DNA of 64,000 nt from Curvibacter delicatus NBRC 14919 (GTDB taxonomy: Bacteria > Pseudomonadota > Gammaproteobacteria > Burkholderiales > Burkholderiaceae_C). The stretch covers positions 1 through 64,000 of the forward strand of contig NZ_BCWP01000012.1 in the NCBI RefSeq assembly GCF_001592265.1, written 5' to 3'. Of this stretch, positions 1 through 64,000 are shown in pieces (the stretch's first letter is position 1; each line of letters begins with the position of its first letter). The notes under the pieces are model-generated. The model saw only the letters and a program-made list of their open reading frames with translations. It had not been told where the DNA came from and made no database searches. The position numbers and the translations under genes were made by a program.

Positions 1-30
1 TTGCCAGCTCTGCCAGGCACTCAGCCAAAC

Positions 31-76
31 GCTGCAAATTCAATAGCATTTGGCGCAATAACCACAAGGCAAAAGC
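31..76 (+). repeat. Dispersed ~54 bp palindromic repeat, diverged copy
   Basis: Head GCTGCAAATTCAATAGC (31-47) followed by a TTGGCGC block and an AAGGCAAAAG tail. It resembles better copies at 16789, 24134 and 62093, whose head is GCTATNAATTTNATAGC. It lies just beyond the rne terminator. Confidence 0.55.
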
Positions 77-79
77 CAC

Positions 80-107
80 AAAAAAGCCCGCATGATGCGG
101 GCTTTTT
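80..107 (-). terminator. Rho-independent terminator of rne (bidirectional)
   Basis: Perfect stem AAAAAGCCCGCA / TGCGGGCTTTTT with a short loop. It is flanked by A and T runs, so it can work in both directions. It lies 18 bases past the rne stop codon. Confidence 0.9.
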
Positions 108-124
108 GTTGGCGGGGCAGGGCG

Positions 125-3022
125 TCAGCTCTGCACCGACTGCTGCTCGAACGGCAGGTTCAGGTCACGCAGATCCTTGCGGGTCTCAACCAGGATCAGC
201 GGACCCTCGTCGATCACCACCGGCGCCGGACGCTCGCGCGGCACATGCACCGGCTTCGGTTCTGCGGCGATGGCGGCCTGCACGGCTGCCACCTTGTCCG
301 CATCGGAGTTGACCCACTGCAGGCCGGCGGTATCGGCGATCTGGTTCAGCTCGGCCAGCGGCAGGGCATAGCTCTGGACACGCGGCAGGCCACGGGCGGC
401 GGGTGCTGCAGCCGGTGCTGGGGCGCGGGTTTCAGCCACGGGTGCGGCAACCGGTGCGCTGTTGAATGCTGCTGGCGGCGTTTCCACCGGGGCAGTTTCC
501 TGCGGGGCAGTTTCCTGCGGGGCACGTTCCTGACGCTCGCCGCGTTCCCCGCGCTCGCCACGCTGGCGGTCGCGGCCATAACGGTCGCGCGAGCGGCGCT
601 CGCGTTGGCCGTTGCCGCCTTCGCCTTCAGCCGGTGCTGCAGTCTCGGTGGCGGCTTGTTGTGCCATGTCGAGCACGACCTGATTTTCCGCCGTGGCAAC
701 CGCAGGGGCGACTGCTGGCGCGCCAACCATGCCTTCGCCGTTCAGGCGGACTTCTTCAGCCGGTTGTTGACGGGTGTCGTCCTGACGCGGCGGGCGTTCA
801 CCGCGGCGTCCGCCGCGACCCTCGCCCCGCTCGCCGCGGCCTTCACCACGGTTTTCACCGCGTTCGGCGCGTTCACCCCGGGGGGCGCGCTGTTCTGTGC
901 GCTCACCGCGTTCACCCTGCTCGGTGCGTTCGCCACGTTCAGCACGGTCACCGCGACCACGCTGCTCGCCGTTGCGCGGCGCGCGTTCCTGACGCTGTTC
1001 GGTCTTGGCGGCTTCGTTGCCCTGGGCTGCCGACTCGGCCGTCATGGCCTTGTTGTCGGTCTCACCGCGCTGGCCCTGGCGCTCACCGCGACCGCGGCCT
1101 TCGCCATCACGGCCACCGCGTCCACCACGACCGCCGCGTCCACGGCCTTCGCCGCGTCCTTCCGGACGACCCTCAGCGCGACCTTCGCCGCCGCGGCCTT
1201 CGCCACGACCACGGCCTTCACCGCCACGGCCACCGCGACCCTCGCGGCGCTCGTCTTTCTTGTCACCCGTCTTGACGGGCTCGGCTGCCGGCGCAGCGCC
1301 GAACAGGCTCTTGAGCCAGCCGAAGAAGCCGGTGCTGGCCGGGGCTGCCGGCTTGGCTGCTTTTACCGGTTTGGCCGCCTGGGGCTGCGCGACGGGTTTC
1401 GGTGCCACGATCGGTGCCGGTGCATCGGGCAGCACACCCTTGATGACCGGAGTCTGCTTGTTGGTCGGCTCCTGCGAGCGACGCGTCACCGCGGTCGGGT
1501 CTTCCACCTCTTCGGCCATCTTGTAGCTGGCTTCGATGTTGTCCAGGCGCGGGTCGTCGTGCTTGAGGCGCTCGAGCTTGTAGTTCGGCGTTTCCAGCGA
1601 CTTGTTGGGCACCATCAGCACGTTGATGCGCTGCTTGAGCTCGATCTTGGCGATTTCGGTGCGCTTCTCGTTGAGCAGGAAGGAGGCGACGTCCACCGGC
1701 ACTTGGCATAGCACCGAAGCGGTGTTGTCCTTCTGGGCTTCTTCCTGGATGATGCGCAGGATCTGCAGCGCCGAGCTTTCGGTGTCGCGGATGTGGCCGG
1801 AGCCACCGCAGCGCGGGCAGGGGATGGAAGCACCTTCCGAGAGGGCCGGGCGCAGGCGCTGGCGGCTCATCTCCATCAGACCGAATTTGCTGATGGTGCC
1901 GAACTGCACGCGGGCGCGGTCCTGGCGCAGCGCATCGCGCAGGCGGTTTTCCACTTCGCGGCGGTTGCGGCTTTCTTCCATGTCGATGAAGTCGATCACG
2001 ATCAGGCCGCCGAGGTCGCGCAGGCGCATCTGGCGGGCCACTTCGTCCGCGGCTTCCAGGTTGGTGCGGGTGGCGGTTTCCTCGATGTCGCCGCCCTTGA
2101 TGGCACGCGCCGAGTTCACGTCCACCGACACCAGGGCTTCGGTGTGGTCGATCACGATGGCGCCGCCGGACGGCAGCGTCACGGTGCGGGCGTAGGCCGA
2201 CTCAATCTGGTGCTCGATCTGGAAGCGCGAGAACAGCGGTGCGTCGTCGCGGTAGCGTTTCACGCGGGCGGCATGCTCGGGCATGACGTGCGCCATGAAC
2301 TGCTGCGCCTGGTCGTACACGTCGTCGGTGTCGATCAGGATGTCGCCGATGTCGGCATTGAAGTAGTCGCGGATGGCGCGGATCACCAGGCTCGATTCCT
2401 GGTAGATCAGGAAGGCGCCCTTGGCGCCCTTGGTGGCGCCGTCGATGGCGTTCCACAGCTTGAGCAGGTAGTTCAGGTCCCACTGCAGCTCGGGCGCGCT
2501 GCGGCCGATGCCGGCGGTGCGCGCGATGATGGACATGCCGTTGGGGTACTCGAGCTGGTCGAGTGCTTCCTTCAGTTCGGCGCGGTCGTCACCCTCGATG
2601 CGGCGCGAGACGCCACCGCCGCGCGGGTTGTTGGGCATCAGCACCACGTAGCGGCCGGCCAGCGAGATGAAGGTGGTCAGGGCCGCGCCCTTGTTGCCGC
2701 GCTCTTCCTTTTCGACCTGTACCAGCAGCTCCTGGCCTTCCTTGATCGCGTCCTGGATGCGGGCCTGGCTGACCGAGACGCCTTGCTGGAAGTATTGCTT
2801 GGAGATTTCCTTGAACGGCAGGAAGCCGTGGCGGTCTTCGCCGTAGTCGACGAAACAGGCTTCGAGCGAAGGCTCGACGCGTGTGACGACGGCCTTGTAG
2901 ATGTTGCCCTTGCGCTGTTCGCGCCCTTCGATTTCGATTTCGTAGTCGAGCAGTTTCTGCCCGTCCACAATCGCCAGACGGCGTTCTTCTGCCTGCGTGG
3001 CGTTGATCAGCATGCGTTTCAT
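125..3022 (-). CDS. rne: Ribonuclease E
   Basis: Endoribonuclease that starts mRNA decay, processes rRNA and tRNA precursors and organises the degradosome at the inner membrane. The 965-residue product has an S1 RNA-binding domain at about residues 36-119. The RNase E/G catalytic core contains [10 protein letters not shown] and LIVIDFIDM, which carry the metal-binding aspartates, and the zinc-link CPRCGGSG lies near residue 400. The C-terminal half is low-complexity and Arg/Gly/Glu-rich, as expected of an RNA-binding and partner-binding scaffold. The last ~80 residues (from [11 protein letters not shown]) are again ordered-looking. A GGAAAG ribosome site precedes the ATG. The gene diverges from rluC and has a structured leader. 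Confidence 0.97.
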
Positions 3023-3517
3023 GGCTTGCTTTCCTTCTTGTCAGTTCACATGCCCATAGCGGGCCAACGATGCCTGAACTGACGCCTTGAAACGAAGGGA
3101 ATTGCCGGAGAACCGCAGGCTCAGATGGTGAGCCGCAGTGTAGGCGCGTGGATGGGGGCGAGGGGGAGCGATTGTGGAGTGGTTACCGGTTTGGCAACTC
3201 TTTGTGCCCGCGTGGCGGGCACTGACGGCCGATCCATGCCATCAAACAGCGCGTAGCAGCGCTGCAGGCAGGTGAGGATCAGACTCATCAACACAAACAT
3301 TTCGCTTTGATCCGCCTGCCAGCTTCTCGCTGACAGACTTGGGTATTCCGTATCAGTGTTTCAGTGCGTCGGTTACGCCGCCTGTTTTACCGGCCACGGC
3401 AAGCAACTGGCTTGCGGTCTGCATACAAAACGGGCGGTGACATCAACCTTCCAGCGCGGCTGGTGGCGTCATGTGGACTAAACTCCAGACAAATCAACCA
3501 CTTACAGCGCGTCGCTA
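3023..3517. other. Divergent intergenic region rne / rluC
   Basis: About 495 bases without a convincing gene. It should hold both divergent promoters and a long rne leader. Visible structures are the 3040-3083 hairpin and a second one, GTGCCCGC / GCGGGCAC (3204-3222). I see no promoter boxes I would defend and no RNA gene. Confidence 0.6.
3040..3083 (-). promoter_or_regulatory. Hairpin in the rne 5' leader
   Basis: Nine-base perfect inverted repeat GTCAGTTCA (3040-3048) / TGAACTGAC (3075-3083), about 18 bases upstream of the rne start codon. In E. coli the rne leader folds into hairpins bound by RNase E for feedback control. By analogy this hairpin may do the same here; that is inference. 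Confidence 0.45.
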
Positions 3518-4558
3518 GTGAAACACATTATAGGGGGCAAATTGCCCGCCAGCGCTCCCCAGGTCAAATCAGTGGAAGTCGACGAGGAAGCGGCTGGCCA
3601 GCGCCTGGACAATTTCCTGCTGCGCCAGCTCAAGGGCGTGCCGAAAACCCATGTCTACCGCATCATCCGCAGCGGCGAAGTGAGGGTTAACAAAGGGCGG
3701 GCTTCAGCCGACACACGGGTCGAAGCCGGTGATGTGGTGCGGGTGCCGCCGGTGCGCCTGTCGGAGCGGGTGGCGGAAAAAGCCGAGGCCATGGCCGGGC
3801 TGGTGGCACGTGGTGCGCCGGCACGCGAGTTTCCTGTGCTGTTCGAGGACGAGGCCGTGCTGGCCATCAACAAGCCGGCCGGTGTGGCGGTGCATGGCGG
3901 CTCGGGCGTGAGCTTCGGCGTCATCGAGCAGTTGCGCATGGCACGACCCCAGGCGAAATTTCTGGAACTGGTGCACCGGCTGGACCGCGAGACCAGCGGC
4001 ATCCTGCTGGTGGCCAAGAAGCGCAGCGCCCTCAAAAGCCTGCAGGACCAGTTCCGCGAGCGCGAGACCGGCAAGACCTATCTGGCGCTGGTGGCCGGGC
4101 AGTGGCCGGCCAACAAGAAGGTGCTGGACAAACCGCTGCACAAGTACCTGCTTGACGACGGCGAGCGCCGTGTCCGGGTGGTGGCCAAGGACGACCCGGA
4201 CGGCATGAAGTCAGTCACCTTGGTCAAGGTGCGGGAGCGCTCGCCGCTCCCGGTGGGGCCGGCGGCCCAGGGCTACTCGCTGCTGGAGGTCACCATCAAG
4301 ACGGGGCGCACGCACCAGATCCGCGTGCACCTGGCTTCCGAGGGGCTGCCGATCGCCGGCGACGACAAGTACGGCGACTTCGAGCTGAACAAAGCGTTGC
4401 AAAAACCAGCGGACGGCCCGGCGCTCAAACGGATGTTTCTGCATGCGTGGCGGTTACAGTTCAGCCATCCGGTCAGCGGCGAGCGCATCGAACTGCTGGC
4501 ACCCTTGCCGAGCGAACTGGACCAATTTGTGGTGCATGCCATGTCTTCCCATGCCTGA
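3518..4558 (+). CDS. rluC: 23S rRNA pseudouridine synthase RluC
   Basis: Isomerises uridines in 23S rRNA (positions 955, 2504 and 2580 in E. coli). It has an N-terminal S4 RNA-binding domain at about residues 20-80 and the RluA-family catalytic motif HRLDRETSG with the nucleophile at Asp156, followed by the TGRTHQIRVH block. Its 346 residues are close to the usual family length. The GTG at 3518 gives the full ORF, but an in-frame TTG at 3542 is preceded by AGGGGG and could be the true start. The end overlaps the possible upstream start of the next gene. Being next to rne is the common arrangement in proteobacteria. Confidence 0.93.
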   Translation: MKHIIGGKLPASAPQVKSVEVDEEAAGQRLDNFLLRQLKGVPKTHVYRIIRSGEVRVNKGRASADTRVEAGDVVRVPPVRLSERVAEKAEAMAGLVARGAPAREFPVLFEDEAVLAINKPAGVAVHGGSGVSFGVIEQLRMARPQAKFLELVHRLDRETSGILLVAKKRSALKSLQDQFRERETGKTYLALVAGQWPANKKVLDKPLHKYLLDDGERRVRVVAKDDPDGMKSVTLVKVRERSPLPVGPAAQGYSLLEVTIKTGRTHQIRVHLASEGLPIAGDDKYGDFELNKALQKPADGPALKRMFLHAWRLQFSHPVSGERIELLAPLPSELDQFVVHAMSSHA

Positions 4559-4574
4559 CTCTGCCCTTGAACCT

Positions 4575-5240
4575 ATGGCTTTCCGTCCCCGCCAGTTTGA
4601 TCTGATTGCCTTCGACTGGGATGGCACGCTGTTCGATTCCACCGCCATCATCACGCGCTGTATCCAGCTGGCGGTGCGCGATGTCGGTGGCACCGTGCCC
4701 AGCGATGAGCAGGCCTCCTATGTGATCGGCATGGCCTTGATGCAGGCCTTGGCGCATGCCGCGCCCGACGTGCCGGAAGAGAAATACCCGGAACTGGGCG
4801 CGCGTTACCGGTACCACTACATGGCGCACCAGAACGACATCAGCCTGTTCGGCGGCGTGCTGGCCATGCTGGAGGACCTCAAGGCGCGGCACCACTGGCT
4901 GACGGTGGCCACGGGCAAAAGCCGACGCGGCCTGGACGAGGTGCTGCAGACGGTGGAGCTCAAGGGCATGTTCAACGGTTCACGCACCGCGGACGAGACC
5001 GCCGGCAAGCCGCATCCGCGCATGCTGCAGGAACTGATGCGCGAGTTCGGCGTCGAGCCGGAGCGCACGCTGATGATCGGCGACACCACACACGACCTGC
5101 AGATGGCGCTCAATGCCGGCTGTGCCAGCGTGGGTGTGAGCTACGGTGCGCATGAGCCGGACGCCTTTCAGGCGCTGCAGCCGCGTTATGTGGCGCATTC
5201 GGTGCGCGACTTGCACGACTGGCTGCTGCAGAACGGCTGA
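4575..5240 (+). CDS. HAD-family hydrolase (phosphoglycolate phosphatase-like)
   Basis: Haloacid dehalogenase-fold phosphatase with motif I FDWDGTLFDS at the N-terminus, a helical cap, the TGKSRRGLD region with motif II/III functions, and motif IV GDTTHDLQMALNAG. The fold resembles Gph/PGP enzymes that hydrolyse phosphoglycolate or other small phosphomonoesters. The true substrate cannot be read from sequence. The start at 4575 gives 221 residues with the motif at the usual distance; an ATG at 4551 overlapping the rluC stop is an alternative that would couple translation. It likely forms an operon with rluC, the Rieske gene and the S49 peptidase gene. Confidence 0.88.
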   Translation: MAFRPRQFDLIAFDWDGTLFDSTAIITRCIQLAVRDVGGTVPSDEQASYVIGMALMQALAHAAPDVPEEKYPELGARYRYHYMAHQNDISLFGGVLAMLEDLKARHHWLTVATGKSRRGLDEVLQTVELKGMFNGSRTADETAGKPHPRMLQELMREFGVEPERTLMIGDTTHDLQMALNAGCASVGVSYGAHEPDAFQALQPRYVAHSVRDLHDWLLQNG

Positions 5241-5256
5241 GAACCTTCACGAGACC

Positions 5257-5628
5257 ATGAGCGACGAAGTCCTGATCCCCTTATGCAATTCGGCGGACCT
5301 GGCCGAGGGCGGCCTGGCGGTGCCCTTCGACTTGGTTTACCACGGGCAGACCTGCCGCGCCTTTGCCATCCGCTTCGAGGGGCAGGTGCATGCTTATGTC
5401 AACCGCTGCACCCATGTGGCGATGGAGATGGACTACCAGCCCAACCACTTTTTCGACCCGACCGGCCGCTGGCTGATGTGCGCCACGCACGGTGCGGTTT
5501 ATGCGCCCGATACCGGCGCCTGCCGTGGTGGCCCTTGCCGCGGCGGCCTGGCCAAGATTCCCCTCACCGAACATGACGGTGTGGTGCACTGGCATACTGC
5601 CTACAACCTGCAACCTGTCGAGTTCTGA
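5257..5628 (+). CDS. Rieske [2Fe-2S] domain protein
   Basis: Small stand-alone Rieske protein of 123 residues. The cluster ligands are seen as NRCTHVAM (C-x-H) and MCATHGAVY (C-x2-H), the canonical pair separated by a longer-than-minimal loop. Such proteins act as electron carriers or as ferredoxin components for oxygenases. No oxygenase gene is adjacent, so its partner is unknown. The ATG at 5257 lies 16 bases after the HAD gene stop, and the stop is followed within two bases by the S49 peptidase start, which supports an operon. Confidence 0.88.
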   Translation: MSDEVLIPLCNSADLAEGGLAVPFDLVYHGQTCRAFAIRFEGQVHAYVNRCTHVAMEMDYQPNHFFDPTGRWLMCATHGAVYAPDTGACRGGPCRGGLAKIPLTEHDGVVHWHTAYNLQPVEF

Positions 5629-5629
5629 T

Positions 5630-6670
5630 ATGAACGATTCCAGCCGCCCTGACACGCAAGACAACATGCCAAACAGCCCTCAAGACCCGATCGATCATGC
5701 GCAAGTCGCTATCAAAAACGGAGCAAAAGATGCCGCAACCGATGTGCCGGGCTGGGAGCGCAGCGTGCTTGAAAAGCTGGCGTTTGCTGCGCTGGAGGAA
5801 CAGCGCGCGGCGCGCCGTTTCCGCCTGATCACGCGCATCAGCTGGCTGGTGCTCATTGTGCTGCTGGTCGGCATTGGCTTCGGCCTGGGGAACTCGTCCA
5901 AAAGCACCATCACCCCGCACACGGCGCTGGTGGAGATCAAGGGCGAGATCGCCTCGGGCACCGAGGCCAGCGCCGAGCTGGTGGTGTCGTCCGTCCGCAG
6001 CGCCTTCGAGGACCATGGTTCCCAGGCGATTGTGCTGTTGATCAACTCGCCCGGCGGCAGCCCGGTGCAGGCCGGCATCATCAACGACGAGATCCGCCGC
6101 CTGAAGGCCAAGCACAACAAGCCGGTCTACGCCGTGGTGGAGGAAGCCGCCGCGTCGGCCGCCTATTACATCGCTGTCTCGGCCGACAAGATCTATGTTG
6201 ACAAGGCCAGCATCGTGGGCAGCATCGGCGTGCTGATGGACGGTTTCGGTTTTACCGGCCTGATGGACAAGCTCGGCATCGAGCGCCGTCTCATGACCGC
6301 CGGCGAGAACAAGGGTTTTCTCGACCCCTTCAGCCCGCAGACCGAGAAACAACGCGTGTTTGCCCAGGCCATGCTGGACCAGATTCACCAGCAGTTCATC
6401 AGCGTGGTCAAGGCCGGTCGCGGCAAGCGCCTGAAGGAGACGCCGGAGATGTTCAGCGGCCTGTTCTGGAGTGGCCAGCAGGCCGTGGAACTCGGCCTGG
6501 CTGACCAGTTCGGCAACCTCGACTACGTGGCACGCGAGGTGGTGAAGGCTGAGGAAGTCGTTGACTACACCCGGCGTGACAACGTGGCCGAGCGCCTGGT
6601 CAAGCGTTTCGGCGCCGCCATTGGCGAGGGCGCGGTCAAGGCCTTGCGCACGCTGCCCTCGTTCCGCTGA
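5630..6670 (+). CDS. sppA: S49-family signal peptide peptidase (SppA-like)
   Basis: Membrane-anchored serine/lysine protease that degrades cleaved signal peptides. One membrane span lies near residues 65-85 (ISWLVLIVLLVGIGFGLG). The catalytic dyad is predicted as Ser176 in EAAASAAYY and Lys228 in GENKGFLDPF. At 346 residues it is the short, single-domain bacterial form rather than the tandem E. coli form. A stretch near codon 27 (GCTATCAAAAACGGAGC, 5708-5724) weakly resembles the dispersed repeat. The start is two bases after the Rieske gene stop. Confidence 0.9.
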   Translation: MNDSSRPDTQDNMPNSPQDPIDHAQVAIKNGAKDAATDVPGWERSVLEKLAFAALEEQRAARRFRLITRISWLVLIVLLVGIGFGLGNSSKSTITPHTALVEIKGEIASGTEASAELVVSSVRSAFEDHGSQAIVLLINSPGGSPVQAGIINDEIRRLKAKHNKPVYAVVEEAAASAAYYIAVSADKIYVDKASIVGSIGVLMDGFGFTGLMDKLGIERRLMTAGENKGFLDPFSPQTEKQRVFAQAMLDQIHQQFISVVKAGRGKRLKETPEMFSGLFWSGQQAVELGLADQFGNLDYVAREVVKAEEVVDYTRRDNVAERLVKRFGAAIGEGAVKALRTLPSFR

Positions 6671-6704
6671 GCGGCGCGGCTATCGGCCTGGGCGCCCCCG
6701 GGCC

Positions 6705-7133
6705 TCAGGTCGTGTAATCGCCGCTGGCCTCCGGCTGGAAAAGAATGGCCGTTATCTCGGCCATGCCCTCCGTGCCATGCGGTGTTCGCCAGCGCGCCAG
6801 GGCGCCCACGCGCAAGCCGAGCAGGCTCGCGCCCATCGGGGAGAGCACGGAGATGAAACCTGCGCCAGGATCGGAATCCTCCGGGTAGCACAGGGTCAGG
6901 GTCTGACGCGTTTGGGTGTTTGGATCCACCAGCAGTACCCGGGAATTCATGGTGACGATATCCGGGGCCACATCGTGCGATGCCACCAGGTCGCTGGTGT
7001 CAAGCAGCGTTTGCATGGTTTCGAGCGTGGGTGTTGGCGAAAAGTGGGTGGCCTGCGAGCGTGTGGTCAGCTTGTGGAGGCGTACGTGGTCAAGCTGGGT
7101 GAGCGTGCGCTCGACCGGGGAGAACGTGTTCAT
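6705..7133 (-). CDS. rnk: GreA/GreB-family factor (Rnk-like)
   Basis: 142-residue protein related to Rnk, the nucleoside-diphosphate-kinase regulator that shares the C-terminal FKBP-like domain of GreA/GreB and binds RNA polymerase. The conserved core runs DIVTMNSRVLLVD ... TLCYPEDSD ... ISVLSPMGASLLGLRVG, typical of this domain. The N-terminal helical part is short, so transcript-cleavage activity is not expected. The ATG at 7133 is chosen because AGGAG lies six bases upstream. The gene is preceded by a highly structured leader. The symbol is by family similarity only. Confidence 0.75.
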   Translation of the reverse strand: MNTFSPVERTLTQLDHVRLHKLTTRSQATHFSPTPTLETMQTLLDTSDLVASHDVAPDIVTMNSRVLLVDPNTQTRQTLTLCYPEDSDPGAGFISVLSPMGASLLGLRVGALARWRTPHGTEGMAEITAILFQPEASGDYTT

Positions 7134-7482
7134 TGAAAACTCCTGTCGGGACAAGACGCCGTCGCACGGATCCGTGCGGCGGGCGTCATCGCGCTGAGGC
7201 TGTGCCCGGCGATTGAAGAGTTGCGCAAAAAGTTCGAAGGGGAAATCGCCGGGCTCAGGAATGTGCGAGGGTGGGCGGACACAGTTTGGTGTCCGTCGGC
7301 ATCAACCCCTGCACGCGCGCGCAGCCCTGCCGCACAGGGGCCGGCGTACCCATGTGGTGTTCGGTCGAAGACGGTGTGGCGCAACGCATCGGGAAAAGTA
7401 TAGGTGGCACCTTCATGTCGGCACCATCAGGGGTGCAAAGCCCCCAGGGTTCTTGCCAGAATCAAGGCGGCCAGGCCGCTGG
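7134..7482 (-). promoter_or_regulatory. Structured leader and promoter region of the rnk-like gene
   Basis: No convincing gene in 349 bases. On the minus strand a TATACT -10-like box lies at 7402-7397, which would give a ~250-base leader. Inverted repeats in it are CCCCTG/CAGGGG (7306-7311, 7335-7340), CGGACAC/GTGTCCG (7276-7282, 7289-7295), CCCGGCGA/TCGCCGGG (7205-7212, 7246-7253) and a strong dyad at 7155-7187 with a perfect 16 bp centre (7163-7178) just upstream of the ribosome site. Confidence 0.5.
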
Positions 7483-8247
7483 TCAGCGCCCGATGGAGAA
7501 CACCGCCGGCGTGTTGTTGTCGAGTGCAGTCGTTTGCTGTTTCCATTGTCTGGCGCTGTCACTCCGGTTGTGTGCGCTCGCCAGCGTGAGGCCGCTGCTC
7601 ACGGCCAGCCGGGTGGTGGGTTGCAGGGTCCTGAGCAGCGCATCCAGCAGGGCCGTATTGCGATAAGGCGTTTCGATGAAAAGCTGGGTTTGCCCGGTCT
7701 TCAGGGCCAGTGCTTCAAGCTCCTTGATGCGCTGCGTGCGGGCGGCAGCATCCTGCGGCAGGTAACCCACAAAGGCAAAATTCTGGCCCGACAGGCCGCT
7801 GGCCGCCAGGGCCAGCAGCAGGGACACCGGGCCGACCAGCGGCACGACCTCGATGCCCAGCTCGTGCGCGGAACGTACCACCGAGGAGCCCGGGTCGGCC
7901 ACTGCCGGCATGCCGGCTTCGCTCAGCAGGCCGACATCGTGACCGGCCAGGGCCGCGCCCAGCAGCGGGCGGGCGTCGAAGGTGCCGCCATGGTCGCCTT
8001 TCTTGTGCACTTCGCGCGGCAGCTCCTGGATCTGCAGCGCCTGAATGGGGCAGGGCAGGGGATGAAACTCATTGACACGCTTGAGGTAGGCACGTGCGCT
8101 CTTGGCGTTTTCGCACACCCAGTGCTGCAAGCGGGCGGCCACGGCCAGCGTGCCTTGCGGCAGCACGTCGGTCAGCGGTGTTTGTGTGGCGCAGCCGAAG
8201 TCCAGCGGTGCCGGCACCAGGTAGAGCTTGCCCATGGGGGTGCTCAT
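7483..8247 (-). CDS. SAM-dependent methyltransferase, tetrapyrrole methylase family (RsmI-related)
   Basis: 254-residue protein of the TP-methylase fold, seen as LYLVPAPLDFG at the N-terminus, the glycine-rich GLLSEAGMPAVADPGSSVV block, VPLVGPVSLLLALAASG, and FIETPYRN. It resembles RsmI (16S rRNA C1402 2'-O-methyltransferase) but is shorter and more diverged, so I treat it as a paralogue of unknown substrate. The start overlaps the stop of the yceF gene by four bases (ATGA), which supports both the chosen start and translational coupling. Confidence 0.82.
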   Translation of the reverse strand: MSTPMGKLYLVPAPLDFGCATQTPLTDVLPQGTLAVAARLQHWVCENAKSARAYLKRVNEFHPLPCPIQALQIQELPREVHKKGDHGGTFDARPLLGAALAGHDVGLLSEAGMPAVADPGSSVVRSAHELGIEVVPLVGPVSLLLALAASGLSGQNFAFVGYLPQDAAARTQRIKELEALALKTGQTQLFIETPYRNTALLDALLRTLQPTTRLAVSSGLTLASAHNRSDSARQWKQQTTALDNNTPAVFSIGR

Positions 8248-8858
8248 GCGCTGGCTTTCTGGGATGACAGCAAGGGAACACCGGCGGCGCGCAGCAGGCG
8301 GCTGGTGCGGATCAGTGGCAGGCCGACCAGGGCCGTAGGGTCGTCGTTCTCGATCGACTCCAGCAGCGTGATGCCCAGCCCTTCGCTCTTGGCGCTGCCG
8401 GCGCAGTCGTAGGGCGTTTCGGCGCGCAGGTAGGCCTCGATCTCGGCATCGCCCAGGTCGCGAAAGTGCACGCGCACCGCTGCCAGGTCGGTCTGCGCAA
8501 AGCCGGTCTCCATGCAGACCACGGCCACAGCCGTCTGGAATACCACGACGCGGCCGCGCATCTGGCGCAACTGTGCCACCGCGCGCTCGTGCGTGCCGGG
8601 TTTGCCCAGCGGCTGGCCGTCGAGGTCGGCCACCTGGTCGGAGCCGATCACCACTGCGGCCGGGAAGCGGGTCGCCACGGCGCGGGCCTTGGCCAGCGCC
8701 AGGCGGCAGGCCAGATCGCGCGGGGTTTCGTTGGGGTGCGGGGTTTCGTCGACCTCGGGCGAGGCGACGTCGAAGGGCAGGCGCAGGCGTGCCAGCAGTT
8801 CGCGCCGGTACGGTGAGGTCGAGCCCAGCACCAGTTGTCGGGAGGCAATGTCAGTCAT
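8244..8858 (-). CDS. yceF: Maf-like nucleotide pyrophosphatase (YceF type)
   Basis: House-cleaning pyrophosphatase of the Maf superfamily. It matches the YceF subgroup, whose E. coli member hydrolyses 7-methyl-GTP. Visible motifs are LVLGSTSPYRRELLARL, SPEVDETP, VIGSDQV and CAGSAKSEGLGITLLESI, ending with DPTALVGLPL. The 204 residues fit the family. It diverges from yceD, the same pairing as in many proteobacteria, and shares four bases with the downstream methyltransferase gene. Confidence 0.92.
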   Translation of the reverse strand: MTDIASRQLVLGSTSPYRRELLARLRLPFDVASPEVDETPHPNETPRDLACRLALAKARAVATRFPAAVVIGSDQVADLDGQPLGKPGTHERAVAQLRQMRGRVVVFQTAVAVVCMETGFAQTDLAAVRVHFRDLGDAEIEAYLRAETPYDCAGSAKSEGLGITLLESIENDDPTALVGLPLIRTSRLLRAAGVPLLSSQKASA

Positions 8859-8883
8859 GGTTCGATTCTCTTACACTGCAGCC

Positions 8884-9432
8884 ATGTCACATGAGTTTGT
8901 TGTTACCCGGCTTGACGTCAAGGCCTTTGCCAAGGCGGGTGCCGTCCTGGCCGGTCAGGAGCCCTTGTCCCGGTTCGCACGTTTGCTGGAGGAAGCCGGC
9001 GGCCAGGGGGGCGAGCGCCCGGTGCAGTGGGAAGCCCGCGGCGAGACGCGGACCGATGCCAGTGGTTCGGCCCAGGTCTGGCTGCACCTGAGTGCGCAGC
9101 TCAGCCTGCCGCAGACCTGTCAGCGTTGTCTCGGGCCGGTGGATGTGGCGGTGTCGGTTAACCGTTCGTTCCGCTTTGTGGCAAGCGAGGCGCAGGCCGA
9201 GGCCGAAGACGAGGAGGCGGAAGAAGACGTCCTGGCCCTGAGCCGGGATTTCAACCTGCACGAGCTGATTGAGGATGAATTGCTGATGGACCTGTCGGTG
9301 GTGCCGCGCCACGACGTCTGCCCGACCGCGGTCAAACTGGCGGCGCAAGATGCCGATTTTGACGCCGCGCAAGCCAGCAAGCCCAATCCCTTTGCCGCCC
9401 TGGCCGGACTCAAAGGCGGCAAGTCCAATTGA
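8884..9432 (+). CDS. yceD: YceD family protein (DUF177), 23S rRNA accumulation factor
   Basis: 182-residue DUF177 protein. The family pattern is present: a C-x2-C pair (LPQTCQRCLGPV), an acidic stretch (EAEDEEAEEDV) and a second conserved block with Cys (VPRHDVCPT). YceD homologues are needed for normal 23S rRNA levels and are nearly always encoded immediately upstream of rpmF, as here. The ATG at 8884 places the first conserved residues at the usual distance. Possible upstream starts lack support. Confidence 0.9.
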   Translation: MSHEFVVTRLDVKAFAKAGAVLAGQEPLSRFARLLEEAGGQGGERPVQWEARGETRTDASGSAQVWLHLSAQLSLPQTCQRCLGPVDVAVSVNRSFRFVASEAQAEAEDEEAEEDVLALSRDFNLHELIEDELLMDLSVVPRHDVCPTAVKLAAQDADFDAAQASKPNPFAALAGLKGGKSN

Positions 9433-9471
9433 GGCGGTAAGGGAAACTAGCGCAAAATCAATCAGTTAGGC

Positions 9472-9477
9472 TATAAT
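9472..9477 (+). promoter_or_regulatory. Candidate -10 element upstream of rpmF
   Basis: A perfect TATAAT box in the yceD-rpmF gap. The region about 17 bases upstream lacks a good -35 box. Two near-identical copies of GCGCAGACCCA follow (about 9488-9511) in the presumed leader. Confidence 0.45.
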
Positions 9478-9575
9478 TCAAGGCTTCGCGCAGACCCAAC
9501 CTGCGCAGACCCACCAACCTTATTGAACAACCCCTGCTGTGCGGTGTCCGCATGGCATAAGACCAGGAGCCGATC

Positions 9576-9758
9576 ATGGCCGTCCAGCAAAACAAAAAGT
9601 CTCCTTCCAAGCGCGGCATGCACCGTTCGCACAACGCACTGAACGTGCCCGGCATCGCTGTGGAACCCACCACCGGCGAAACCCACCTGCGCCACCACAT
9701 CAGCCCGAACGGTTTCTACCGCGGCCGTCAGGTGCTGAAGAACAAGTCTGAAGCCTGA
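9576..9758 (+). CDS. rpmF: 50S ribosomal protein L32
   Basis: 60-residue L32 with the invariant N-terminus [20 protein letters not shown] and the [15 protein letters not shown]-terminal block. It lacks the paired cysteines of zinc-binding L32 forms, as is common in betaproteobacteria. It sits between yceD and plsX, the standard order, and is followed by a very strong terminator that separates it from plsX. Confidence 0.97.
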
Positions 9759-9774
9759 TCAAGCCTGACTGCCC

Positions 9775-9816
9775 AAGGCCCGATGCTACAAAACAGTAGC
9801 CTCGGGCCTTTGTTTT
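9775..9816 (+). terminator. Rho-independent terminator of rpmF
   Basis: Long stem AAGGCCCGA + GCTAC (9775-9789) with TCGGGCCTT + GTAGC on the other arm (9796-9810), closing on AAAACA and followed by TGTTTTG. The inner hairpin GCTAC/GTAGC resembles the head of the dispersed repeat, so the terminator may have grown around a repeat remnant (inference). Confidence 0.85.
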
Positions 9817-9864
9817 GATGACGACCGTTACCGGTTCCCAGGCGCCTGATCGCGCTACTTGCCC

Positions 9865-10890
9865 ATGATCACGATCGCTGTTGACTGCATGGGGGGCGAT
9901 CACGGCCCCCGCGTCACGCTGGCTGCGTGCCGTAATTTTCTTGAACACCACCCCGACGCCGAGTTGCTGCTGGTCGGCCTGCCCGACAGCCTGAGCGCTT
10001 TGAAGCATCCGCGCGCCCGCGTGGTGGCGGCCACCGAAGTGGTGGGGATGGATGACCCGATCGAGGTGGCGCTGCGCCGCAAGAAGGATTCGTCCATGCG
10101 TGTGGCGATCCAGCAGGTCAAGGACGGCGCGGCGCAGGCTGCGGTGTCGGCCGGCAACACCGGCGCGCTGATGGCGATTGCTCGCTATCTGCTCAAAACC
10201 GTGGACGGGATTGATCGCCCGGCCATTGCGGCGCAAATTCCCAATGCCAAGGGGGGCGGTACCACGGTGCTCGATCTGGGGGCCAATGTGGACTGCACGG
10301 CTGAGCACCTGCTCCAGTTCGCGGTCATGGGCTCGGCCCTGGTTTCGGTGCTGCGCGACGACCCGAATCCCTCGGTGGGTCTGCTCAACATTGGTGAAGA
10401 AGTCATCAAAGGCAATGAAATCATCAAAAAATCGGGTGAACTGCTTCGATTGGCGGCTAATTCCGGTGATTTGAATTTCTTTGGCAATGTTGAAGGCAAC
10501 GATATTTTCAAGGGAACGACCGATATCGTGGTCTGTGACGGTTTTGTCGGCAATGTGGCCCTCAAGACCAGCGAAGGCCTGGCCTCGATGATCGGCAGTT
10601 TCCTGAAGCAAGAGTTTTCCCGCAATATCTTCACGAAATTTGCTGCCATCTGTGCTTATCCGGTGCTTTCTGTATTCAAGAAGCGAATGGATCACCGGCG
10701 TTACAATGGCGCGGCACTGCTGGGCCTGCGTGGTCTGGTATTCAAGAGCCATGGCTCGGCTGACGCCTTCGCTTTTGAGCAGGCGTTGAACCGCGCGTAT
10801 GATGCAGCCCGTAACAAGCTGCTCGACCGGGTCCAGGCCCGGATCGCGCATGCCGCTCCGTTGCTGGCTGGTGTGGCCGGCGCGGAGTAA
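9865..10890 (+). CDS. plsX: Phosphate acyltransferase PlsX
   Basis: Converts acyl-ACP to acyl-phosphate, the donor for PlsY in phospholipid synthesis; it is a peripheral membrane enzyme. The N-terminus [16 protein letters not shown] is the family signature, and [12 protein letters not shown] and [17 protein letters not shown] are further conserved blocks. The start at the ATG (9865) gives 341 residues; a TTG two codons upstream is less likely. It opens the fatty-acid cluster plsX-fabH-fabD-fabG-acpP-fabF. Confidence 0.96.
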
Positions 10891-10944
10891 CCGGTTATCT
10901 CGGCCAGGGTCTGGCCGGCGCCGGGTCAACCCATAGAACAGCCC

Positions 10945-11922
10945 ATGAGACGTTATTCCCGCATCACTGGTACTGGCAGCTATCTGCCGTCGCGCCGTTT
11001 GAGCAATGCCCAACTGGTGTCTGAACTGGCCACCCAAGGGGTGGAAACTTCCGACGACTGGATTGTCGAGCGCACCGGCATCCGGGCCCGGCATTTCGCC
11101 GCCCCGGATGAGTGCAGCAGCGACCTGGGTGTGGCCGCCGCACGCAACGCACTGCAGGCTGCCGGCCTGCAGGCGCAGGACATCGATCTGATCATTGTCG
11201 CTACGTCCACGCCGGACATGGTGTTTCCCTCCACCGCTTGTATTTTGCAGAACAAGCTGGGCGCCCATGGCTGCCCGGCGTTTGATGTGCAGGCGGTCTG
11301 CAGCGGCTTTATCTACGCGCTGACCGTGGCCGATGCCATGATCCAGACCGGTGCGGCCAGCAAGGCGCTGGTGATCGGGGCCGAGGTCTTCTCCCGCATT
11401 CTTGATTTCAAGGACCGTACTACCTGTGTGCTGTTTGGCGACGGCGCTGGTGCCGTGGTGCTGGAAGCCTCCGACAAGCCGGGCATCCTGGCCAGCGACC
11501 TGCATGCCGATGGCAAGCACGTTGGCATCTTGTGCGTGCCGGGCCATGTCTCGGGCGGTAATGTGCTGGGCGACCCGGTGCTCAAGATGGACGGTCAGGC
11601 CGTCTTCAAGCTGGCGGTTGGCGTGCTGGAAGAAACGGCCCGGGCCACGCTGGCCAAGGCCGGCAAGCAGGACACCGACATCGACTGGCTGATTCCGCAC
11701 CAAGCCAACATCCGCATCATGCAGAGCACAGCCCGGAAGCTGAAGTTGCCGATGGACAAGGTCATCGTGACCGTGGACCAGCACGGCAACACCTCGGCGG
11801 CCTCGATTCCGCTGGCGCTGGACGCGGCGGTTCGCGGCGGCCAGGTCAAGCCGGGCCAGCTGATCATGCTCGAAGGGGTGGGCGGCGGCTTCACCTGGGG
11901 TTCGGTGCTATTGAATATGTAG
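10945..11922 (+). CDS. fabH: 3-oxoacyl-ACP synthase III (FabH)
   Basis: Starts fatty-acid synthesis by condensing acetyl-CoA with malonyl-ACP. The 325-residue thiolase-fold enzyme shows the Cys-His-Asn triad in [25 protein letters not shown] and [14 protein letters not shown], and the C-terminal [10 protein letters not shown] block. Its length is normal. It sits between plsX and fabD with short gaps and is presumably transcribed with them. Confidence 0.97.
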
Positions 11923-11985
11923 CGCCTGGTGCACATACGGCAAGGTCTGAACCCTGAATCAATCCATTATTTCTGACGAATCACG

Positions 11986-12932
11986 ATGAAACCGTTTGCC
12001 TTTGTCTTTCCCGGTCAGGGCTCGCAGTCGGTCGGCATGCTCGACGGCTGGGGCGACCATCCGGTGGTGCTCGAAACCCTGAAGGAGGCGTCCGACGCCC
12101 TTGGTGAGGACGTGGCCAAGCTGATCAAGGAAGGCCCCAAGGAGGCGCTGGCCCTGACCACCAACACCCAGCCGGTGATGCTGGTGGCGGCAGTGGCGGC
12201 CTACCGCATCTGGATGGGCGAGACCGGCGTGGCGCCGGCCGCGGTGGCCGGCCATTCGCTGGGCGAATACTCGGCCATGGTGGCCGCCGGCGTGCTGACG
12301 CTGGCCCAGGCCACGCCGTTGGTGCGCCTGCGCGCCCAAGCCATGCAGGAAGCCGTGCCGGTGGGCACCGGTGCTATGGCGGCCATCCTCGGCATGGAAG
12401 CGGCCAAGGTGATTGCCGGCTGTGCCGAGGTGACGCAGTCCTTTGGTGCCGGCTCTGCCGAAGTGGTGGAAGCGGTCAATTTCAACGATCCGGCGCAAAC
12501 GGTGATTGCCGGCTCCAAGGCGGCGGTCGAGAAGGCGTGTGAAGTGCTCAAGGCCAACGGCGCCAAGCGTGCCCTGCCGCTGCCGGTGTCGGCCCCCTTC
12601 CACTCCAGCCTGATGAAACCGGCGGCCGAGAAGCTGTGCGAGCGGCTGGAGACGGTGACTTTCGGTGCGCCGCAGATGCCACTGATCAACAACATCGACG
12701 TGGCGGTGGAAACCGATGCCGACCGCATCCGCGATGCGCTGTACCGCCAGGCCTTCGGCCCGGTGCGCTGGGTCGAATGCGTGCAGGCCATCAAGGCGCA
12801 CGGCATCACGACCCTGGTGGAATGCGGCCCGGGCAAGGTGCTGGCCGGCATGGTCAAGCGCATTGATGCAGAACTCACTGGCATGGCCTTGTATGACCCG
12901 GCCACGCTGGCGGAAGTGAAAGGAGCATTGGA

Positions 12933-12936
<4 letters not shown>
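11986..12936 (+). CDS. fabD: Malonyl-CoA:ACP transacylase (FabD)
   Basis: Loads malonyl groups from CoA onto acyl carrier protein. The 316-residue protein has the N-terminal FVFPGQGSQSVGML motif, the nucleophile elbow GHSLGEYS and the later PVSAPFHSSLM block that carries the catalytic His. The stop overlaps the fabG start by four bases (ATGA), so the two are probably translationally coupled. Confidence 0.97.
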
Positions 12937-14017
<1,081 letters not shown>

Positions 14018-14060
14018 TGGCATTCCCTGCGGTACGGCGTTTGCTGTACTGCACAGCCCT

Positions 14061-14096
14061 GTGAGCGGCATAACGCCCAATGGGCGTACCGCTCAC
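14061..14096 (+). promoter_or_regulatory. Intercistronic hairpin acpP-fabF
   Basis: Nested inverted repeats: outer GTGAGCGG (14061-14068) / CCGCTCAC (14089-14096), inner ACGCCC / GGGCGT around AAT. No T-run follows, so it looks like an mRNA-stabilising or processing stem rather than a terminator. It may help raise acpP message over fabF. Confidence 0.5.
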
Positions 14097-14131
14097 GGTG
14101 GCTCCCGTTTTTGTAGCACACACAGAAATCT

Positions 14132-15376
14132 ATGTCCCGTCGTCGCGTCGTCGTAACAGGTCTGGGCTGTATCAGCCCCGTGGGTAATACCGTGGCTGAT
14201 GCCTGGTCCACTCTGCTGGCCGGTCAGTCCGGCATTGACCTGATCACCAAGTTCGATGCCACCAATTTCGCCTGCAAGATTGCCGGCGAGGTGAAGGGTT
14301 TCGACCTTGATTCGTACATCGGCTCCAAAGAGGCGCGCACGATGGACACCTTCATCCATTACGGCATTGCCGCCGCGGTTCAGGCCGTGGCCGACGCCGG
14401 CCTGCCCACGGGCGAGGCCCTGGGCGAAGAGCAGGCCTGCCGCATCGGCTGCATGATCGGTTCCGGTATTGGCGGCCTGCCGCTGATCGAGGACACCCAT
14501 GCCGAGCTGACCAACCGTGGTCCGCGCCGCATCTCGCCTTTTTTCGTGCCGGCATCCATCATCAACATGATCTCGGGTCATGTGTCGATGCGTTTCGGTT
14601 TCAAGGGCCCCAACCTCGCCATCGTCACCGCCTGCACCACCGGCCTGCACAACATCGGTGATGCCGGGCGCATGATCGAGTACGGCGATGCCGACGTCAT
14701 GATCGCCGGTGGTTCCGAGGCCACCGTTTCGCCGCTGGGCGTGGGCGGTTTTGCTGCCATGCGTGCGCTCTCCACCCGCAATGACGATCCCAAGACGGCC
14801 TCCCGCCCCTGGGACAAGGACCGCGATGGTTTCGTGCTGGGCGAAGGCGCCGGCGTCATGGTGCTGGAAGAGTACGAGCACGCCAAGGCGCGCGGCGCCA
14901 AGATCTACGCTGAACTGAGCGGCTTCGGCATGAGCGCCGATGCCGGCCACATGACGGCACCCAACATGGACGGCCCGCGCCGCGCCATGGTGGCCGCCTT
15001 GCGCAACGCCGGCGTCAATGCCGATCAGGTGGACTACCTCAACGCGCACGGCACCTCCACGCCGTTGGGCGACATCAACGAGACCAACGCGATCAAGGCT
15101 GCTTTGGGCGACCATGCCAAGAAGACCGTGGTCAACTCCACCAAGTCCATGACCGGCCACTTGTTGGGCGGCGCCGGTGGCATTGAATCCGTGTTCACGG
15201 TGCTGGCCATTCATCATCAGAAGAGCCCGCCGACCATCAACCTCTTCAACCAGGACCCCGAGTGCGATCTGGACTACTGCGCCAACACCGCGCGGGACAT
15301 GAAGATCGATGTGGCCGTGAAGAACAACTTCGGCTTCGGCGGAACCAACGGCACCCTGGTCTTCAAGCGCATCTGA
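14132..15376 (+). CDS. fabF: 3-oxoacyl-ACP synthase II (FabF)
   Basis: Elongating beta-ketoacyl-ACP synthase. The catalytic Cys lies in [12 protein letters not shown], and the two His in [11 protein letters not shown] and [13 protein letters not shown]. The C-terminal [14 protein letters not shown] is the family ending. At 414 residues it is full length. It closes the fatty-acid cluster and is followed 22 bases later by a small membrane-protein gene that leads into rpoE. Confidence 0.97.
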
Positions 15377-15398
15377 CGCGCACCGTCGAGCTTTCAGC

Positions 15399-15875
15399 AT
15401 GCACAGCGCCCCAGCGGTTACATATCCGGTGGGGCGTTGCCACATTCAGACCGGCCTGACACTGGCACTGTGGGGGCTGGGCGCAGTGGTCAGTGTGCTC
15501 TGGATCCGCGATGCCGGCCGCATCGGCTGGCCGCAAGGACTGGCCGTGTTGTTTGGGCTGCTGAGCGGTGCGCTGGCGCTGCGCAGCCTGCTGAAGGCAG
15601 CAGAGGGCACCTTGCGCTGGGATGGCCAGCAGTGGGGCTGGCAGACCGGCCGCGACAGCCTGGGCGGTACGGTGCGGCCGACGCTGGATCTCCAGCGCTG
15701 GATGCTGCTGGAATTCCGGCCGCAGGCGGGCCGCCCGATCTGGCTCTGGGTGACACGGACGAACGAGCCAACGCGCTGGGATGCCTTGCGCCGGGCCTTG
15801 TGGTCGCGTGTTCCACGCACGGCGGCGGTGGGCCATGCCGACGGTTGGCCGGATGCCGGGCAAGGGCGCGCATGA
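15399..15875 (+). CDS. Small two-span membrane protein of unknown function
   Basis: 158-residue protein with two predicted membrane helices near residues 17-36 (IQTGLTLALWGLGAVVSVLW) and 44-66 (GWPQGLAVLFGLLSGALALR), then a soluble Trp-rich C-terminal domain with LRWDGQQWGWQTG and MLLEFRP. I do not recognise a characterised function. The N-terminal span pair plus beta-rich tail is reminiscent of YgfX/CptA-like proteins, but this is only a resemblance. The end overlaps the rpoE start by four bases, so it is probably co-translated with the sigma factor and may belong to the envelope-stress unit. Confidence 0.75.
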   Translation: MHSAPAVTYPVGRCHIQTGLTLALWGLGAVVSVLWIRDAGRIGWPQGLAVLFGLLSGALALRSLLKAAEGTLRWDGQQWGWQTGRDSLGGTVRPTLDLQRWMLLEFRPQAGRPIWLWVTRTNEPTRWDALRRALWSRVPRTAAVGHADGWPDAGQGRA

Positions 15876-16507
15876 AAGAGCCGGTGCCGTCTGCGCAACC
15901 TTCTGCGGATCACAGCGATCTGCTGCTGGTCGAGCGCACGCTGGCGGGTGACCAGCACGCTTTCGAATTGCTGGTCGTCAAATACCAGCGTCGCATCCAG
16001 CGCCTGATCAGCCGCATGGTGCGCGATGGCGACTTGGTGGAGGACATTGCGCAGGAAACCTTCATCCGTGCCTACCGGGCGCTGCACCAGTTCCGCGGCG
16101 ACGCCCAGTTCTACACCTGGCTGTACCGCATTGCGGTAAATACCGCCAAGAAATTCCTGCTGGACCTCAAGCGTGATCCCCTGGTGACGCTGACGACCCT
16201 GCAACCCGATGGCGAGGAAGATGAAACTTCTCGCCCCGGAAATGAACCAACCAGCGATGAGACGCCGGAATCGGTGCTGGCGGCCAGCGAGATCGCACAG
16301 GCCGTCAATGCGGCCATGGAGGCCCTGCCGGAGGATTTGCGCCAGGCGGTGACGCTGCGCGAGATCGAAGGCCTGAGCTACGAGGATATTGCCGCCGCGA
16401 TGGACTGTCCGATCGGTACCGTGCGGTCCCGGATCTTCCGGGCGCGCGAGGCCATTTCGGCGCGGGTGCGGCCGCTGCTGGAACACCAGTCCGGCAAGCG
16501 CTGGTAA
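15872..16507 (+). CDS. rpoE: RNA polymerase sigma factor RpoE (sigma-24/AlgU type)
   Basis: ECF sigma factor for the envelope stress response. Region 2 is visible as HAFELLVVKYQRRIQRLI and DLVEDIAQETFIRAYRAL, and region 4 as LPEDLRQAVTLREIEGLSYE with CPIGTVRSRIFRAREAI, which recognises the -35 element. The 211 residues include a typical acidic linker. The ATG at 15872 overlaps the previous gene. Downstream rseA, rseB and degP complete the regulatory module. Confidence 0.96.
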   Translation: MKEPVPSAQPSADHSDLLLVERTLAGDQHAFELLVVKYQRRIQRLISRMVRDGDLVEDIAQETFIRAYRALHQFRGDAQFYTWLYRIAVNTAKKFLLDLKRDPLVTLTTLQPDGEEDETSRPGNEPTSDETPESVLAASEIAQAVNAAMEALPEDLRQAVTLREIEGLSYEDIAAAMDCPIGTVRSRIFRAREAISARVRPLLEHQSGKRW

Positions 16508-16530
16508 GACGAAACAGAGGTAGTGCCAAG

Positions 16531-17154
16531 ATGACGCAAGACATGTCGACGACGCGAGAACTGGTGTCCGCCCTGGCGGATGGGCAGCTGCGCGGTGAGG
16601 AATGCGCACGTGCGCTGGCATTGATCGAGCACAGCGCGGATGCCCGTGCCCAGTGGCATGCCTATCACCTAGTGGGCGATGTGCTGCGTGCGCAAGAGCT
16701 GGGCGCCACCAGTGCCCGTGATGCCGCCTTCACCGAGCGCCTGCGTCAGCGCCTGCAGCAGGAGGTGGCGCTGGAGCGCCCTGCGGTCGCTATGAATTTC
16801 ATAGCTGCCAGCGCATATTCATCAAGCTCGGAAGGCCAAAATCGTGCCGCACATCCGAGTGCCAATGACGCCAGCATGCGCTGGAAGCTGGTGGCGGGAT
16901 TGGCCTCGCTGGCGACCGTGATGGTGGTCGGCTGGCATCTGACGTCCGACGACGGCAAGGTCGGTGAAGCGCCGCAGCTGGCGCAGGTGAGCGTGCCGGT
17001 GCAGCCCGTCGCGGGCGAGGCCACCCCGGCCATGATCCGCGATCCGCGCCTGGACCAGTTGCTGGCGGCGCACCAGCAGTTCGGCGGCACCTCGGCGCTG
17101 CAGATGCCGGCCGGTTTCGTGCGCAACGCGACGTTCGAACGGCCGGCGCGCTGA
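16531..17154 (+). CDS. rseA: Anti-sigma-E factor RseA
   Basis: Inner-membrane anti-sigma factor that holds RpoE until it is proteolysed under envelope stress. The N-terminal RseA domain (SALADGQLRGEECARALALI ... HAYHLVGDVLR) binds the sigma factor. One membrane span lies near residues 117-136 (KLVAGLASLATVMVVGW), and the periplasmic tail should bind RseB. Residues 87-104, starting AMNFIAASAYSSSSEGQN, are encoded by a copy of the dispersed repeat inserted in frame between the two domains. The gene lies 23 bases after rpoE. Confidence 0.93.
   Translation: MTQDMSTTRELVSALADGQLRGEECARALALIEHSADARAQWHAYHLVGDVLRAQELGATSARDAAFTERLRQRLQQEVALERPAVAMNFIAASAYSSSSEGQNRAAHPSANDASMRWKLVAGLASLATVMVVGWHLTSDDGKVGEAPQLAQVSVPVQPVAGEATPAMIRDPRLDQLLAAHQQFGGTSALQMPAGFVRNATFERPAR
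16789..16842 (+). repeat. Dispersed palindromic repeat inside rseA
   Basis: Head GCTATGAATTTCATAGC (16789-16805), middle with AGCGC, tail GAAGGCCAAAAT. It is the same length and architecture as the era copy at 24134-24187, in the same orientation and reading frame. Confidence 0.85.
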
Positions 17155-17185
17155 ATGAAAACATGCATGGCATGAGCAACCCCGT

Positions 17186-18235
17186 ATGAAGACCGTTTCC
17201 CTGAGCCGCCTGTTGCTGGCCACGGCCCTGCTGTTGATGGCATTGAATGGCCAGGCGCAGACCAGCGGCGCTTCGGCCGAGGCCGCAGCCACCGGCGTTG
17301 CGCCTGAGCGCAGCATCACCGACTGGCTGATGCGCCTGCACGAGGCCTCGCGCCGCCGTGCCTACATCGGCACGCTGGTCGTGTCGTCCGGCGGCACCAT
17401 GGCGAGTTCGCGCATCTGGCATGTGTGCGATGGCGAAAAACAGATCGAACGCGTGGAGGCGCTCTCGGGCACGCCGCGCTCCACCTTCCGCCGCAACGAC
17501 GAGGTCATCACCTTCTCGCCGCAGAGCAAGGTGGCGGTGACGGAAAAGCGCGAGTCGCTGGGCCTGTTTCCGCACCTGCTCCAGTCGCCCGACAGTGCCA
17601 TCGACCAGTTCTACAGCGCACGCGCGCAGGGCAGTGAGCGGGTGGCCGGTTTCGAGGCCGACGTGGTGCAGTTGGCGCCCAAGGACAAGTTGCGTTTCGG
17701 CTACCGCATCTGGAGCGAGAAGAAAAGCGGCCTGGTCGTCAAGCTGCAGACCCTCGACCTGGATGGCCAGGTGCTCGAGCAGGTCGCCTTTTCGGAGCTG
17801 CAGCTGGATGCGCCGGTCAGCATGGACAAGCTGACGCAGATGATGCGCAACACCGAAGGCTACAAACTGGAAAAGCCGGAGCTGGTCAAGACCACCGCGG
17901 CCGCCGAAGGCTGGCAGCTCAAGAGCCCGGTGCCCGGCTTCAAGCCCATGAGTTGCTACCGACGCCCTGCGGGCAGCCGGCCCGACGCATCCGACAACCT
18001 GGTGCAGTGGGTGTTTTCTGACGGGATGGCTTCGGTGTCCTTGTTCATCGAGCCGTTTGACCGCCGACGCCATGGCGCCGAAGGGTTGATGGCCATGGGG
18101 GCAACGCATACCCTGGTGCGCCGCGTCGCAGCCAGGAATGCGGCGCAGGACGGGGGCTGGTGGCTCACGGTGGTGGGTGAGGTGCCGGGGCCGACGCTGC
18201 AAGCGTTTGCCCAGGGCCTTGAGCGAAAGAAATAG
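17186..18235 (+). CDS. rseB: Sigma-E regulatory protein RseB (MucB)
   Basis: Periplasmic protein that binds the tail of RseA and shields it from DegS, released when mislocalised lipopolysaccharide or proteins accumulate. A signal peptide is clear (SRLLLATALLLMALNGQAQ). The N-terminal LolA-like domain (WLMRLHEASRRRAYIGTLVV) and the smaller C-terminal domain (LKSPVPGFKPMSCYRRP) match the MucB/RseB family. At 349 residues it is full length. It lies directly after rseA. Confidence 0.93.
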   Translation: MKTVSLSRLLLATALLLMALNGQAQTSGASAEAAATGVAPERSITDWLMRLHEASRRRAYIGTLVVSSGGTMASSRIWHVCDGEKQIERVEALSGTPRSTFRRNDEVITFSPQSKVAVTEKRESLGLFPHLLQSPDSAIDQFYSARAQGSERVAGFEADVVQLAPKDKLRFGYRIWSEKKSGLVVKLQTLDLDGQVLEQVAFSELQLDAPVSMDKLTQMMRNTEGYKLEKPELVKTTAAAEGWQLKSPVPGFKPMSCYRRPAGSRPDASDNLVQWVFSDGMASVSLFIEPFDRRRHGAEGLMAMGATHTLVRRVAARNAAQDGGWWLTVVGEVPGPTLQAFAQGLERKK

Positions 18236-18263
18236 AACCTTATGTACGTTCGGGTGCGCCTTG

Positions 18264-18282
18264 CACCGGGCGGTGTTTTTTT
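18264..18282 (+). terminator. Weak terminator-like hairpin between rseB and degP
   Basis: Short CACC/GGTG stem with GGGC loop followed by seven T. A hairpin GGTGC/GCACC overlaps it just upstream. It could attenuate rather than stop transcription into degP. Confidence 0.3.
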
Positions 18283-18300
18283 GTCAATGAGAGGTTGATG

Positions 18301-19761
18301 ATGTTCGGTATCGCGAGTCAAAAACTGCGTTCCACCTTTTGGTTGGGGGCTGCGCTGGCCATGGCGTCGGCGCTGCTGCTGCCGCTGCAGCCTGCCACGG
18401 CACAAACGCGCGTGCTGCCTGATTTCACTGATCTGGTGGAGCAGGTGGGGCCATCGGTGGTCAATATCCGCACCATCGAGAAAGTCATGGTGCGGCCCAG
18501 CAGCGGCAGCGGCATGGACGAGGACATGCTGGAGTTCTTCCGCCGCTTCGGCCTGCCCATGCCCAATGTGCCGCGCCAGCAGGGGCCACGCTCCAACCGG
18601 CCGCAGGAGGAAGAGCAGCCGCGCGGCGTCGGCTCCGGTTTCATCCTGTCGACCGACGGTTTCATCATGACCAATGCGCACGTGGTGGAAGGGGCGGACG
18701 AGATGATCGTCACGTTGACCGACAAGCGCGAGTTCAAGGCCCGCTTGGTGGGGGCTGACAAGCGTACCGACGTGGCGGTGGTCAAGATCGAGGCCAGCGG
18801 CCTGCCGGCGGTGAAGATCGGCGACGTGAGCCGCCTGAAAGTCGGCGAGTGGGTCATGGCCATCGGCTCGCCCTTCGGCCTGGAAAACTCGGTGACGGCC
18901 GGCATCGTGAGCGCCAAGCAGCGCGACACCGGCGACTACCTGCCTTTCATCCAGACCGACGTGGCGATCAACCCCGGCAACTCGGGTGGTCCGCTGATCA
19001 ACATGCGCGGCGAGGTGGTGGGCATCAACAGCCAGATCTATTCCCGCTCGGGCGGTTACATGGGCATTGCCTTTGCCATCCCGATCGACGAGGCCACGCG
19101 CGTCAGTGACCAGCTGCGTGCCAGCGGCCGCGTGACGCGCGGGCGCATCGGCGTGCAGATCGACCAGGTGACCAAGGACGTGGCCGAGGCCATCGGTCTG
19201 GGCAAGCCGCAAGGTGCCCTGGTGCGTGGGGTGGAGAGTGGCTCACCGGCCGAGAAGGCGGGTGTGGAGGCCGGCGACATCATCATCAAGTTCGACGGCA
19301 AGGCGATCGAGAAATCGACCGACCTGCCGCGCCTGGTGGGCAATGTCAAACCCGGCACGCGCAGCACGCTGACGGTGTTCCGTCGCGGCAGCAGCAAGGA
19401 CCTGAGCGTGACCATTGGCGAGGTCGAGGCGGACAAGCCGGTGGCCCGCAAGGACCGTGAGGAGAAACCGCGTACCAGTGGCGCCGCCCAGGCGCTCGGC
19501 CTGGTTGTGGCCGACCTGACGGACGCCCAGAAGAAGGAGCTCAAGCTCAAGGGCGGCGTGCTGGTGAATGCCGCCACCGAGGCTGCTGCCCGTGCCGGCC
19601 TGCGCGAAGGCGATGTCATCCTGGCCGTGGCCAATATGGAGGTGGGCGGCGTGCGTGAATTTGAAGCCGTGCTGGGCCGGCTCGACAAGGGCAAACCCAT
19701 CAACGTGCTGTTCCGGCGTGGTGACTGGGCGCAATACGCGGTGATCCGCCCGGCACGCTGA
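18301..19761 (+). CDS. degP: Do-family periplasmic serine protease (DegP/MucD)
   Basis: Periplasmic protease and chaperone that removes misfolded envelope proteins. A signal peptide ends near TATAQTRVLP. The trypsin-like triad is His127 (MTNAHVVEG), Asp157 (RTDVAVVKI) and Ser228 (NPGNSGGPL). Two PDZ domains follow, the first around RGRIGVQIDQV and the second after residue ~390. The ATG at 18301 is preferred over the one at 18298 because AGAGG sits six bases upstream. It ends the rpoE-rseA-rseB-degP module and is closed by a strong terminator. Confidence 0.95.
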   Translation: MFGIASQKLRSTFWLGAALAMASALLLPLQPATAQTRVLPDFTDLVEQVGPSVVNIRTIEKVMVRPSSGSGMDEDMLEFFRRFGLPMPNVPRQQGPRSNRPQEEEQPRGVGSGFILSTDGFIMTNAHVVEGADEMIVTLTDKREFKARLVGADKRTDVAVVKIEASGLPAVKIGDVSRLKVGEWVMAIGSPFGLENSVTAGIVSAKQRDTGDYLPFIQTDVAINPGNSGGPLINMRGEVVGINSQIYSRSGGYMGIAFAIPIDEATRVSDQLRASGRVTRGRIGVQIDQVTKDVAEAIGLGKPQGALVRGVESGSPAEKAGVEAGDIIIKFDGKAIEKSTDLPRLVGNVKPGTRSTLTVFRRGSSKDLSVTIGEVEADKPVARKDREEKPRTSGAAQALGLVVADLTDAQKKELKLKGGVLVNAATEAAARAGLREGDVILAVANMEVGGVREFEAVLGRLDKGKPINVLFRRGDWAQYAVIRPAR

Positions 19762-19782
19762 AGCGGTCGGCACGGGCCGCTC

Positions 19783-19818
19783 AAAACCCCCAACCCTGAG
19801 TCGGGTTTGGGGGTTTTT
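19783..19818 (+). terminator. Rho-independent terminator of degP
   Basis: AAAACCCCCAACCC (19783-19796) pairs with GGGTTTGGGGGTTTT across a six-base loop and runs into the final T-tract. Confidence 0.88.
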
Positions 19819-20162
19819 GTCTGTTTTGGCAGGGCGAAAATTTTTTTTTGATTTTTTTTCAGTCGACGGCGAGATTGAATTTTGTTTGTGATTACTAACT
19901 TCTTTTTCGCAAATTGATTAAATTGGTTAGAATGGAACCCGTGGATTGGGCATTACTTGCATATTGAAAAGCTGTCGATCCACGATGCGGGATGGTGTTG
20001 AGCCGGACAGGGATGATCCACAGATCGCCCACAAGTTGTCCAGAATCTCTCCACCGAATACTGTTGATAAGCTGTGTATAAAATCCTTGTTGCTGCGCTG
20101 CAACGACCCTTGGTGACTGTTTTTTGGGCTGTACGGACTGGGCTTTTTGCCTACAATGAAGC

Positions 20163-20228
20163 TCCAACTATCGCAGTTGCCATAGATTGTTGGTTTAGGG
20201 CGCGTCACAAGTCGACGCGCCCTTTTTT
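20163..20228 (+). ncRNA. Candidate small RNA upstream of lepA
   Basis: A TACAAT -10-like box (about 20153-20158) is followed by a hairpin CCAACTAT ... ATAG, ATTGTTGG (20163-20192) and then a perfect terminator GGGCGCGTC (20198-20206) / GACGCGCCC (20214-20222) with six T. This would give an RNA of about 65 bases; a longer transcript starting further upstream is also possible. No named RNA family is recognised. Confidence 0.35.
20198..20228 (+). terminator. Rho-independent terminator in the degP-lepA gap
   Basis: Nine-base GC-rich perfect stem, seven-base loop and a TTTTTT tract. No gene precedes it closely on this strand, so it probably ends a small RNA. Confidence 0.85.
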
Positions 20229-20272
20229 CTTTCTGCGTCCGTTTTAATTCAATCACTTAAGCGTTTCCGTTG

Positions 20273-22084
20273 ATGAAGCACATCAGAAATTTTTCGATCA
20301 TTGCGCACATTGATCATGGCAAATCGACGCTGGCAGACCGCTTGATCCAGCGTTGTGGTGGACTGGAAGAACGTCAGATGGAAGCACAGGTGCTCGACTC
20401 GATGGACATCGAGAAAGAGCGTGGGATAACCATCAAGGCGCAGACCGCTGCGCTGCACTACAAGGCCCGCGACGGCCAGATTTACAACCTCAACCTGATC
20501 GACACCCCGGGCCATGTGGACTTCTCGTATGAAGTGAGCCGTTCGCTGTCGGCTTGCGAAGGCGCCTTGCTGGTGGTTGATGCTTCGCAGGGGGTGGAAG
20601 CGCAGACAGTGGCCAACTGTTACACCGCGCTCGACCTTGGCGTCGAGGTGGTGCCGGTACTCAACAAGATGGATCTGCCCAACGCTGATCCGGACAACGC
20701 CAAGGCCGAGATCGAAGACGTGATCGGCATCGATGCCACCGACGCGATTCCCTGCTCGGCCAAGACCGGCATGGGCATCGACGAGATCCTGGAAGCGATC
20801 GTCGCCAAGGTGCCGGCGCCCAAGGGCAACCCGGACGGCCCGCTGCGCGCCATGATCATCGACAGCTGGTTCGACAGTTATGTCGGCGTGGTGATGCTGG
20901 TGCGCGTGGTGGACGGCCGCCTGGCCAAGGGCGAGCGCATCAAGATGATGGCCACCGGCGCCACCTACAACGCCGACAACCTGGGCGTGTTCACGCCCGC
21001 CAACGAGCCGCGCGAATCACTGGAAGCGGGCGAGGTGGGTTACATCATTGCCGGCATCAAGGAGCTGCAGGCGGCCAAGGTGGGCGACACCGTGACCCTG
21101 ATCAAGGGCGGTTCGGGGGGCGCGGCCTTCACCGCCACCGAAGCGCTGCCGGGTTTCAAGGAAATCCAGCCGCAGGTGTTTGCCGGCCTGTACCCGACCG
21201 AAGCCAGTGAATACGATTCGCTGCGCGATGCGCTGGAAAAGCTCAAGCTGAACGACGCCTCGCTGCACTACGAGCCGGAAGTCAGCCAGGCGCTGGGTTT
21301 CGGTTTCCGCTGCGGCTTCCTGGGCCTGCTGCACATGGAGATCGTGCAGGAGCGACTGGAGCGCGAGTTCGATCAGGACCTGATCACCACCGCGCCCAGC
21401 GTGGTCTACCAGGTGGTCAAGGGCGACGGCGAGGTCATCATGGTCGAGAACCCGTCCAAGATGCCGGACCAGGGCAAGCTCCAGGAAATCCGCGAGCCGA
21501 TCGTGACCGTGCACCTGTACATGCCGCAGGACTATGTGGGGCCGGTCATGACGCTGGCCAACCAGAAGCGCGGTGTGCAGCTCAACATGGCCTACCATGG
21601 CCGCCAGGTCATGCTGACCTACGAGATGCCGCTGGGCGAGATCGTGCTCGACTTCTTCGACAAGCTCAAGTCGGTCAGCCGCGGTTATGCCTCCATGGAC
21701 TACGAGTTCAAGGAGTACCGGGCCTCCGACGTGGTCAAGGTCGACATCCTGCTCAACGGCGAGAAGGTGGATGCACTGTCCATCATCGTGCACCGCACCC
21801 AGGCGGCCTTCCGCGGCTGCGCGGTGGCGGCCAAGATGCGCGAGATCATCAGCCGCCAGATGTACGACGTGGCCATCCAGGCCGCCATCGGCGCCAACAT
21901 CATTGCGCGCGAGACCATCAAGGCGCTGCGCAAGAACGTGCTGGCAAAATGCTACGGCGGTGACATCACGCGCAAGAAGAAACTCCTCGAAAAGCAGAAA
22001 GCAGGCAAGAAGCGCATGAAACAGATCGGATCGGTGGAAGTGCCCCAAGAGGCCTTCCTGGCAATTCTGCAGGTGGAAGACTGA
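20273..22084 (+). CDS. lepA: Elongation factor 4 (LepA)
   Basis: Ribosome-associated translational GTPase of 603 residues. G motifs are [17 protein letters not shown] and NKMDLPNAD. The C-terminal domain specific to LepA is seen in [18 protein letters not shown]. The ATG at 20273 ([16 protein letters not shown]) is preferred over the TTG one codon upstream. The stop overlaps the start of lepB by one base, the classic lepA-lepB operon. Confidence 0.97.
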
Positions 22085-23049
22085 TGCAATTTTTGACCTC
22101 CCTCATCCTGGCCGCCTTTGTCGGGTATGCCGGTTCCTGGTACTTCGGCGTGATTGAAGGCAACTTTGCCTTGCTGCTGTTCCTGGCCACGGTGGTGACC
22201 GGCCTGTACTGGCTGGCCGAACGCTTTTATTTCCTGCCGCAGCGCCAGCAGGCCGCCGCCAAGCTGGAAGCTGAAGCACTGCAGCGCAGCGCCGACCTGA
22301 ACAAGCTGGGCATCGCCCAAGGGGCCAGCGACTTGGCGCCGGCACGCGAAAGACTGCTGATGCAGCCCTGGTGGCTGGACTGGACGGCTGGCCTGTTCCC
22401 GGTGATCCTGGTGGTCTTTCTGCTGCGCTCCTTCCTGTTCGAGCCGTTCAAGATCCCGTCCGGCTCCATGATCCCGACGCTGCTGGTGGGCGACCTGATC
22501 CTGGTCAACAAATTCCATTACGGTGTGCGCCTGCCGGTGATCAACACCAAGATCACCGAAGGCAACAAGGTCGAACGCGGCGACATCATGGTGTTCCGTT
22601 ATCCGCCCAAGCCGAGCCTGGACTACATCAAGCGCGTGGTGGGCGTGCCGGGTGACGAGGTGGCCTACCTGAACAAGCGGCTGACCATCAACGGCCAGCC
22701 CGTGGCCACCAGTGCGGTGCCCGAGTTCTTCGACGAGAGCGTGATGCGCTACTTCAAGCAGTACGAGGAGTCGCTCGGCACCGTCCGGCACCGCATCCTG
22801 ACTGATGACGAACGCCCGGCGTTCATCCCCGGTGTGGAGGAGTTCCCGTACCGCAACAACTGCCGCTACAGCGTTGAAGGCGTGGTGTGCAAAGTGCCCG
22901 AAGGACACTACTTCATGATGGGCGACAATCGCGATAATTCGCTCGATTCGCGCTTCTGGGGTTTTGTGCCGGACCAGAACATCGTGGGCAAGGCCTTCTT
23001 TGTCTGGATGAACTTCAGTGATCTGAAGCGCATCGGTAAATTCAACTGA
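22084..23049 (+). CDS. lepB: Signal peptidase I (LepB)
   Basis: Inner-membrane peptidase that removes signal peptides from exported proteins. Two N-terminal membrane segments lead to the catalytic Ser128 in PSGSMIPTLL, and Lys183 lies in YIKRVVGVPGDEV. The box E motif GDNRDNSLDSR is near the C-terminus. At 321 residues it is the usual betaproteobacterial size. It is translationally coupled to lepA and followed closely by a DUF4845 gene and rnc. Confidence 0.96.
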   Translation: MQFLTSLILAAFVGYAGSWYFGVIEGNFALLLFLATVVTGLYWLAERFYFLPQRQQAAAKLEAEALQRSADLNKLGIAQGASDLAPARERLLMQPWWLDWTAGLFPVILVVFLLRSFLFEPFKIPSGSMIPTLLVGDLILVNKFHYGVRLPVINTKITEGNKVERGDIMVFRYPPKPSLDYIKRVVGVPGDEVAYLNKRLTINGQPVATSAVPEFFDESVMRYFKQYEESLGTVRHRILTDDERPAFIPGVEEFPYRNNCRYSVEGVVCKVPEGHYFMMGDNRDNSLDSRFWGFVPDQNIVGKAFFVWMNFSDLKRIGKFN

Positions 23050-23055
23050 CCAGCA

Positions 23056-23430
23056 ATGTCGTACATGGGGAACGCTATGCGGACACAACTCAAATCAGGA
23101 CAACGCGGCATCTCGTTTCTGGGGCTGCTTTTCGTCGGCGGCATTCTGGCCGTGACCGGTGTGGTGGCCGCCCAGGTTCTTCCGACGCTGATCGAGTACC
23201 AGGCCATCACCAAGGCGGCCAAGAAGGCCCGCGACGGCAGCAGCGTGGCGGAAGTGCGTGCCCTGTTCGACAAGGCAGCCCAGATCGACGACATCAAGTC
23301 CATCAGCGGCAAGGATCTCGAAGTCACCAAAGAGGGCGACACGGTGGTGGTGAGCTTTGCCTACCAGCGCGAAATCCACCTGGCCGGGCCGGCCTGGCTG
23401 ACCCTCAAGTACGCTGGTCGTTCCAAATAG
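23056..23430 (+). CDS. DUF4845 membrane-anchored protein
   Basis: Small protein (124 residues, or 117 from the second ATG at 23077) with an N-terminal membrane segment ISFLGLLFVGGILAVTGVVA and a pilin-like N-terminal character. The rest is soluble and probably periplasmic (ALFDKAAQIDDIKSISGKDL). DUF4845 proteins recur between lepB and rnc in beta- and gammaproteobacteria, but I know of no established function. The position between two essential genes suggests simple co-transcription. Confidence 0.82.
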   Translation: MSYMGNAMRTQLKSGQRGISFLGLLFVGGILAVTGVVAAQVLPTLIEYQAITKAAKKARDGSSVAEVRALFDKAAQIDDIKSISGKDLEVTKEGDTVVVSFAYQREIHLAGPAWLTLKYAGRSK

Positions 23431-23438
23431 TGTGATGG

Positions 23439-24131
23439 ATGCCTGTGTCTGATGGTCTCTCTGAGTTGCAAGCCCGCTTGCAGCATTCCTTTTCCGATCC
23501 GTCACTGCTGACGCGTGCCGTCACGCATCGCAGCTTCTCGGCCGATCACAACGAACGTCTCGAATTCCTCGGCGACTCGGTGCTTAACCTGTCGGTGGCG
23601 CACCTGCTGTACGAGCATCTGAGTTCACTGCCCGAAGGCGATCTCTCGCGCATCCGCGCCAACCTGGTCAAGCAGGACACCCTGCATCAGCTGGCCGTTG
23701 ACCTGGGCCTGCCGGCGGTGGTGCGGCTGGGCGAGGGCGAGGTGCGCTCCGGTGGCCACAAGCGGCCCTCCATCCTGGCCGATGCGCTGGAAGCGGTGCT
23801 GGGTGCCGTCTATCTGGACGCTGGCTACCCGGCTGCGCAGGCGCTGGTGCAGCGTCTGTTCCAGGCGGTGGAAATCAACCCGCAGATGCAGGCCAGCGCC
23901 AAGGACGCCAAGACCGAGTTGCAGGAATGGCTGCAGGGGCGCAAGATGAAGCTGCCGGTCTACCGTGTGGTGGCCACGCTGGGCGTGGCGCACAAGCAGA
24001 CCTTCGATGTCGAATGTGAAATTCCCGAACTGCAGCTGGTCGAGCGCGGCATCGGCGGCTCGCGCCGTGCTGGCGAACAGGCCGCGGCAGCCGCCATGCT
24101 GCAAACCATCAAGGCCCAGGGCAAAGTATGA
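23439..24131 (+). CDS. rnc: Ribonuclease III
   Basis: Double-strand-specific endoribonuclease that processes rRNA precursors and mRNAs. The catalytic signature [14 protein letters not shown] is near residue 40, and the second acidic site is in [18 protein letters not shown]. The C-terminal dsRNA-binding domain runs from about residue 155 ([19 protein letters not shown]) to the [16 protein letters not shown] block. The 230 residues fit. The stop overlaps the era start by four bases. Confidence 0.96.
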
Positions 24132-25099
24132 ATGCTATGAATTTGATAGCTGACGGCGCTGATTCCACGGACTCAGAGGGCCAAAATGATGCCGAAACCG
24201 GCGCGCGGCGCTTCGGTCTGGTGGCCATCGTCGGCAAGCCCAATGTGGGCAAGTCCACCCTGCTCAATGCACTGGTGGGGCAGAAGATCAGCATCACCTC
24301 GCGCAAGGCGCAGACCACGCGCCACCGCATCACCGGCATGCGCACCCTGGGCGCGACCCAGTTCGTGTTCGTCGACACCCCGGGTTTCCAGACCCGCCAC
24401 AACAACGCGCTGAACCGCTCCCTCAACAAGACGGTGATGGGCGCCGTGGGTGATGTGGACCTGATCCTGTACGTGGTGGAGGCGGGCATGTTCAACCAGG
24501 CCGATGCCAAGGTGCTGGCTTTGTTGAACAAGGACATCCCCACCCTGCTGGTGGCCAACAAGCTCGACACGGTGAACCGCCGCGCCGAGATCGCGCCGTG
24601 GCTGCAGGAGATGCAGCAACGCCACCCGTTTGCCGAGTTTGTGCCGATGTCGGCCAAGAACGCCAAGGACATCGAGCGCCTGCTGGGCATCTGCGAGAAA
24701 TATCTGCCCGAGCAGGACTGGTGGTATGCCGAGGACGAGCTGACCGACCGCAGCGAGAAGTTCCTGGCCTCGGAAACCGTGCGCGAAAAACTGTTCCGCC
24801 TCACCGGTGACGAGCTGCCCTACACCTCGACCGTGGTGATCGACAAGTTCGAGGAAGAGGCTGGCAAGGGCAGACAGAAGCGACTGGTCCGGATTGCCGC
24901 CACCATCGTGGTGGAACGCGAAGGCCACAAGGCCATGGTGATCGGCGACAAGGGCGAGCGCATCAAGCGCATCGGCACCGAGACCCGGGTCGAACTCGAG
25001 AAGCTGATGGATGCCAAGGTGTTCCTCGAACTCTGGGTCAAGGTGCGCTCCGGCTGGGCCGATGACGAGGCCCGTGTGCGATCCTTCGGGTATGAGTAG
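24128..25099 (+). CDS. era: GTPase Era
   Basis: Essential GTPase that binds 16S rRNA and helps mature the 30S subunit. G motifs are [17 protein letters not shown] and NKLD, and the C-terminal KH domain carries [13 protein letters not shown]. The conserved protein starts near residue 30. Residues 3-20 ([18 protein letters not shown]) are encoded by a copy of the dispersed repeat and form an unusual N-terminal extension. An alternative reading is that translation starts later, but no better-placed ATG precedes the G1 motif. It overlaps rnc. Confidence 0.95.
24134..24187 (+). repeat. Dispersed palindromic repeat inside the 5' end of era
   Basis: Head GCTATGAATTTGATAGC (24134-24150), GGCGC middle and GAGGGCCAAAAT tail. 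It is read in the same frame as the rseA copy, giving A-M-N-L-I-A and S-E-G-Q-N at the two ends. Confidence 0.87.
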
Positions 25100-25100
25100 A

Positions 25101-25214
25101 ACCCCCCAGGCTCCGCACCTAACGGTGCTGCGCCACCCCCCCTCCGCTGCGCGAGGGGGGCGCTCCCAGCGGCCTGGCCAAGCCAGTTCCGCGGGAGCCT
25201 TGGTCTGGAACACC
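25101..25214 (-). repeat. GC-rich intergenic repeat (second family), copy between era and recO
   Basis: On the minus strand it reads GGTGTTCC ... CGCGGAACTGGCTTGGCC, then CCGCTGGGAGC and a CCCCCCTCG / CGAGGGGGG hairpin. It shares the CGCGG-RACYGGCTT-GCC-GGCCGCTGG core with copies at 35622-35675 and 39527-39615. Confidence 0.7.
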
Positions 25215-25236
25215 CTTCCTCAGCTGCGTGTGTTCG

Positions 25237-25986
25237 ATGGCGACCAAACGCATCAGTGACGAACCGGCCTTTGTGCTGCACCGCTACGACTGGAGCGAGA
25301 CCAGCCTGATCCTGGACGTGTTCACGCGCCATCATGGGCGCATTGCGCTGGTGGCCAAGGGGGCCAAACGGCCGAGCTCCAGTTTCCGCCCGGTGCTGCT
25401 GCCGCTGCAGCCCTTGCAGCTGGCTTTCGGTGGCGATGCCGAGGTGCGCACGCTCAAGAGTGCCGAGTGGATGGGCGGGCATGTCATGCCGACCGGCGAG
25501 GCGCTGCTGTCGGGTTATTACCTCAATGAATTGTTGATGCAGCTGCTGGCGCGCGAGGACCCGCATCCCGCGCTGTTCGACGTCTATGCCAACGTGGTGC
25601 GCGTGCTGGCCTCCGAGCACGACGAGGTGCTGCAGGCCGCCTTGCGCACCTTCGAATTGCTGCTGTTGCGTGAGATCGGTTTCCTGCCGCAACTCGACCA
25701 CCAGACGCTGACGCTGGCGCCGCTGGACGAGGAAGCGCACTACAGCCTGGTGCCCGAAGGCGGCTTGCGCGCCAGCCACGAGGCCGACCGTGCCAGTCTG
25801 AGCGGCGCCCAGTGGCTGGCCCTGCAGCAGGCGCTGGCAACGGGCGCCCCCTTTACCGATACGCTGCGTGCCTGCGCCGCGGTGATGGGGGAGCTCAAGC
25901 CGCAGCTACGTGCCTTGCTCAATTACCATTGCGGGGTCTCGACACTGCGCACCCGGCAGATGATGGTGGATCTCCAAAGTTTATGA
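25237..25986 (+). CDS. recO: DNA repair protein RecO
   Basis: Recombination mediator that loads RecA with RecR and anneals single strands. The N-terminal OB fold is seen in [20 protein letters not shown] and [15 protein letters not shown], and the C-terminal helical part in [16 protein letters not shown]. The family zinc cysteines of some RecO proteins are not evident. The ATG at 25237 gives 249 residues; a GTG three codons earlier is less likely. The stop overlaps pdxJ by four bases. Confidence 0.93.
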
Positions 25987-26732
25987 AAATCAAGACCGCG
26001 CTTTCCGTCAACGTCAACAAGGTCGCGCTGGTGCGCAACACGCGCCATCTGGGCATTCCCAGCGTCACGCGCGCCGCCACCCAGTGCCTGCAGGCCGGCG
26101 CGCACGGCATCACGGTGCACCCGCGGCCGGACGAGCGCCACATCCGGGCGCAGGACGTGTTCGACCTCGCAACCTTGATGCAGGACTGGCCGGGGCGCGA
26201 GTTCAACATCGAAGGCAACCCCTTCCACAACCTGATGGATTTCATCCGCCAGGTCCGGCCGCAGCAGGCCACTTTCGTGCCCGACAGTGAGGGCCAGTTC
26301 ACCAGCGACCACGGCTGGAGCTTCCCCGCCGATGCCGAGCGCCTGCGCCCGCTGATTGCCGAATGCCGCGCCCTGGGCGTGCGGGTCAGCCTGTTCATGG
26401 ACCCGGTGCCCGAGCAGATGGCGCTGGCCAAGGCGGCCGGGGCCGACCGCGTCGAGCTCTACACCGAGCCCTACGCCGCAGCCTGGGGCCATGCCAGCCA
26501 GGCCGTGCAGCTGCAGCGCTACGCGGCGGCGGCGCAGGCCGCGCTCGATGCCGGCCTGGGCGTGAACGCCGGCCACGACCTGAACCGCGACAACCTCACC
26601 GAATTCCTGCGCCAGGTGCCGGGCGTGGCCGAGGTGTCGATTGGCCATGCGCTGATCGCTGATGCATTGGAGTTGGGTTACACGGAAACAGTGAAAGCCT
26701 ATTTGCGTTGCATCGATGAGGTTGGTCAGTGA
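25983..26732 (+). CDS. pdxJ: Pyridoxine 5'-phosphate synthase PdxJ
   Basis: Condenses 1-deoxyxylulose 5-phosphate with 3-amino-2-oxopropyl phosphate to make pyridoxine phosphate, the last ring-closing step of vitamin B6 synthesis. The TIM-barrel protein begins [16 protein letters not shown] and shows [33 protein letters not shown] and [12 protein letters not shown]. The 249-residue length is standard. It overlaps recO by four bases (ATGA) and acpS by a similar amount. Confidence 0.96.
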
Positions 26733-27121
26733 TCTACGGCATCGGCACCGACATCTGCGATGTGCGGCGCATCCGTGCCAGCTTGGCGCGGCATGGCGAG
26801 CGCTTTGCGCACAAGATCCTGAGCGAAGCCGAATACGCCACCTGGCAGGCGCGCAGCGCGCGCTGGCCCGAACGCGGCATCCGTTACCTGGCGACGCGCT
26901 TTTCCGCCAAGGAGGCTTTCTCCAAGGCGATCGGCCTGGGCATGCGCATGCCCATGACCTGGCGCGCGTGTGAAATCAGCAAGCTGCCCAGCGGCCAGCC
27001 GGTGATCGTGCTGCATGGCGAACTCAAGAGCTGGTTCGAGGCCCGCGGCCTGAGCGCCCAGGTCAGCGTGACCGACGAGTCCGACTATGCAGCCAGTTTT
27101 GTGGTTGTCGAGAAAAACTGA
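26729..27121 (+). CDS. acpS: Holo-[acyl-carrier-protein] synthase
   Basis: Transfers phosphopantetheine from CoA to Ser37 of the acyl carrier protein encoded at 13.8 kb. The N-terminal [19 protein letters not shown] carries the Mg-binding Asp, and [18 protein letters not shown] is the second signature. It uses a GTG start that overlaps the pdxJ stop. The 130 residues match the group I family size. Confidence 0.96.
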
Positions 27122-27167
27122 GCTTTCGCCTTTTAAAACAGGCGCCAATAGCTATCAAATTTATAGC
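27122..27167 (-). repeat. Dispersed palindromic repeat between acpS and nagZ
   Basis: Reverse-oriented copy with head GCTATAAATTTGATAGC on the minus strand (27167-27151), a TTGGCGCC middle and an AAAAGGCGAAAGC tail. It lies just before the nagZ ribosome site. Confidence 0.72.
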
Positions 27168-27184
27168 ATTTTAGGAATGTCACC

Positions 27185-28237
27185 ATGCACGCACCCCTGA
27201 TCATCGACATCGCCGGCCTGAGCCTGAGCAAGACCGACCGTCGCCGCCTCAAGCACCCGCTGGTCGGCGGCATCATCCTGTTCGCGCGCAATTGGCAGGA
27301 CCGTGCGCAGCTGACAGCGCTGTGCCGCGACATCAAGAAAGTTCGCCGTGATCTGCTGATCTGCGTCGACCACGAAGGTGGCCGCGTGCAGCGCTTCAGG
27401 ACCGATGGCTTCACCCATCTGCCACCCATGCGTGCCCTGGGTGAACAGTGGCTGAAGGACCCGCTGCAAGCCACCAACGCCGCCACCGCCTGTGGCTACG
27501 TGCTGGCCGCCGAATTGCGCGCCTGCGGCGTGGACTTCAGCTTTACGCCGGTGCTCGACCTCGACTACGGTGAAAGTGGTGTCATCGGCGACCGCTCGTT
27601 TGCACGCGACCCGCGCGTGGTGACCCTGCTGGCCAAGAGCCTGATGCACGGCCTGCGCCTGGCCGGCATGGCCAGCTGCGGCAAGCATTTCCCCGGCCAC
27701 GGTTTCGTCAAGGCAGATTCGCACACCGAGATCCCGGTCGACAAGCGCAGCCTCAAGGCCATCCTGGCCGACGATGCTGCGCCCTACGGCTGGCTCAACA
27801 CGGCGCTCGATAGCGTGATGCCGGCGCATGTGATCTACCCCAAGGTGGATGCCCGACCGGCGGGTTTCTCTTCGACCTGGCTGGGCGACATCCTGCGCGG
27901 CCGCCTGCGCTTCGGCGGTGCCGTGTTCAGCGACGACCTCAGCATGGCCGGTGCACGCCTGATCGACGGGCGCGAGGTCAGCTACACCGAAGCGGCGGTG
28001 ACGGCGCTCAATGCCGGCTGTGATCTGGTGCTGTTGTGCAACCAGTCCCTCGGCAAGGGCGAAGCGGTGGACGAGCTGATCGACGGTTTGAGTGAGACGC
28101 AACTCAAGGGTCGCTGGCAGCTGGACGAGGCCAGTGAAGCGCGCCGCCAGGCCCTGCTGCCGGTGACACCAGCGCCGGTATGGGACGAGCTGATGGTGAG
28201 CCCGTCCTACATGCATGCGCTGGACCTGATTCCCTGA
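27185..28237 (+). CDS. nagZ: Beta-N-acetylhexosaminidase NagZ
   Basis: Cytoplasmic family 3 glycosidase that removes GlcNAc from anhydro-muropeptides during peptidoglycan recycling. The start PLIIDIAGLSLSKTDRRRL and GGIILFARNW match NagZ. ICVDHEGGRVQRF holds substrate-binding residues, and the catalytic loop is CGKHFPGHGFVKADSH. The nucleophile Asp is expected in VFSDDLSMAGA. The 350 residues fit the family. It lies after acpS, a common Burkholderiales order. Confidence 0.95.
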   Translation: MHAPLIIDIAGLSLSKTDRRRLKHPLVGGIILFARNWQDRAQLTALCRDIKKVRRDLLICVDHEGGRVQRFRTDGFTHLPPMRALGEQWLKDPLQATNAATACGYVLAAELRACGVDFSFTPVLDLDYGESGVIGDRSFARDPRVVTLLAKSLMHGLRLAGMASCGKHFPGHGFVKADSHTEIPVDKRSLKAILADDAAPYGWLNTALDSVMPAHVIYPKVDARPAGFSSTWLGDILRGRLRFGGAVFSDDLSMAGARLIDGREVSYTEAAVTALNAGCDLVLLCNQSLGKGEAVDELIDGLSETQLKGRWQLDEASEARRQALLPVTPAPVWDELMVSPSYMHALDLIP

Positions 28238-28308
28238 GACCCTGCGAAAACGAAGGCCGTTCGTCACGAAACTGAAACGCTGCAGTCATAAACTTTTCCC
28301 GATCACCA

Positions 28309-28330
28309 GAGGCTCACATGTGTGAGCCTC
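28309..28330. promoter_or_regulatory. 22 bp dyad upstream of the chemoreceptor gene
   Basis: Ten-base perfect arms GAGGCTCACA and TGTGAGCCTC around a two-base centre. It lies 19 bases upstream of the start codon and has no T-run after it, so it looks like an operator or a tight mRNA hairpin rather than a terminator. Confidence 0.45.
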
Positions 28331-28348
28331 ATACATCGAGGAAATGGA

Positions 28349-29935
28349 ATGACGAGATTGAGGCTCACCCTGGTCCAGCGGATTGCCATGACGATTGCGC
28401 TGCTGGTCGGCGTGTTCTTGCTGGTCGGGGGCTTCACCGCTTGGGCAGTGCGTGGCATTCAGACCCAGGCCCACCAGACGGTGGATGCGGATCTGGCGCA
28501 ACTGGTGCGCATGGCGGCGATCCAGGAAAACCTGCTCAAGGCCCGGCGTGCCGAAAAAGACCTCTCCATCGATCTGCTGATGAAGATGGAGCGTGTGCCC
28601 CAGCGCGTTGCCGAATGGAAAAAACATGCTGCCGAGGTGGCGACCTTGCTGAGCGCAGCCATTGCCGCCGAGGCCGACCCGACCCTGCAGCAGATGCTCA
28701 AGGATGGCCTGGCGCAGCAGACTCGGTACGCAGCCCAGGTGGGTGCCAGTGTGGCCAAGATCGAGCGCAAGGAAATCCTGGACCAAGCGGTCTTCGAAGA
28801 GGAAATCCAGCAGCCGGTGCAGTCGGCGCTGGCGGCGGAGGTCCAGATCAGCAAGGCGATCGAGGAGAACCGCTCGCACACCACCCGCGGTGGTGAAGCA
28901 ATCAACGCTGCCGTCAATCAGCTGACCTGGCTGGTCGTCCTCGGCATGCTGTTTGCCGTGGCCAGTGGTTTGCTGCTGGGCCTGATGTTGCTGGCGCGCA
29001 TCCGCCAGCCGCTGGCCCAGCTGACCGGTGGCATCACCCGCGTCAAGTCGGGCGATCTGTCGCTGGCGGTGGTGGTGCAGTCGGACGACGAGCTGGGGCG
29101 CATGTCGCATGACTTCAACGCCATGGTCGATTCGCTGCAGTCCATGGTGCTGGAGGTGCGGCTGGCCGCTGACAGCATCACCGGGGCGAGTTCACAGATC
29201 GCCAACGGAAATCTCGATCTGAGTACCCGCACCGAACGGGCTGCCGCCAGCCTGCAGCAGGCGGCAGCGTCGCTCGATGCGTTGACCGGGACGGTACGCA
29301 AGATGGCCGAGTCGGCCCATGCAGCCAGCCAGATCGCCAGCGCCGCGGCCAGTTCCGCCGGGCAGGGGGGCGATCTGGTGCAGCAGGTGGTGCGCAGCAT
29401 GGCCGGCATCCAGGCCTCCAGCAGCCGCATTGCCGACATCACGGCCGTGATTGACAGCATTGCCTTCCAGACCAACATCCTGGCGCTCAATGCGGCGGTG
29501 GAGGCGGCGCGTGCCGGTGAGCAGGGCCGCGGTTTTGCCGTGGTGGCCGGCGAGGTGCGCGCGTTGGCGCAGCGATCGGCTGAGGCGGCACGCGAGATCA
29601 GGGGCTTGATCGAGGCCAGCCGAAGCCAGGTCGAGACCGGCTCGCGCCTGGTGCAGGACGCCGGCAGCGCCATGGCGCAGATCGTGCATCAGGTGGCAGA
29701 GGTCAGCCACATGATCCAGGCCATCACCCGCGAAGCCAGTGAGCAGTCCAGCGGGATCGGCGGTGTCAACCAGTCGATGGGGCAGCTGGAGCAGATGACG
29801 CAGCAGAATGCGGCACTGGTGGAAGAGGCCGCTGCGGCTGCCGCCAGCCTGCAGGAACAGGCCGATCGCATGGCAGGTGTCATGCGCATGTTCGTGGTCA
29901 ACCGGGACCCGCAGCCCTTGCTGCTGCCGGCCTGA
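28349..29935 (+). CDS. Methyl-accepting chemotaxis protein
   Basis: Transmembrane chemoreceptor of 528 residues. The first span is near residues 12-34 ([20 protein letters not shown]), followed by a ~150-residue periplasmic helical sensor of four-helix-bundle type, a second span ([20 protein letters not shown]), a HAMP domain ([21 protein letters not shown]) and a long signalling domain with the hairpin tip [20 protein letters not shown]. No C-terminal CheR-binding pentapeptide is seen. A GAGGAAA ribosome site sets the start. The ligand is unknown, and no che genes are nearby. Confidence 0.93.
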
Positions 29936-29947
29936 GCCGCGATCTGG

Positions 29948-30523
29948 TCAGGGCGTTTCAGACCAATCTGACCAGATCCGCTGTCCGGTCGCCTCGTTGT
30001 GCGTCAGGTACAGCCGCAGGTCGAACTCGTATTGGTGGTAGTTCGGCTCCATGTGGGCACAAAGCTGGTAGAAGGCCTTGTCGTGGGCCTTTTCCTTGAG
30101 ATGGGCCAGCTCATGCACCACGATCATGCGTAGGAATTCGGGAGGCACGTTCTTGAACAGGCTGGCAACACGGATTTCACGCTTGGCCTTGAGTTTGCTC
30201 CCCTGCACGCGCGAGACGCTGGTGTGCGTGCCCAAGGCATGCTGGACAACATGGAGCTTGCTGTCGAAGCAGACCTTGTTCAGCGGCTCGGTGCTGCGCA
30301 GGTACTCGGCCTTGAGCGCCTGCACGTAGTCGAACAGTGCCTTGTCGCTGCGGATGTTATGGGTGTCCGGGTACCGCTGCTGCAGCAGGGACGCCAGCCG
30401 GTCGCTGGCGAGGAGCTGCCGCACCTGTTCCAGCACCGCAGGGGAATACCCGGTGAGGTAGCGCAAGGGGTCTGTTGGCCTTGGCAGGGTGTTTGCCGTG
30501 CGGGCCGGCCTGTGGGGTGTCAT
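29948..30523 (-). CDS. YgjP-like metallopeptidase domain protein
   Basis: 191-residue protein with the zinc motif HELAHLKEKAHDKAFY near residue 138, matching the YgjP/DUF45 (M48-related) family. The C-terminal third gathers the likely metal ligands (HELAH and a downstream His). The N-terminal region is variable and the substrate is unknown. It converges with the chemoreceptor gene (12-base gap) and diverges from the hemerythrin-like gene, so it is probably a single-gene unit. Confidence 0.82.
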   Translation of the reverse strand: MTPHRPARTANTLPRPTDPLRYLTGYSPAVLEQVRQLLASDRLASLLQQRYPDTHNIRSDKALFDYVQALKAEYLRSTEPLNKVCFDSKLHVVQHALGTHTSVSRVQGSKLKAKREIRVASLFKNVPPEFLRMIVVHELAHLKEKAHDKAFYQLCAHMEPNYHQYEFDLRLYLTHNEATGQRIWSDWSETP

Positions 30524-30545
30524 GGCTGCCTTAGTAATTTTTTAG

Positions 30546-30563
30546 GAATTCGCTAGCGAGTTC
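30546..30563. promoter_or_regulatory. Imperfect dyad in a divergent promoter region
   Basis: GAATTCGCTAGCGAGTTC is a near-perfect 18 bp palindrome between the YgjP-like and hemerythrin-like genes. A separate hairpin CCCGGC/GCCGGG (30639-30655) lies just before the hemerythrin gene ribosome site. Confidence 0.3.
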
Positions 30564-30672
30564 TTAAGAGTCAGAAGAGGGGCGAATTTCTAGACTTCCT
30601 GCATGTTCCCGCTCACGGTGGGTGAGGGACCTGTTTAACCCGGCAGTTCGCCGGGGATCAAGGAAATCAAGC

Positions 30673-31413
30673 ATGAAAATCGATTCGAACGAGATGGTAC
30701 AGCTGACGTTCGCGGCTGAACTCCCCCAACGTGTGGATCTCTATGTGGGCATCCACAAGGCCATGCGCGCCCTGATGGCCGACATGCTGGTGGCCGTGGG
30801 CAAGATGGACCCGGCGGATGACTCGGAAGTCGAATGGATCGGTTCGCGCGTGCTGCAATTTGCGGATTTCTGCACCTCCCACCTGGAGCACGAGAACGAA
30901 TTCGTGCATGTGGCGCTGGAGGCACGCATGCCCGGCGCCAGTGCACGCATTGCCGCCGAGCATGTCGAGCACGAGCAGGCAATTGCGGCACTCAAGGCCG
31001 CAGTCGGCAAGCTGCAGACCAGCAGCGGCCCGGAGCGCGAACACGCTGCACTGGCGCTGTACCGTCAGCTGGCACTCTTCATCGCCCACAATTTCGAGCA
31101 CATGCAGGCCGAAGAGATCGAGCACAACCAGGCTTTGTGGGTGCACTACACCGACGAGGAGCTGCTAGCGCTCCATGGTCGGCTGGTGGCCACCATCCCG
31201 CCCGAGGAAACCCTGTTCACGATGCGTTGGATGGTGCCGGCCATGACGCCGGCCGAGCGGCTGGCGGTGCTGCAGGGCATGCAGGCCCATGCACCGGCGC
31301 CCGCGTTCGCCGCCGTGCTGGACGTGGTGCGGCCGCATCTGAGCAGCGGCGAGTGGGCCAAGCTGGCGCGCGGCTTGAAGCTGGCACCGGTGCCGGGCCT
31401 GGTGCAGGCCTGA
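30673..31413 (+). CDS. Hemerythrin-like (cation-binding) domain protein
   Basis: 246-residue helical protein with the spaced His/Glu pattern of a di-iron hemerythrin domain: VGIHKAM, TSHLEHENEFVHVAL, AAEHVEHEQ and HNFEHMQAEEIEHNQ. Such domains bind O2, NO or iron and often act in sensing or iron/nitrosative-stress repair. The C-terminal ~60 residues (MRWMVPAMTPAERLAVLQGM) form an extra helical region seen in DUF-type hemerythrin proteins. An AAGGAAA site precedes the ATG. It converges on a gene for a flavin/GAF protein with only 21 bases between them. Confidence 0.8.
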   Translation: MKIDSNEMVQLTFAAELPQRVDLYVGIHKAMRALMADMLVAVGKMDPADDSEVEWIGSRVLQFADFCTSHLEHENEFVHVALEARMPGASARIAAEHVEHEQAIAALKAAVGKLQTSSGPEREHAALALYRQLALFIAHNFEHMQAEEIEHNQALWVHYTDEELLALHGRLVATIPPEETLFTMRWMVPAMTPAERLAVLQGMQAHAPAPAFAAVLDVVRPHLSSGEWAKLARGLKLAPVPGLVQA

Positions 31414-31434
31414 AGCGGCAGCGAATCTGGCGGC

Positions 31435-32781
31435 TCAGTCGGTTTCGGTGAGTTCGAGTCGGGCACCGACGCAGAGCCTGAACTGGCCACGGCCGGTCTT
31501 CTCGATCCGGATCGGCAGGGCCTGCTCCGCCAACCGGCGCACCAGCAGGATCAGCCGCGCTTCCAGGTTGTCCACCACGTCGGGCAGGCCGATGCTGGCA
31601 TCCAGCCGCAGCTCGCGGTTGGAGAAGTCGGTGCGGCCGCGCTGCTGATAGTCGTTCAGCAGTTTCCAGAAAATCGCGCCGGCCACACCCTTGATGAGGT
31701 AGCCGTCATTGAGGAAGATGCTGTTGTTGCTCCTGTACCGGCGCACCTGCAGCAGGGCATCCGGTGCGGCACAGGTGGGTGTTGCGGACACGGCCGCGGC
31801 CGGCGTGGCCTCCTCGCCATCCAGGCGCAGCAGGTCGATGGCGGCGCCGAGATGGCCGGCCATCGTCACCAGCACGTCTTCGTCTTCGAAACTGAAACGC
31901 AACTCCTCGGCACTCTCGACGAACATCACCCCCAGCAGATGGCCGGTGCGCAGGATGGGTACGGCCATCTGGCTTTGCGGTTGGGCCAGCCCGGGGTAGG
32001 GGATGTCGGTGTCCAGGGCGATGTCGGGCTGGCTGCTCTCCAGCGTGCGGCGCACGGCGTGGTTGTAGAGGCTGGCGCCGGTCATGTGGGTGATGCGGAT
32101 CGGCGTCAGTGCTCGGGCGGCCATGCCGATGACGCCGCGGCCGAGCTCGATCTCCGAGCCGACGCCCGAAGCGGCGTAACCGTGGCTGGCAACGGTGTAC
32201 AGGCGTTGCAGCGTTGGATCGAACAACAAGAGCATGGCATGGCTGATCTGCAGCTCCTGGGTCAGCGTCGCCATCACGGTGTCCAGCACTTCATCCAGTG
32301 CCGTGCAGCGGGCGAGCCGCTCGCTGCAGCGGCGCATCTGTCCCAGCAGGCCGCAGCGCGGCGGCGGCGCCTCCAGGCTGTTGCCGGGCACGCGTTCGAT
32401 GTCGAGCACCTCGTAGAGGTCGGCGCCTTTGAGCTCGAACACTTCGGCCATGCCACTGTGGGAGGCGATGCCGGCCAGTTGGGCGCGCATGCCTTCGAAC
32501 AGCGCGCCTTCGGTCTGCGTGTGCAGGTAGCGGATCTGCAGCCGGTAGAAGGCAAAGGTCTGCGGGTGCAGCAACAACAAGGTGGCGTAGGGGTTGGCCA
32601 GGATGTTCTGCCGCGTCTTGTTGAAGAACTGGAACGACAGGGCGACGTGCCGTTCATCCGCATAGTAGACTTGCGACAGGTAGGCCACGTTGGGCGTGCC
32701 GTCGGGGGCACAGGTGGCGATCTGTGCCGGAATGATGCCTTCCAGGCAGGGCCGGATGTCGTCCAGGGCCAGCGTGGTCAT
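31435..32781 (-). CDS. FMN-binding split-barrel / GAF domain fusion protein
   Basis: 448-residue protein. The N-terminal third looks like a pyridoxamine-phosphate-oxidase (split-barrel) flavin domain: PAQIATCAPDGTPNVAYLSQ and KTRQNILANPYATLLL. Residues ~165-325 are a GAF domain (ISHAMLLLFDPTLQRLYTVA ... GRGVIGMAARALTPIRI ... MAVPILRTGHLLGVMFVE). The last ~100 residues (SIFLNDGYLIKGVAGAIFWK) form a further small domain that may be winged-helix-like; I cannot name it. A redox or small-molecule sensing role is plausible but inferred. The start overlaps the next upstream gene by four bases. Confidence 0.75.
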   Translation of the reverse strand: MTTLALDDIRPCLEGIIPAQIATCAPDGTPNVAYLSQVYYADERHVALSFQFFNKTRQNILANPYATLLLLHPQTFAFYRLQIRYLHTQTEGALFEGMRAQLAGIASHSGMAEVFELKGADLYEVLDIERVPGNSLEAPPPRCGLLGQMRRCSERLARCTALDEVLDTVMATLTQELQISHAMLLLFDPTLQRLYTVASHGYAASGVGSEIELGRGVIGMAARALTPIRITHMTGASLYNHAVRRTLESSQPDIALDTDIPYPGLAQPQSQMAVPILRTGHLLGVMFVESAEELRFSFEDEDVLVTMAGHLGAAIDLLRLDGEEATPAAAVSATPTCAAPDALLQVRRYRSNNSIFLNDGYLIKGVAGAIFWKLLNDYQQRGRTDFSNRELRLDASIGLPDVVDNLEARLILLVRRLAEQALPIRIEKTGRGQFRLCVGARLELTETD

Positions 32782-33311
32782 GCCATGCCTCCGGCGGGCG
32801 GCAGGCTGGCGCCGGCTTTCGGTCCGGGTGTCTGGTCGAAGGCCTGTTCAGGACTGAAGGAGACGGCGGCCACGTCGCCCAGCTGGTAGGCCAGCATGGT
32901 GCGGGTGTAGTCCGGGCCGAAGCCGATGCGGCCGAGTTCGTGTTCCATTCCGGCCAGATAACGTGCCAGGACCGGTGCATCCTCCGGGCCGGCGGCACGC
33001 AGTTCGACACGGCAGGCCTTGACCTGGACCGCGCGGTGCGAAAACGGCTCGCTGAAGACCACGGCAATCTGCCCGGTGGCCTGCAGGTCGGCCAGCAACT
33101 GGGGGCAGGCCGGGCGGTTCAGGTAGACCGTGATGCGGGTGCCATCCGGTGTGGTGGCGGCCCCCACAGCGCGCATCAGGCTGGGGCGGCCCGATGCATC
33201 GTGCGAGGCGACGATGGTGGACACCCCGCTGGTGATCAGCGCAATGAACTCGGGGCTGAGCAAGCTTGGCCTGCCTGCTGTCGTGCCTGTCATGGGGTGT
33301 CTTTCATGCAA
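32778..33311 (-). CDS. Pyridoxamine 5'-phosphate oxidase-like FMN-binding protein
   Basis: 177-residue single-domain split-barrel protein: FIALITSGVSTIVASHDASG, GTRITVYLNRPACPQLLADL and IAVVFSEPFSHRAVQVKAC. It lacks the substrate-binding features needed to call it PdxH. An internal ATG at 33293 gives a 171-residue alternative start; neither has a clear ribosome site. It is translationally coupled (ATGA) to the split-barrel/GAF gene, so the two probably form a two-gene operon of flavin proteins. Confidence 0.75.
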   Translation of the reverse strand: MHERHPMTGTTAGRPSLLSPEFIALITSGVSTIVASHDASGRPSLMRAVGAATTPDGTRITVYLNRPACPQLLADLQATGQIAVVFSEPFSHRAVQVKACRVELRAAGPEDAPVLARYLAGMEHELGRIGFGPDYTRTMLAYQLGDVAAVSFSPEQAFDQTPGPKAGASLPPAGGMA

Positions 33312-33326
33312 GCAGGCCGGCGGAGG

Positions 33327-34856
33327 TCAGCCCTCGCGGCGCAGCGCAGGGAAGAGGATCACGTCGCGGATGCTCGGGCTGTCGGTCAACAGCATCATCA
33401 GGCGGTCGATGCCGATGCCGCAGCCGCCGGTGGGCGGCATGCCGTATTCGAGCGCGCGCACGAAGTCATGGTCGAAGAACATGGCCTCGTCGTCGCCGCT
33501 GTCCTTGGCGGCCACCTGGCTGTGGAAACGTGCGGCCTGTTCCTCGGCGTCATTCAACTCGGAGAAACCGTTGCCGAACTCGCGGCCGGTGATGTAGAGC
33601 TCGAAGCGCTCGGTCACCTCGGGGCGCGTGTCGCTGGCGCGTGCCAGCGGCGAGATTTCCACCGGGTGCTCGCAGATGAAGGTCGGCTGCCAGAGCTTTT
33701 CTTCCACTACCTCCTCGAAGTACAGCACCTGCAGCGAGGCCAGCGAGCGGGTTGAGAGCTTGTCCTTCGCTTCGTTCATGCCAAGCTTCTTGAGCGCGTT
33801 GATCAGCCAGGCGCTGTCGTCCACGTTCACACCGGCCTCGCTGTGGTGAACGATGGCTTCACGGATGGTCAGGCGTTCGAACGGTTTCGCCAGGTCGACC
33901 GGCTTGCCGCCGTAGCTGAGTTGCAGCGTGCCTGCCGCCTGCTGGGCGGCATGGCGCACCAAGCCTTCGGTGAAGGTCATGAGGTCCTGGTAGTCCCAGT
34001 AGGCTGCGTAGAACTCCATCATGGTGAACTCGGGGTTGTGGCGCACCGAGATGCCTTCGTTGCGGAAGTTGCGGTTGATCTCGAACACGCGTTCGAAGCC
34101 ACCAACGATCAGGCGCTTGAGGTAGAGCTCGGGCGCGATGCGCAGGAACATCTCCTGGTCCAGCGCATTGTGGTGCGTGATGAAGGGTTTGGCATTGGCG
34201 CCGCCGGGAATCGGGTGCAGCATCGGCGTCTCGACTTCGAGGAAGTTGTGCGAGACCATGAACTCACGGATCGAGCTCACTGCCTTGCTGCGCGCAACGA
34301 AACGCTTGCGTGCGTCCTCGTCGGTCATCAGGTCGATGTAACGTTGACGGTACTTGACCTCCTGGTCGGCCACGCCGTGGAACTTGTCCGGCATCGGGCG
34401 CAGGCTCTTGGTCAGCAGGCGCACGCTGCTGGCCTGGATCGAGAGCTCGCCGGTCTTGGTCTTGAACATCGTGCCCTCGGCGGCCACGATGTCGCCCAGG
34501 TCCCAGTGTTTGAACTGCTCGTAAACCTCTTCGCCCACTTCGTCGCGCTTGACGTAGATCTGGATGCGGCCGGTGCTGTCCTGCAGCGTGGCGAAGCTGG
34601 CTTTGCCCATGACGCGCTTGAGCATCATGCGGCCGGCCACCTTGGCCGGGCAGGCCTGGGCTTCCAGGCCTTCGGCAGTCTGGCCGGCATGGGCGGCAAA
34701 CAGGTCGGCGGCACGGTCGGCCGGTTTGAAATCATTGGGGAAGGCGGGCCCTTTGCCCCCGGCCTCCTGCTGGCGAATGGTTTTGAGCTTCTCGCGCCGT
34801 TCGGCGATCAGCTGGTTTTCGTCCTGGGCGGGGGCTGCGGTGTTGTGTTCAGACAT
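33327..34856 (-). CDS. lysS: Lysyl-tRNA synthetase (class II)
   Basis: Charges tRNA-Lys. It has an N-terminal OB-fold anticodon-binding domain ([21 protein letters not shown]) and class II motifs: motif 2 [20 protein letters not shown] and motif 3 [20 protein letters not shown] near the C-terminus. The ATG at 34856 ([16 protein letters not shown]) gives 509 residues; an upstream in-frame ATG adds an atypical extension. It diverges from the YggT-family gene. Confidence 0.97.
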
Positions 34857-34946
34857 GAGAGGGCTGGGTAGGAGGTGGCCGTGAAACATGGCCAGAACCC
34901 ACTATTTTAATGACGCTATGATTTGGCGAACTTTTCGTCCAGATCC

Positions 34947-35510
34947 ATGCTGTTCCAGATCATTTCCCTGCTGCTCGAAGTCATTGCCGGTGTGGTGGGC
35001 GGCGCTTGCCTGCTGCGCCTGTACATGCAGCACCAGCGCATCCCGATGTCGGCGCGCTCCGGCAATCCGCTGGGTCGCTTCGTCTTTGCCCTGACCGATT
35101 GGCTGGTGCTGCCGCTGCGCCGCCTGCTGCCGGCCCTGGGGCGCTGGGATACGGCGAGCCTGGTCGGTGCGTTCCTGATCGAACTGGCGCAGTTCTCGCT
35201 GCTGTGGGCGTTCACCAGCTTCGGTGCCAGCTACGTCTCGGTGCTGATCCTGGCCGCCTTCGGTGTGGTGCGGCTGGCCATTTCTGGGCTGACGGGCCTG
35301 GTCATCGTCTACGCCGTGCTCTCGTGGCTGCAGAGCAGCAATGTGCTGACCGATGTCATCGAACGGCTGGTGGCGCCGGCGCTGGCGCCGATCCGGCGTT
35401 TTGTGCCGTTGGTGGGTGGCATCGACCTGTCGCCGCTGGTGCTGTTGGTCCTGTTGCAGGTGGCTGCCATCGTGCTGGGCAGCCTGCAGGGCGCTGCGCT
35501 GATGTATTGA
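34947..35510 (+). CDS. YggT-family membrane protein
   Basis: 187-residue integral membrane protein made of two YggT repeats, each with two spans: IISLLLEVIAGVVGGACLLR plus a following helix, and LTGLVIVYAVLSWLQSSNVL plus the C-terminal LVLLVLLQVAAIVLG. YggT proteins are linked to osmotic shock tolerance and cell-division-related envelope functions, but the exact role is unsettled. The start was chosen at 34947 to begin just before the first span; an upstream TTG exists. Confidence 0.85.
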   Translation: MLFQIISLLLEVIAGVVGGACLLRLYMQHQRIPMSARSGNPLGRFVFALTDWLVLPLRRLLPALGRWDTASLVGAFLIELAQFSLLWAFTSFGASYVSVLILAAFGVVRLAISGLTGLVIVYAVLSWLQSSNVLTDVIERLVAPALAPIRRFVPLVGGIDLSPLVLLVLLQVAAIVLGSLQGAALMY

Positions 35511-35743
35511 ACACCCCCAGGCTTGCTCGCTGCGCGTAGCCGCCAGACAGGCCCGCGTCAGAGGCTGTGGCTCTTCGGCCTGTCCGAGCCTGCGCAGGCA
35601 GGTTCGGAGCCGCAGGCCTCAGCCCCTTGCAGGGGGCAACGCCAGCGGTCCGGCAAAGCCGGTCCCGCGGTGTTTCACGACTGAGTCCGGTAGTGCGCGA
35701 CGATCTCGCGCCCTGTAAAGGGGGGTGCTCGAGGCTGTCTGCT
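35511..35743. repeat. GC-rich intergenic repeat (second family), copy between yggT and accD
   Basis: The region is filled by inverted-repeat-rich sequence. The core at 35622-35675 (CCCCTTGCAGGGGG, then CGCCAGCGG-CCGGCAAAGCCGG and CGCGGTGTT) matches copies at 25101-25214 and 39527-39615. A hairpin GGCCTG..GAGCCTGCGCAGGC lies at its left. Confidence 0.7.
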
Positions 35744-36616
35744 TCAGATCACTGCGTCGGCCGGCTGGCGTTGCAGCATGGCCAGTGTGCTGGCCACGGT
35801 CTTGCGCAGTTCGCGGCGGTCGCAGATGAAGTCGACCGCGCCCTTTTGCTGCAGGAACTCGGCGCGCTGGAAGCCTTCCGGCAGCGTCACGCGCACGGTC
35901 GATTCGATCACGCGCGGGCCGGCAAAGCCGATCAGGGCCTTGGGCTCGGCAATCACCACGTCGCCCAGGAAGGCGAAGCCGGCGCTGACGCCGCCCATGG
36001 TCGGATCGGTCAGCACGCTGATGTAAGGCAGGCCCTTCTTGGCCAGGCGCGTGAGCGCTGCATTGGTCTTGGCCATCTGCATGAGCGAGAGCAGGCCTTC
36101 CTGCATGCGGGCACCACCGGTGGCGGTGAAGCACAGGAAGGGTACTTTCTGCTCAATCGCGGTTTCCACGCCGCGCACGAAACGCTCGCCCACCACCGAA
36201 CCCATGGAACCGCCCATGAAGCCGAACTCGAAACAAGCTGCCACTAGGCTGATGCCATGCACGGCGCCGCCCATCACGATCAGGGCATCGGTCTCACCGG
36301 TGGCTTCCATCGCCTCCTTCAGGCGCTCGGGGTACTTGCGGCTGTCCTTGAACTTCAGGGCGTCGACCGGCACCACTTCCTGGCCGATCTCGTAGCGGCC
36401 CTCGTTGTCAAGGAAGGCGTTGAGACGGGCACGGGCGTCGATGCGGTGGTGGTGGCTGCAGCTCGGGCAGACGTTCTGGTTCTGCTCCAGATCGGTCTTG
36501 TAGAGCACGCTTTCGCAGCTGGGGCACTTGATCCACAGGCCTTCGGGCACACTGCGCCGGTCAGCCGGGTCGGTGTGCTGGATTTTGGGAGGCAGAAGTT
36601 TTTCAAGCCAACTCAT
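35744..36616 (-). CDS. accD: Acetyl-CoA carboxylase carboxyltransferase beta subunit
   Basis: Forms malonyl-CoA with AccA, feeding the fatty-acid enzymes encoded at 10-15 kb. The N-terminal zinc ribbon is seen as [12 protein letters not shown] and [13 protein letters not shown]. The carboxyltransferase core has [19 protein letters not shown] and [20 protein letters not shown]. The ATG at 36616 ([12 protein letters not shown]) is the standard start; 290 residues is normal. It ends the truA-trpF-trpB-trpA-accD minus-strand run. A 27-base hairpin lies in its leader. Confidence 0.97.
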
Positions 36617-36633
36617 GTGCAATTCCTCAATTT

Positions 36634-36660
36634 GGAAATTGGGGTTGGAACCCAATTTCC
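36634..36660 (-). promoter_or_regulatory. Hairpin between trpA and accD
   Basis: Ten-base perfect inverted repeat GGAAATTGGG (36634-36643) / CCCAATTTCC (36651-36660) with a seven-base loop, 18 bases upstream of the accD start. Without a T-run it is more likely an mRNA processing or translation-control stem than a terminator. Confidence 0.5.
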
Positions 36661-36686
36661 GGTTTCATTGGTCGCTTGGGGGTGGA

Positions 36687-37505
36687 TTATGAATCCAAAG
36701 CGGTCCGGATCCCGCGCAGGAAGTCCACGGCGGCGGGGACCACCTTGTCGCGCGGCTGGTTGTCGATCAGCTGGATGATGCGGCTGCCGATCACCACCGC
36801 GTCGGCCACCCGGCCCACGGCGCAGGCACTGGCCGCATCGCGGATGCCGAAACCGACGCCCACCGGCACTTTGACGTGCTGGCGGATGCGCGGCAGCATG
36901 GCTTCCACCGCTGCCGTGTCCAGGGTGCCGGCACCGGTCACGCCCTTGAGCGAGACGTAGTAGACGTAACCGCTGGCCACCCTGGCCACCTGGTCCATGC
37001 GTTCGTCCGTGCTGGTGGGCGCAAGCAGGAAGATCAGGTCCAGGCCATGGGCCTTGAGCGCGGCAGCAAATGCTTCGCACTCCTCGGGCGGGTAGTCCAC
37101 CACCAGCACACCGTCGACGCCGGCAGTGGCCGCATCGCGGGCAAAGGCGTTGTCGCCAGTGGCTTGGTGCAGCTGGTTGTAGCGCTCGATCGGGTTGGCG
37201 TAGCCCATCAGCACCACCGGGGTCGTGCTGTCCTTCTGGCGGAAGACACGCACCATCTCGATGACCTGGCGCAGGCCGATGCCGGCCGCCAGGGCCTTGT
37301 CGCCGGCGGCCTGGATGACGGGGCCGTCGGCGCTGGGGTCGGAGAAGGGCACGCCGAGCTCAATCACGTCGGCACCGGCGGTGACCATGCCATGCATCAG
37401 CTCGGGCGTGATGTCGGGGTAGGGGAAGCCGGCCGTGACGAAGGGAATCAGGGCCTTGCGTTGGCTGGCCTGCAGCGCGGCGAAGGTGGCGGTGATACGG
37501 CTCAT
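36687..37505 (-). CDS. trpA: Tryptophan synthase alpha subunit
   Basis: Cleaves indole-3-glycerol phosphate and passes indole to TrpB. The TIM-barrel protein shows [13 protein letters not shown] with the catalytic Glu in [32 protein letters not shown] with the catalytic Asp, and [12 protein letters not shown] at the phosphate-binding end. 272 residues is normal. It overlaps the end of trpB by four bases. Confidence 0.97.
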
Positions 37506-38773
37506 TTCTGGGATTCTCCGCCTTTGACTTGGATGCCACGCATCGAGGGGCGGTCGTAGAAGTCGGCGCCCGAGAGGTCGGCCACGGTGCCGATGTCCTT
37601 GTCGCCGCGGCCCGAGAGGTTCACGAGAATGGACTGGTCGGGCCGCATGGTCTTGGCCAGTTTCATGGCGTGGGCGATGGCGTGGCTGGATTCGAGTGCC
37701 GGGATGATGCCCTCGGTACGGCAGAGGTAGTGGAAGGCGGCCAGCGCCTCCTGGTCGGTGATGCCGACGTACTCGGCACGGCCGATGTCCTTCAGGTACG
37801 CGTGCTCGGGGCCGACACCGGGGTAGTCCAGGCCGGCGCTGATGCTGTGCGTCTCGGTCACCTGGCCGTCCTCGTTCTGCAGCACATAGGTGCGGTTGCC
37901 GTGCAGCACGCCCGGACTTCCCTTCTGCAACGAAGCCGAATGCTTGTCTGTGTTCATGCCCTCGCCGGCGGCTTCCACGCCGATCAGGCGCGTTTGCTCA
38001 TGCTGTATGTAGGGGTAGAAGATGCCCATGGCATTGCTGCCGCCACCGACGCAGGCGACCACCGCATCGGGCTGCGGCGTCTTGCAGCCGGCGCGCGCCA
38101 GCATCTCGGGCATCTGCACCAGGCATTCGTTGCCAATCACGCTCTGGAAGTCGCGCACCATCATGGGGTAGGGGTGCGGGCCGGCCACGGTGCCGATGAT
38201 GTAGAAGGTGTTGTCCACATTCGCCACCCAGTCGCGCATGGCCTCATTGAGTGCGTCTTTCAGCGTCTTGCTGCCGCTCTCCACCGGCACCACGGTGGCG
38301 CCCAGCAGGTTCATGCGGTAGACATTGGGGCTCTGGCGCTTGACGTCCGCGCTGCCCATGTAGACGATGCACTCGAGGCCGTAGCGCGCACAGATGGTGG
38401 CGGTGGCTACGCCGTGCTGGCCGGCGCCGGTTTCGGCGATGATGCGCGTCTTGCCCATGCGGCGCGCCAGCATGGCCTGGCCGATGGTGTTGTTGATCTT
38501 GTGCGCGCCGGTGTGGTTGAGGTCTTCGCGCTTGAGGAAGATCTGCGCGCCACCCTGCTCGCGGCTCATGCGCGCGGCGTGGTAGACGGGCGAGGGCCGG
38601 CCGACGAAGTGGGCCAGTTCGTCCTGGAACTCGGCCAGGAAGTCCGGGTCGTTCTGGTAGCGGGCGTAGGCCTCGCGCAGCTGGTTGATGGCGTGCGTCA
38701 GCGTCTCGCTGACGAAGCTGCCGCCGTAGATGCCGAAATGCCCCTTGGCATCGGGCTGGTGGTAGTCGAACAT
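37502..38773 (-). CDS. trpB: Tryptophan synthase beta subunit
   Basis: PLP enzyme that joins indole and serine. The PLP lysine is in [17 protein letters not shown], and the phosphate-binding loop is [15 protein letters not shown]. The C-terminal [16 protein letters not shown] carries the substrate-recognition serine. The 423 residues are slightly longer than the E. coli form because of the C-terminal tail, which is usual in this group. It sits three bases after trpF and overlaps trpA. Confidence 0.97.
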
Positions 38774-38776
38774 GTT

Positions 38777-39475
38777 TTAGCCTGCAAGTTGTGCGTCGGC
38801 GGCACGCACGGCCGCGACGAACTGATTGATCTTGCCGGCGTCCTTGATGCCCTTGGAGGCCTCAACGCCGGAACTCACATCCACGGCCAGCGACTTACAG
38901 CGCGGCCGTACCTGCCGAATGCCATCGGCCACGTTTGCAGGTGTGAGCCCACCACTCAAGACGAGGTGAGCGTCGACGCTTGGAGGAAGAAGTGACCATT
39001 CGAACGATTTGCCGCCGCCCCCAAAACCGTCGACGTGGGCGTCGAGCAGGATGGCCTGGGCGGCCGAGTATTCTTGGGCGTATTTTACGAGGTTGAAGCC
39101 CCGGCCGGCTTCGCCCAGCGGAATACGGGCGGCACGCAGGAAGGGGCGGGCGCCGTTCTGGCTGGCCAGCAGACAGTCGGCGGGTGTTTCATCCCCATGA
39201 AATTGCACGGTAGCGCCCGGAATGGCAGCACAGGCAGCTATGATTTTTGTAGCATCTGCGTTGACGAACAGCAGCACCGGCGTGACAAAAGGCGGCAGGC
39301 GACGGGCCAGTTCGGCGGCGCGCTCGGGCGTCACATGGCGCGGGCTTTTTTCGTACAGCACGAAACCCACGGCATCGGCGCCGGCGGCCACGGCAGCGTC
39401 CACATCCTGCTCGCGTGTCAGGCCGCAGATCTTGATGCGGGTACGTTCTGTGTCCGGGAGACTTCGAGTGTTCAT
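38777..39475 (-). CDS. trpF: Phosphoribosylanthranilate isomerase
   Basis: Third-step enzyme of the tryptophan branch after TrpD. It shows RIKICGLTREQDVDAAVAAG with the catalytic Cys, VLLFVNADATKIIAACA, VQFHGDETPADC, and LVLSGGLTPANVADG with a SSGVEASKGIKD ending. The ATG at 39475 has GGAGA seven bases upstream; a further upstream start would give an atypical extension. The ATKIIAA stretch coincides with a repeat-like sequence. It heads trpF-trpB-trpA. Confidence 0.96.
   Translation of the reverse strand: MNTRSLPDTERTRIKICGLTREQDVDAAVAAGADAVGFVLYEKSPRHVTPERAAELARRLPPFVTPVLLFVNADATKIIAACAAIPGATVQFHGDETPADCLLASQNGARPFLRAARIPLGEAGRGFNLVKYAQEYSAAQAILLDAHVDGFGGGGKSFEWSLLPPSVDAHLVLSGGLTPANVADGIRQVRPRCKSLAVDVSSGVEASKGIKDAGKINQFVAAVRAADAQLAG
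39237..39253 (-). repeat. Possible repeat head inside trpF
   Basis: On the minus strand GCTACAAAAATCATAGC followed by TGCC and, further on, GGCGC, resembling the dispersed repeat. It is read in the same frame (A-T-K-I-I-A-A) as the rseA and era copies. The protein length is not increased, so it may be coincidence or an ancient conversion. Confidence 0.35.
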
Positions 39476-39526
39476 GCCAATGTCTCCATGGCACACGGCC
39501 TGTAACGCGGGCACCGCTCAGACCAG

Positions 39527-39615
39527 GAACACCGCGGAACCGGCTTTGCCGGGCCGCTGGTGTTGCACCCTTGAGGGGGGCGGCGACCCACACGGAGTGG
39601 GGGAGCAACGGGGGG
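39527..39615 (+). repeat. GC-rich intergenic repeat (second family), copy between truA and trpF
   Basis: Reads GGAACACCGCGGAACCGGC, TTTGCCGGGCCGCTGG, TGTTG, then CCCTTGAGGGGGG, closely matching the reverse complement of the 35622-35675 copy and, less well, of 25101-25214. Confidence 0.72.
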
Positions 39616-39620
39616 GAGCT

Positions 39621-40403
39621 TCATGGCAGCCAATCATACGCAGGCGTGCGGTCGGGCAGGCCCCAGCGGGCATCGTAGCGCGGCCCGAGGAAGTACAGGC
39701 CGTCGGGTGAGAAGGTCGGGGCGGCGGCATCGCGGCTGCGTGCCGCCAGGACCTCGTCGATCCACTCCGGTGCTTGCTTGCCCTGGCCGATGACGATCAG
39801 GCAGCCCATGATGTTGCGGATCATGTGGTGCAGGAAGGCATTGGCCTCAAACTCGAAACGCCAGTAGGCGCCGCGTCGGCTGATTTCGATGCGCAGCAGG
39901 TTCTTTACAGGCGACAGCGCCTGGCAAGCGGAGGCGCGGAACGAGGTGAAGTCGTGCTCGCCCAGCAGGCGGGTGGCGGCCGCCTGCATGGCCGCCAGGT
40001 CCAGCGGTTGGAAGACCCAGCCGACGCGACCGGCATCGACGCTGGGGCGCACCGGCGACTCCAGCAGCGAATAGGCATAACGGCGCGAGAGGGCGCTGGC
40101 ACGGCAGTGGAACTCGTCCGGCACCACATGGGCCCACTGCACGGCAATGTCGCGCGGCAGGAAGCTGTTGGTGCCACGTACCCAGGCGTAGGGTGCGCGT
40201 TCGGCGCTGGTGTCGAAATGCACCACCTGCATCAGGCCGTGCACGCCGGCATCGGTGCGGCCGGCGCACAGGGTGGAGATACGCTGGTCCGCAAATTTGC
40301 CCAGCGCTTTTTCCAGCTGGTCCTGTACCGTGCGGCCCGAGGGCTGGCTTTGCCAGCCGTCGTAAGACTGGCCGTTGTAGCTGACGCCTAAGGCTACCCT
40401 CAC
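39621..40403 (-). CDS. truA: tRNA pseudouridine synthase A
   Basis: Modifies uridines 38-40 in the anticodon arm of tRNAs. The catalytic Asp is in LCAGRTDAGVHGLMQVVHFD, the N-terminus has VSYNGQSYDGWQSQ, and the C-terminal FEANAFLHHMIRNIMG is conserved. The 260 residues are normal. It sits between fimV and trpF on the same strand, as in other Burkholderiales. Confidence 0.96.
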   Translation of the reverse strand: MRVALGVSYNGQSYDGWQSQPSGRTVQDQLEKALGKFADQRISTLCAGRTDAGVHGLMQVVHFDTSAERAPYAWVRGTNSFLPRDIAVQWAHVVPDEFHCRASALSRRYAYSLLESPVRPSVDAGRVGWVFQPLDLAAMQAAATRLLGEHDFTSFRASACQALSPVKNLLRIEISRRGAYWRFEFEANAFLHHMIRNIMGCLIVIGQGKQAPEWIDEVLAARSRDAAAPTFSPDGLYFLGPRYDARWGLPDRTPAYDWLP

Positions 40404-40452
40404 GGCAGGGTCGGGTCCAGGTGCATTGCCTTCGCCTTAGGACCTAGCCAGC

Positions 40453-42927
40453 TCAGTTGAGCTTGCTCAGGGCCTCCTGGGCCTTGATCTTCATGTCACC
40501 GGTGGCTTCGGCAATGATTTCCTCGATCAGGGCGCGGGCACCATCGGTGTCGCCGATGGCACTGAACTCTTCTGCCAGGGCCAGCTTGGTGGCCAGCGGG
40601 TCGTCCGTGGCGCCGGTCTGCTCGGTCGTGGCTTCACCCAAGTCAAGCGAGAGCGAACCCAGATCGAACTCAAGTGCGCCGGTATCGGCGGCGGCCGTCG
40701 GCGTGCTGCCAGCCGTTTCGGCGGTGCTGTCGCGACCGGTTGACGGCTCAGGCAAGCTGGGCGGTTCGAACTCGAGGCTATTGTCCGCACCCTGGATGGA
40801 GGCGGTGGGCAACTCGAAATTCAGGTCCAGGTCGGGGGCCACTGACTCTGGTGCAGGCGCGGCGGCCGGCGTTGCGGTGACTGCGGGTGTTGCTGTTGCC
40901 GGTTCTTCATCAAGCGAGAAGTCCAGATCCAGGTCCAGATCCAAGGCGGATGCCGCAGGCTCGGCGGCAGGGGTGGCCACTTGCGGGCTGGCCTCCGGTG
41001 CGCTGGCCACGGGCTCCGACACGGCTGCCGGCAATGTCGGTGCCGAGGCGGCCGGCTGACCGCCGGGCTGGAAGAGGCTGTTGCCCGGATCAATGCCCAG
41101 GCCCAGTTCGCACACGCGGTTCCAGTCGGCACCTTCGCCACCGGTCAGGCGATGGGCTTCGGCGGCGCTGCTTTCGAAGTTGCGGACGTCGCGGCGCTTG
41201 GCGTAGATCTCCAGCAATTTGAGGTGGATGGCCACCCGGTCAGGATGGACGCGCAGGGCTTCCTTGAGGATTTCCTCGGCCTGCAGATCGCGGCCATAGG
41301 CCAGATAGACATCGGCTTCGGCCACCGGGTCCACATCGTCCGCTGCCTCGAGCTGGCTCGGGGAATAGACCATGGAAGAGCCGTTGGCACCACTGTCATG
41401 GGTGTCGACGCGCTGACCACCGCTGGCACCGAAGAAGGAATCGGGTTGCAGCCGGCTTTCCAGGAAGGAGCTGTCCATCTGGGCCGCCTGCTTGCGCTGG
41501 CGCACGCGGTAAATCCCCAGGCCGGCCAGCAAGGCCAGCAGGCCTGCCGCTGCCGCGGGGACCAGCGGATTGTCCAGCAGTTCGTCCAGCAGACTGGGCT
41601 CTTCCACCGGCATCGGCACCGGGGGAACTGGCCGCTTGACGGGGGCAGAGGCCACAGGGGCGGGTGCTGGGGCAGAGGCTTCAGTTGCCGGTGCCGAGGC
41701 TGTGACGGCGGGGGCGGCCGCGCTGGCCGCAGCGGCCGGCTCGGACGCGGCCGGTGCCGGTGCTGCAGCCTGGGGGGCTGATGCGGCAGGGGCAGGGGCT
41801 GCCGCCGCGCTCAATTTGCTCAGTTCGGCAATGTTCTTGGAGAGTTCCTCGGCGCGGCTGGCCGCTTCCTTGGCGCTGCGTTCCTGGGCAATCTTTTCCT
41901 CGCCGCCCTTGGCCTGGACAGCGCCCTTGGAGAGGGTCAGCTTGTCGGGTGTACCGGCCGCGCTCTTCTTGTCTTCGACTTGTGCTTCCACCTTGCCGCT
42001 GGCGCGGCGGTCGGCACTGGTTACCTGGCTGACCGGCGCATTGCCGGCGAGCTTGCGGCGGAATTCATTGAAATCCTTGCTTTGCGCCAGCACAATCTGG
42101 CGCGCTTCGTCGGCCGGTGTGGCTTGTGCATCTTCGGCGCCAGGCATGTCTACCACGGCGCCGCTGCGCAGACGGTTGATGTTGCCGCCGATGAACGCAT
42201 CGGGATTGGCACGCAGCATGGCCACCAGCATCTGGTCCAGCGATACGCCGGCCGGTCGGTTGGCGGCGGCCAGTTTGCTGGCCGTATCGCCGGATTTGAC
42301 GGTCAGCTGTTTGGCCGAGCTGTCCGGCGCTACCTTGGCCGTCGGTTCCGCGGGCGCCCTGGCGGGCTGGCGGGCGGCGGCCGGCGCCACAGTGCGGCCC
42401 GTATCGCTGGCGGGCGCCGGCGCGGTGGTACGGGCTGCGGGCGTAGCCGCACGGGACGGTGCGGGGCTGACTTGCGGCACGGTGGCCGTCACGGCCTGCG
42501 GCTGGCGCAGATTGGGCGGGTCGAACAGCATCGTGTAATCGCGCACGATGCGGCCGGAAGACCAACTGGCCTCCAGAATCAGGTCGATGTAGGGATCATT
42601 GATCGTGCGGTCGCTGCTGACTCGCAGGAAAGAGCGTCCGTCGGGGCGTTTCTGCAGCGTGATCTGCAGACCGCTCATGCTCGCGTTGTAGTCCATGCCG
42701 GCGGCCCGGAAGGCTTCCGGTGAGGCCACACTGGCCTTCAGCGAGGCAGCTTCCTCAGCATTGATGTCGGGAATGTCGATTTCAGCCCGCAGAGGCTCGC
42801 CCAGCGCCGACAGGACGGCAATACGCCCCAGCGAAAGCGCCGAGGCATGGGTTCCCCACAGACCCAGAACCGCCGCGGCCGCAGCGGCCAGGGCAGTCTT
42901 CTGCCAACGATGTGACTTAGCAATCAA
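40453..42927 (-). CDS. fimV: FimV-family polar/peptidoglycan-linked protein
   Basis: 824-residue FimV/TspA-type protein that in Pseudomonas scaffolds the cell pole for type IV pili. A signal peptide is followed by the FimV N-terminal domain (LSLGRIAVLSALGEPLRAEI, DINAEEAASLKASVASPEAF), a LysM-like peptidoglycan-binding region (LTVKSGDTASKLAAANRPAG) near residues 205-265, an Ala/Pro-rich linker, one membrane span near residue 453-473 (PAAAAGLLALLAGLGIYRVR), and a cytoplasmic acidic part with TPR-like AEADVYLAYGRDLQAEEIL and a C-terminal FimV domain (LALAEEFSAIGDTDGARALI). A local pilus gene cluster is absent. Confidence 0.92.
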   Translation of the reverse strand: MIAKSHRWQKTALAAAAAAVLGLWGTHASALSLGRIAVLSALGEPLRAEIDIPDINAEEAASLKASVASPEAFRAAGMDYNASMSGLQITLQKRPDGRSFLRVSSDRTINDPYIDLILEASWSSGRIVRDYTMLFDPPNLRQPQAVTATVPQVSPAPSRAATPAARTTAPAPASDTGRTVAPAAARQPARAPAEPTAKVAPDSSAKQLTVKSGDTASKLAAANRPAGVSLDQMLVAMLRANPDAFIGGNINRLRSGAVVDMPGAEDAQATPADEARQIVLAQSKDFNEFRRKLAGNAPVSQVTSADRRASGKVEAQVEDKKSAAGTPDKLTLSKGAVQAKGGEEKIAQERSAKEAASRAEELSKNIAELSKLSAAAAPAPAASAPQAAAPAPAASEPAAAASAAAPAVTASAPATEASAPAPAPVASAPVKRPVPPVPMPVEEPSLLDELLDNPLVPAAAAGLLALLAGLGIYRVRQRKQAAQMDSSFLESRLQPDSFFGASGGQRVDTHDSGANGSSMVYSPSQLEAADDVDPVAEADVYLAYGRDLQAEEILKEALRVHPDRVAIHLKLLEIYAKRRDVRNFESSAAEAHRLTGGEGADWNRVCELGLGIDPGNSLFQPGGQPAASAPTLPAAVSEPVASAPEASPQVATPAAEPAASALDLDLDLDFSLDEEPATATPAVTATPAAAPAPESVAPDLDLNFELPTASIQGADNSLEFEPPSLPEPSTGRDSTAETAGSTPTAAADTGALEFDLGSLSLDLGEATTEQTGATDDPLATKLALAEEFSAIGDTDGARALIEEIIAEATGDMKIKAQEALSKLN

Positions 42928-43016
42928 TTTATTAGCCTCCGATGTTCGGGCAAGCGGCTACGCCTAGCACCTTGTATGGACCAGGCGACCGACGCTCAAA
43001 ACAGGAAAAGTACCTT

Positions 43017-43040
43017 AACATCAAGATGTTAGCCTGACAA
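43017..43040 (-). promoter_or_regulatory. Candidate fimV promoter with internal dyad
   Basis: On the minus strand TTGTCA (43040-43035), 17 bases, then TAAGGT gives a moderate sigma-70 match. The spacer holds the dyad AACATC/GATGTT (43017-43030). The -10 box is poor, so confidence is low. Confidence 0.3.
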
Positions 43041-43099
43041 GCTAAGAAAGCGCTTAACCTTCTGAGCTGCCCGTTCGTCGCCCCAGGTGGGGCTGAATG

Positions 43100-43140
43100 T
43101 TGTCAAACGACAACGGCTTGCGGTGAACCGCAAGCCGTTG
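43100..43140 (-). terminator. Terminator-like hairpin after asd
   Basis: Thirteen-base perfect stem CAACGGCTTGCGG / CCGCAAGCCGTTG (43111-43140) with a four-base loop. On the minus strand it is followed by a T-rich but interrupted tract (TCGTTTG), so termination could be partial. Confidence 0.6.
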
Positions 43141-43158
43141 GGTCTGGGGAAAAGGGAC

Positions 43159-44289
43159 TCAGGCTGCCAGCAGGATGCGCAGCATGCGGCGCAGCGGTTC
43201 GGCCGCGCCCCACAGCAGCTGGTCGCCCACGGTGAAGGCGCCCAGGTAGTCGTTGCCCATGGCCAGCTTGTGCAGGCGGCCGACCGGCACGGTCAGCGTG
43301 CCGGTGACGGCGGCCGGCGTCAAGTCGCGCTCGGTGATCTCACGTTGGTTAGGGACCACTTTCACCCAGTCGTTGGCGCCCGCCAGCATGGACTCGATCT
43401 CGTCCAGCGGCACATCCTTCTTCAGCTTGACGGTCAGGCCCTGCGAGTGGCAGCGCATGGCGCCGATGCGCACGCACAGGCCATCAATCGGGATGCTGCC
43501 GGCGCTGCGGAAGGCCGGGTTGCCCAGGATCTTGTTGCACTCGGCGCCACCCTTCCACTCTTCCTTGCTCTGGCCGTGCTCAACCGGCACGTCGATCCAG
43601 GGGATCAGGCTGCCGGCCAGGGCGGTGTTGCGGAAGTTCTTGGTCGGGAAGCTGGCGTCGCGCATGGTGGCGGCCACCTTGCGGTCGATGTCCAGGATGG
43701 CGGAGGCCGGGTCGGCCAGCTCGGCCTTGACGGCATCGTGCAGGGCGCCCATCTGGCTCAGCAGTTCGCGCATGTTCTGCGCACCGGCGCCGGAGGCGGC
43801 CTGGTAGGTCATGGCGCTGACCCACTCGATCAGACCGGCCTTGAACAGGCCACCCATGGCCATCAGCATCAGGCTCACGGTGCAGTTGCCGCCGATCCAG
43901 TTGCGGCCACCCTTGGCCAGCGCCTGGTCGATGACGTCGCGGTTGACCGGGTCGAGCACGATGACGGCGTCATCGGCCATGCGTAGCGTGGAGGCGGCGT
44001 CGATCCAGTGGCCGTTCCAGCCGGCAGCACGCAGCTTCGGATACACCTCCTTGGTGTAGTCGCCGCCCTGGCAGGTCAGGATGATGTCGCACTTCTTCAG
44101 CTCGTCGATGCTGTTGGCATCCTTGAGCATGGTTTCGTTTTTCGCCTGTGCCGGGGCTTTGCCGCCGGCATTCGACGTGGAGAAGAACACCGGCTCGATC
44201 AGGTCGAAATCCTTTTCCTGCACCATGCGGTCCATCAGCACGGAGCCGACCATGCCGCGCCAGCCGACCAAACCTACCAACTTGCTCAT
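43159..44289 (-). CDS. asd: Aspartate-semialdehyde dehydrogenase
   Basis: Reduces aspartyl phosphate to aspartate semialdehyde, the branch-point precursor of lysine (and diaminopimelate), threonine, isoleucine and methionine. The N-terminal NADP site is [19 protein letters not shown], the active-site Cys is in [17 protein letters not shown], and [15 protein letters not shown] follows. The 376 residues match the Gram-negative form. AAAGGG seven bases upstream sets the start. A leader peptide and attenuator-like structure lie upstream at 44304-44483. Confidence 0.96.
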
Positions 44290-44303
44290 TTCAACGCCCT
44301 TTC

Positions 44304-44380
44304 AAAAATAAAACAGTGCACACCGGCCTGTCTGCCCCGGCTCGTCTGGCCGGGAAGGGCGCACGACGAACCGGAGCCGG
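44304..44380 (-). promoter_or_regulatory. Predicted transcription attenuator of asd
   Basis: After the leader stop codon, CCGGCTC (44380-44374) can pair with GAGCCGG (44343-44337). Alternatively CCGGCC (44353-44348) pairs with GGCCGG (44328-44323), flanked by GTGC (44364-44361) / GCAC (44319-44316) and followed by TG and a TTTTATTTTT tract (44313-44304). The two pairings are interleaved and cannot coexist, which is the logic of an antiterminator and a terminator. Confidence 0.55.
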
Positions 44381-44381
44381 A

Positions 44382-44483
44382 TCAGCCCTTAATGGTCGTG
44401 GTTTTGATGATCGTTGCGCGCGTAGCCACGCCTGCCGGGGCGGCAGAGGCGGTGTTCAGGGGGAACGGGCGGGCGGCAAACAT
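44382..44483 (-). CDS. Predicted asd leader peptide (33 residues)
   Basis: Short ORF on the minus strand starting MFAARPFPLNTASAA, with GGAG five bases upstream of its ATG, and ending ATRATIIKTTTIKG just before the attenuator-like stems. The last 14 residues contain five Thr, three Ile and two Lys, the end products of the aspartate pathway in which Asd acts. Peptides of this kind control thr, ilv and other operons in gammaproteobacteria through ribosome stalling. This one is predicted by the same logic; there is no direct evidence that it is translated. Confidence 0.6.
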   Translation of the reverse strand: MFAARPFPLNTASAAPAGVATRATIIKTTTIKG

Positions 44484-44585
44484 AAGGCTCCATTGTAGCG
44501 GATGAGGTGCTGTTCCGGCAGAGTGGATGCGGTCTCTGCCGTGAGCGGGAGCGGCCCGCGAGGCTTGGCTGTGCGGGGATGCAAG

Positions 44586-44611
44586 CAAAAAGGGCAGCCG
44601 GATGGCTGCCC
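44586..44611 (-). terminator. Rho-independent terminator of leuB
   Basis: On the minus strand GGGCAGCC / GGCTGCCC with a four-base loop, followed by TTTTTGC. It separates the leu operon from asd, which must then have its own promoter. Confidence 0.82.
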
Positions 44612-44640
44612 CTTAGTGTGAGATGCGAAGGACCGGTGGG

Positions 44641-45711
44641 TCAGCCCAATGCCTTGACCACCGCGTCGCCCATCTGCGCCGTGCCGACCTTGGTCGTGCC
44701 CTCGCTCCAGATGTCCGGTGTGCGCAGACCTTGGGCCAGTACTTTCTTCACAGCTGTCTCGATGCGGTCGGCCGCTTCGGCCTGGTTCAGGCTGAAGCGC
44801 AGCATCATGGCGGCCGAGAGGATGGTGGCCAGCGGGTTGGCCACGCCCTTGCCCGCGATGTCGGGTGCGCTGCCATGGCTGGGCTCGTACAGGCCCCGGT
44901 TCTGGCTGTTCAGGCTGGCCGAGGGCAGCATGCCAATGGAGCCGGTCAGCATCGACGCTTCATCCGACAGGATGTCGCCGAACATGTTGCCGGTGACCAC
45001 CACGTCGAAGGCCTTGGGGGCCTTGACCAGTTGCATGGCAGCGTTGTCCACGTACATGTGCTGCAGTTCCACGTCCGGGTACTGGGCATGCACTTCCGTC
45101 ACCACGTCTTTCCAGAACTGGAAAGTTTCCAGCACATTGGCCTTGTCCACGCTGGTGACCTTCTTGTTGCGCTTGCGCGCAGCCTGGAAGGCGACGTGGG
45201 CGATGCGTTCGATCTCCGGCTTGCTGTAGCGCATGGTGTCGAAGGCCTCTTCGGCGCCGGGGAAGTGGCCGTCCACCGCGGTGCGTCGGCCGCGCGGCTG
45301 GCCGAAGTAGATGTCGCCGGTCAGCTCGCGGATGATCAGGATGTCCAGACCGGCAATCAGCTCGGGCTTGAGGCTGGAGGCGCCAACCAGCTGCTCGTAG
45401 CAGATGGCGGGGCGGAAGTTGGCGAACAGGCCGAGGTGCTTGCGCAGGCCCAGGATGGCCTGCTCAGGGCGCAGCGGGCGATCCAGCTTGTCGTACTTCC
45501 AGTCGCCGACGGCGCCGAACAGGATGGCATCGGCCGCCTTGGCCAGGTTCAGGGTGGACTCGGGCAGCGGGTGGCCGTGCGCCTCGTAGGCGGCGCCGCC
45601 GACCAGCGCGCTTTCCATCTCGAATTTCAGGCCAAGCGCCTTCAGGACCTTGACGGCCTCGGCCACGATTTCGGTGCCGATGCCGTCACCCGGCAAGACT
45701 GCGATTTTCAT
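44641..45711 (-). CDS. leuB: 3-isopropylmalate dehydrogenase
   Basis: Oxidises and decarboxylates 3-isopropylmalate in leucine synthesis. It shows [20 protein letters not shown], the arginine-containing [19 protein letters not shown], and the metal-binding Asp region [20 protein letters not shown], with a NAD(H)-site ending in [19 protein letters not shown]. 356 residues is normal. It follows leuD, with a repeat remnant between them. Confidence 0.97.
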
Positions 45712-45717
45712 TTTTGA

Positions 45718-45768
45718 TTACTATTAAATTGATAGCTGCTCACGCAATAGTGGTGTGGGCCAACCAGG
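45718..45768 (+). repeat. Dispersed palindromic repeat at the leuD-leuB junction
   Basis: Head ACTATTAAATTGATAGC (45720-45736), then TGCTCACGC and GGGCCAACC. Its right part lies inside the 3' end of leuD and seems to encode the last residues of LeuD (WLAHTTIA) on the opposite strand. Confidence 0.6.
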
Positions 45769-46390
45769 GTTTTTGTGCCAAGCGCTGGGCTTCGAAGGCG
45801 GCGATCTTGTCCTTGTGGCGCAGCGTCAGGCCGATGTCGTCGAAGCCATTGAGCAGGCAGTACTTGCGGAAGGCCTGCACGTCAAAGGGAATTTCCTCCC
45901 CTTGCGGCTTGACGATCACCTGGCGTTCCAGATCAATGGTGAGCTGGTAGCCGGGGAAGGCGGCACATTCGTCGAACAGCTGCGCTACCGTGGCCTCCGG
46001 CAGCTGGATTGGCAGCAGGCCGTTCTTGAAGCAGTTGTTGAAGAAGATGTCGGCAAAGCTGGGCGCGATGATGGCGCGAAAGCCATACTGGTCGATCGCC
46101 CATGGCGCATGCTCGCGCGAGGAACCGCAGCCGAAGTTCTTGCGTGCCAGCAGGATGGAGGCGCCCTCGAAACGCGGCTGGTTCAGCACGAAATCCGGGT
46201 TGGGCTTCCGGCTGGCTGGGTCCTGGCCCGGGTAGCCGGCATCGAGGTAGCGCCATTCGTCGAACAGATTGGGGCCAAAGCCGGTCTTGCGGATGGACTT
46301 GAGGAACTGCTTCGGAATGATGGCGTCGGTGTCGACGTTCTCGCGGTCCATCGGGGCCACCAGGCCCTTGTGTACGGTAAAGGTTTTCAT
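45740..46390 (-). CDS. leuD: 3-isopropylmalate dehydratase small subunit
   Basis: Swivel-domain subunit that with LeuC isomerises 2- to 3-isopropylmalate. Conserved blocks are [60 protein letters not shown] and [13 protein letters not shown]. The 216 residues fit the proteobacterial form. Its start overlaps the stop of the entericidin gene (TAATG). Its last residues are encoded within a repeat-like sequence. Confidence 0.96.
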
Positions 46391-46518
46391 TATTTCTTCG
46401 CCGCGCCTTCGATCTTCTCGCCGGCCTTCTGGATGTCCTGGCCCACGCCCTTGACGGTGTTGCAGCCCACCAGCGCCAGCGTCAGGGACAGGATCACAAA
46501 CAGGGTCGTTTTTTTCAT
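46390..46518 (-). CDS. Entericidin A/B family lipoprotein
   Basis: 42-residue lipoprotein precursor read from the minus strand: N-terminal [18 protein letters not shown] with a lipobox ending in Cys19, followed by [20 protein letters not shown]. Entericidins are small cell-envelope lipoproteins; in E. coli EcnB is toxic and EcnA is its antidote, while many single homologues have no known role. A strong AGGAGA site lies six bases upstream. It is placed between leuC (22-base gap) and leuD (overlapping by one base), so it should be expressed with leucine enzymes. Confidence 0.85.
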
Positions 46519-46540
46519 CGTGTTCTCCTAGGCAGATAGT

Positions 46541-47962
46541 TCAGGCGAATTTGCGGACGTCGACGAAATGGCCGTGCACCGCGGCAGCGGCGGCCATGGC
46601 CGGGCTCACCAGGTGGGTACGGCCACCGGCACCCTGACGGCCTTCGAAATTGCGGTTGCTGGTGGAGGCGCAGCGCTCGCCCGGCTCCAGGCGGTCGGCG
46701 TTCATGGCCAGGCACATGGAGCAGCCCGGTTCGCGCCACTCGAAGCCGGCGGCCTTGAATATCTCGTGCAGGCCTTCGCGCTCGGCCTGTTCCTTGACCA
46801 GGCCGGAGCCTGGTACCACCATCGCCAGCTTGACGTTCTTGGCCACTTTCTGGCCCAGTTTCTTCACCACGGCGGCAGCCTCTCGCATGTCCTCGATGCG
46901 GCTGTTGGTGCACGAGCCGATGAAGACCTTGTCGATGGCGATATCGGCCAGCGGTTTGCCCGGCTCCAGACCCATGTAGGTCAGGGCACGCTCGATGGCG
47001 CCGCGCTTGTTGGCGTCCTTTTCCTTGTCGGGGTCTGGTACGCGGCCGTCGATCCCCAGCACCATCTCGGGCGAGGTGCCCCAGGTGACCTGCGGCAGGA
47101 TCTGCGCGGCATCGAGTTCGACCACTGCATCGAACTTGGCATCGGCGTCGGAGTGCAGCGTCTTCCAGTAGGCCACCGCCTGGTCCCATTCCACACCGGT
47201 GGGAGAGAGCAGGCGGCCCTTGACGTACTCGATGGTCTTGTCGTCCACCGCCACCAGGCCGGCGCGGGCGCCGCCTTCGATCGCCATGTTGCACACCGTC
47301 ATGCGGCCTTCCATGCTCAGGGCGCGGATGGCGGAGCCAGCGAATTCGATGGTGTAGCCGGTGCCGCCGGCGGTGCCGATCTTGCCGATGATGGCCAGCA
47401 CGATGTCCTTGGCGGTCACACCCTTGGCAACCTGGCCTTCCACCTTGACGAGCATGTTCTTGGCCTTCTTGGCCAGCAGGGTCTGCGTGGCCATCACGTG
47501 CTCGACCTCGCTGGTGCCGATGCCGTGCGCCAGCGCACCAAAGGCGCCGTGGGTCGAGGTGTGCGAGTCGCCGCAGACCACGGTCATGCCGGGCAGGGTG
47601 GCGCCGTTTTCCGGGCCGATCACGTGCACGATGCCTTGGCGCTTGGACAGGAAGGGGAAGAAGGCGGCGGCGCCGGACTCCTTGATGTTCGCGTCCAGCG
47701 TGGTGATCTGTTCCTTGCTGATCGGGTCGGCAATGCCGTCGTAGCCCAGTTCCCAGCCGGTGGTCGGGGTGTTGTGGTCGGCGGTGGCCACGATGGAGCT
47801 GACGCGCCAGACCTTGCGGCCAGCCTGACGCAGGCCCTCGAAGGCCTGCGGGCTGGTGACTTCATGCACCAGATGGCGGTCGATGTAGAGGATGGCGGTG
47901 CCGTCTTCCTCGGTGTGGACGACGTGCTCGTCCCAGATCTTGTCGTACAGGGTGCGTCCCAT
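46541..47962 (-). CDS. leuC: 3-isopropylmalate dehydratase large subunit
   Basis: Aconitase-family [4Fe-4S] enzyme of leucine synthesis. It shows [15 protein letters not shown] at the start, [20 protein letters not shown], and cluster cysteines in [13 protein letters not shown] and [20 protein letters not shown] seven bases upstream sets the ATG at 47962; 473 residues is normal. It heads leuC-(entericidin)-leuD-leuB. Confidence 0.97.
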
Positions 47963-48015
47963 GGGCAATCTTCCTTGGCAATCCGCCATTTTATGCGGAC
48001 GCTGCCAGTGGGGTT

Positions 48016-48399
48016 TCAATCGTGGATGTCCAGCTGCGGCGACAGTTCGCGCACGCGGTGGTCTACGTAGTAACCGCCGAACTCGGTGTAACGCAGCATA
48101 TGGCGGCAGCATGAGCGGCACTGCCAGACGTCGCAGCGGTTGTAGGGAAAGTAGGCCAGTGCCACCGGTGCCTCCGGCGAGTCGTAGCGTGTGCCGTGCG
48201 GGTGGTATTCCTCGAAGGTCGGTTCATAGACCTCCGGGTCGCGCAGGGTGGCCACCTGGGTCATCTGCGCAGCCGGCCAGCGCTCTTCGGTGATGCTGGT
48301 CCAGCCGGCACAGTGTCCCAGGCCACACGCGCAGGAGGACGCAGCGGACGCGTCTTCCAGCAGCGAGCGAAGTTCAGCAGCGCTTCGGATCAGGTGCAT
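48016..48399 (-). CDS. Cysteine-rich protein of unknown function
   Basis: 127-residue protein with seven Cys in two groups, SCACGLGHC near the N-terminus and [14 protein letters not shown] in the C-terminal half, which could bind zinc or an iron-sulfur cluster. The centre has [20 protein letters not shown] and [12 protein letters not shown] do not recognise the family. The ATG at 48399 lies after the gltA terminator, so it needs its own promoter or read-through; upstream ATGs fall in the terminator stem. It ends 53 bases before leuC and may be transcribed with it. Confidence 0.7.
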
Positions 48400-48427
48400 G
48401 TTGGGGACAAAAGTTGGGCGACCCATG

Positions 48428-48462
48428 AAAAATGCCCGCCGACGTTGCCGTGCGGCGGGCAT
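48428..48462 (-). terminator. Rho-independent terminator of gltA
   Basis: ATGCCCGCCG (48462-48453 read on the minus strand) pairs with CGGCGGGCAT (48441-48432) across eleven bases and is followed by TTTT. Confidence 0.85.
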
Positions 48463-48477
48463 GCGTTTCAGCGCAGT

Positions 48478-49788
48478 TTAACGCTTGGCCAACGGCGGCA
48501 CGTCGCGGCGCGGCGAACCGGTGAAGAGCTGGCGCGGACGGCCAATCTTGTATTCCGGATCACTGATCATTTCGTTCAGCTGGGCGATCCAGCCGACAGT
48601 GCGGGCCAGGGCGAAGATGCCGGTGAACAGGTTGACCGGAATGCCCAGGGCGCGCTGCACGATGCCAGAGTAGAAGTCGACGTTCGGGTAGAGCTTGCGC
48701 TGCACGAAGTAGTCATCTTCCAGAGCGATCTTCTCCAGCGACATGGCCAGCTTGAACAGCGGGTCGTTTTCCAGGCCCAACTCGGCCAGCACTTCCTTGC
48801 AGGTTTCCTGCATCAGCTTGGCACGCGGGTCGTGGTTCTTGTAGACGCGGTGGCCGAAGCCCATCAGGCGCACGCCGGAGTTCTTGTCCTTGACCTGGTT
48901 CATGAACTCGCCGACCTTGGCCACGCCGCCGTTGGCCTGGATGTCTTCCAGCATGTTCAGGCAGGCCTCGTTGGCACCGCCGTGGGCCGGGCCCCAGAGG
49001 CAGGCCACGCCAGCGGCAATCGCCGCGAACGGGTTGGTACCGGACGAGCCGCACAGGCGTACGGTGGAGGTGGATGCGTTCTGCTCGTGGTCGGCGTGCA
49101 GGATGAAGATGCGGTCCATGGCGCGTTCGAGCACCGGGTTGACCTTGTAGTCCTCGCAGGGTGTGCCGAACATCATGCGCAGGAAGTTGCCGGCATAGCT
49201 CAGGTCGTTGCGCGGGTACATGTAGGGCTGGCCGACGCCGTACTTGTAGGCCATGGCCACCAGCGTTGGCATCTTGGCGATCAGGCGGATCGCGGCGATT
49301 TCGCGGTGTTCCGGGTTGTTGATGTCGGTGCTGTCGTGGTAGAAGGCCGACAGGGCGCCCACCAGACCGGTCAGCACGGCCATCGGGTGCGCATCACGGC
49401 GGAAACCGCGCAGGAAGAACTGCATCTGCTCGTTGACCATGGTGTGCATGGTCACGCGCTGGCTGAAGGCGGCCTTCTTGTCGGCGTTCGGCAGGTCACC
49501 GTACAGCAGCAGGTGGCAGGTTTCAAGGAAGTCGCACTGGGTGGCCAGCTGCTCGATCGGGTAACCGCGGTACAGCAGCTCGCCCTTGTCACCATCGATG
49601 TAGGTGATGGCCGACTGGCAGGAAGCCGTCGAGAGAAAACCCGGATCGTAGGTGAACATGCCGGTCTGGCCGTAGAGCTTGCGGATGTCGATCACATCCG
49701 GGCCGATGTTGCCCTGGTAGACGGGCAGCTCGACGCTGGGGCTGCCGTTACTGAACGACAGGGTGGCTTTGTTGTCAGCGAGTTTCAT
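48478..49788 (-). CDS. gltA: Citrate synthase (type II)
   Basis: Condenses oxaloacetate and acetyl-CoA at the entry to the TCA cycle. The N-terminal domain and [11 protein letters not shown] are typical of the hexameric, NADH-sensitive type II enzyme. Catalytic residues lie in [33 protein letters not shown] and [18 protein letters not shown]. The 436 residues are normal. It ends the sdhC-D-A-B-E-gltA operon with a terminator. Confidence 0.97.
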
Positions 49789-49798
49789 TGGGGGCCTT

Positions 49799-50077
49799 TC
49801 AGCAGGTTTCTCTCAACATGTCTAAAACTTCTTGCACGTCCGCACGGTTCAGCTCGGGGCTGACCTCGGCCAGCGGCTTGCGGCCGAGGTGGAGGTCGAG
49901 CAGATCGTTGTCACTCAGGTCCATCAGGGCCGTCAGGCCCTGTGCCTGGGCCAGGGTCAGCGTGGACTCGAACTTGTTGAAAAAACGCTCGATGAAGAGG
50001 TCGTTCTCGAGCAGGCCGCGGCGGCAGCGCCACTTCAGCTTGCTCAGCGTTCTTTCGTCAATCAGTTCATTGTCCAT
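49799..50077 (-). CDS. sdhE: FAD assembly factor SdhE
   Basis: 92-residue SdhE/YgfY-type protein that promotes covalent FAD attachment to SdhA. The hallmark is [19 protein letters not shown] (the RGxxE motif), followed by [17 protein letters not shown]. It lies between sdhB and gltA, the natural position. The ATG at 50077 is chosen because it gives the family length. Confidence 0.93.
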
Positions 50078-50097
50078 GTTGAACCCCGGTGAATTGC

Positions 50098-50802
50098 TTA
50101 CACCGCGCGGGCGACCATCATTTCCTTGATCTTGCCGATGGCCTTGGTCGGGTTCAGACCCTTGGGGCAGACATCGACACAGTTCATGATGGTGTGGCAG
50201 CGGAACAGGCGGTACGGATCTTCCAGGTTGTCCAGACGCTCGCCGGTGGCGTTGTCGCGGCTGTCCGCCAGGAAGCGGTAGGCCTGCAGCAGACCGGCGG
50301 GACCGACGAACTTGTCCGGGTTCCACCAGAAGCTCGGGCAACTGGTCGAGCAGCTGGCACACAGGATGCACTCGTACAGGCCGTTGAGCTCTTCACGCTC
50401 TTCCGGGCTCTGCAGGCGCTCGCGCTCGGGTGCCGGCGTGTCGTTGATCAGGTAGGGCTTGATCGAGTTGTACTGCTTGAAGAACTGCGTCATGTCGACG
50501 ATCAGGTCGCGCACCACCGGCAGGCCGGGCAGCGGCTTGAGCGTGATCACGCCAGGCAGCGTGTTCATGTTGGTCAGGCAGGCCAGGCCGTTTTTGCCGT
50601 TGATGTTCATCGCGTCCGAGCCGCAGACACCTTCGCGGCAGGAGCGGCGGAACGAAATGGACGGATCAACCGCCTTGAGCTTCATCAGGGCGTCGAGCAG
50701 CATGCGCTCGTGACCGTCGAGTTCGACCTCGATGGTCTGCATGTAGGGTTTGGCGTCCTTTTCCGGGTCGTAACGGTAGATCTGGAATGTGCGTTTTGCC
50801 AT
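50098..50802 (-). CDS. sdhB: Succinate dehydrogenase iron-sulfur subunit
   Basis: Carries electrons from SdhA to quinone. The [2Fe-2S] ligands are in [21 protein letters not shown] (first and last Cys included). The [4Fe-4S] and [3Fe-4S] ligands are in [19 protein letters not shown] and [17 protein letters not shown]. The 234 residues are normal. It follows sdhA by 42 bases in the operon. Confidence 0.97.
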
Positions 50803-50844
50803 GGTATTTTTCTCCGTGCGTCGTGGATGCTGGATGTGGGGGCC

Positions 50845-52644
50845 TTAGAAGGTACGGACCTTCGGGGGCACCGACTCCACGGTCAGCGGCTTCAGGTTGA
50901 CGGGTTTGTACGACAGGCTGTTGGTGGCGCTGTCCCACAGGGTGTGTTTCATCCACTCGGCGTCGTTGCGACCCAGCGGGAACTGGGCGTCGTCGGCCGG
51001 ACGCTCGTAGTCGTTCACGGTGTGGGCACCGCGGCACTCGCGGCGGGCGGCAGCCGAGGTCATGGTGGCCTGGGCGGCTTCCATCAGGTTCTCGACTTCC
51101 AGCGCCTCGATGCGCGCGGTGTTGAACACCTTGGACTTGTCCTTGAGCGTGATGTTGGCCACGCGCTCGCGCAAGGCATTGATCTTGCGCACACCTTCGT
51201 CCATGGAGGCCTGGGTACGGAACACGCCAGCGTGCTGCTGCATGGTGGCGCGCATGTCGTTGGCAACGTCCTGGGCATATTCACCGGTGGTGGAGCTGTC
51301 AAGACGGGCCAGACGGGCCAGTGTGCGGTCGGCGGCGTCGGCCGGCAGCGGCTTGTGGGCCTTGGCCTTGTCGCTGGCCTGGACGATGTGGTTGCCGGCC
51401 GCGCGGCCGAACACCAGCAGGTCGAGCAGCGAGTTGGTGCCCAGGCGGTTGGCACCGTGCACGCTCACGCAGGCGCATTCGCCCACCGCGTAGAGGCCGT
51501 TCACGACCTTCTGGCTGCCGCTGCCGTCGGGGGTGACGACCTGGCCGTTGATGTTGGTCGGAATGCCGCCCATCTGGTAGTGGATGGTGGGCACCACCGG
51601 AATCGGCTCCTTGGTGATGTCCACATTGGCGAAGTTGACACCGATCTCGTACACCGAGGGCAGACGCTTGTGGATGGTCTCGGCGCCCAGGTGATCCAGC
51701 TTGAGCAGCACGTAGTCCTTGTTCGGGCCACAGCCACGGCCTTCCTTGATCTCCTGGTCCATGCAGCGCGAGACGAAGTCGCGCGGTGCCAGGTCCTTCA
51801 GCGTCGGGGCATAACGCTCCATGAAACGCTCGCCATTGCTGTTGAGCAGGATGGCGCCTTCGCCGCGGCAGCCTTCGGTCAGCAGCACGCCCGCGCCGGC
51901 CACGCCGGTCGGGTGGAACTGCCAGAACTCCATGTCCTGCAGCGGGATGCCGGCGCGTGCCGCCATGCCCAGGCCGTCACCGGTGTTGATGAAGGCGTTG
52001 GTCGATGCGGCGAAGATGCGCCCGGCACCGCCGGTGGCCAGCAGCGTGTGCTTGGCTTCCAGGATGTAGGTCTCGCCGGTTTCCATTTCCAGCGCGGTCA
52101 CGCCCACCACGTCGCCGTCAGCGTCGCGGATCAGGTCCAGCGCCATCCATTCGACGAAGAAAGTGGTCTTGGCCTGCACGTTCTGCTGGTACAGCGTGTG
52201 CAGCATGGCATGGCCGGTACGGTCGGCGGCGGCGCAGGCACGCTGCACCGGCTTTTCACCGTAGTTGGCGGTGTGGCCGCCGAACGGACGCTGGTAGATG
52301 GTGCCGTCGGGGTTGCGGTCGAACGGCATGCCGAAGTGTTCCAGCTCGTACACCACTTTCGGTGCTTCGCGGCACATGAACTCGATGGCGTCCTGGTCGC
52401 CCAGCCAGTCAGAGCCCTTGATGGTGTCGTAGAAGTGGTAGTGCCAGTTGTCTTCGCTCATGTTGCCCAGGCTGGCGCTGACGCCACCTTGAGCGGCGAC
52501 GGTGTGCGAGCGGGTCGGGAACACCTTGGACAGCACGGCCACGTTCAGGCCGGCGCGTGCGAGCTGCAGCGAGGCGCGCATGCCGGAACCGCCGGCACCG
52601 ATGATGACAACGTCAAATTTGCGTTTGGATAAGGAGTAGGACAT
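50845..52644 (-). CDS. sdhA: Succinate dehydrogenase flavoprotein subunit
   Basis: Oxidises succinate to fumarate with covalently bound FAD. The FAD-binding start is DVVIIGAGGSGMRASLQLA, the flavin-linking His lies in TRSHTVAAQGGVSASLG, and catalytic residues are expected in GCRGEGAILLNSNGERFMER. The 599 residues match the family. It follows sdhD by three bases and is maturated by SdhE from the same operon. Confidence 0.97.
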   Translation of the reverse strand: MSYSLSKRKFDVVIIGAGGSGMRASLQLARAGLNVAVLSKVFPTRSHTVAAQGGVSASLGNMSEDNWHYHFYDTIKGSDWLGDQDAIEFMCREAPKVVYELEHFGMPFDRNPDGTIYQRPFGGHTANYGEKPVQRACAAADRTGHAMLHTLYQQNVQAKTTFFVEWMALDLIRDADGDVVGVTALEMETGETYILEAKHTLLATGGAGRIFAASTNAFINTGDGLGMAARAGIPLQDMEFWQFHPTGVAGAGVLLTEGCRGEGAILLNSNGERFMERYAPTLKDLAPRDFVSRCMDQEIKEGRGCGPNKDYVLLKLDHLGAETIHKRLPSVYEIGVNFANVDITKEPIPVVPTIHYQMGGIPTNINGQVVTPDGSGSQKVVNGLYAVGECACVSVHGANRLGTNSLLDLLVFGRAAGNHIVQASDKAKAHKPLPADAADRTLARLARLDSSTTGEYAQDVANDMRATMQQHAGVFRTQASMDEGVRKINALRERVANITLKDKSKVFNTARIEALEVENLMEAAQATMTSAAARRECRGAHTVNDYERPADDAQFPLGRNDAEWMKHTLWDSATNSLSYKPVNLKPLTVESVPPKVRTF

Positions 52645-52647
52645 GGG

Positions 52648-53013
52648 TTACAGCCTCCACAGGACTTGAATGGCCCAGCCGGCACAGCCAACCAGCCAGA
52701 CGATGGTGAATACCTGCAGCGACAGGCGAAGCCAGATGGGCTTGATGTAGTCCATCCAGATGTCGCGCATGCCCACCCAGACGTGGTAGGCCAGCGCGAT
52801 GATGACAACGAAGGTCAGTACCTTCATCCATTGGGCGGCAAAGATGCCGGCCCAGGTTTCGTAGCCGATGGGGCCGCGGGTGAGCAGGACCTGGCCCAGC
52901 AGCAGCAGGGTGAACACGACCATCAGGGCCGCGGTGATGCGCTGGCTCAGCCAGTCGCGAAGTCCGTAGTGCGCACCGACGACGATGCGCTTGGAGCCGT
53001 AGTTAACCGACAT
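52648..53013 (-). CDS. sdhD: Succinate dehydrogenase membrane anchor subunit
   Basis: 121-residue membrane protein with three predicted spans (ITAALMVVFTLLLLGQVLLT; VLTFVVIIALAYHVWVGM; VFTIVWLVGCAGWAIQVLW). The His in ALAYHVWVGMRDIWMDYIKP is the likely heme or quinone-site residue. Anchors quinone reduction with SdhC. The ATG at 53013 removes an unconserved N-terminal stretch. Confidence 0.92.
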   Translation of the reverse strand: MSVNYGSKRIVVGAHYGLRDWLSQRITAALMVVFTLLLLGQVLLTRGPIGYETWAGIFAAQWMKVLTFVVIIALAYHVWVGMRDIWMDYIKPIWLRLSLQVFTIVWLVGCAGWAIQVLWRL

Positions 53014-53030
53014 GTGTCGCTCCTTCTTGC

Positions 53031-53474
53031 TTAGTAAAGGCCAAACAGCTTGGCACCGAGAACCGCGGTCAGACCGAGGCTGAGCACCAGTGTGACGATG
53101 GCCGAACTGCGGCCGAATTCCTTGGTCACCGCATGGGTGAGGTCCATCCACAGGTGGCGGATGCCGGCAATGATGTGGTGCAGGTAGGCCCAGATCAGGG
53201 CCAGTGCCACCAGCTTGAAGAACCAGCCCGGCACCGGGCCGACGCCGGCACCGAACAGGGCCGTGAAACGGGCGAAGGAATACTCCGACGACACCGACAC
53301 ATCGAACAGCCAGATGATGAAGGGCAGCAGGAGGAACATGAGGGCGCCGCTGACGCGATGCAGGATCGACACCCAGGCGGCCGGGGCCATGCGGTAGGTG
53401 GGGAGATCCTTGAACGCGTTGATGTTGCGGAACTCGGGCCGTTTGGCCTGGGAAGGGGTGACAAGCTCAGTCAT
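53031..53474 (-). CDS. sdhC: Succinate dehydrogenase cytochrome b556 subunit
   Basis: 147-residue membrane anchor with the SdhC signature ILHRVSGALMFLLLPFIIWL and the heme-ligand region IWAYLHHIIAGIRHLWMDLT. Three spans are visible. The ATG at 53474 heads sdhCDAB-sdhE-gltA. A TAGAAT box on the minus strand (53540-53535) could be its -10, but no good -35 is seen. Confidence 0.94.
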   Translation of the reverse strand: MTELVTPSQAKRPEFRNINAFKDLPTYRMAPAAWVSILHRVSGALMFLLLPFIIWLFDVSVSSEYSFARFTALFGAGVGPVPGWFFKLVALALIWAYLHHIIAGIRHLWMDLTHAVTKEFGRSSAIVTLVLSLGLTAVLGAKLFGLY

Positions 53475-53610
53475 GGTTGGGCTTTCTCTTTTGGATGTAA
53501 CCGCTTTGTAATTTCTGGCAGGTTGCCGGGGCAAATTCTATTGCAACGCAGCAATGGAACGAGGGAGTCGGGGGATTCTTTATGGGGTTTGCACGTGGTA
53601 ACAGAGTTTC

Positions 53611-54413
53611 TCAGCCGAGTTCGTTGTGGTAGTGGTGGGTGTCGGTCAGGTACAGGCCGCGGCGCAGTTCCATCGGGACGTCGTTGTAGGTGTAGGCAAT
53701 GCGTTCCACGCTCAGCAAGGGCGTGTTTTCGGAATCTTGAGCAGGGCGGCCTGGGCGGCATCGGGCAGGACGGCGCGGATTTTTTCCTCGGCGCGCACCA
53801 TGCGCACGCCGAATTCGGTTTCGAACAGTGCATACATCGGGCCGTGGTACTGGCTCAGGCGCTCCGCTGTCAGGCCCTTGAAGGGGGTGCCCGGCAGCCA
53901 CAGGTCTTCCAGGATGGTGGGGCGGCCGGCGAAGGAAAGCACCCGGCGTGCCTGCAGCACGCTGTCGCCGGTGCGCAGTGCCAGGGCGCGCGCCACGTCG
54001 GCGCTGGCGCGCAGGCGCTTGCAGTCGATGATGGTGCGCTCGGCCGGTCCTTCGCTCTGGTTGTCGCCCTGGTCCGGCATCAGCCGCAGAAAGCGGTACT
54101 GGACATGCTGTTCCGCATGGGTGGCGACGAAGGTACCCTTGCCCTGGCGGCGCAGCAGCAGGTTCTCGGCCGCGAGTTCATCGATTGCCTTGCGCACCGT
54201 GCCCTGGCTGACGCGAAAGCGCGCTGCCAGGTCCATTTCGCTCGGAATGGCCTCGCCGGGTTTCCATTCACCCGACTGCAGGCTTTGCAGAATCAGTCCC
54301 TTGATCTGCTGGTACAGCGGGCTGAAGGCGGGGGTCGGGCCGGGTTGCGCAGACGCGCCACCTTCCGTGCCGGGGTGGGCAGGGTCAACAGCAAAAGAGG
54401 GCGTCTGGTTCAT
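53611..54413 (-). pseudogene. GntR-family (HutC/UTRA) regulator gene with a frameshift
   Basis: Encodes a GntR winged-helix domain at about residues 30-100 (LYQQIKGLILQSLQSGEWKP, IPSEMDLAARFRVSQGTVRK) followed by a UTRA ligand domain. The frame runs to a stop at 53712 and ends in an odd IPKTRPC tail. The normal UTRA ending (TPLLSVERIAYTYNDVPME ... LTDTHHYHNELG) continues in another frame to 53611. Adding one A in the AAAA run at 53729-53726 on the minus strand restores it. This may be a real mutation, a sequencing error or, less likely, programmed frameshifting. It sits between sdhC and mdh, suggesting a TCA-cycle regulator. Confidence 0.85.
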
Positions 54414-54451
54414 GGGGCGGGAGGTGGTTGCACGCAGGCAGAACAGGTTGA

Positions 54452-54479
54452 ATCATATCTTATATAAGACATAAGACAA
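54452..54479 (-). promoter_or_regulatory. GntR gene promoter with embedded operator
   Basis: On the minus strand TTGTCT (54479-54474), 16 bases, then TATGAT (54457-54452). The spacer holds the palindrome TCTTATATAAGA (54458-54469), and the adjacent ATAAGAC repeats once more (54471-54477). Binding of the regulator there would block its own promoter and could affect the divergent mdh promoter. Confidence 0.6.
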
Positions 54480-54480
54480 A

Positions 54481-54509
54481 TTGATAAATCAGGGTTTTCG
54501 CGGTACACT
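54481..54509 (+). promoter_or_regulatory. Candidate sigma-70 promoter of mdh
   Basis: TTGATA (54481-54486), exactly 17 bases, then TACACT (54504-54509). It starts right after the TCTTATATAAGA operator region and lies about 65 bases upstream of the mdh start. Confidence 0.65.
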
Positions 54510-54574
54510 TCGCGGTGCATCCGGGGCTTGGTTACGTCCCGGTTACCGTTCACAACACTTCTGGAGTTCTCACC

Positions 54575-55561
54575 ATGAGCAAAAAGCCCGTTCGCGTTGC
54601 TGTTACTGGCGCCGCAGGCCAAATCGGTTACGCCCTGTTGTTCCGCATCGCTTCCGGCGAAATGCTGGGCAAGGACCAGCCCGTCATTCTGCAATTGCTC
54701 GAAATCCCCGACGAAAAGGCCCAGAAGGCCCTCAAGGGTGTGATGATGGAACTCGACGACTGCGCCTTCCCGCTGCTGGCCGGCATGGAAGCCCACAGCG
54801 ATCCGATGACCGCTTTCAAGGATACCGACTACGCCCTGCTGGTGGGTTCGCGTCCGCGTGGCCCGGGCATGGAACGTGCCGAGCTGCTGGCCGTCAACGG
54901 CGCCATCTTCACGGCCCAGGGCAAGGCCCTCAACGCCGTGGCCAGCCGCAACGTCAAGGTGCTGGTGGTCGGTAACCCGGCCAACACCAACGCCTACATC
55001 GCCATGAAGAGCGCCCCGGATCTGCCGCGTAAGAACTTCACCGCCATGCTGCGCCTGGACCACAACCGCGCTGCCAGCCAGATCGCTGCCAAGACCGGCA
55101 AGGCCGTGGCCGACATCGAAAAACTCACCGTGTGGGGCAACCACTCGCCCACCATGTACGCCGACTACCGCTTTGCCACCATCAAGGGTGAGAGCGTGGC
55201 CAAGATGATCAACGACCAGGAATGGAACGCCAACGTGTTCCTGCCCACCGTGGGCAAGCGCGGCGCGGCCATCATCGAGGCACGCGGCCTGTCGTCGGCT
55301 GCTTCGGCTGCCAATGCTGCCATCGACCACATGCGCGACTGGGCCCTGGGCACCAACGGCAAGTGGGTCACCATGGGCATTCCGTCGGATGGCCAGTACG
55401 GCATTCCGAAGGACACCATGTTCGGCTTCCCGGTGACCTGCGAAAACGGCGAGTACAAGGTGGTTGAAGGCCTGGCCATCGACGCCTTCTCGCAAGAGCG
55501 TATCAACATCACCCTGGCCGAGTTGCAAGGCGAGCAGGACGGCGTCAAGCACCTGCTGTAA
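54575..55561 (+). CDS. mdh: Malate dehydrogenase
   Basis: NAD-dependent malate-to-oxaloacetate enzyme of the TCA cycle. It shows [20 protein letters not shown], the catalytic block [18 protein letters not shown], and [15 protein letters not shown] with the active-site His. At 328 residues it matches the cytosolic-type MDH common in betaproteobacteria. The ATG at 54575 ([12 protein letters not shown]) follows GGAG. It diverges from the GntR gene and precedes the CitE-like gene by two bases. Confidence 0.97.
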
Positions 55562-55563
55562 AC

Positions 55564-56619
55564 ATGGCTCATCCGCGCGACATCCTCCTTGGCGCCCAGG
55601 CCGCGGCCGGCTTCTTGCCGGTCTGCGACCATTACAGCGGCGTCGAGGTCCGGATGCGCAAGAGCCTGCAGCTGCAGGCCGAGATGATTGCCGAGTTCGG
55701 GGCCTGCGTCTTCGACGTCTCGCTCGATTGCGAAGACGGCGCCCCGGTCGGTGGCGAGCGCGACCATGCCCAGATGGTGGTGGCGCTGGCCAACGAAGCG
55801 CAGGAGGCCGCCGGCAAGGCGGCCTTGCCGGCGTCGCCACGTGTCGCCGTGCGCGTGCATCCGGTGGACCATGTCGCGTTCGAGTCCGATGTGGCGGCCA
55901 TTGTTGGCGGTGCCGGCAAGGCCTTGTGCCACCTGATGATCCCCAAGGTCGAGACGGTGGCGGATGTCGAGCGGGCCGTGGCGGCCGTTGATGCTGCTGC
56001 GCGTTCAGCGGGCCGAAGCGAACCCTTGCCCTTGCAGGTGCTGCTGGAGTCGCCGGCGGCCGTGCATCGGGCGTTCGATATTGCCGCGCATCCGCGCGTG
56101 CAGTCCATCAGCTTCGGCCTGATGGATTTTGTGTCCGCTCACGGCGGCGCCATTCCTGCCAGTGCCATGAGTTCGCGTCCTGATGCGCAGTCCGGAGAAC
56201 TGGGTCAGTTCAGCCATCCGCTGGTGGTGCGCGCCAAGCTGGAAATTGCCTCCGCCTGCCATGCCCACGGCAAAGTGCCTTCCCATTGTGTGGTCACTGA
56301 ATTCAGTGATACTGAAGCCATGAAGGCCGCGGCCGCCAAGGCGGCCCGGGAGTTTGGCTACACGCGCATGTGGAGCATTCATCCCAGCCAGATTCGCCCT
56401 ATCCTGGAGGCACTGGCGCCGAGCGGTTCGGAGATCGAACGCGCCGCAGCCATCATCGAGGTGGCCGCGCAGGCGCAGTGGGCGCCCGTGAGTTTTGAAG
56501 GCCAGCTGCATGACCGTGCCAGCTACCGCTATTTCTGGCAGGTGCTGGAGCGGGCACACCAGACCGGGCGCCACTTGCCTGCAAGTGTGCAGGCCTATTT
56601 CCAGATTGCAACTCGTTAA
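55564..56619 (+). CDS. HpcH/HpaI-type aldolase / CitE-like CoA ester lyase
   Basis: 351-residue TIM-barrel protein of the citrate-lyase beta / malyl-CoA lyase superfamily: [20 protein letters not shown] with metal-binding acids, [33 protein letters not shown] and [13 protein letters not shown]. The substrate is not certain; members cleave citramalyl-CoA, malyl-CoA or related esters. It begins two bases after mdh, so it is likely co-transcribed, and malate or related acids may be its context. Confidence 0.82.
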
Positions 56620-56654
56620 AGTGCCGGATTGTCGAATCACACAAGGAGCGCATG

Positions 56655-57215
56655 ATGAAAGCATTGATTACCCTGGTTCTGGTGGCAGCCATGCCCATGT
56701 CGCTGCTGGCGCAGAACCTGCCGTCCCGCAAGACACATTTCGCCCACGGCAAGCAGGCGTCGTCGGCGAAGACGGCTGTTGCTGCGGCCACGCCAGTAGC
56801 CGCACCCGCTGCGCCGCTGTCGCCCGCTGAACTGGCGCTGGCGGAGCGCGTGCAGGTGGGGCATGTGCCGTGCGAACTCGGTGCCTCCGTCACGGTAGAG
56901 GCCGATCCCAAGGCCGCTGGTTATTTCCATGTGCGTCTGGGCAAGGACCTCTTCCACATGGCGCCGGTGGTGACCTCCACCGGTGCCATGCGGCTGGAAG
57001 ACCAGCACGCCGGCGCCGTCTGGCTGCAGCTGGCGAACAAATCCATGCTGATGAGCACCAAACTCGGCAAACGCCTGGCGGATGCCTGCATGAACCCCTC
57101 CCAGGTGGCGGTTGCTGCGGCCATGGAGAAGAACCCGCCGCCTTCCCTGCTGGATCCGGTGACCCCGCCGCCCACGATGCGCAATGCACTGGCATTGCAG
57201 GATGCTGCGGAATAA
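56655..57215 (+). CDS. Exported protein of unknown function
   Basis: 186-residue protein with a signal peptide (KALITLVLVAAMPMSLLAQ), an Ala/Pro-rich linker and a small conserved region with VGHVPCELGASVTVEADPKA and YFHVRLGKDLFHMAPVVTST, plus a second Cys in ADACMNPSQ, suggesting a disulfide. I do not recognise a family. The ATG at 56655 is preferred over 56652 because AAGGAG lies six bases upstream. It lies between the CitE-like gene and acnB. Confidence 0.72.
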   Translation: MKALITLVLVAAMPMSLLAQNLPSRKTHFAHGKQASSAKTAVAAATPVAAPAAPLSPAELALAERVQVGHVPCELGASVTVEADPKAAGYFHVRLGKDLFHMAPVVTSTGAMRLEDQHAGAVWLQLANKSMLMSTKLGKRLADACMNPSQVAVAAAMEKNPPPSLLDPVTPPPTMRNALALQDAAE

Positions 57216-57280
57216 GTAGCAGAGAAAGCCCGTGCGACAAGGGTTGAAACTATTTTTGATTTTTGAAGAAGGAGATTTTC

Positions 57281-59866
57281 ATGTTGCAAGCCTACCGCGC
57301 CCATGTCGCAGAACGCGCCGCGCTCGGCATTCCCCCGCTGCCGCTGTCTGCCAAGCAGACCGCTGAACTGATCGAGCTGCTGAAGAACCCGCCCAAGGGC
57401 GAGGAAACCACGCTGGTCGATCTGATCACCCACCGTGTCCCGGCCGGTGTGGACGATGCCGCCAAGGTCAAGGCCAGCTACCTGGCCGCCGTGGCCCACG
57501 GCACCGAGAAGTGTGCCCTGATCAGCCGCGAAAAGGCCACCGAGCTGCTGGGCACCATGCTCGGCGGCTACAACCTGACGCCGCTGATCGACCTGCTGGA
57601 TGACAGCGCCGTGGCCGCCGTGGCCGCCGAAGGCCTGAAGAAAACCCTGCTGATGTTCGACCAGTTCCACGACGTCAAGGAAAAGGCCGACAAGGGCAAT
57701 GCCCACGCCAAGGCCGTGCTGCAAAGCTGGGCCGATGCCGAGTGGTTCACCAGCCGCCCCGAAGTGCCCAAGAGCATCACCCTGACCGTGTTCAAGGTGA
57801 CCGGCGAGACCAATACCGACGACCTGTCGCCCGCGCCCGATGCCTGGAGCCGCCCCGACATTCCGCTGCATGCGCTGGCCATGCTGAAGAACAAGCGCGA
57901 TGGCATCACGCCCGAGGAAGACGGCAAGCGCGGCCCGGTGAAGTTCATCGAAGACCTGCGCGCCAAGGGCAACCTGGTGGCCTACGTCGGCGACGTGGTC
58001 GGCACCGGTTCTTCCCGCAAGTCGGCCACCAACTCCGTGCTGTGGTTCACCGGCGAGGACATTCCCTTCGTGCCGAACAAGCGTTTCGGTGGCGTCTGCC
58101 TGGGCTCCAAGATCGCCCCGATCTTCTACAACACGATGGAAGATGCCGGCGCCCTGCCGATCGAACTCGATGTGAGCCAGATGAACATGGGCGATACCGT
58201 CGAGCTGCGCCCCTATGAAGGCAAGGCCCTGAAGGATGGCAAGGTGATTGCCGAGTTCACGGTCAAGAGCGAGGTGCTGTTCGACGAAGTGCGCGCCGGC
58301 GGCCGCATTCCGCTGATCATCGGCCGTGGCCTGACCGGCAAGGCGCGCGAAGCGCTGGGCCTGCCGCCGTCCACACTGTTCCGTCTGCCCAAGAACCCGA
58401 CCGCCAAGGCCAAGGGCTTCTCGCTGGCACAGAAGATGGTCGGCCGCGCCTGCGGCCTGCCGGAAGGCCAGGGCGTGTTGCCCGGCACCTACTGCGAACC
58501 GAAGATGACCTCGGTCGGCTCGCAGGACACCACCGGCCCGATGACCCGCGACGAACTGAAGGACCTGGCCTGCCTGGGCTTCAGCTCCGACCTGGTGATG
58601 CAGTCCTTCTGCCACACCGCTGCTTACCCGAAGCCGGTTGACGTGAAGATGCACCACGAACTGCCCGAGTTCATCAGCAACCGCGGCGGCATTGCACTGC
58701 GTCCGGGCGACGGCATCATCCACAGCTGGCTCAACCGCATGCTGCTGCCCGACACCGTCGGCACCGGCGGCGACAGCCACACCCGCTTCCCGATCGGCAT
58801 CAGCTTCCCGGCCGGCTCCGGCCTGGTGGCCTTTGCCGCTGCCACCGGCGTCATGCCGCTGGACATGCCCGAATCGGTGCTGGTGCGCTTCAAGGGCAAG
58901 ATGCAGCCCGGCGTCACGCTGCGTGACTTGGTGCATGCCATCCCGCTGTACGCCATCAAGGCCGGCCTGCTGACGGTCGAGAAGAAGGGCAAGAAGAACA
59001 TCTTCTCCGGCCGCATTCTCGAAATCGAAGGCTTGCCGGACATGAAGGTGGAGCAGGCGTTCGAGCTGTCCGACGCCTCGGCCGAGCGTTCTGCCGCCGG
59101 TTGCACGGTGCGCCTGAACAAGGAACCGATCATCGAGTACATCAACAGCAACATCGTGCTGCTGAAGAACATGATTGCCCAGGGCTACGCCGATGCGCGC
59201 ACCATCGGTCGCCGCATCAAGGCCATGGAGGCCTGGCTGGCCAACCCGCAGCTGCTGGCACCCGATGCCGATGCCGAGTACGCTGCCGTGATCGAGATCG
59301 ACCTGGCCGAGATCACCGAGCCGATCGTCTGCTGCCCGAACGATCCCGATGACGCCAAGACGCTGTCGGACGTGGCCGGTGCCAAGATCGACGAAGTGTT
59401 CATCGGTTCCTGCATGACCAACATCGGTCACTTCCGTGCCGCATCCAAGCTGCTCGAAGGCAAGAAGGACATCCCGGTCAAGCTGTGGATGGCTCCGCCG
59501 ACCAAGATGGATGCCCACCAGCTGACCGAAGAAGGCCACTACGGTGTGTTCGGTGCGGCCGGCGCCCGCATGGAAATGCCCGGCTGCTCGCTGTGCATGG
59601 GCAACCAGGCGCAGGTGAAGGAGGGCGCGACCGTGATGTCCACCAGCACGCGTAACTTCCCGAACCGTCTGGGCAAGAACACCAATGTGTACCTGGGCTC
59701 GGCCGAACTGTCGGCGATCTGCTCCAAGCTGGGTCGCATCCCGACCAAGGCCGAGTACCTGGCCGACATCGGTGTGATCAACGCCAACGGCGACAAGATC
59801 TACAAGTACATGAACTTCGACCAGATCGAGGAGTACAAGGACGTGGCCGCCTCCGTGGCCGCCTGA
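57281..59866 (+). CDS. acnB: Aconitate hydratase B
   Basis: Main TCA-cycle aconitase with a [4Fe-4S] cluster. The AcnB-specific N-terminal HEAT-like domain ([20 protein letters not shown]) is present, followed by the swivel domain ([20 protein letters not shown]) and the cluster cysteines in [17 protein letters not shown] and [14 protein letters not shown]. The ATG at 57281 has AAGGAGA upstream; 861 residues is the normal length. Two terminators follow. Confidence 0.97.
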
Positions 59867-59883
59867 TCAGCGGTCTCCCCTGA

Positions 59884-59909
59884 CCGGGCTCGTCTGCAGC
59901 CCGGTTTTT
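59884..59909 (+). terminator. First terminator after acnB
   Basis: CCGGGCT / AGCCCGG with a seven-base loop followed by TTTTT, 18 bases after the stop codon. Confidence 0.85.
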
Positions 59910-59943
59910 AAAGCCCCCCGGCTCGCGCCGCGGGGCTTTTTCT
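59910..59943 (+). terminator. Second terminator after acnB
   Basis: AAAGCCCC ... GGGGCTTTTT stem directly abutting the first one, giving tandem terminators. It is nearly symmetric, so it may also act leftward. Confidence 0.8.
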
Positions 59944-59967
59944 TTGCGCCTCCGGGATAATTCGGCC

Positions 59968-60336
59968 ATGAATGCCATCACCTCACTGCCCTTGTCCGTG
60001 CAAACCGTGCTGCTGCTGATCGGCAGCAATGTGTTCATGACCTTTGCCTGGTACGGACACCTGAGGAATCTGGCCACGGCGCCCTGGTATCTGGCTGCGC
60101 TGGCGAGCTGGGGCATCGCCCTGTTCGAGTACCTGCTGCAGGTGCCGGCCAACCGCATCGGTTTCCAGCAGGCGGGCTTTACGGTGGCGCAGCTCAAGAT
60201 CGTGCAGGAGGTGGTGACGCTCAGCGTGTTCCTGCCGTTTGCCATGCTCTACCTGAAGGAGCCGTTCAAGCTCGACTATGTCTGGGCCGCCTTGTGCATG
60301 GTGGGGGCGGTGTATTTCATCTTCCGTGGTGCCTGA
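59968..60336 (+). CDS. DMT-family membrane protein (DUF486)
   Basis: 122-residue integral membrane protein with four predicted spans (SVQTVLLLIGSNVFMTFAWY, WYLAALASWGIALFEYLL, VVTLSVFLPFAMLYL, WAALCMVGAVYFIF) and the conserved VPANRIGFQQAGFTVAQLKI block of DUF486. The family resembles small multidrug-type transporters, but its function is untested. The ATG at 59968 begins just before the first span. Confidence 0.85.
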   Translation: MNAITSLPLSVQTVLLLIGSNVFMTFAWYGHLRNLATAPWYLAALASWGIALFEYLLQVPANRIGFQQAGFTVAQLKIVQEVVTLSVFLPFAMLYLKEPFKLDYVWAALCMVGAVYFIFRGA

Positions 60337-60420
60337 GGGGCGGGTGGCGTCGGGCGTGGCGGTTAAACTTCACCCCGTTTTCAGTCATTTCACTGACGAG
60401 CCAAGAATTAGGAGAGCTTC

Positions 60421-61068
60421 ATGCTGTTTGGGAAATTAATGCCGCGCGACGGCAACTTTTTTGAGATGTTCAATCAGCATGCGGACCGCATCGTGGAGGC
60501 AGCACGCGCTTTCTCCCAGCTGGTGGCGCACTACAGCGACCTCAATCTGCGTGATCAGTACAACCGCGATGTCGATGCCGCGGAGCAGGCGGCCGACCGC
60601 ATCACACGCGAGGTCAACCAGTCCTTGCACAAGACCTTCATCACGCCGATCGACCGTGAACAGATCCACTCGTTGATCAACACCATGGATGACGTGGCCG
60701 ACCTGATCCAGGATTCGGCGGAGACCATGGCGTTGTACGACGTGCGCCACATGACGGAAGAGATCATCCGGCTGACCGAGCTCAGCGTGAAGTGCTGCGA
60801 GCGCGTCAAGGATGCGGTCTACCTGCTGGACAACATTGGCGACGCCAAGACGGCGGAAGCCGCGCTCAAGACCTGCGAGGAGATCGACCGCCTCGAGTCC
60901 GACGCCGACCGCGTGATGCGAACCGCCATGAGCAAGCTGTTCCGCGAGGAACCCGATGTGCGCGAGGTGATCAAGCTCAAGGCCATCTACGAGTTGCTGG
61001 AGACCGTGACCGACAAGTGCGAGGACGTGGCCAACCAGATCGAGGGCATCGTCCTCGAAAACGCCTGA
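60421..61068 (+). CDS. DUF47 / PhoU-like phosphate transport accessory protein
   Basis: 215-residue all-helical protein of the PhoU-like DUF47 family, with AADRITREVNQSLHKTFITP and IDREQIHSLINTMDDVADLI as clear signatures. Such proteins are encoded directly before Pit-type transporters and are thought to modulate them. The pit gene follows 12 bases later, so they form a two-gene operon. Confidence 0.9.
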   Translation: MLFGKLMPRDGNFFEMFNQHADRIVEAARAFSQLVAHYSDLNLRDQYNRDVDAAEQAADRITREVNQSLHKTFITPIDREQIHSLINTMDDVADLIQDSAETMALYDVRHMTEEIIRLTELSVKCCERVKDAVYLLDNIGDAKTAEAALKTCEEIDRLESDADRVMRTAMSKLFREEPDVREVIKLKAIYELLETVTDKCEDVANQIEGIVLENA

Positions 61069-61080
61069 TCGGGCCCCGGC

Positions 61081-62091
61081 ATGGAAAGCGTACAGAGCGC
61101 CCTCTGGGTGATCATTCTGCTGGTGTTCCTGGCACTGGCCTTCGACTTCATGAACGGGTTTCATGACGCCGCCAACTCGATTGCCACGGTGGTGTCGACC
61201 GGCGTGCTGCGGCCCGGGCAGGCGGTGCTGTTTGCCGCCTTCTTCAACTTCGTGGCCATCTTCATTTTCCACCTCAGCGTGGCGGCGACAGTGGGCAAGG
61301 GCATCGTGCAGCCGGGCGTGGTCGATGTCCATGTGGTGTTCGGTGCACTGATCGGCGCCATCAGCTGGAACCTGATCACCTGGTACTACGGCATTCCCAG
61401 CAGCTCGTCGCATGCGCTGATCGGCGGCATCGTCGGTGCCGTGATCGGCAAGGCCGGCACCGAGGCGCTGATTTCCACCGGCATCATCAAGACGGTGGTC
61501 TTCATCTTCGTGTCACCCTTGCTCGGCTTTCTGCTGGGCTCGTTGATGATGTTGCTGGTGGCCTGGCTGTTCCGTCGCACGACACCGTCGCGCGTGGATC
61601 GCTGGTTCCGTCGTCTGCAACTGGTGTCCGCGGGTGCCTACAGCCTGGGGCATGGCGGCAACGATGCGCAAAAGACCATCGGCATCATCTGGATGCTGCT
61701 GGTCGCAACCGGCTACATGACCTCGGTCGACACCTCGCCGCCGACCTGGACGGTGGTGTGCTGCTACATGGCCATCGGTGCCGGCACCATGTTCGGCGGC
61801 TGGCGCATCGTCAAGACCATGGGGCAGAAGATCACCAAGCTCAAGCCGGTCGGTGGTTTCTGCGCCGAAACCGGCGGAGCGCTCACGCTTTTCATCGCCA
61901 CCGCCCTGGGCATCCCGGTCTCCACCACCCACACCATCACCGGTGCCATCGTCGGTGTGGGCTCGGCTCAGCGTGCCAGCGCGGTGCGCTGGGGTGTGGC
62001 CGGCAACATCGTCTGGGCCTGGATCTTCACCATCCCGGCCAGCGCCTTTGTGGCCATCGTGGCCTACTGGTTGAGCCTGACGCTTTTCTGA
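61081..62091 (+). CDS. pit: Inorganic phosphate transporter (Pit family)
   Basis: Low-affinity cation-coupled phosphate (metal-phosphate) carrier of the inner membrane. The 336-residue protein has about ten spans and the duplicated PiT signature, seen as DFMNGFHDAANSIATVVSTG in the N-terminal half and AYSLGHGGNDAQKTIGII in the C-terminal half, plus YYGIPSSSSHALIGGIVG. Its gene follows the DUF47 gene and is closed by a repeat that also forms a terminator. Confidence 0.94.
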   Translation: MESVQSALWVIILLVFLALAFDFMNGFHDAANSIATVVSTGVLRPGQAVLFAAFFNFVAIFIFHLSVAATVGKGIVQPGVVDVHVVFGALIGAISWNLITWYYGIPSSSSHALIGGIVGAVIGKAGTEALISTGIIKTVVFIFVSPLLGFLLGSLMMLLVAWLFRRTTPSRVDRWFRRLQLVSAGAYSLGHGGNDAQKTIGIIWMLLVATGYMTSVDTSPPTWTVVCCYMAIGAGTMFGGWRIVKTMGQKITKLKPVGGFCAETGGALTLFIATALGIPVSTTHTITGAIVGVGSAQRASAVRWGVAGNIVWAWIFTIPASAFVAIVAYWLSLTLF

Positions 62092-62092
62092 T

Positions 62093-62147
62093 GCTATCTA
62101 ATTGATAGCGTTTGGCGCTGATTCCGCAAGGACTCAGCGCCATTTTC
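62093..62147 (+). repeat. Dispersed palindromic repeat after pit
   Basis: Head GCTATCTAATTGATAGC (62093-62109), GTTTGGCGCTGA middle and a CAGCGCCATTTTC tail. The right half folds as GGCGCTGA / TCAGCGCC. Confidence 0.8.
62114..62147 (+). terminator. Terminator of pit formed by the repeat
   Basis: Eight-base perfect stem GGCGCTGA (62114-62121) / TCAGCGCC (62134-62141) followed by ATTTTC. It may also serve the convergent TM2-like gene. Confidence 0.65.
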
Positions 62148-62592
62148 ATTGTGAAATCTTGCGTGCTTCCTCGATCTGGTACTCGAAGTAGCGCTGGAAG
62201 CTGAAGGCGATGCTGGCCATCAGCACCGCGGTGCCGATCAGCAGTGAGCAGGCAATGGCACCGATGGTCAGCCAGCTGGTGCTGCCGGCCGGATGGTCGC
62301 TGGCGAGCGTCGGGTTGAAGCGGGCATTCCACTTTTCAGGCGTCATGAGACCGTAGACGATGGCGTTGAGCGCACAGCCGGCGATGGTGAAGCCCACCAG
62401 CGGGATCAGCACCCAGCTCACGGGATCGTCCTGGCCATATGTCTGCACCCGTTCCACGCCATACAGGCCCAAGGCGGTGGGGATGGGCAGCAGCCAGCCC
62501 AGAAAGTCGCCCAGGCCATAGAGGTAGAAACGGTGCAGGCCCAGCGGGCCGGTGAGGAAGGTGAGCCAGGCGGCGAACGTCTTGTTTTTCAT
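62146..62592 (-). CDS. TM2-like small membrane protein
   Basis: 148-residue protein starting with a TM2-type pair of spans around the motif GPLGLHRFYLYGLGDFLGWL and a second block LIPLVGFTIAGCALNAIVYG, then a third span near LTIGAIACSLLIGTAVLMAS. TM2 proteins are of uncertain role. It converges with pit, ending inside the repeat tail. Confidence 0.78.
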   Translation of the reverse strand: MKNKTFAAWLTFLTGPLGLHRFYLYGLGDFLGWLLPIPTALGLYGVERVQTYGQDDPVSWVLIPLVGFTIAGCALNAIVYGLMTPEKWNARFNPTLASDHPAGSTSWLTIGAIACSLLIGTAVLMASIAFSFQRYFEYQIEEARKISQ

Positions 62593-62602
62593 GGCGCTAT
62601 TG

Positions 62603-63130
62603 TCAGGGATGCGTTGGCGCGGTGCGGTCTCCCAAACCCAGCGATTTTTCCATCAGAACGGTGTCGAGCCAGCGGTCGAACTTCCAGCCGCTGGCGGTCA
62701 GCACCCCAACGGGCGTGAAGCCGCAGCTGCGGTGCAGGCCGATGGACGCGGCATTGGCCGAGTCGCCGATCACGGCAATCAGCTTGCGCATGCCGGCGCG
62801 TTCGGCGGCGGCTGACAGTTCGGTCAGCAGCGCCCGGCCCAGCCCCTGGCCGCGGGCCTGGGGCGCCAGGTAGATGGAGTCTTCGGCGGCATAGCGGTAG
62901 GCCGGGCGCGGGCGAAACCAGTTGCAGTAGGCGTAACCCAGCACCTGGCCCTGGTCTTCGGCCACCAGCCAGGGCAGGCCGCGTGCCAGCACCTCGGCGC
63001 GGCGGGCCTGCATGTCGGCCGGAGAGGGGGGATCCAGCTCGAACGTGCCGGTGCCGTGCAGCACATGATGGGCATAAATCGAGGTGATGGCGACAATATC
63101 TTCGTCGCGGCTGGGGCGGATGATAGGCAT
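62603..63130 (-). CDS. GNAT-family N-acetyltransferase (phosphinothricin acetyltransferase-like)
   Basis: 175-residue acetyltransferase with PIIRPSRDEDIVAITSIYAH at the start, GTGTFELDPPSPADM, GYAYCNWFRPRPAYRYAAED, the acetyl-CoA loop APQARGQGLGRALL and ANAASIGLHRSCGFTPVG. It resembles Pat/YncA enzymes that acetylate phosphinothricin or methionine analogues. The real substrate is unknown. The ATG at 63130 excludes an unconserved N-terminal stretch. Confidence 0.87.
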   Translation of the reverse strand: MPIIRPSRDEDIVAITSIYAHHVLHGTGTFELDPPSPADMQARRAEVLARGLPWLVAEDQGQVLGYAYCNWFRPRPAYRYAAEDSIYLAPQARGQGLGRALLTELSAAAERAGMRKLIAVIGDSANAASIGLHRSCGFTPVGVLTASGWKFDRWLDTVLMEKSLGLGDRTAPTHP

Positions 63131-63145
63131 AAGCGGCAGAAACGT

Positions 63146-63211
63146 TATAATCACAAGCTTTTCAGTGTGTCGCTGGCCGGGTGGCTATGTCGCGTGTCTC
63201 AAACACTGAAA
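63146..63211 (+). promoter_or_regulatory. rpsP promoter box and structured leader
   Basis: A perfect TATAAT (63146-63151) is followed by a leader with the nine-base inverted repeat TTTCAGTGT (63160-63168) / ACACTGAAA (63203-63211). The -35 region is weak. The leader is about 115 bases to the rpsP start. Confidence 0.5.
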
Positions 63212-63274
63212 GATTTCGTACTGGATGGTTCTATTCGAGTCTGAATGGAATATCCACCACCCAAAGGATAAATC

Positions 63275-63529
63275 ATGGTCGTTATTCGACTCTCTCGTGG
63301 CGGCTCCAAGGCACGTCCGTTCTTCAACATTGTCGTCTCCGACAAGCGTAACCGTCGTGACGGCCGTTTCATCGAGCGTATCGGTTTCTACAACCCGATC
63401 GCCACCGCCGCTGAGGAAAGCATCCGCATTGCGCAGGATCGCCTGACTTACTGGGTGGGTGTGGGCGCGCAAGCCTCTCCGACCGTGGAACGCCTGATCA
63501 AGCAAGCTGGCAAGAAAGCTGCCGCTTAA
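63275..63529 (+). CDS. rpsP: 30S ribosomal protein S16
   Basis: 84-residue S16 with [40 protein letters not shown] and the [18 protein letters not shown] block. AAAGGAT upstream of the ATG acts as ribosome site. It starts the rpsP-rimM(-trmD-rplS) operon, of which only the first two genes are in this window. Confidence 0.97.
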
Positions 63530-63538
63530 TTGGCATCC

Positions 63539-64000
63539 ATGCTGCCCGGCCTCGAAGCCGCTGAATTGCCAGCGGACGCCATCGAAGTCGGGCGCATTGC
63601 GGATGCCTGGGGCATCAAGGGCTGGTTCAAGGTCCTGCCCTACAGCGCCGATCCCGAGGCGCTGTTTTCTTCCAAATGCTGGTATCTGCTACCGGCCGAG
63701 AAAGGCGCAAAAACCTTTGCCGGTCCGGCCAAGCTGGCCATTCGTGAAGCCAAAGAGCATTCCGACAGCGTGGTCGCCTGTGCGCAGGACGTGCCTGACC
63801 GCAATGCTGCCGAAATGTTGCGTGGCGCCCGCATTTTTGTGGCGCGTTCCAGTTTCCCTTCTCCCGAGCAGGATGAGTACTACTGGGTTGACCTGATCGG
63901 TCTGGCGGTGGTCAACCGCGAGGACGTCGCCTTGGGCACCGTGCGCGAACTGCTGTCCACCGGGCCGCAAACCGTGCTGGTCATCAGCTACGAGCAGGAT
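63539..64000 (+). CDS. rimM: 16S rRNA processing protein RimM (partial)
   Basis: Assembly factor for the head of the 30S subunit. It shows EVGRIADAWGIKGWFKVLPY near the start, a PRC-barrel-like C-terminal segment beginning DEYYWVDLIGLAVVNRED, and LGTVRELLSTGPQTVLVI. The gene runs off the end of the window after 154 codons; the family is usually about 170-190 residues, so little is missing. It begins ten bases after rpsP. Confidence 0.93.
   Translation, partial: MLPGLEAAELPADAIEVGRIADAWGIKGWFKVLPYSADPEALFSSKCWYLLPAEKGAKTFAGPAKLAIREAKEHSDSVVACAQDVPDRNAAEMLRGARIFVARSSFPSPEQDEYYWVDLIGLAVVNREDVALGTVRELLSTGPQTVLVISYEQD

Follow-up and report, generated by a model that had tools for sequence, protein, structure and literature searches.

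A conserved Thr/Ile/Lys leader peptide ahead of asd in Curvibacter delicatus and its relatives probably acts as an attenuator of asd translation

The window analyzed here, a stretch of 64,000 nucleotides of Curvibacter delicatus NBRC 14919 (contig NZ_BCWP01000012.1, positions 1 to 64,000), carries on its reverse strand asd, which encodes aspartate-semialdehyde dehydrogenase and starts at 44289, and, upstream of it, a gene that we take to be leuB on general knowledge of LeuB. Between the two lies a 33-codon open reading frame (ORF) that translates as MFAARPFPLNTASAAPAGVATRATIIKTTTIKG and has ATRATIIKTTTIKG as its C-terminal end (Table 1). An earlier note on this DNA had read the ORF as the leader peptide of an asd attenuator, as ten of its last 14 residues are Thr, Ile or Lys. 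The count was confirmed, and a scan of the 1614 stop codons that follow at least 14 open codons in the window returned this ORF as the only one with eight or more Thr, Ile or Lys among the last 14 residues. Lys (with cell-wall diaminopimelate), Thr, Ile and Met all depend on Asd as their branch enzyme. The asd gene is probably transcribed separately from leuB, since leuB has a strong terminator of its own, and a search of the organism's own genome revealed no second copy of the leader element. Elsewhere in the window, a small lipoprotein-like, entericidin-like ORF lies between leuC and leuD (46390-46518, reverse strand); a similar small ORF is found ahead of asd in L267, and a tandem repeat encoding RIKDQGS units immediately upstream of asd in L057.

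Table 1. Positions of the genes, the leader and the predicted RNA elements in the window.
Feature	Positions	Strand	Basis
leuB (presumed), gene upstream of the leader	44641..45711	-	ORF; no sensor tail on LeuB here
leuB intrinsic terminator, GGCAGCC-atcc-GGCTGCC then CTTTTT	44586..44612	-	hairpin of -18.4 kcal/mol and T-run
TACAAT, probable -10 element	44492..44497	-	TANAAT-type motif in homologs
Leader peptide ORF, 33 codons, Thr/Ile/Lys-rich tail ATIIKTTTIKG	44382..44483	-	ORF list, homologs, tail composition, window scan
Predicted ON hairpin, 5' arm (GCTCCGGTTCGTC)	44365..44377	-	pairs with 44346-44334; covariation; fold
Predicted anti-SD segment GCGCCCTT, 5' side of OFF outer stem	44355..44362	-	folds, homolog SD-stem counts
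Predicted OFF inner hairpin, 5' arm CCCGGC	44349..44354	-	pairs with 44341-44336; covariation
Predicted ON hairpin, 3' arm (GACGAGCCGGGGC)	44334..44346	-	covariation, including three-strand; part pairs with 44354-44349 in OFF
Predicted OFF inner hairpin, 3' arm GCCGGG	44336..44341	-	covariation
Predicted second OFF hairpin, 5' arm AGACAG	44328..44333	-	masked folds
Predicted second OFF hairpin, 3' arm CTGTTT, absorbs first part of T-run	44311..44316	-	masked folds
asd SD region AAGGGCGT, 3' side of predicted OFF outer stem	44294..44301	-	GGGC by asd starts with the leader
asd, aspartate-semialdehyde dehydrogenase, regulated gene	43159..44289	-	ORF; family-wide tblastn matches; asd annotation in relatives

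The earlier note had staked its idea on conservation in relatives, and the idea survived: Asd-based and covariance-model searches placed the element directly before asd in no fewer than 264 of the 401 family genomes, representing 106 of 141 genera, and among the matches listed it adjoins asd. A second match in G201, returned by the first search, was absent with a better model. For comparison, 122 distinct homologs were collected; most counts use 119 of them, with three left out. Their leader N-termini are highly variable, while the tail is kept. Thr accounts for 43%, Lys for 18% and Ile for 18% of the last ten codons (79% together), tail exchanges occur mainly within these three amino acids, and many changes are synonymous. 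The ratio pN/pS was 0.385 in the last seven codons versus 0.92 in codons -22 to -13. As judged by sequence comparison, the 33-codon ORF is genuine and under selection, with purifying selection confined to the tail; as in an attenuator leader, it is a short, selected coding sequence rich in codons for pathway end products.

Two features of the conserved region could be read differently. Nucleotide conservation is very high at CGTCGTGCGCC and GACGAGCC, as might be expected of a ligand-binding riboswitch or a protein-bound RNA in which the peptide tail is incidental. However, amino-acid-level selection is limited to the tail, where Thr, Ile and Lys interchange, the tail is retained on fusion to LeuB (see below), and no Rfam family, including Thr_leader and the asd motif, came near threshold at positions 43000-46000, so that we give this explanation next to no credence. 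The conserved peptide end KTTTIKG, in turn, might suggest a SecM-like programmed arrest peptide sensing something besides amino-acid supply, and a stalled ribosome that controls a downstream Shine-Dalgarno (SD) sequence would follow the logic of SecM and erm. Unlike a strict arrest motif, though, the tail is fixed neither in length nor in order (ITTTKTIKG, TSTTKTTKTIKS, IVITKTITTKTIIKR) and keeps its composition, and we consider such a peptide very unlikely. A sensor of Thr, Ile and Lys supply that reads ordinary codons is the interpretation we pursue below.

A GGAG site had been proposed as the start signal of the leader. While present in the window, it is not conserved across homologs and was rejected in this role; what is conserved instead is a TANAAT-type hexamer 6-10 nt before the leader ATG, found in 97 of 104 stand-alone homologs and reading TACAAT in 71 of them. 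In the window, TACAAT sits 8 nt before the leader AUG. Given this position and ordinary promoter spacing, transcription probably starts at or within about 2 nt of the leader AUG, which would make the mRNA near-leaderless. Because TACAAT is conserved and GGAG is not, a near-leaderless leader ORF appears more likely than an SD-driven one.

Downstream of the leader, two mutually exclusive RNA folds are predicted. The ON fold is a hairpin of 13 bp (44377-44365 with 44346-44334), for which 88% of alignment cells were paired and the covariation score exceeded all 500 shuffles. The pairing of 44380-44374 with 44343-44337 that had originally been noticed exists as written, but turned out to be a shifted register of this better hairpin. 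The inner hairpin of the OFF fold (44354-44349 with 44341-44336) covaries more strongly still, with 98.2% of cells paired and a score above all 500 shuffles. One position of the strand common to both hairpins shows three-way covariation: all 15 of the 15 sequences with an A there have a T in each of the two partners, the trace expected of a switch between them. We then walked a ribosome codon by codon along the leader of the window, assuming a 12-nt footprint on which the position of the flip rests. The RNA was predicted to stay in the ON fold through all tail codons and to adopt the OFF fold once the stop codon enters the A site; at this flip, ON pairs fell from 13 (10 next to the stop) to 0 and OFF pairs rose from 0 to 8. 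With the footprint assumed, ribosome position thus selects between two exclusive folds, as in an attenuator. A further pairing of leader Thr codons with GTCGTG (44400-44395 with 44367-44362) is possible; it is paired in 91% of cases and shows little covariation.

We next asked what the OFF fold does to asd. When the RNA was masked to 11 nt past the stop codon, representing the stop-codon state, most homologs folded into a three-way junction whose outer stem joins a GCGCCCTT-like segment to the asd SD region. This SD:anti-SD stem was predicted in 87% of homologs (n = 119) versus 4% of shuffles and was absent in about 13%, including the L083-L087 group. GGGC occurs no more than 20 nt from the asd start in 91 of 122 genes with the leader versus 0 of 65 comparison asd genes that lack it (L015, among these 65, is preceded by a leader of an unrelated kind). 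By inspection, divergent homologs pair the SD with other matching sequences, namely GCGCC:GGCGC in L171 and L177 and TGCCCCT:AGGGGCA in L181, and in L003 the stem consists of TCACGCCCT:AGGGCATGTGA, a different sequence in which pairing is kept. Opening the asd start was predicted to be costlier by 1.55 kcal/mol with the ribosome on the stop codon than with it stalled, compared to -0.03 in the shuffled control (Wilcoxon p = 1.6e-12, which, as the homologs are related, is no independent-sample probability); in the window, the cost rose from 5.5 (stalled) to 9.7 (stop-codon state). A fixed MAFFT alignment gave no covariation of the SD stem above shuffles, as its core is nearly invariant and changes are accompanied by register shifts, and a swap test of the stem was weakly positive (z -2.2). 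Like the alternative fold of a translational attenuator, the conserved OFF state hides the SD site and start codon of asd in these models, so control is most likely exerted on translation.

The read-out originally envisaged was an intrinsic terminator, formed by 44353-44348 with 44328-44323 ahead of a T-run. The tract TTTTATTTTT is indeed present before asd (44313-44304), and the pairing exists; the latter, however, is largely peculiar to the sequence of the window and not in terminator geometry, because it ends about 8 nt before the T-run. More globally, classical transcription attenuation would have the stop-codon state permit a terminator before the T-run and stalling form an antiterminator. 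Besides the tract in the window, it could draw on terminator-like hairpins with at least 5 T in 8, present in 58% of homologs versus 12% of shuffles, and on convincing terminators in a few homologs (L158, L169, L095). When T4 was required no further than 2 nt from the stem, together with a dG of -8 or lower (the strict rule), by contrast, only 15% of homologs (n = 119) qualified versus 3.8% of shuffles, and the window failed; it was included among the 22% that passed with T4 at a dG of -6 or lower (6% of shuffles). A consensus scan detected no terminator on the asd strand, the T-run after the hairpin is absent in several lineages, including most LeuB-fused forms, and a terminator leaves the conservation of GGGC at the asd start unexplained. 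At best, the window holds a weak terminator with a good T-run. On the scans by the loose and strict rules against shuffles, we rejected an intrinsic terminator as the general read-out, no conserved one preceding the gene, and we regard pure transcription attenuation as improbable. Since 22% and 58% of homologs have terminator-like hairpins by the dG -6 and loose rules, respectively, termination may contribute in some lineages, possibly including the window with its T-run.

Such a contribution could also take the form of mixed control, in which a translational OFF state is followed by loss of the untranslated transcript through Rho-dependent or weak intrinsic termination. Rho is known to act on mRNA that is not being translated, the OFF state would expose a long C-rich untranslated stretch, and some homologs combine the SD stem with terminator-like hairpins. 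Effects on translation and termination are inseparable from sequence, and we hold mixed control to be possible, if rather doubtful. Control mainly at the level of asd translation, through shortage of Thr-, Ile- or Lys-tRNA, is the reading we consider likely.

All of our evidence comes from computation, which shows the ORF, the selection on its codons, the conserved alternative structures and the point at which they switch; the following sequence of events would connect them. Transcription would begin at or next to the AUG of the 33-codon ORF, in which the last ten codons mainly specify Thr, Ile and Lys, which Asd's pathway yields as end products. If Thr-, Ile- or Lys-tRNA ran short, the ribosome would stall in the tail, and the RNA past the stop codon would form the 13-bp ON hairpin, leaving the SD and AUG of asd free. 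With plentiful amino acids, the ribosome would get to the stop codon and cover the 5' arm of the ON hairpin, whose 3' arm could then pair with CCCGGC to give the inner OFF hairpin. The freed GCGCCCTT would pair with the asd SD region (44362-44355 with 44301-44294), closing the three-way junction, and asd translation would drop. We infer where transcription starts, that ribosomes stall, that the leader responds to starvation, and the sense in which asd is controlled. Taken together, the observation of the earlier note is confirmed and its interpretation partly supported: a widely conserved Thr/Ile/Lys leader-peptide attenuator with mutually exclusive folds, switching at the leader stop codon, is real, and its read-out is most likely translation.

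The Thr/Ile/Lys tail forms the in-frame C-terminus of LeuB in 16 of the 119 homologs, which belong to several lineages, and a separate leader ORF is missing (L003, L007, L094, L099, L179, L186, L189, L190, L194, L196, L201, L205 and L208-L211). In L003 (Curvibacter sp. PAE-UM), for instance, a 364-codon open frame encodes a LeuB ending in MGDAVVAAITKTKG; an example of such a LeuB end reads GDAVVAAITKTTIKG. A similar hairpin lies downstream of the fused tails, and a strict terminator is absent in 14 of the 16. On balance, we lean toward the view that in these lineages the C-terminus of a working LeuB serves as the sensor, such that each ribosome finishing LeuB would test Thr/Ile/Lys-tRNA and set translation of the adjacent asd. 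Since both forms occur even within one genus, a single switch seems able to use an enzyme tail and a free leader peptide interchangeably; in the genus of the window, G360 carries the fused and the window the stand-alone form. Gain or loss of the intergenic promoter region would presumably suffice to convert one into the other.

Outside the family but within the same order, the covariance model gave a single, weak match; the genome concerned is Burkholderia-like, and the match precedes its asd, where a clear Thr/Ile/Lys leader (IVITKTITTKTIIKR) is present. Divergent Thr/Ile/Lys leaders also precede asd in Burkholderia multivorans, Caballeronia and four more genomes of the family of that Burkholderia-like genome, as well as in one genome of another family (L254), whereas most other families of the order showed no such leader before asd. 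These divergent leaders are L212, L213, L226, L238-L241 and L254; the Burkholderia-type ones carry a TTCCCCGC:GCGGGGAA hairpin without a T-run, and their downstream folds differ from the family type. The unrelated leader before asd in L015 (Parvibium lacunae) ends in AKISTIKTIKTIIG and is followed by unrelated sequence. As a separate observation, Asd of the window shares 86-87% identity with Asd of the Polynucleobacter and Rhodocyclaceae types (L013, L014) and about 73% with most Asd of its family, yet in the leader and over the initial 30 nt of asd the window follows the type of its own family. The gene body of asd may possibly have been replaced behind a retained leader.

If correct, a conserved asd switch across a large betaproteobacterial family would fill a gap in knowledge of amino-acid control in these bacteria and add a family to the few leader peptides that control translation, not termination, of a biosynthetic gene. 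Unusual features would be a leader peptide made from near-leaderless mRNA and the use of an enzyme's C-terminal codons as the sensor for the next gene. Our search of the open-access literature found no report of an asd leader in betaproteobacteria; the switch is probably new, though this is not proven, and its most novel part is the LeuB-fused form.

Among known systems, the Streptococcus asd RNA motif (Rfam, Firmicutes) is likewise an RNA element near asd; it gave no match above threshold here, and we know of no leader-peptide logic for it. Enterobacterial thrABC and ilvGMEDA are governed by the Thr/Ile leader attenuators thrL and ilvL, which resemble the present element in their short leader ORF rich in Thr/Ile codons, in the choice of fold by ribosome position and in their aspartate-family or branched-chain targets. 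Here, in contrast, SD sequestration is most likely used in place of an intrinsic terminator, Lys codons are included, the target is asd, and there is no match to the thr-leader family of Rfam. Freeing of the SD of the next gene by a ribosome stalled in an upstream ORF is known from erm and cat resistance genes and from SecM-secA, but the inducer in our case would be amino-acid shortage acting through ordinary codons and not a drug or nascent-chain arrest. Of the published cases that we came across, the LEU element of actinobacterial leuA is closest; in it, the leucine codons themselves pair with the SD and a pseudoknot has been proposed (PMC1262725); both systems combine a leader ORF of regulatory codons with a fold involving the SD of a biosynthetic gene. 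Direct pairing of the regulatory codons with the SD was not found for the asd leader, where instead the segment after the leader stop is predicted to pair with the SD (in folds computed without pseudoknots), in a different gene, phylum and sequence.
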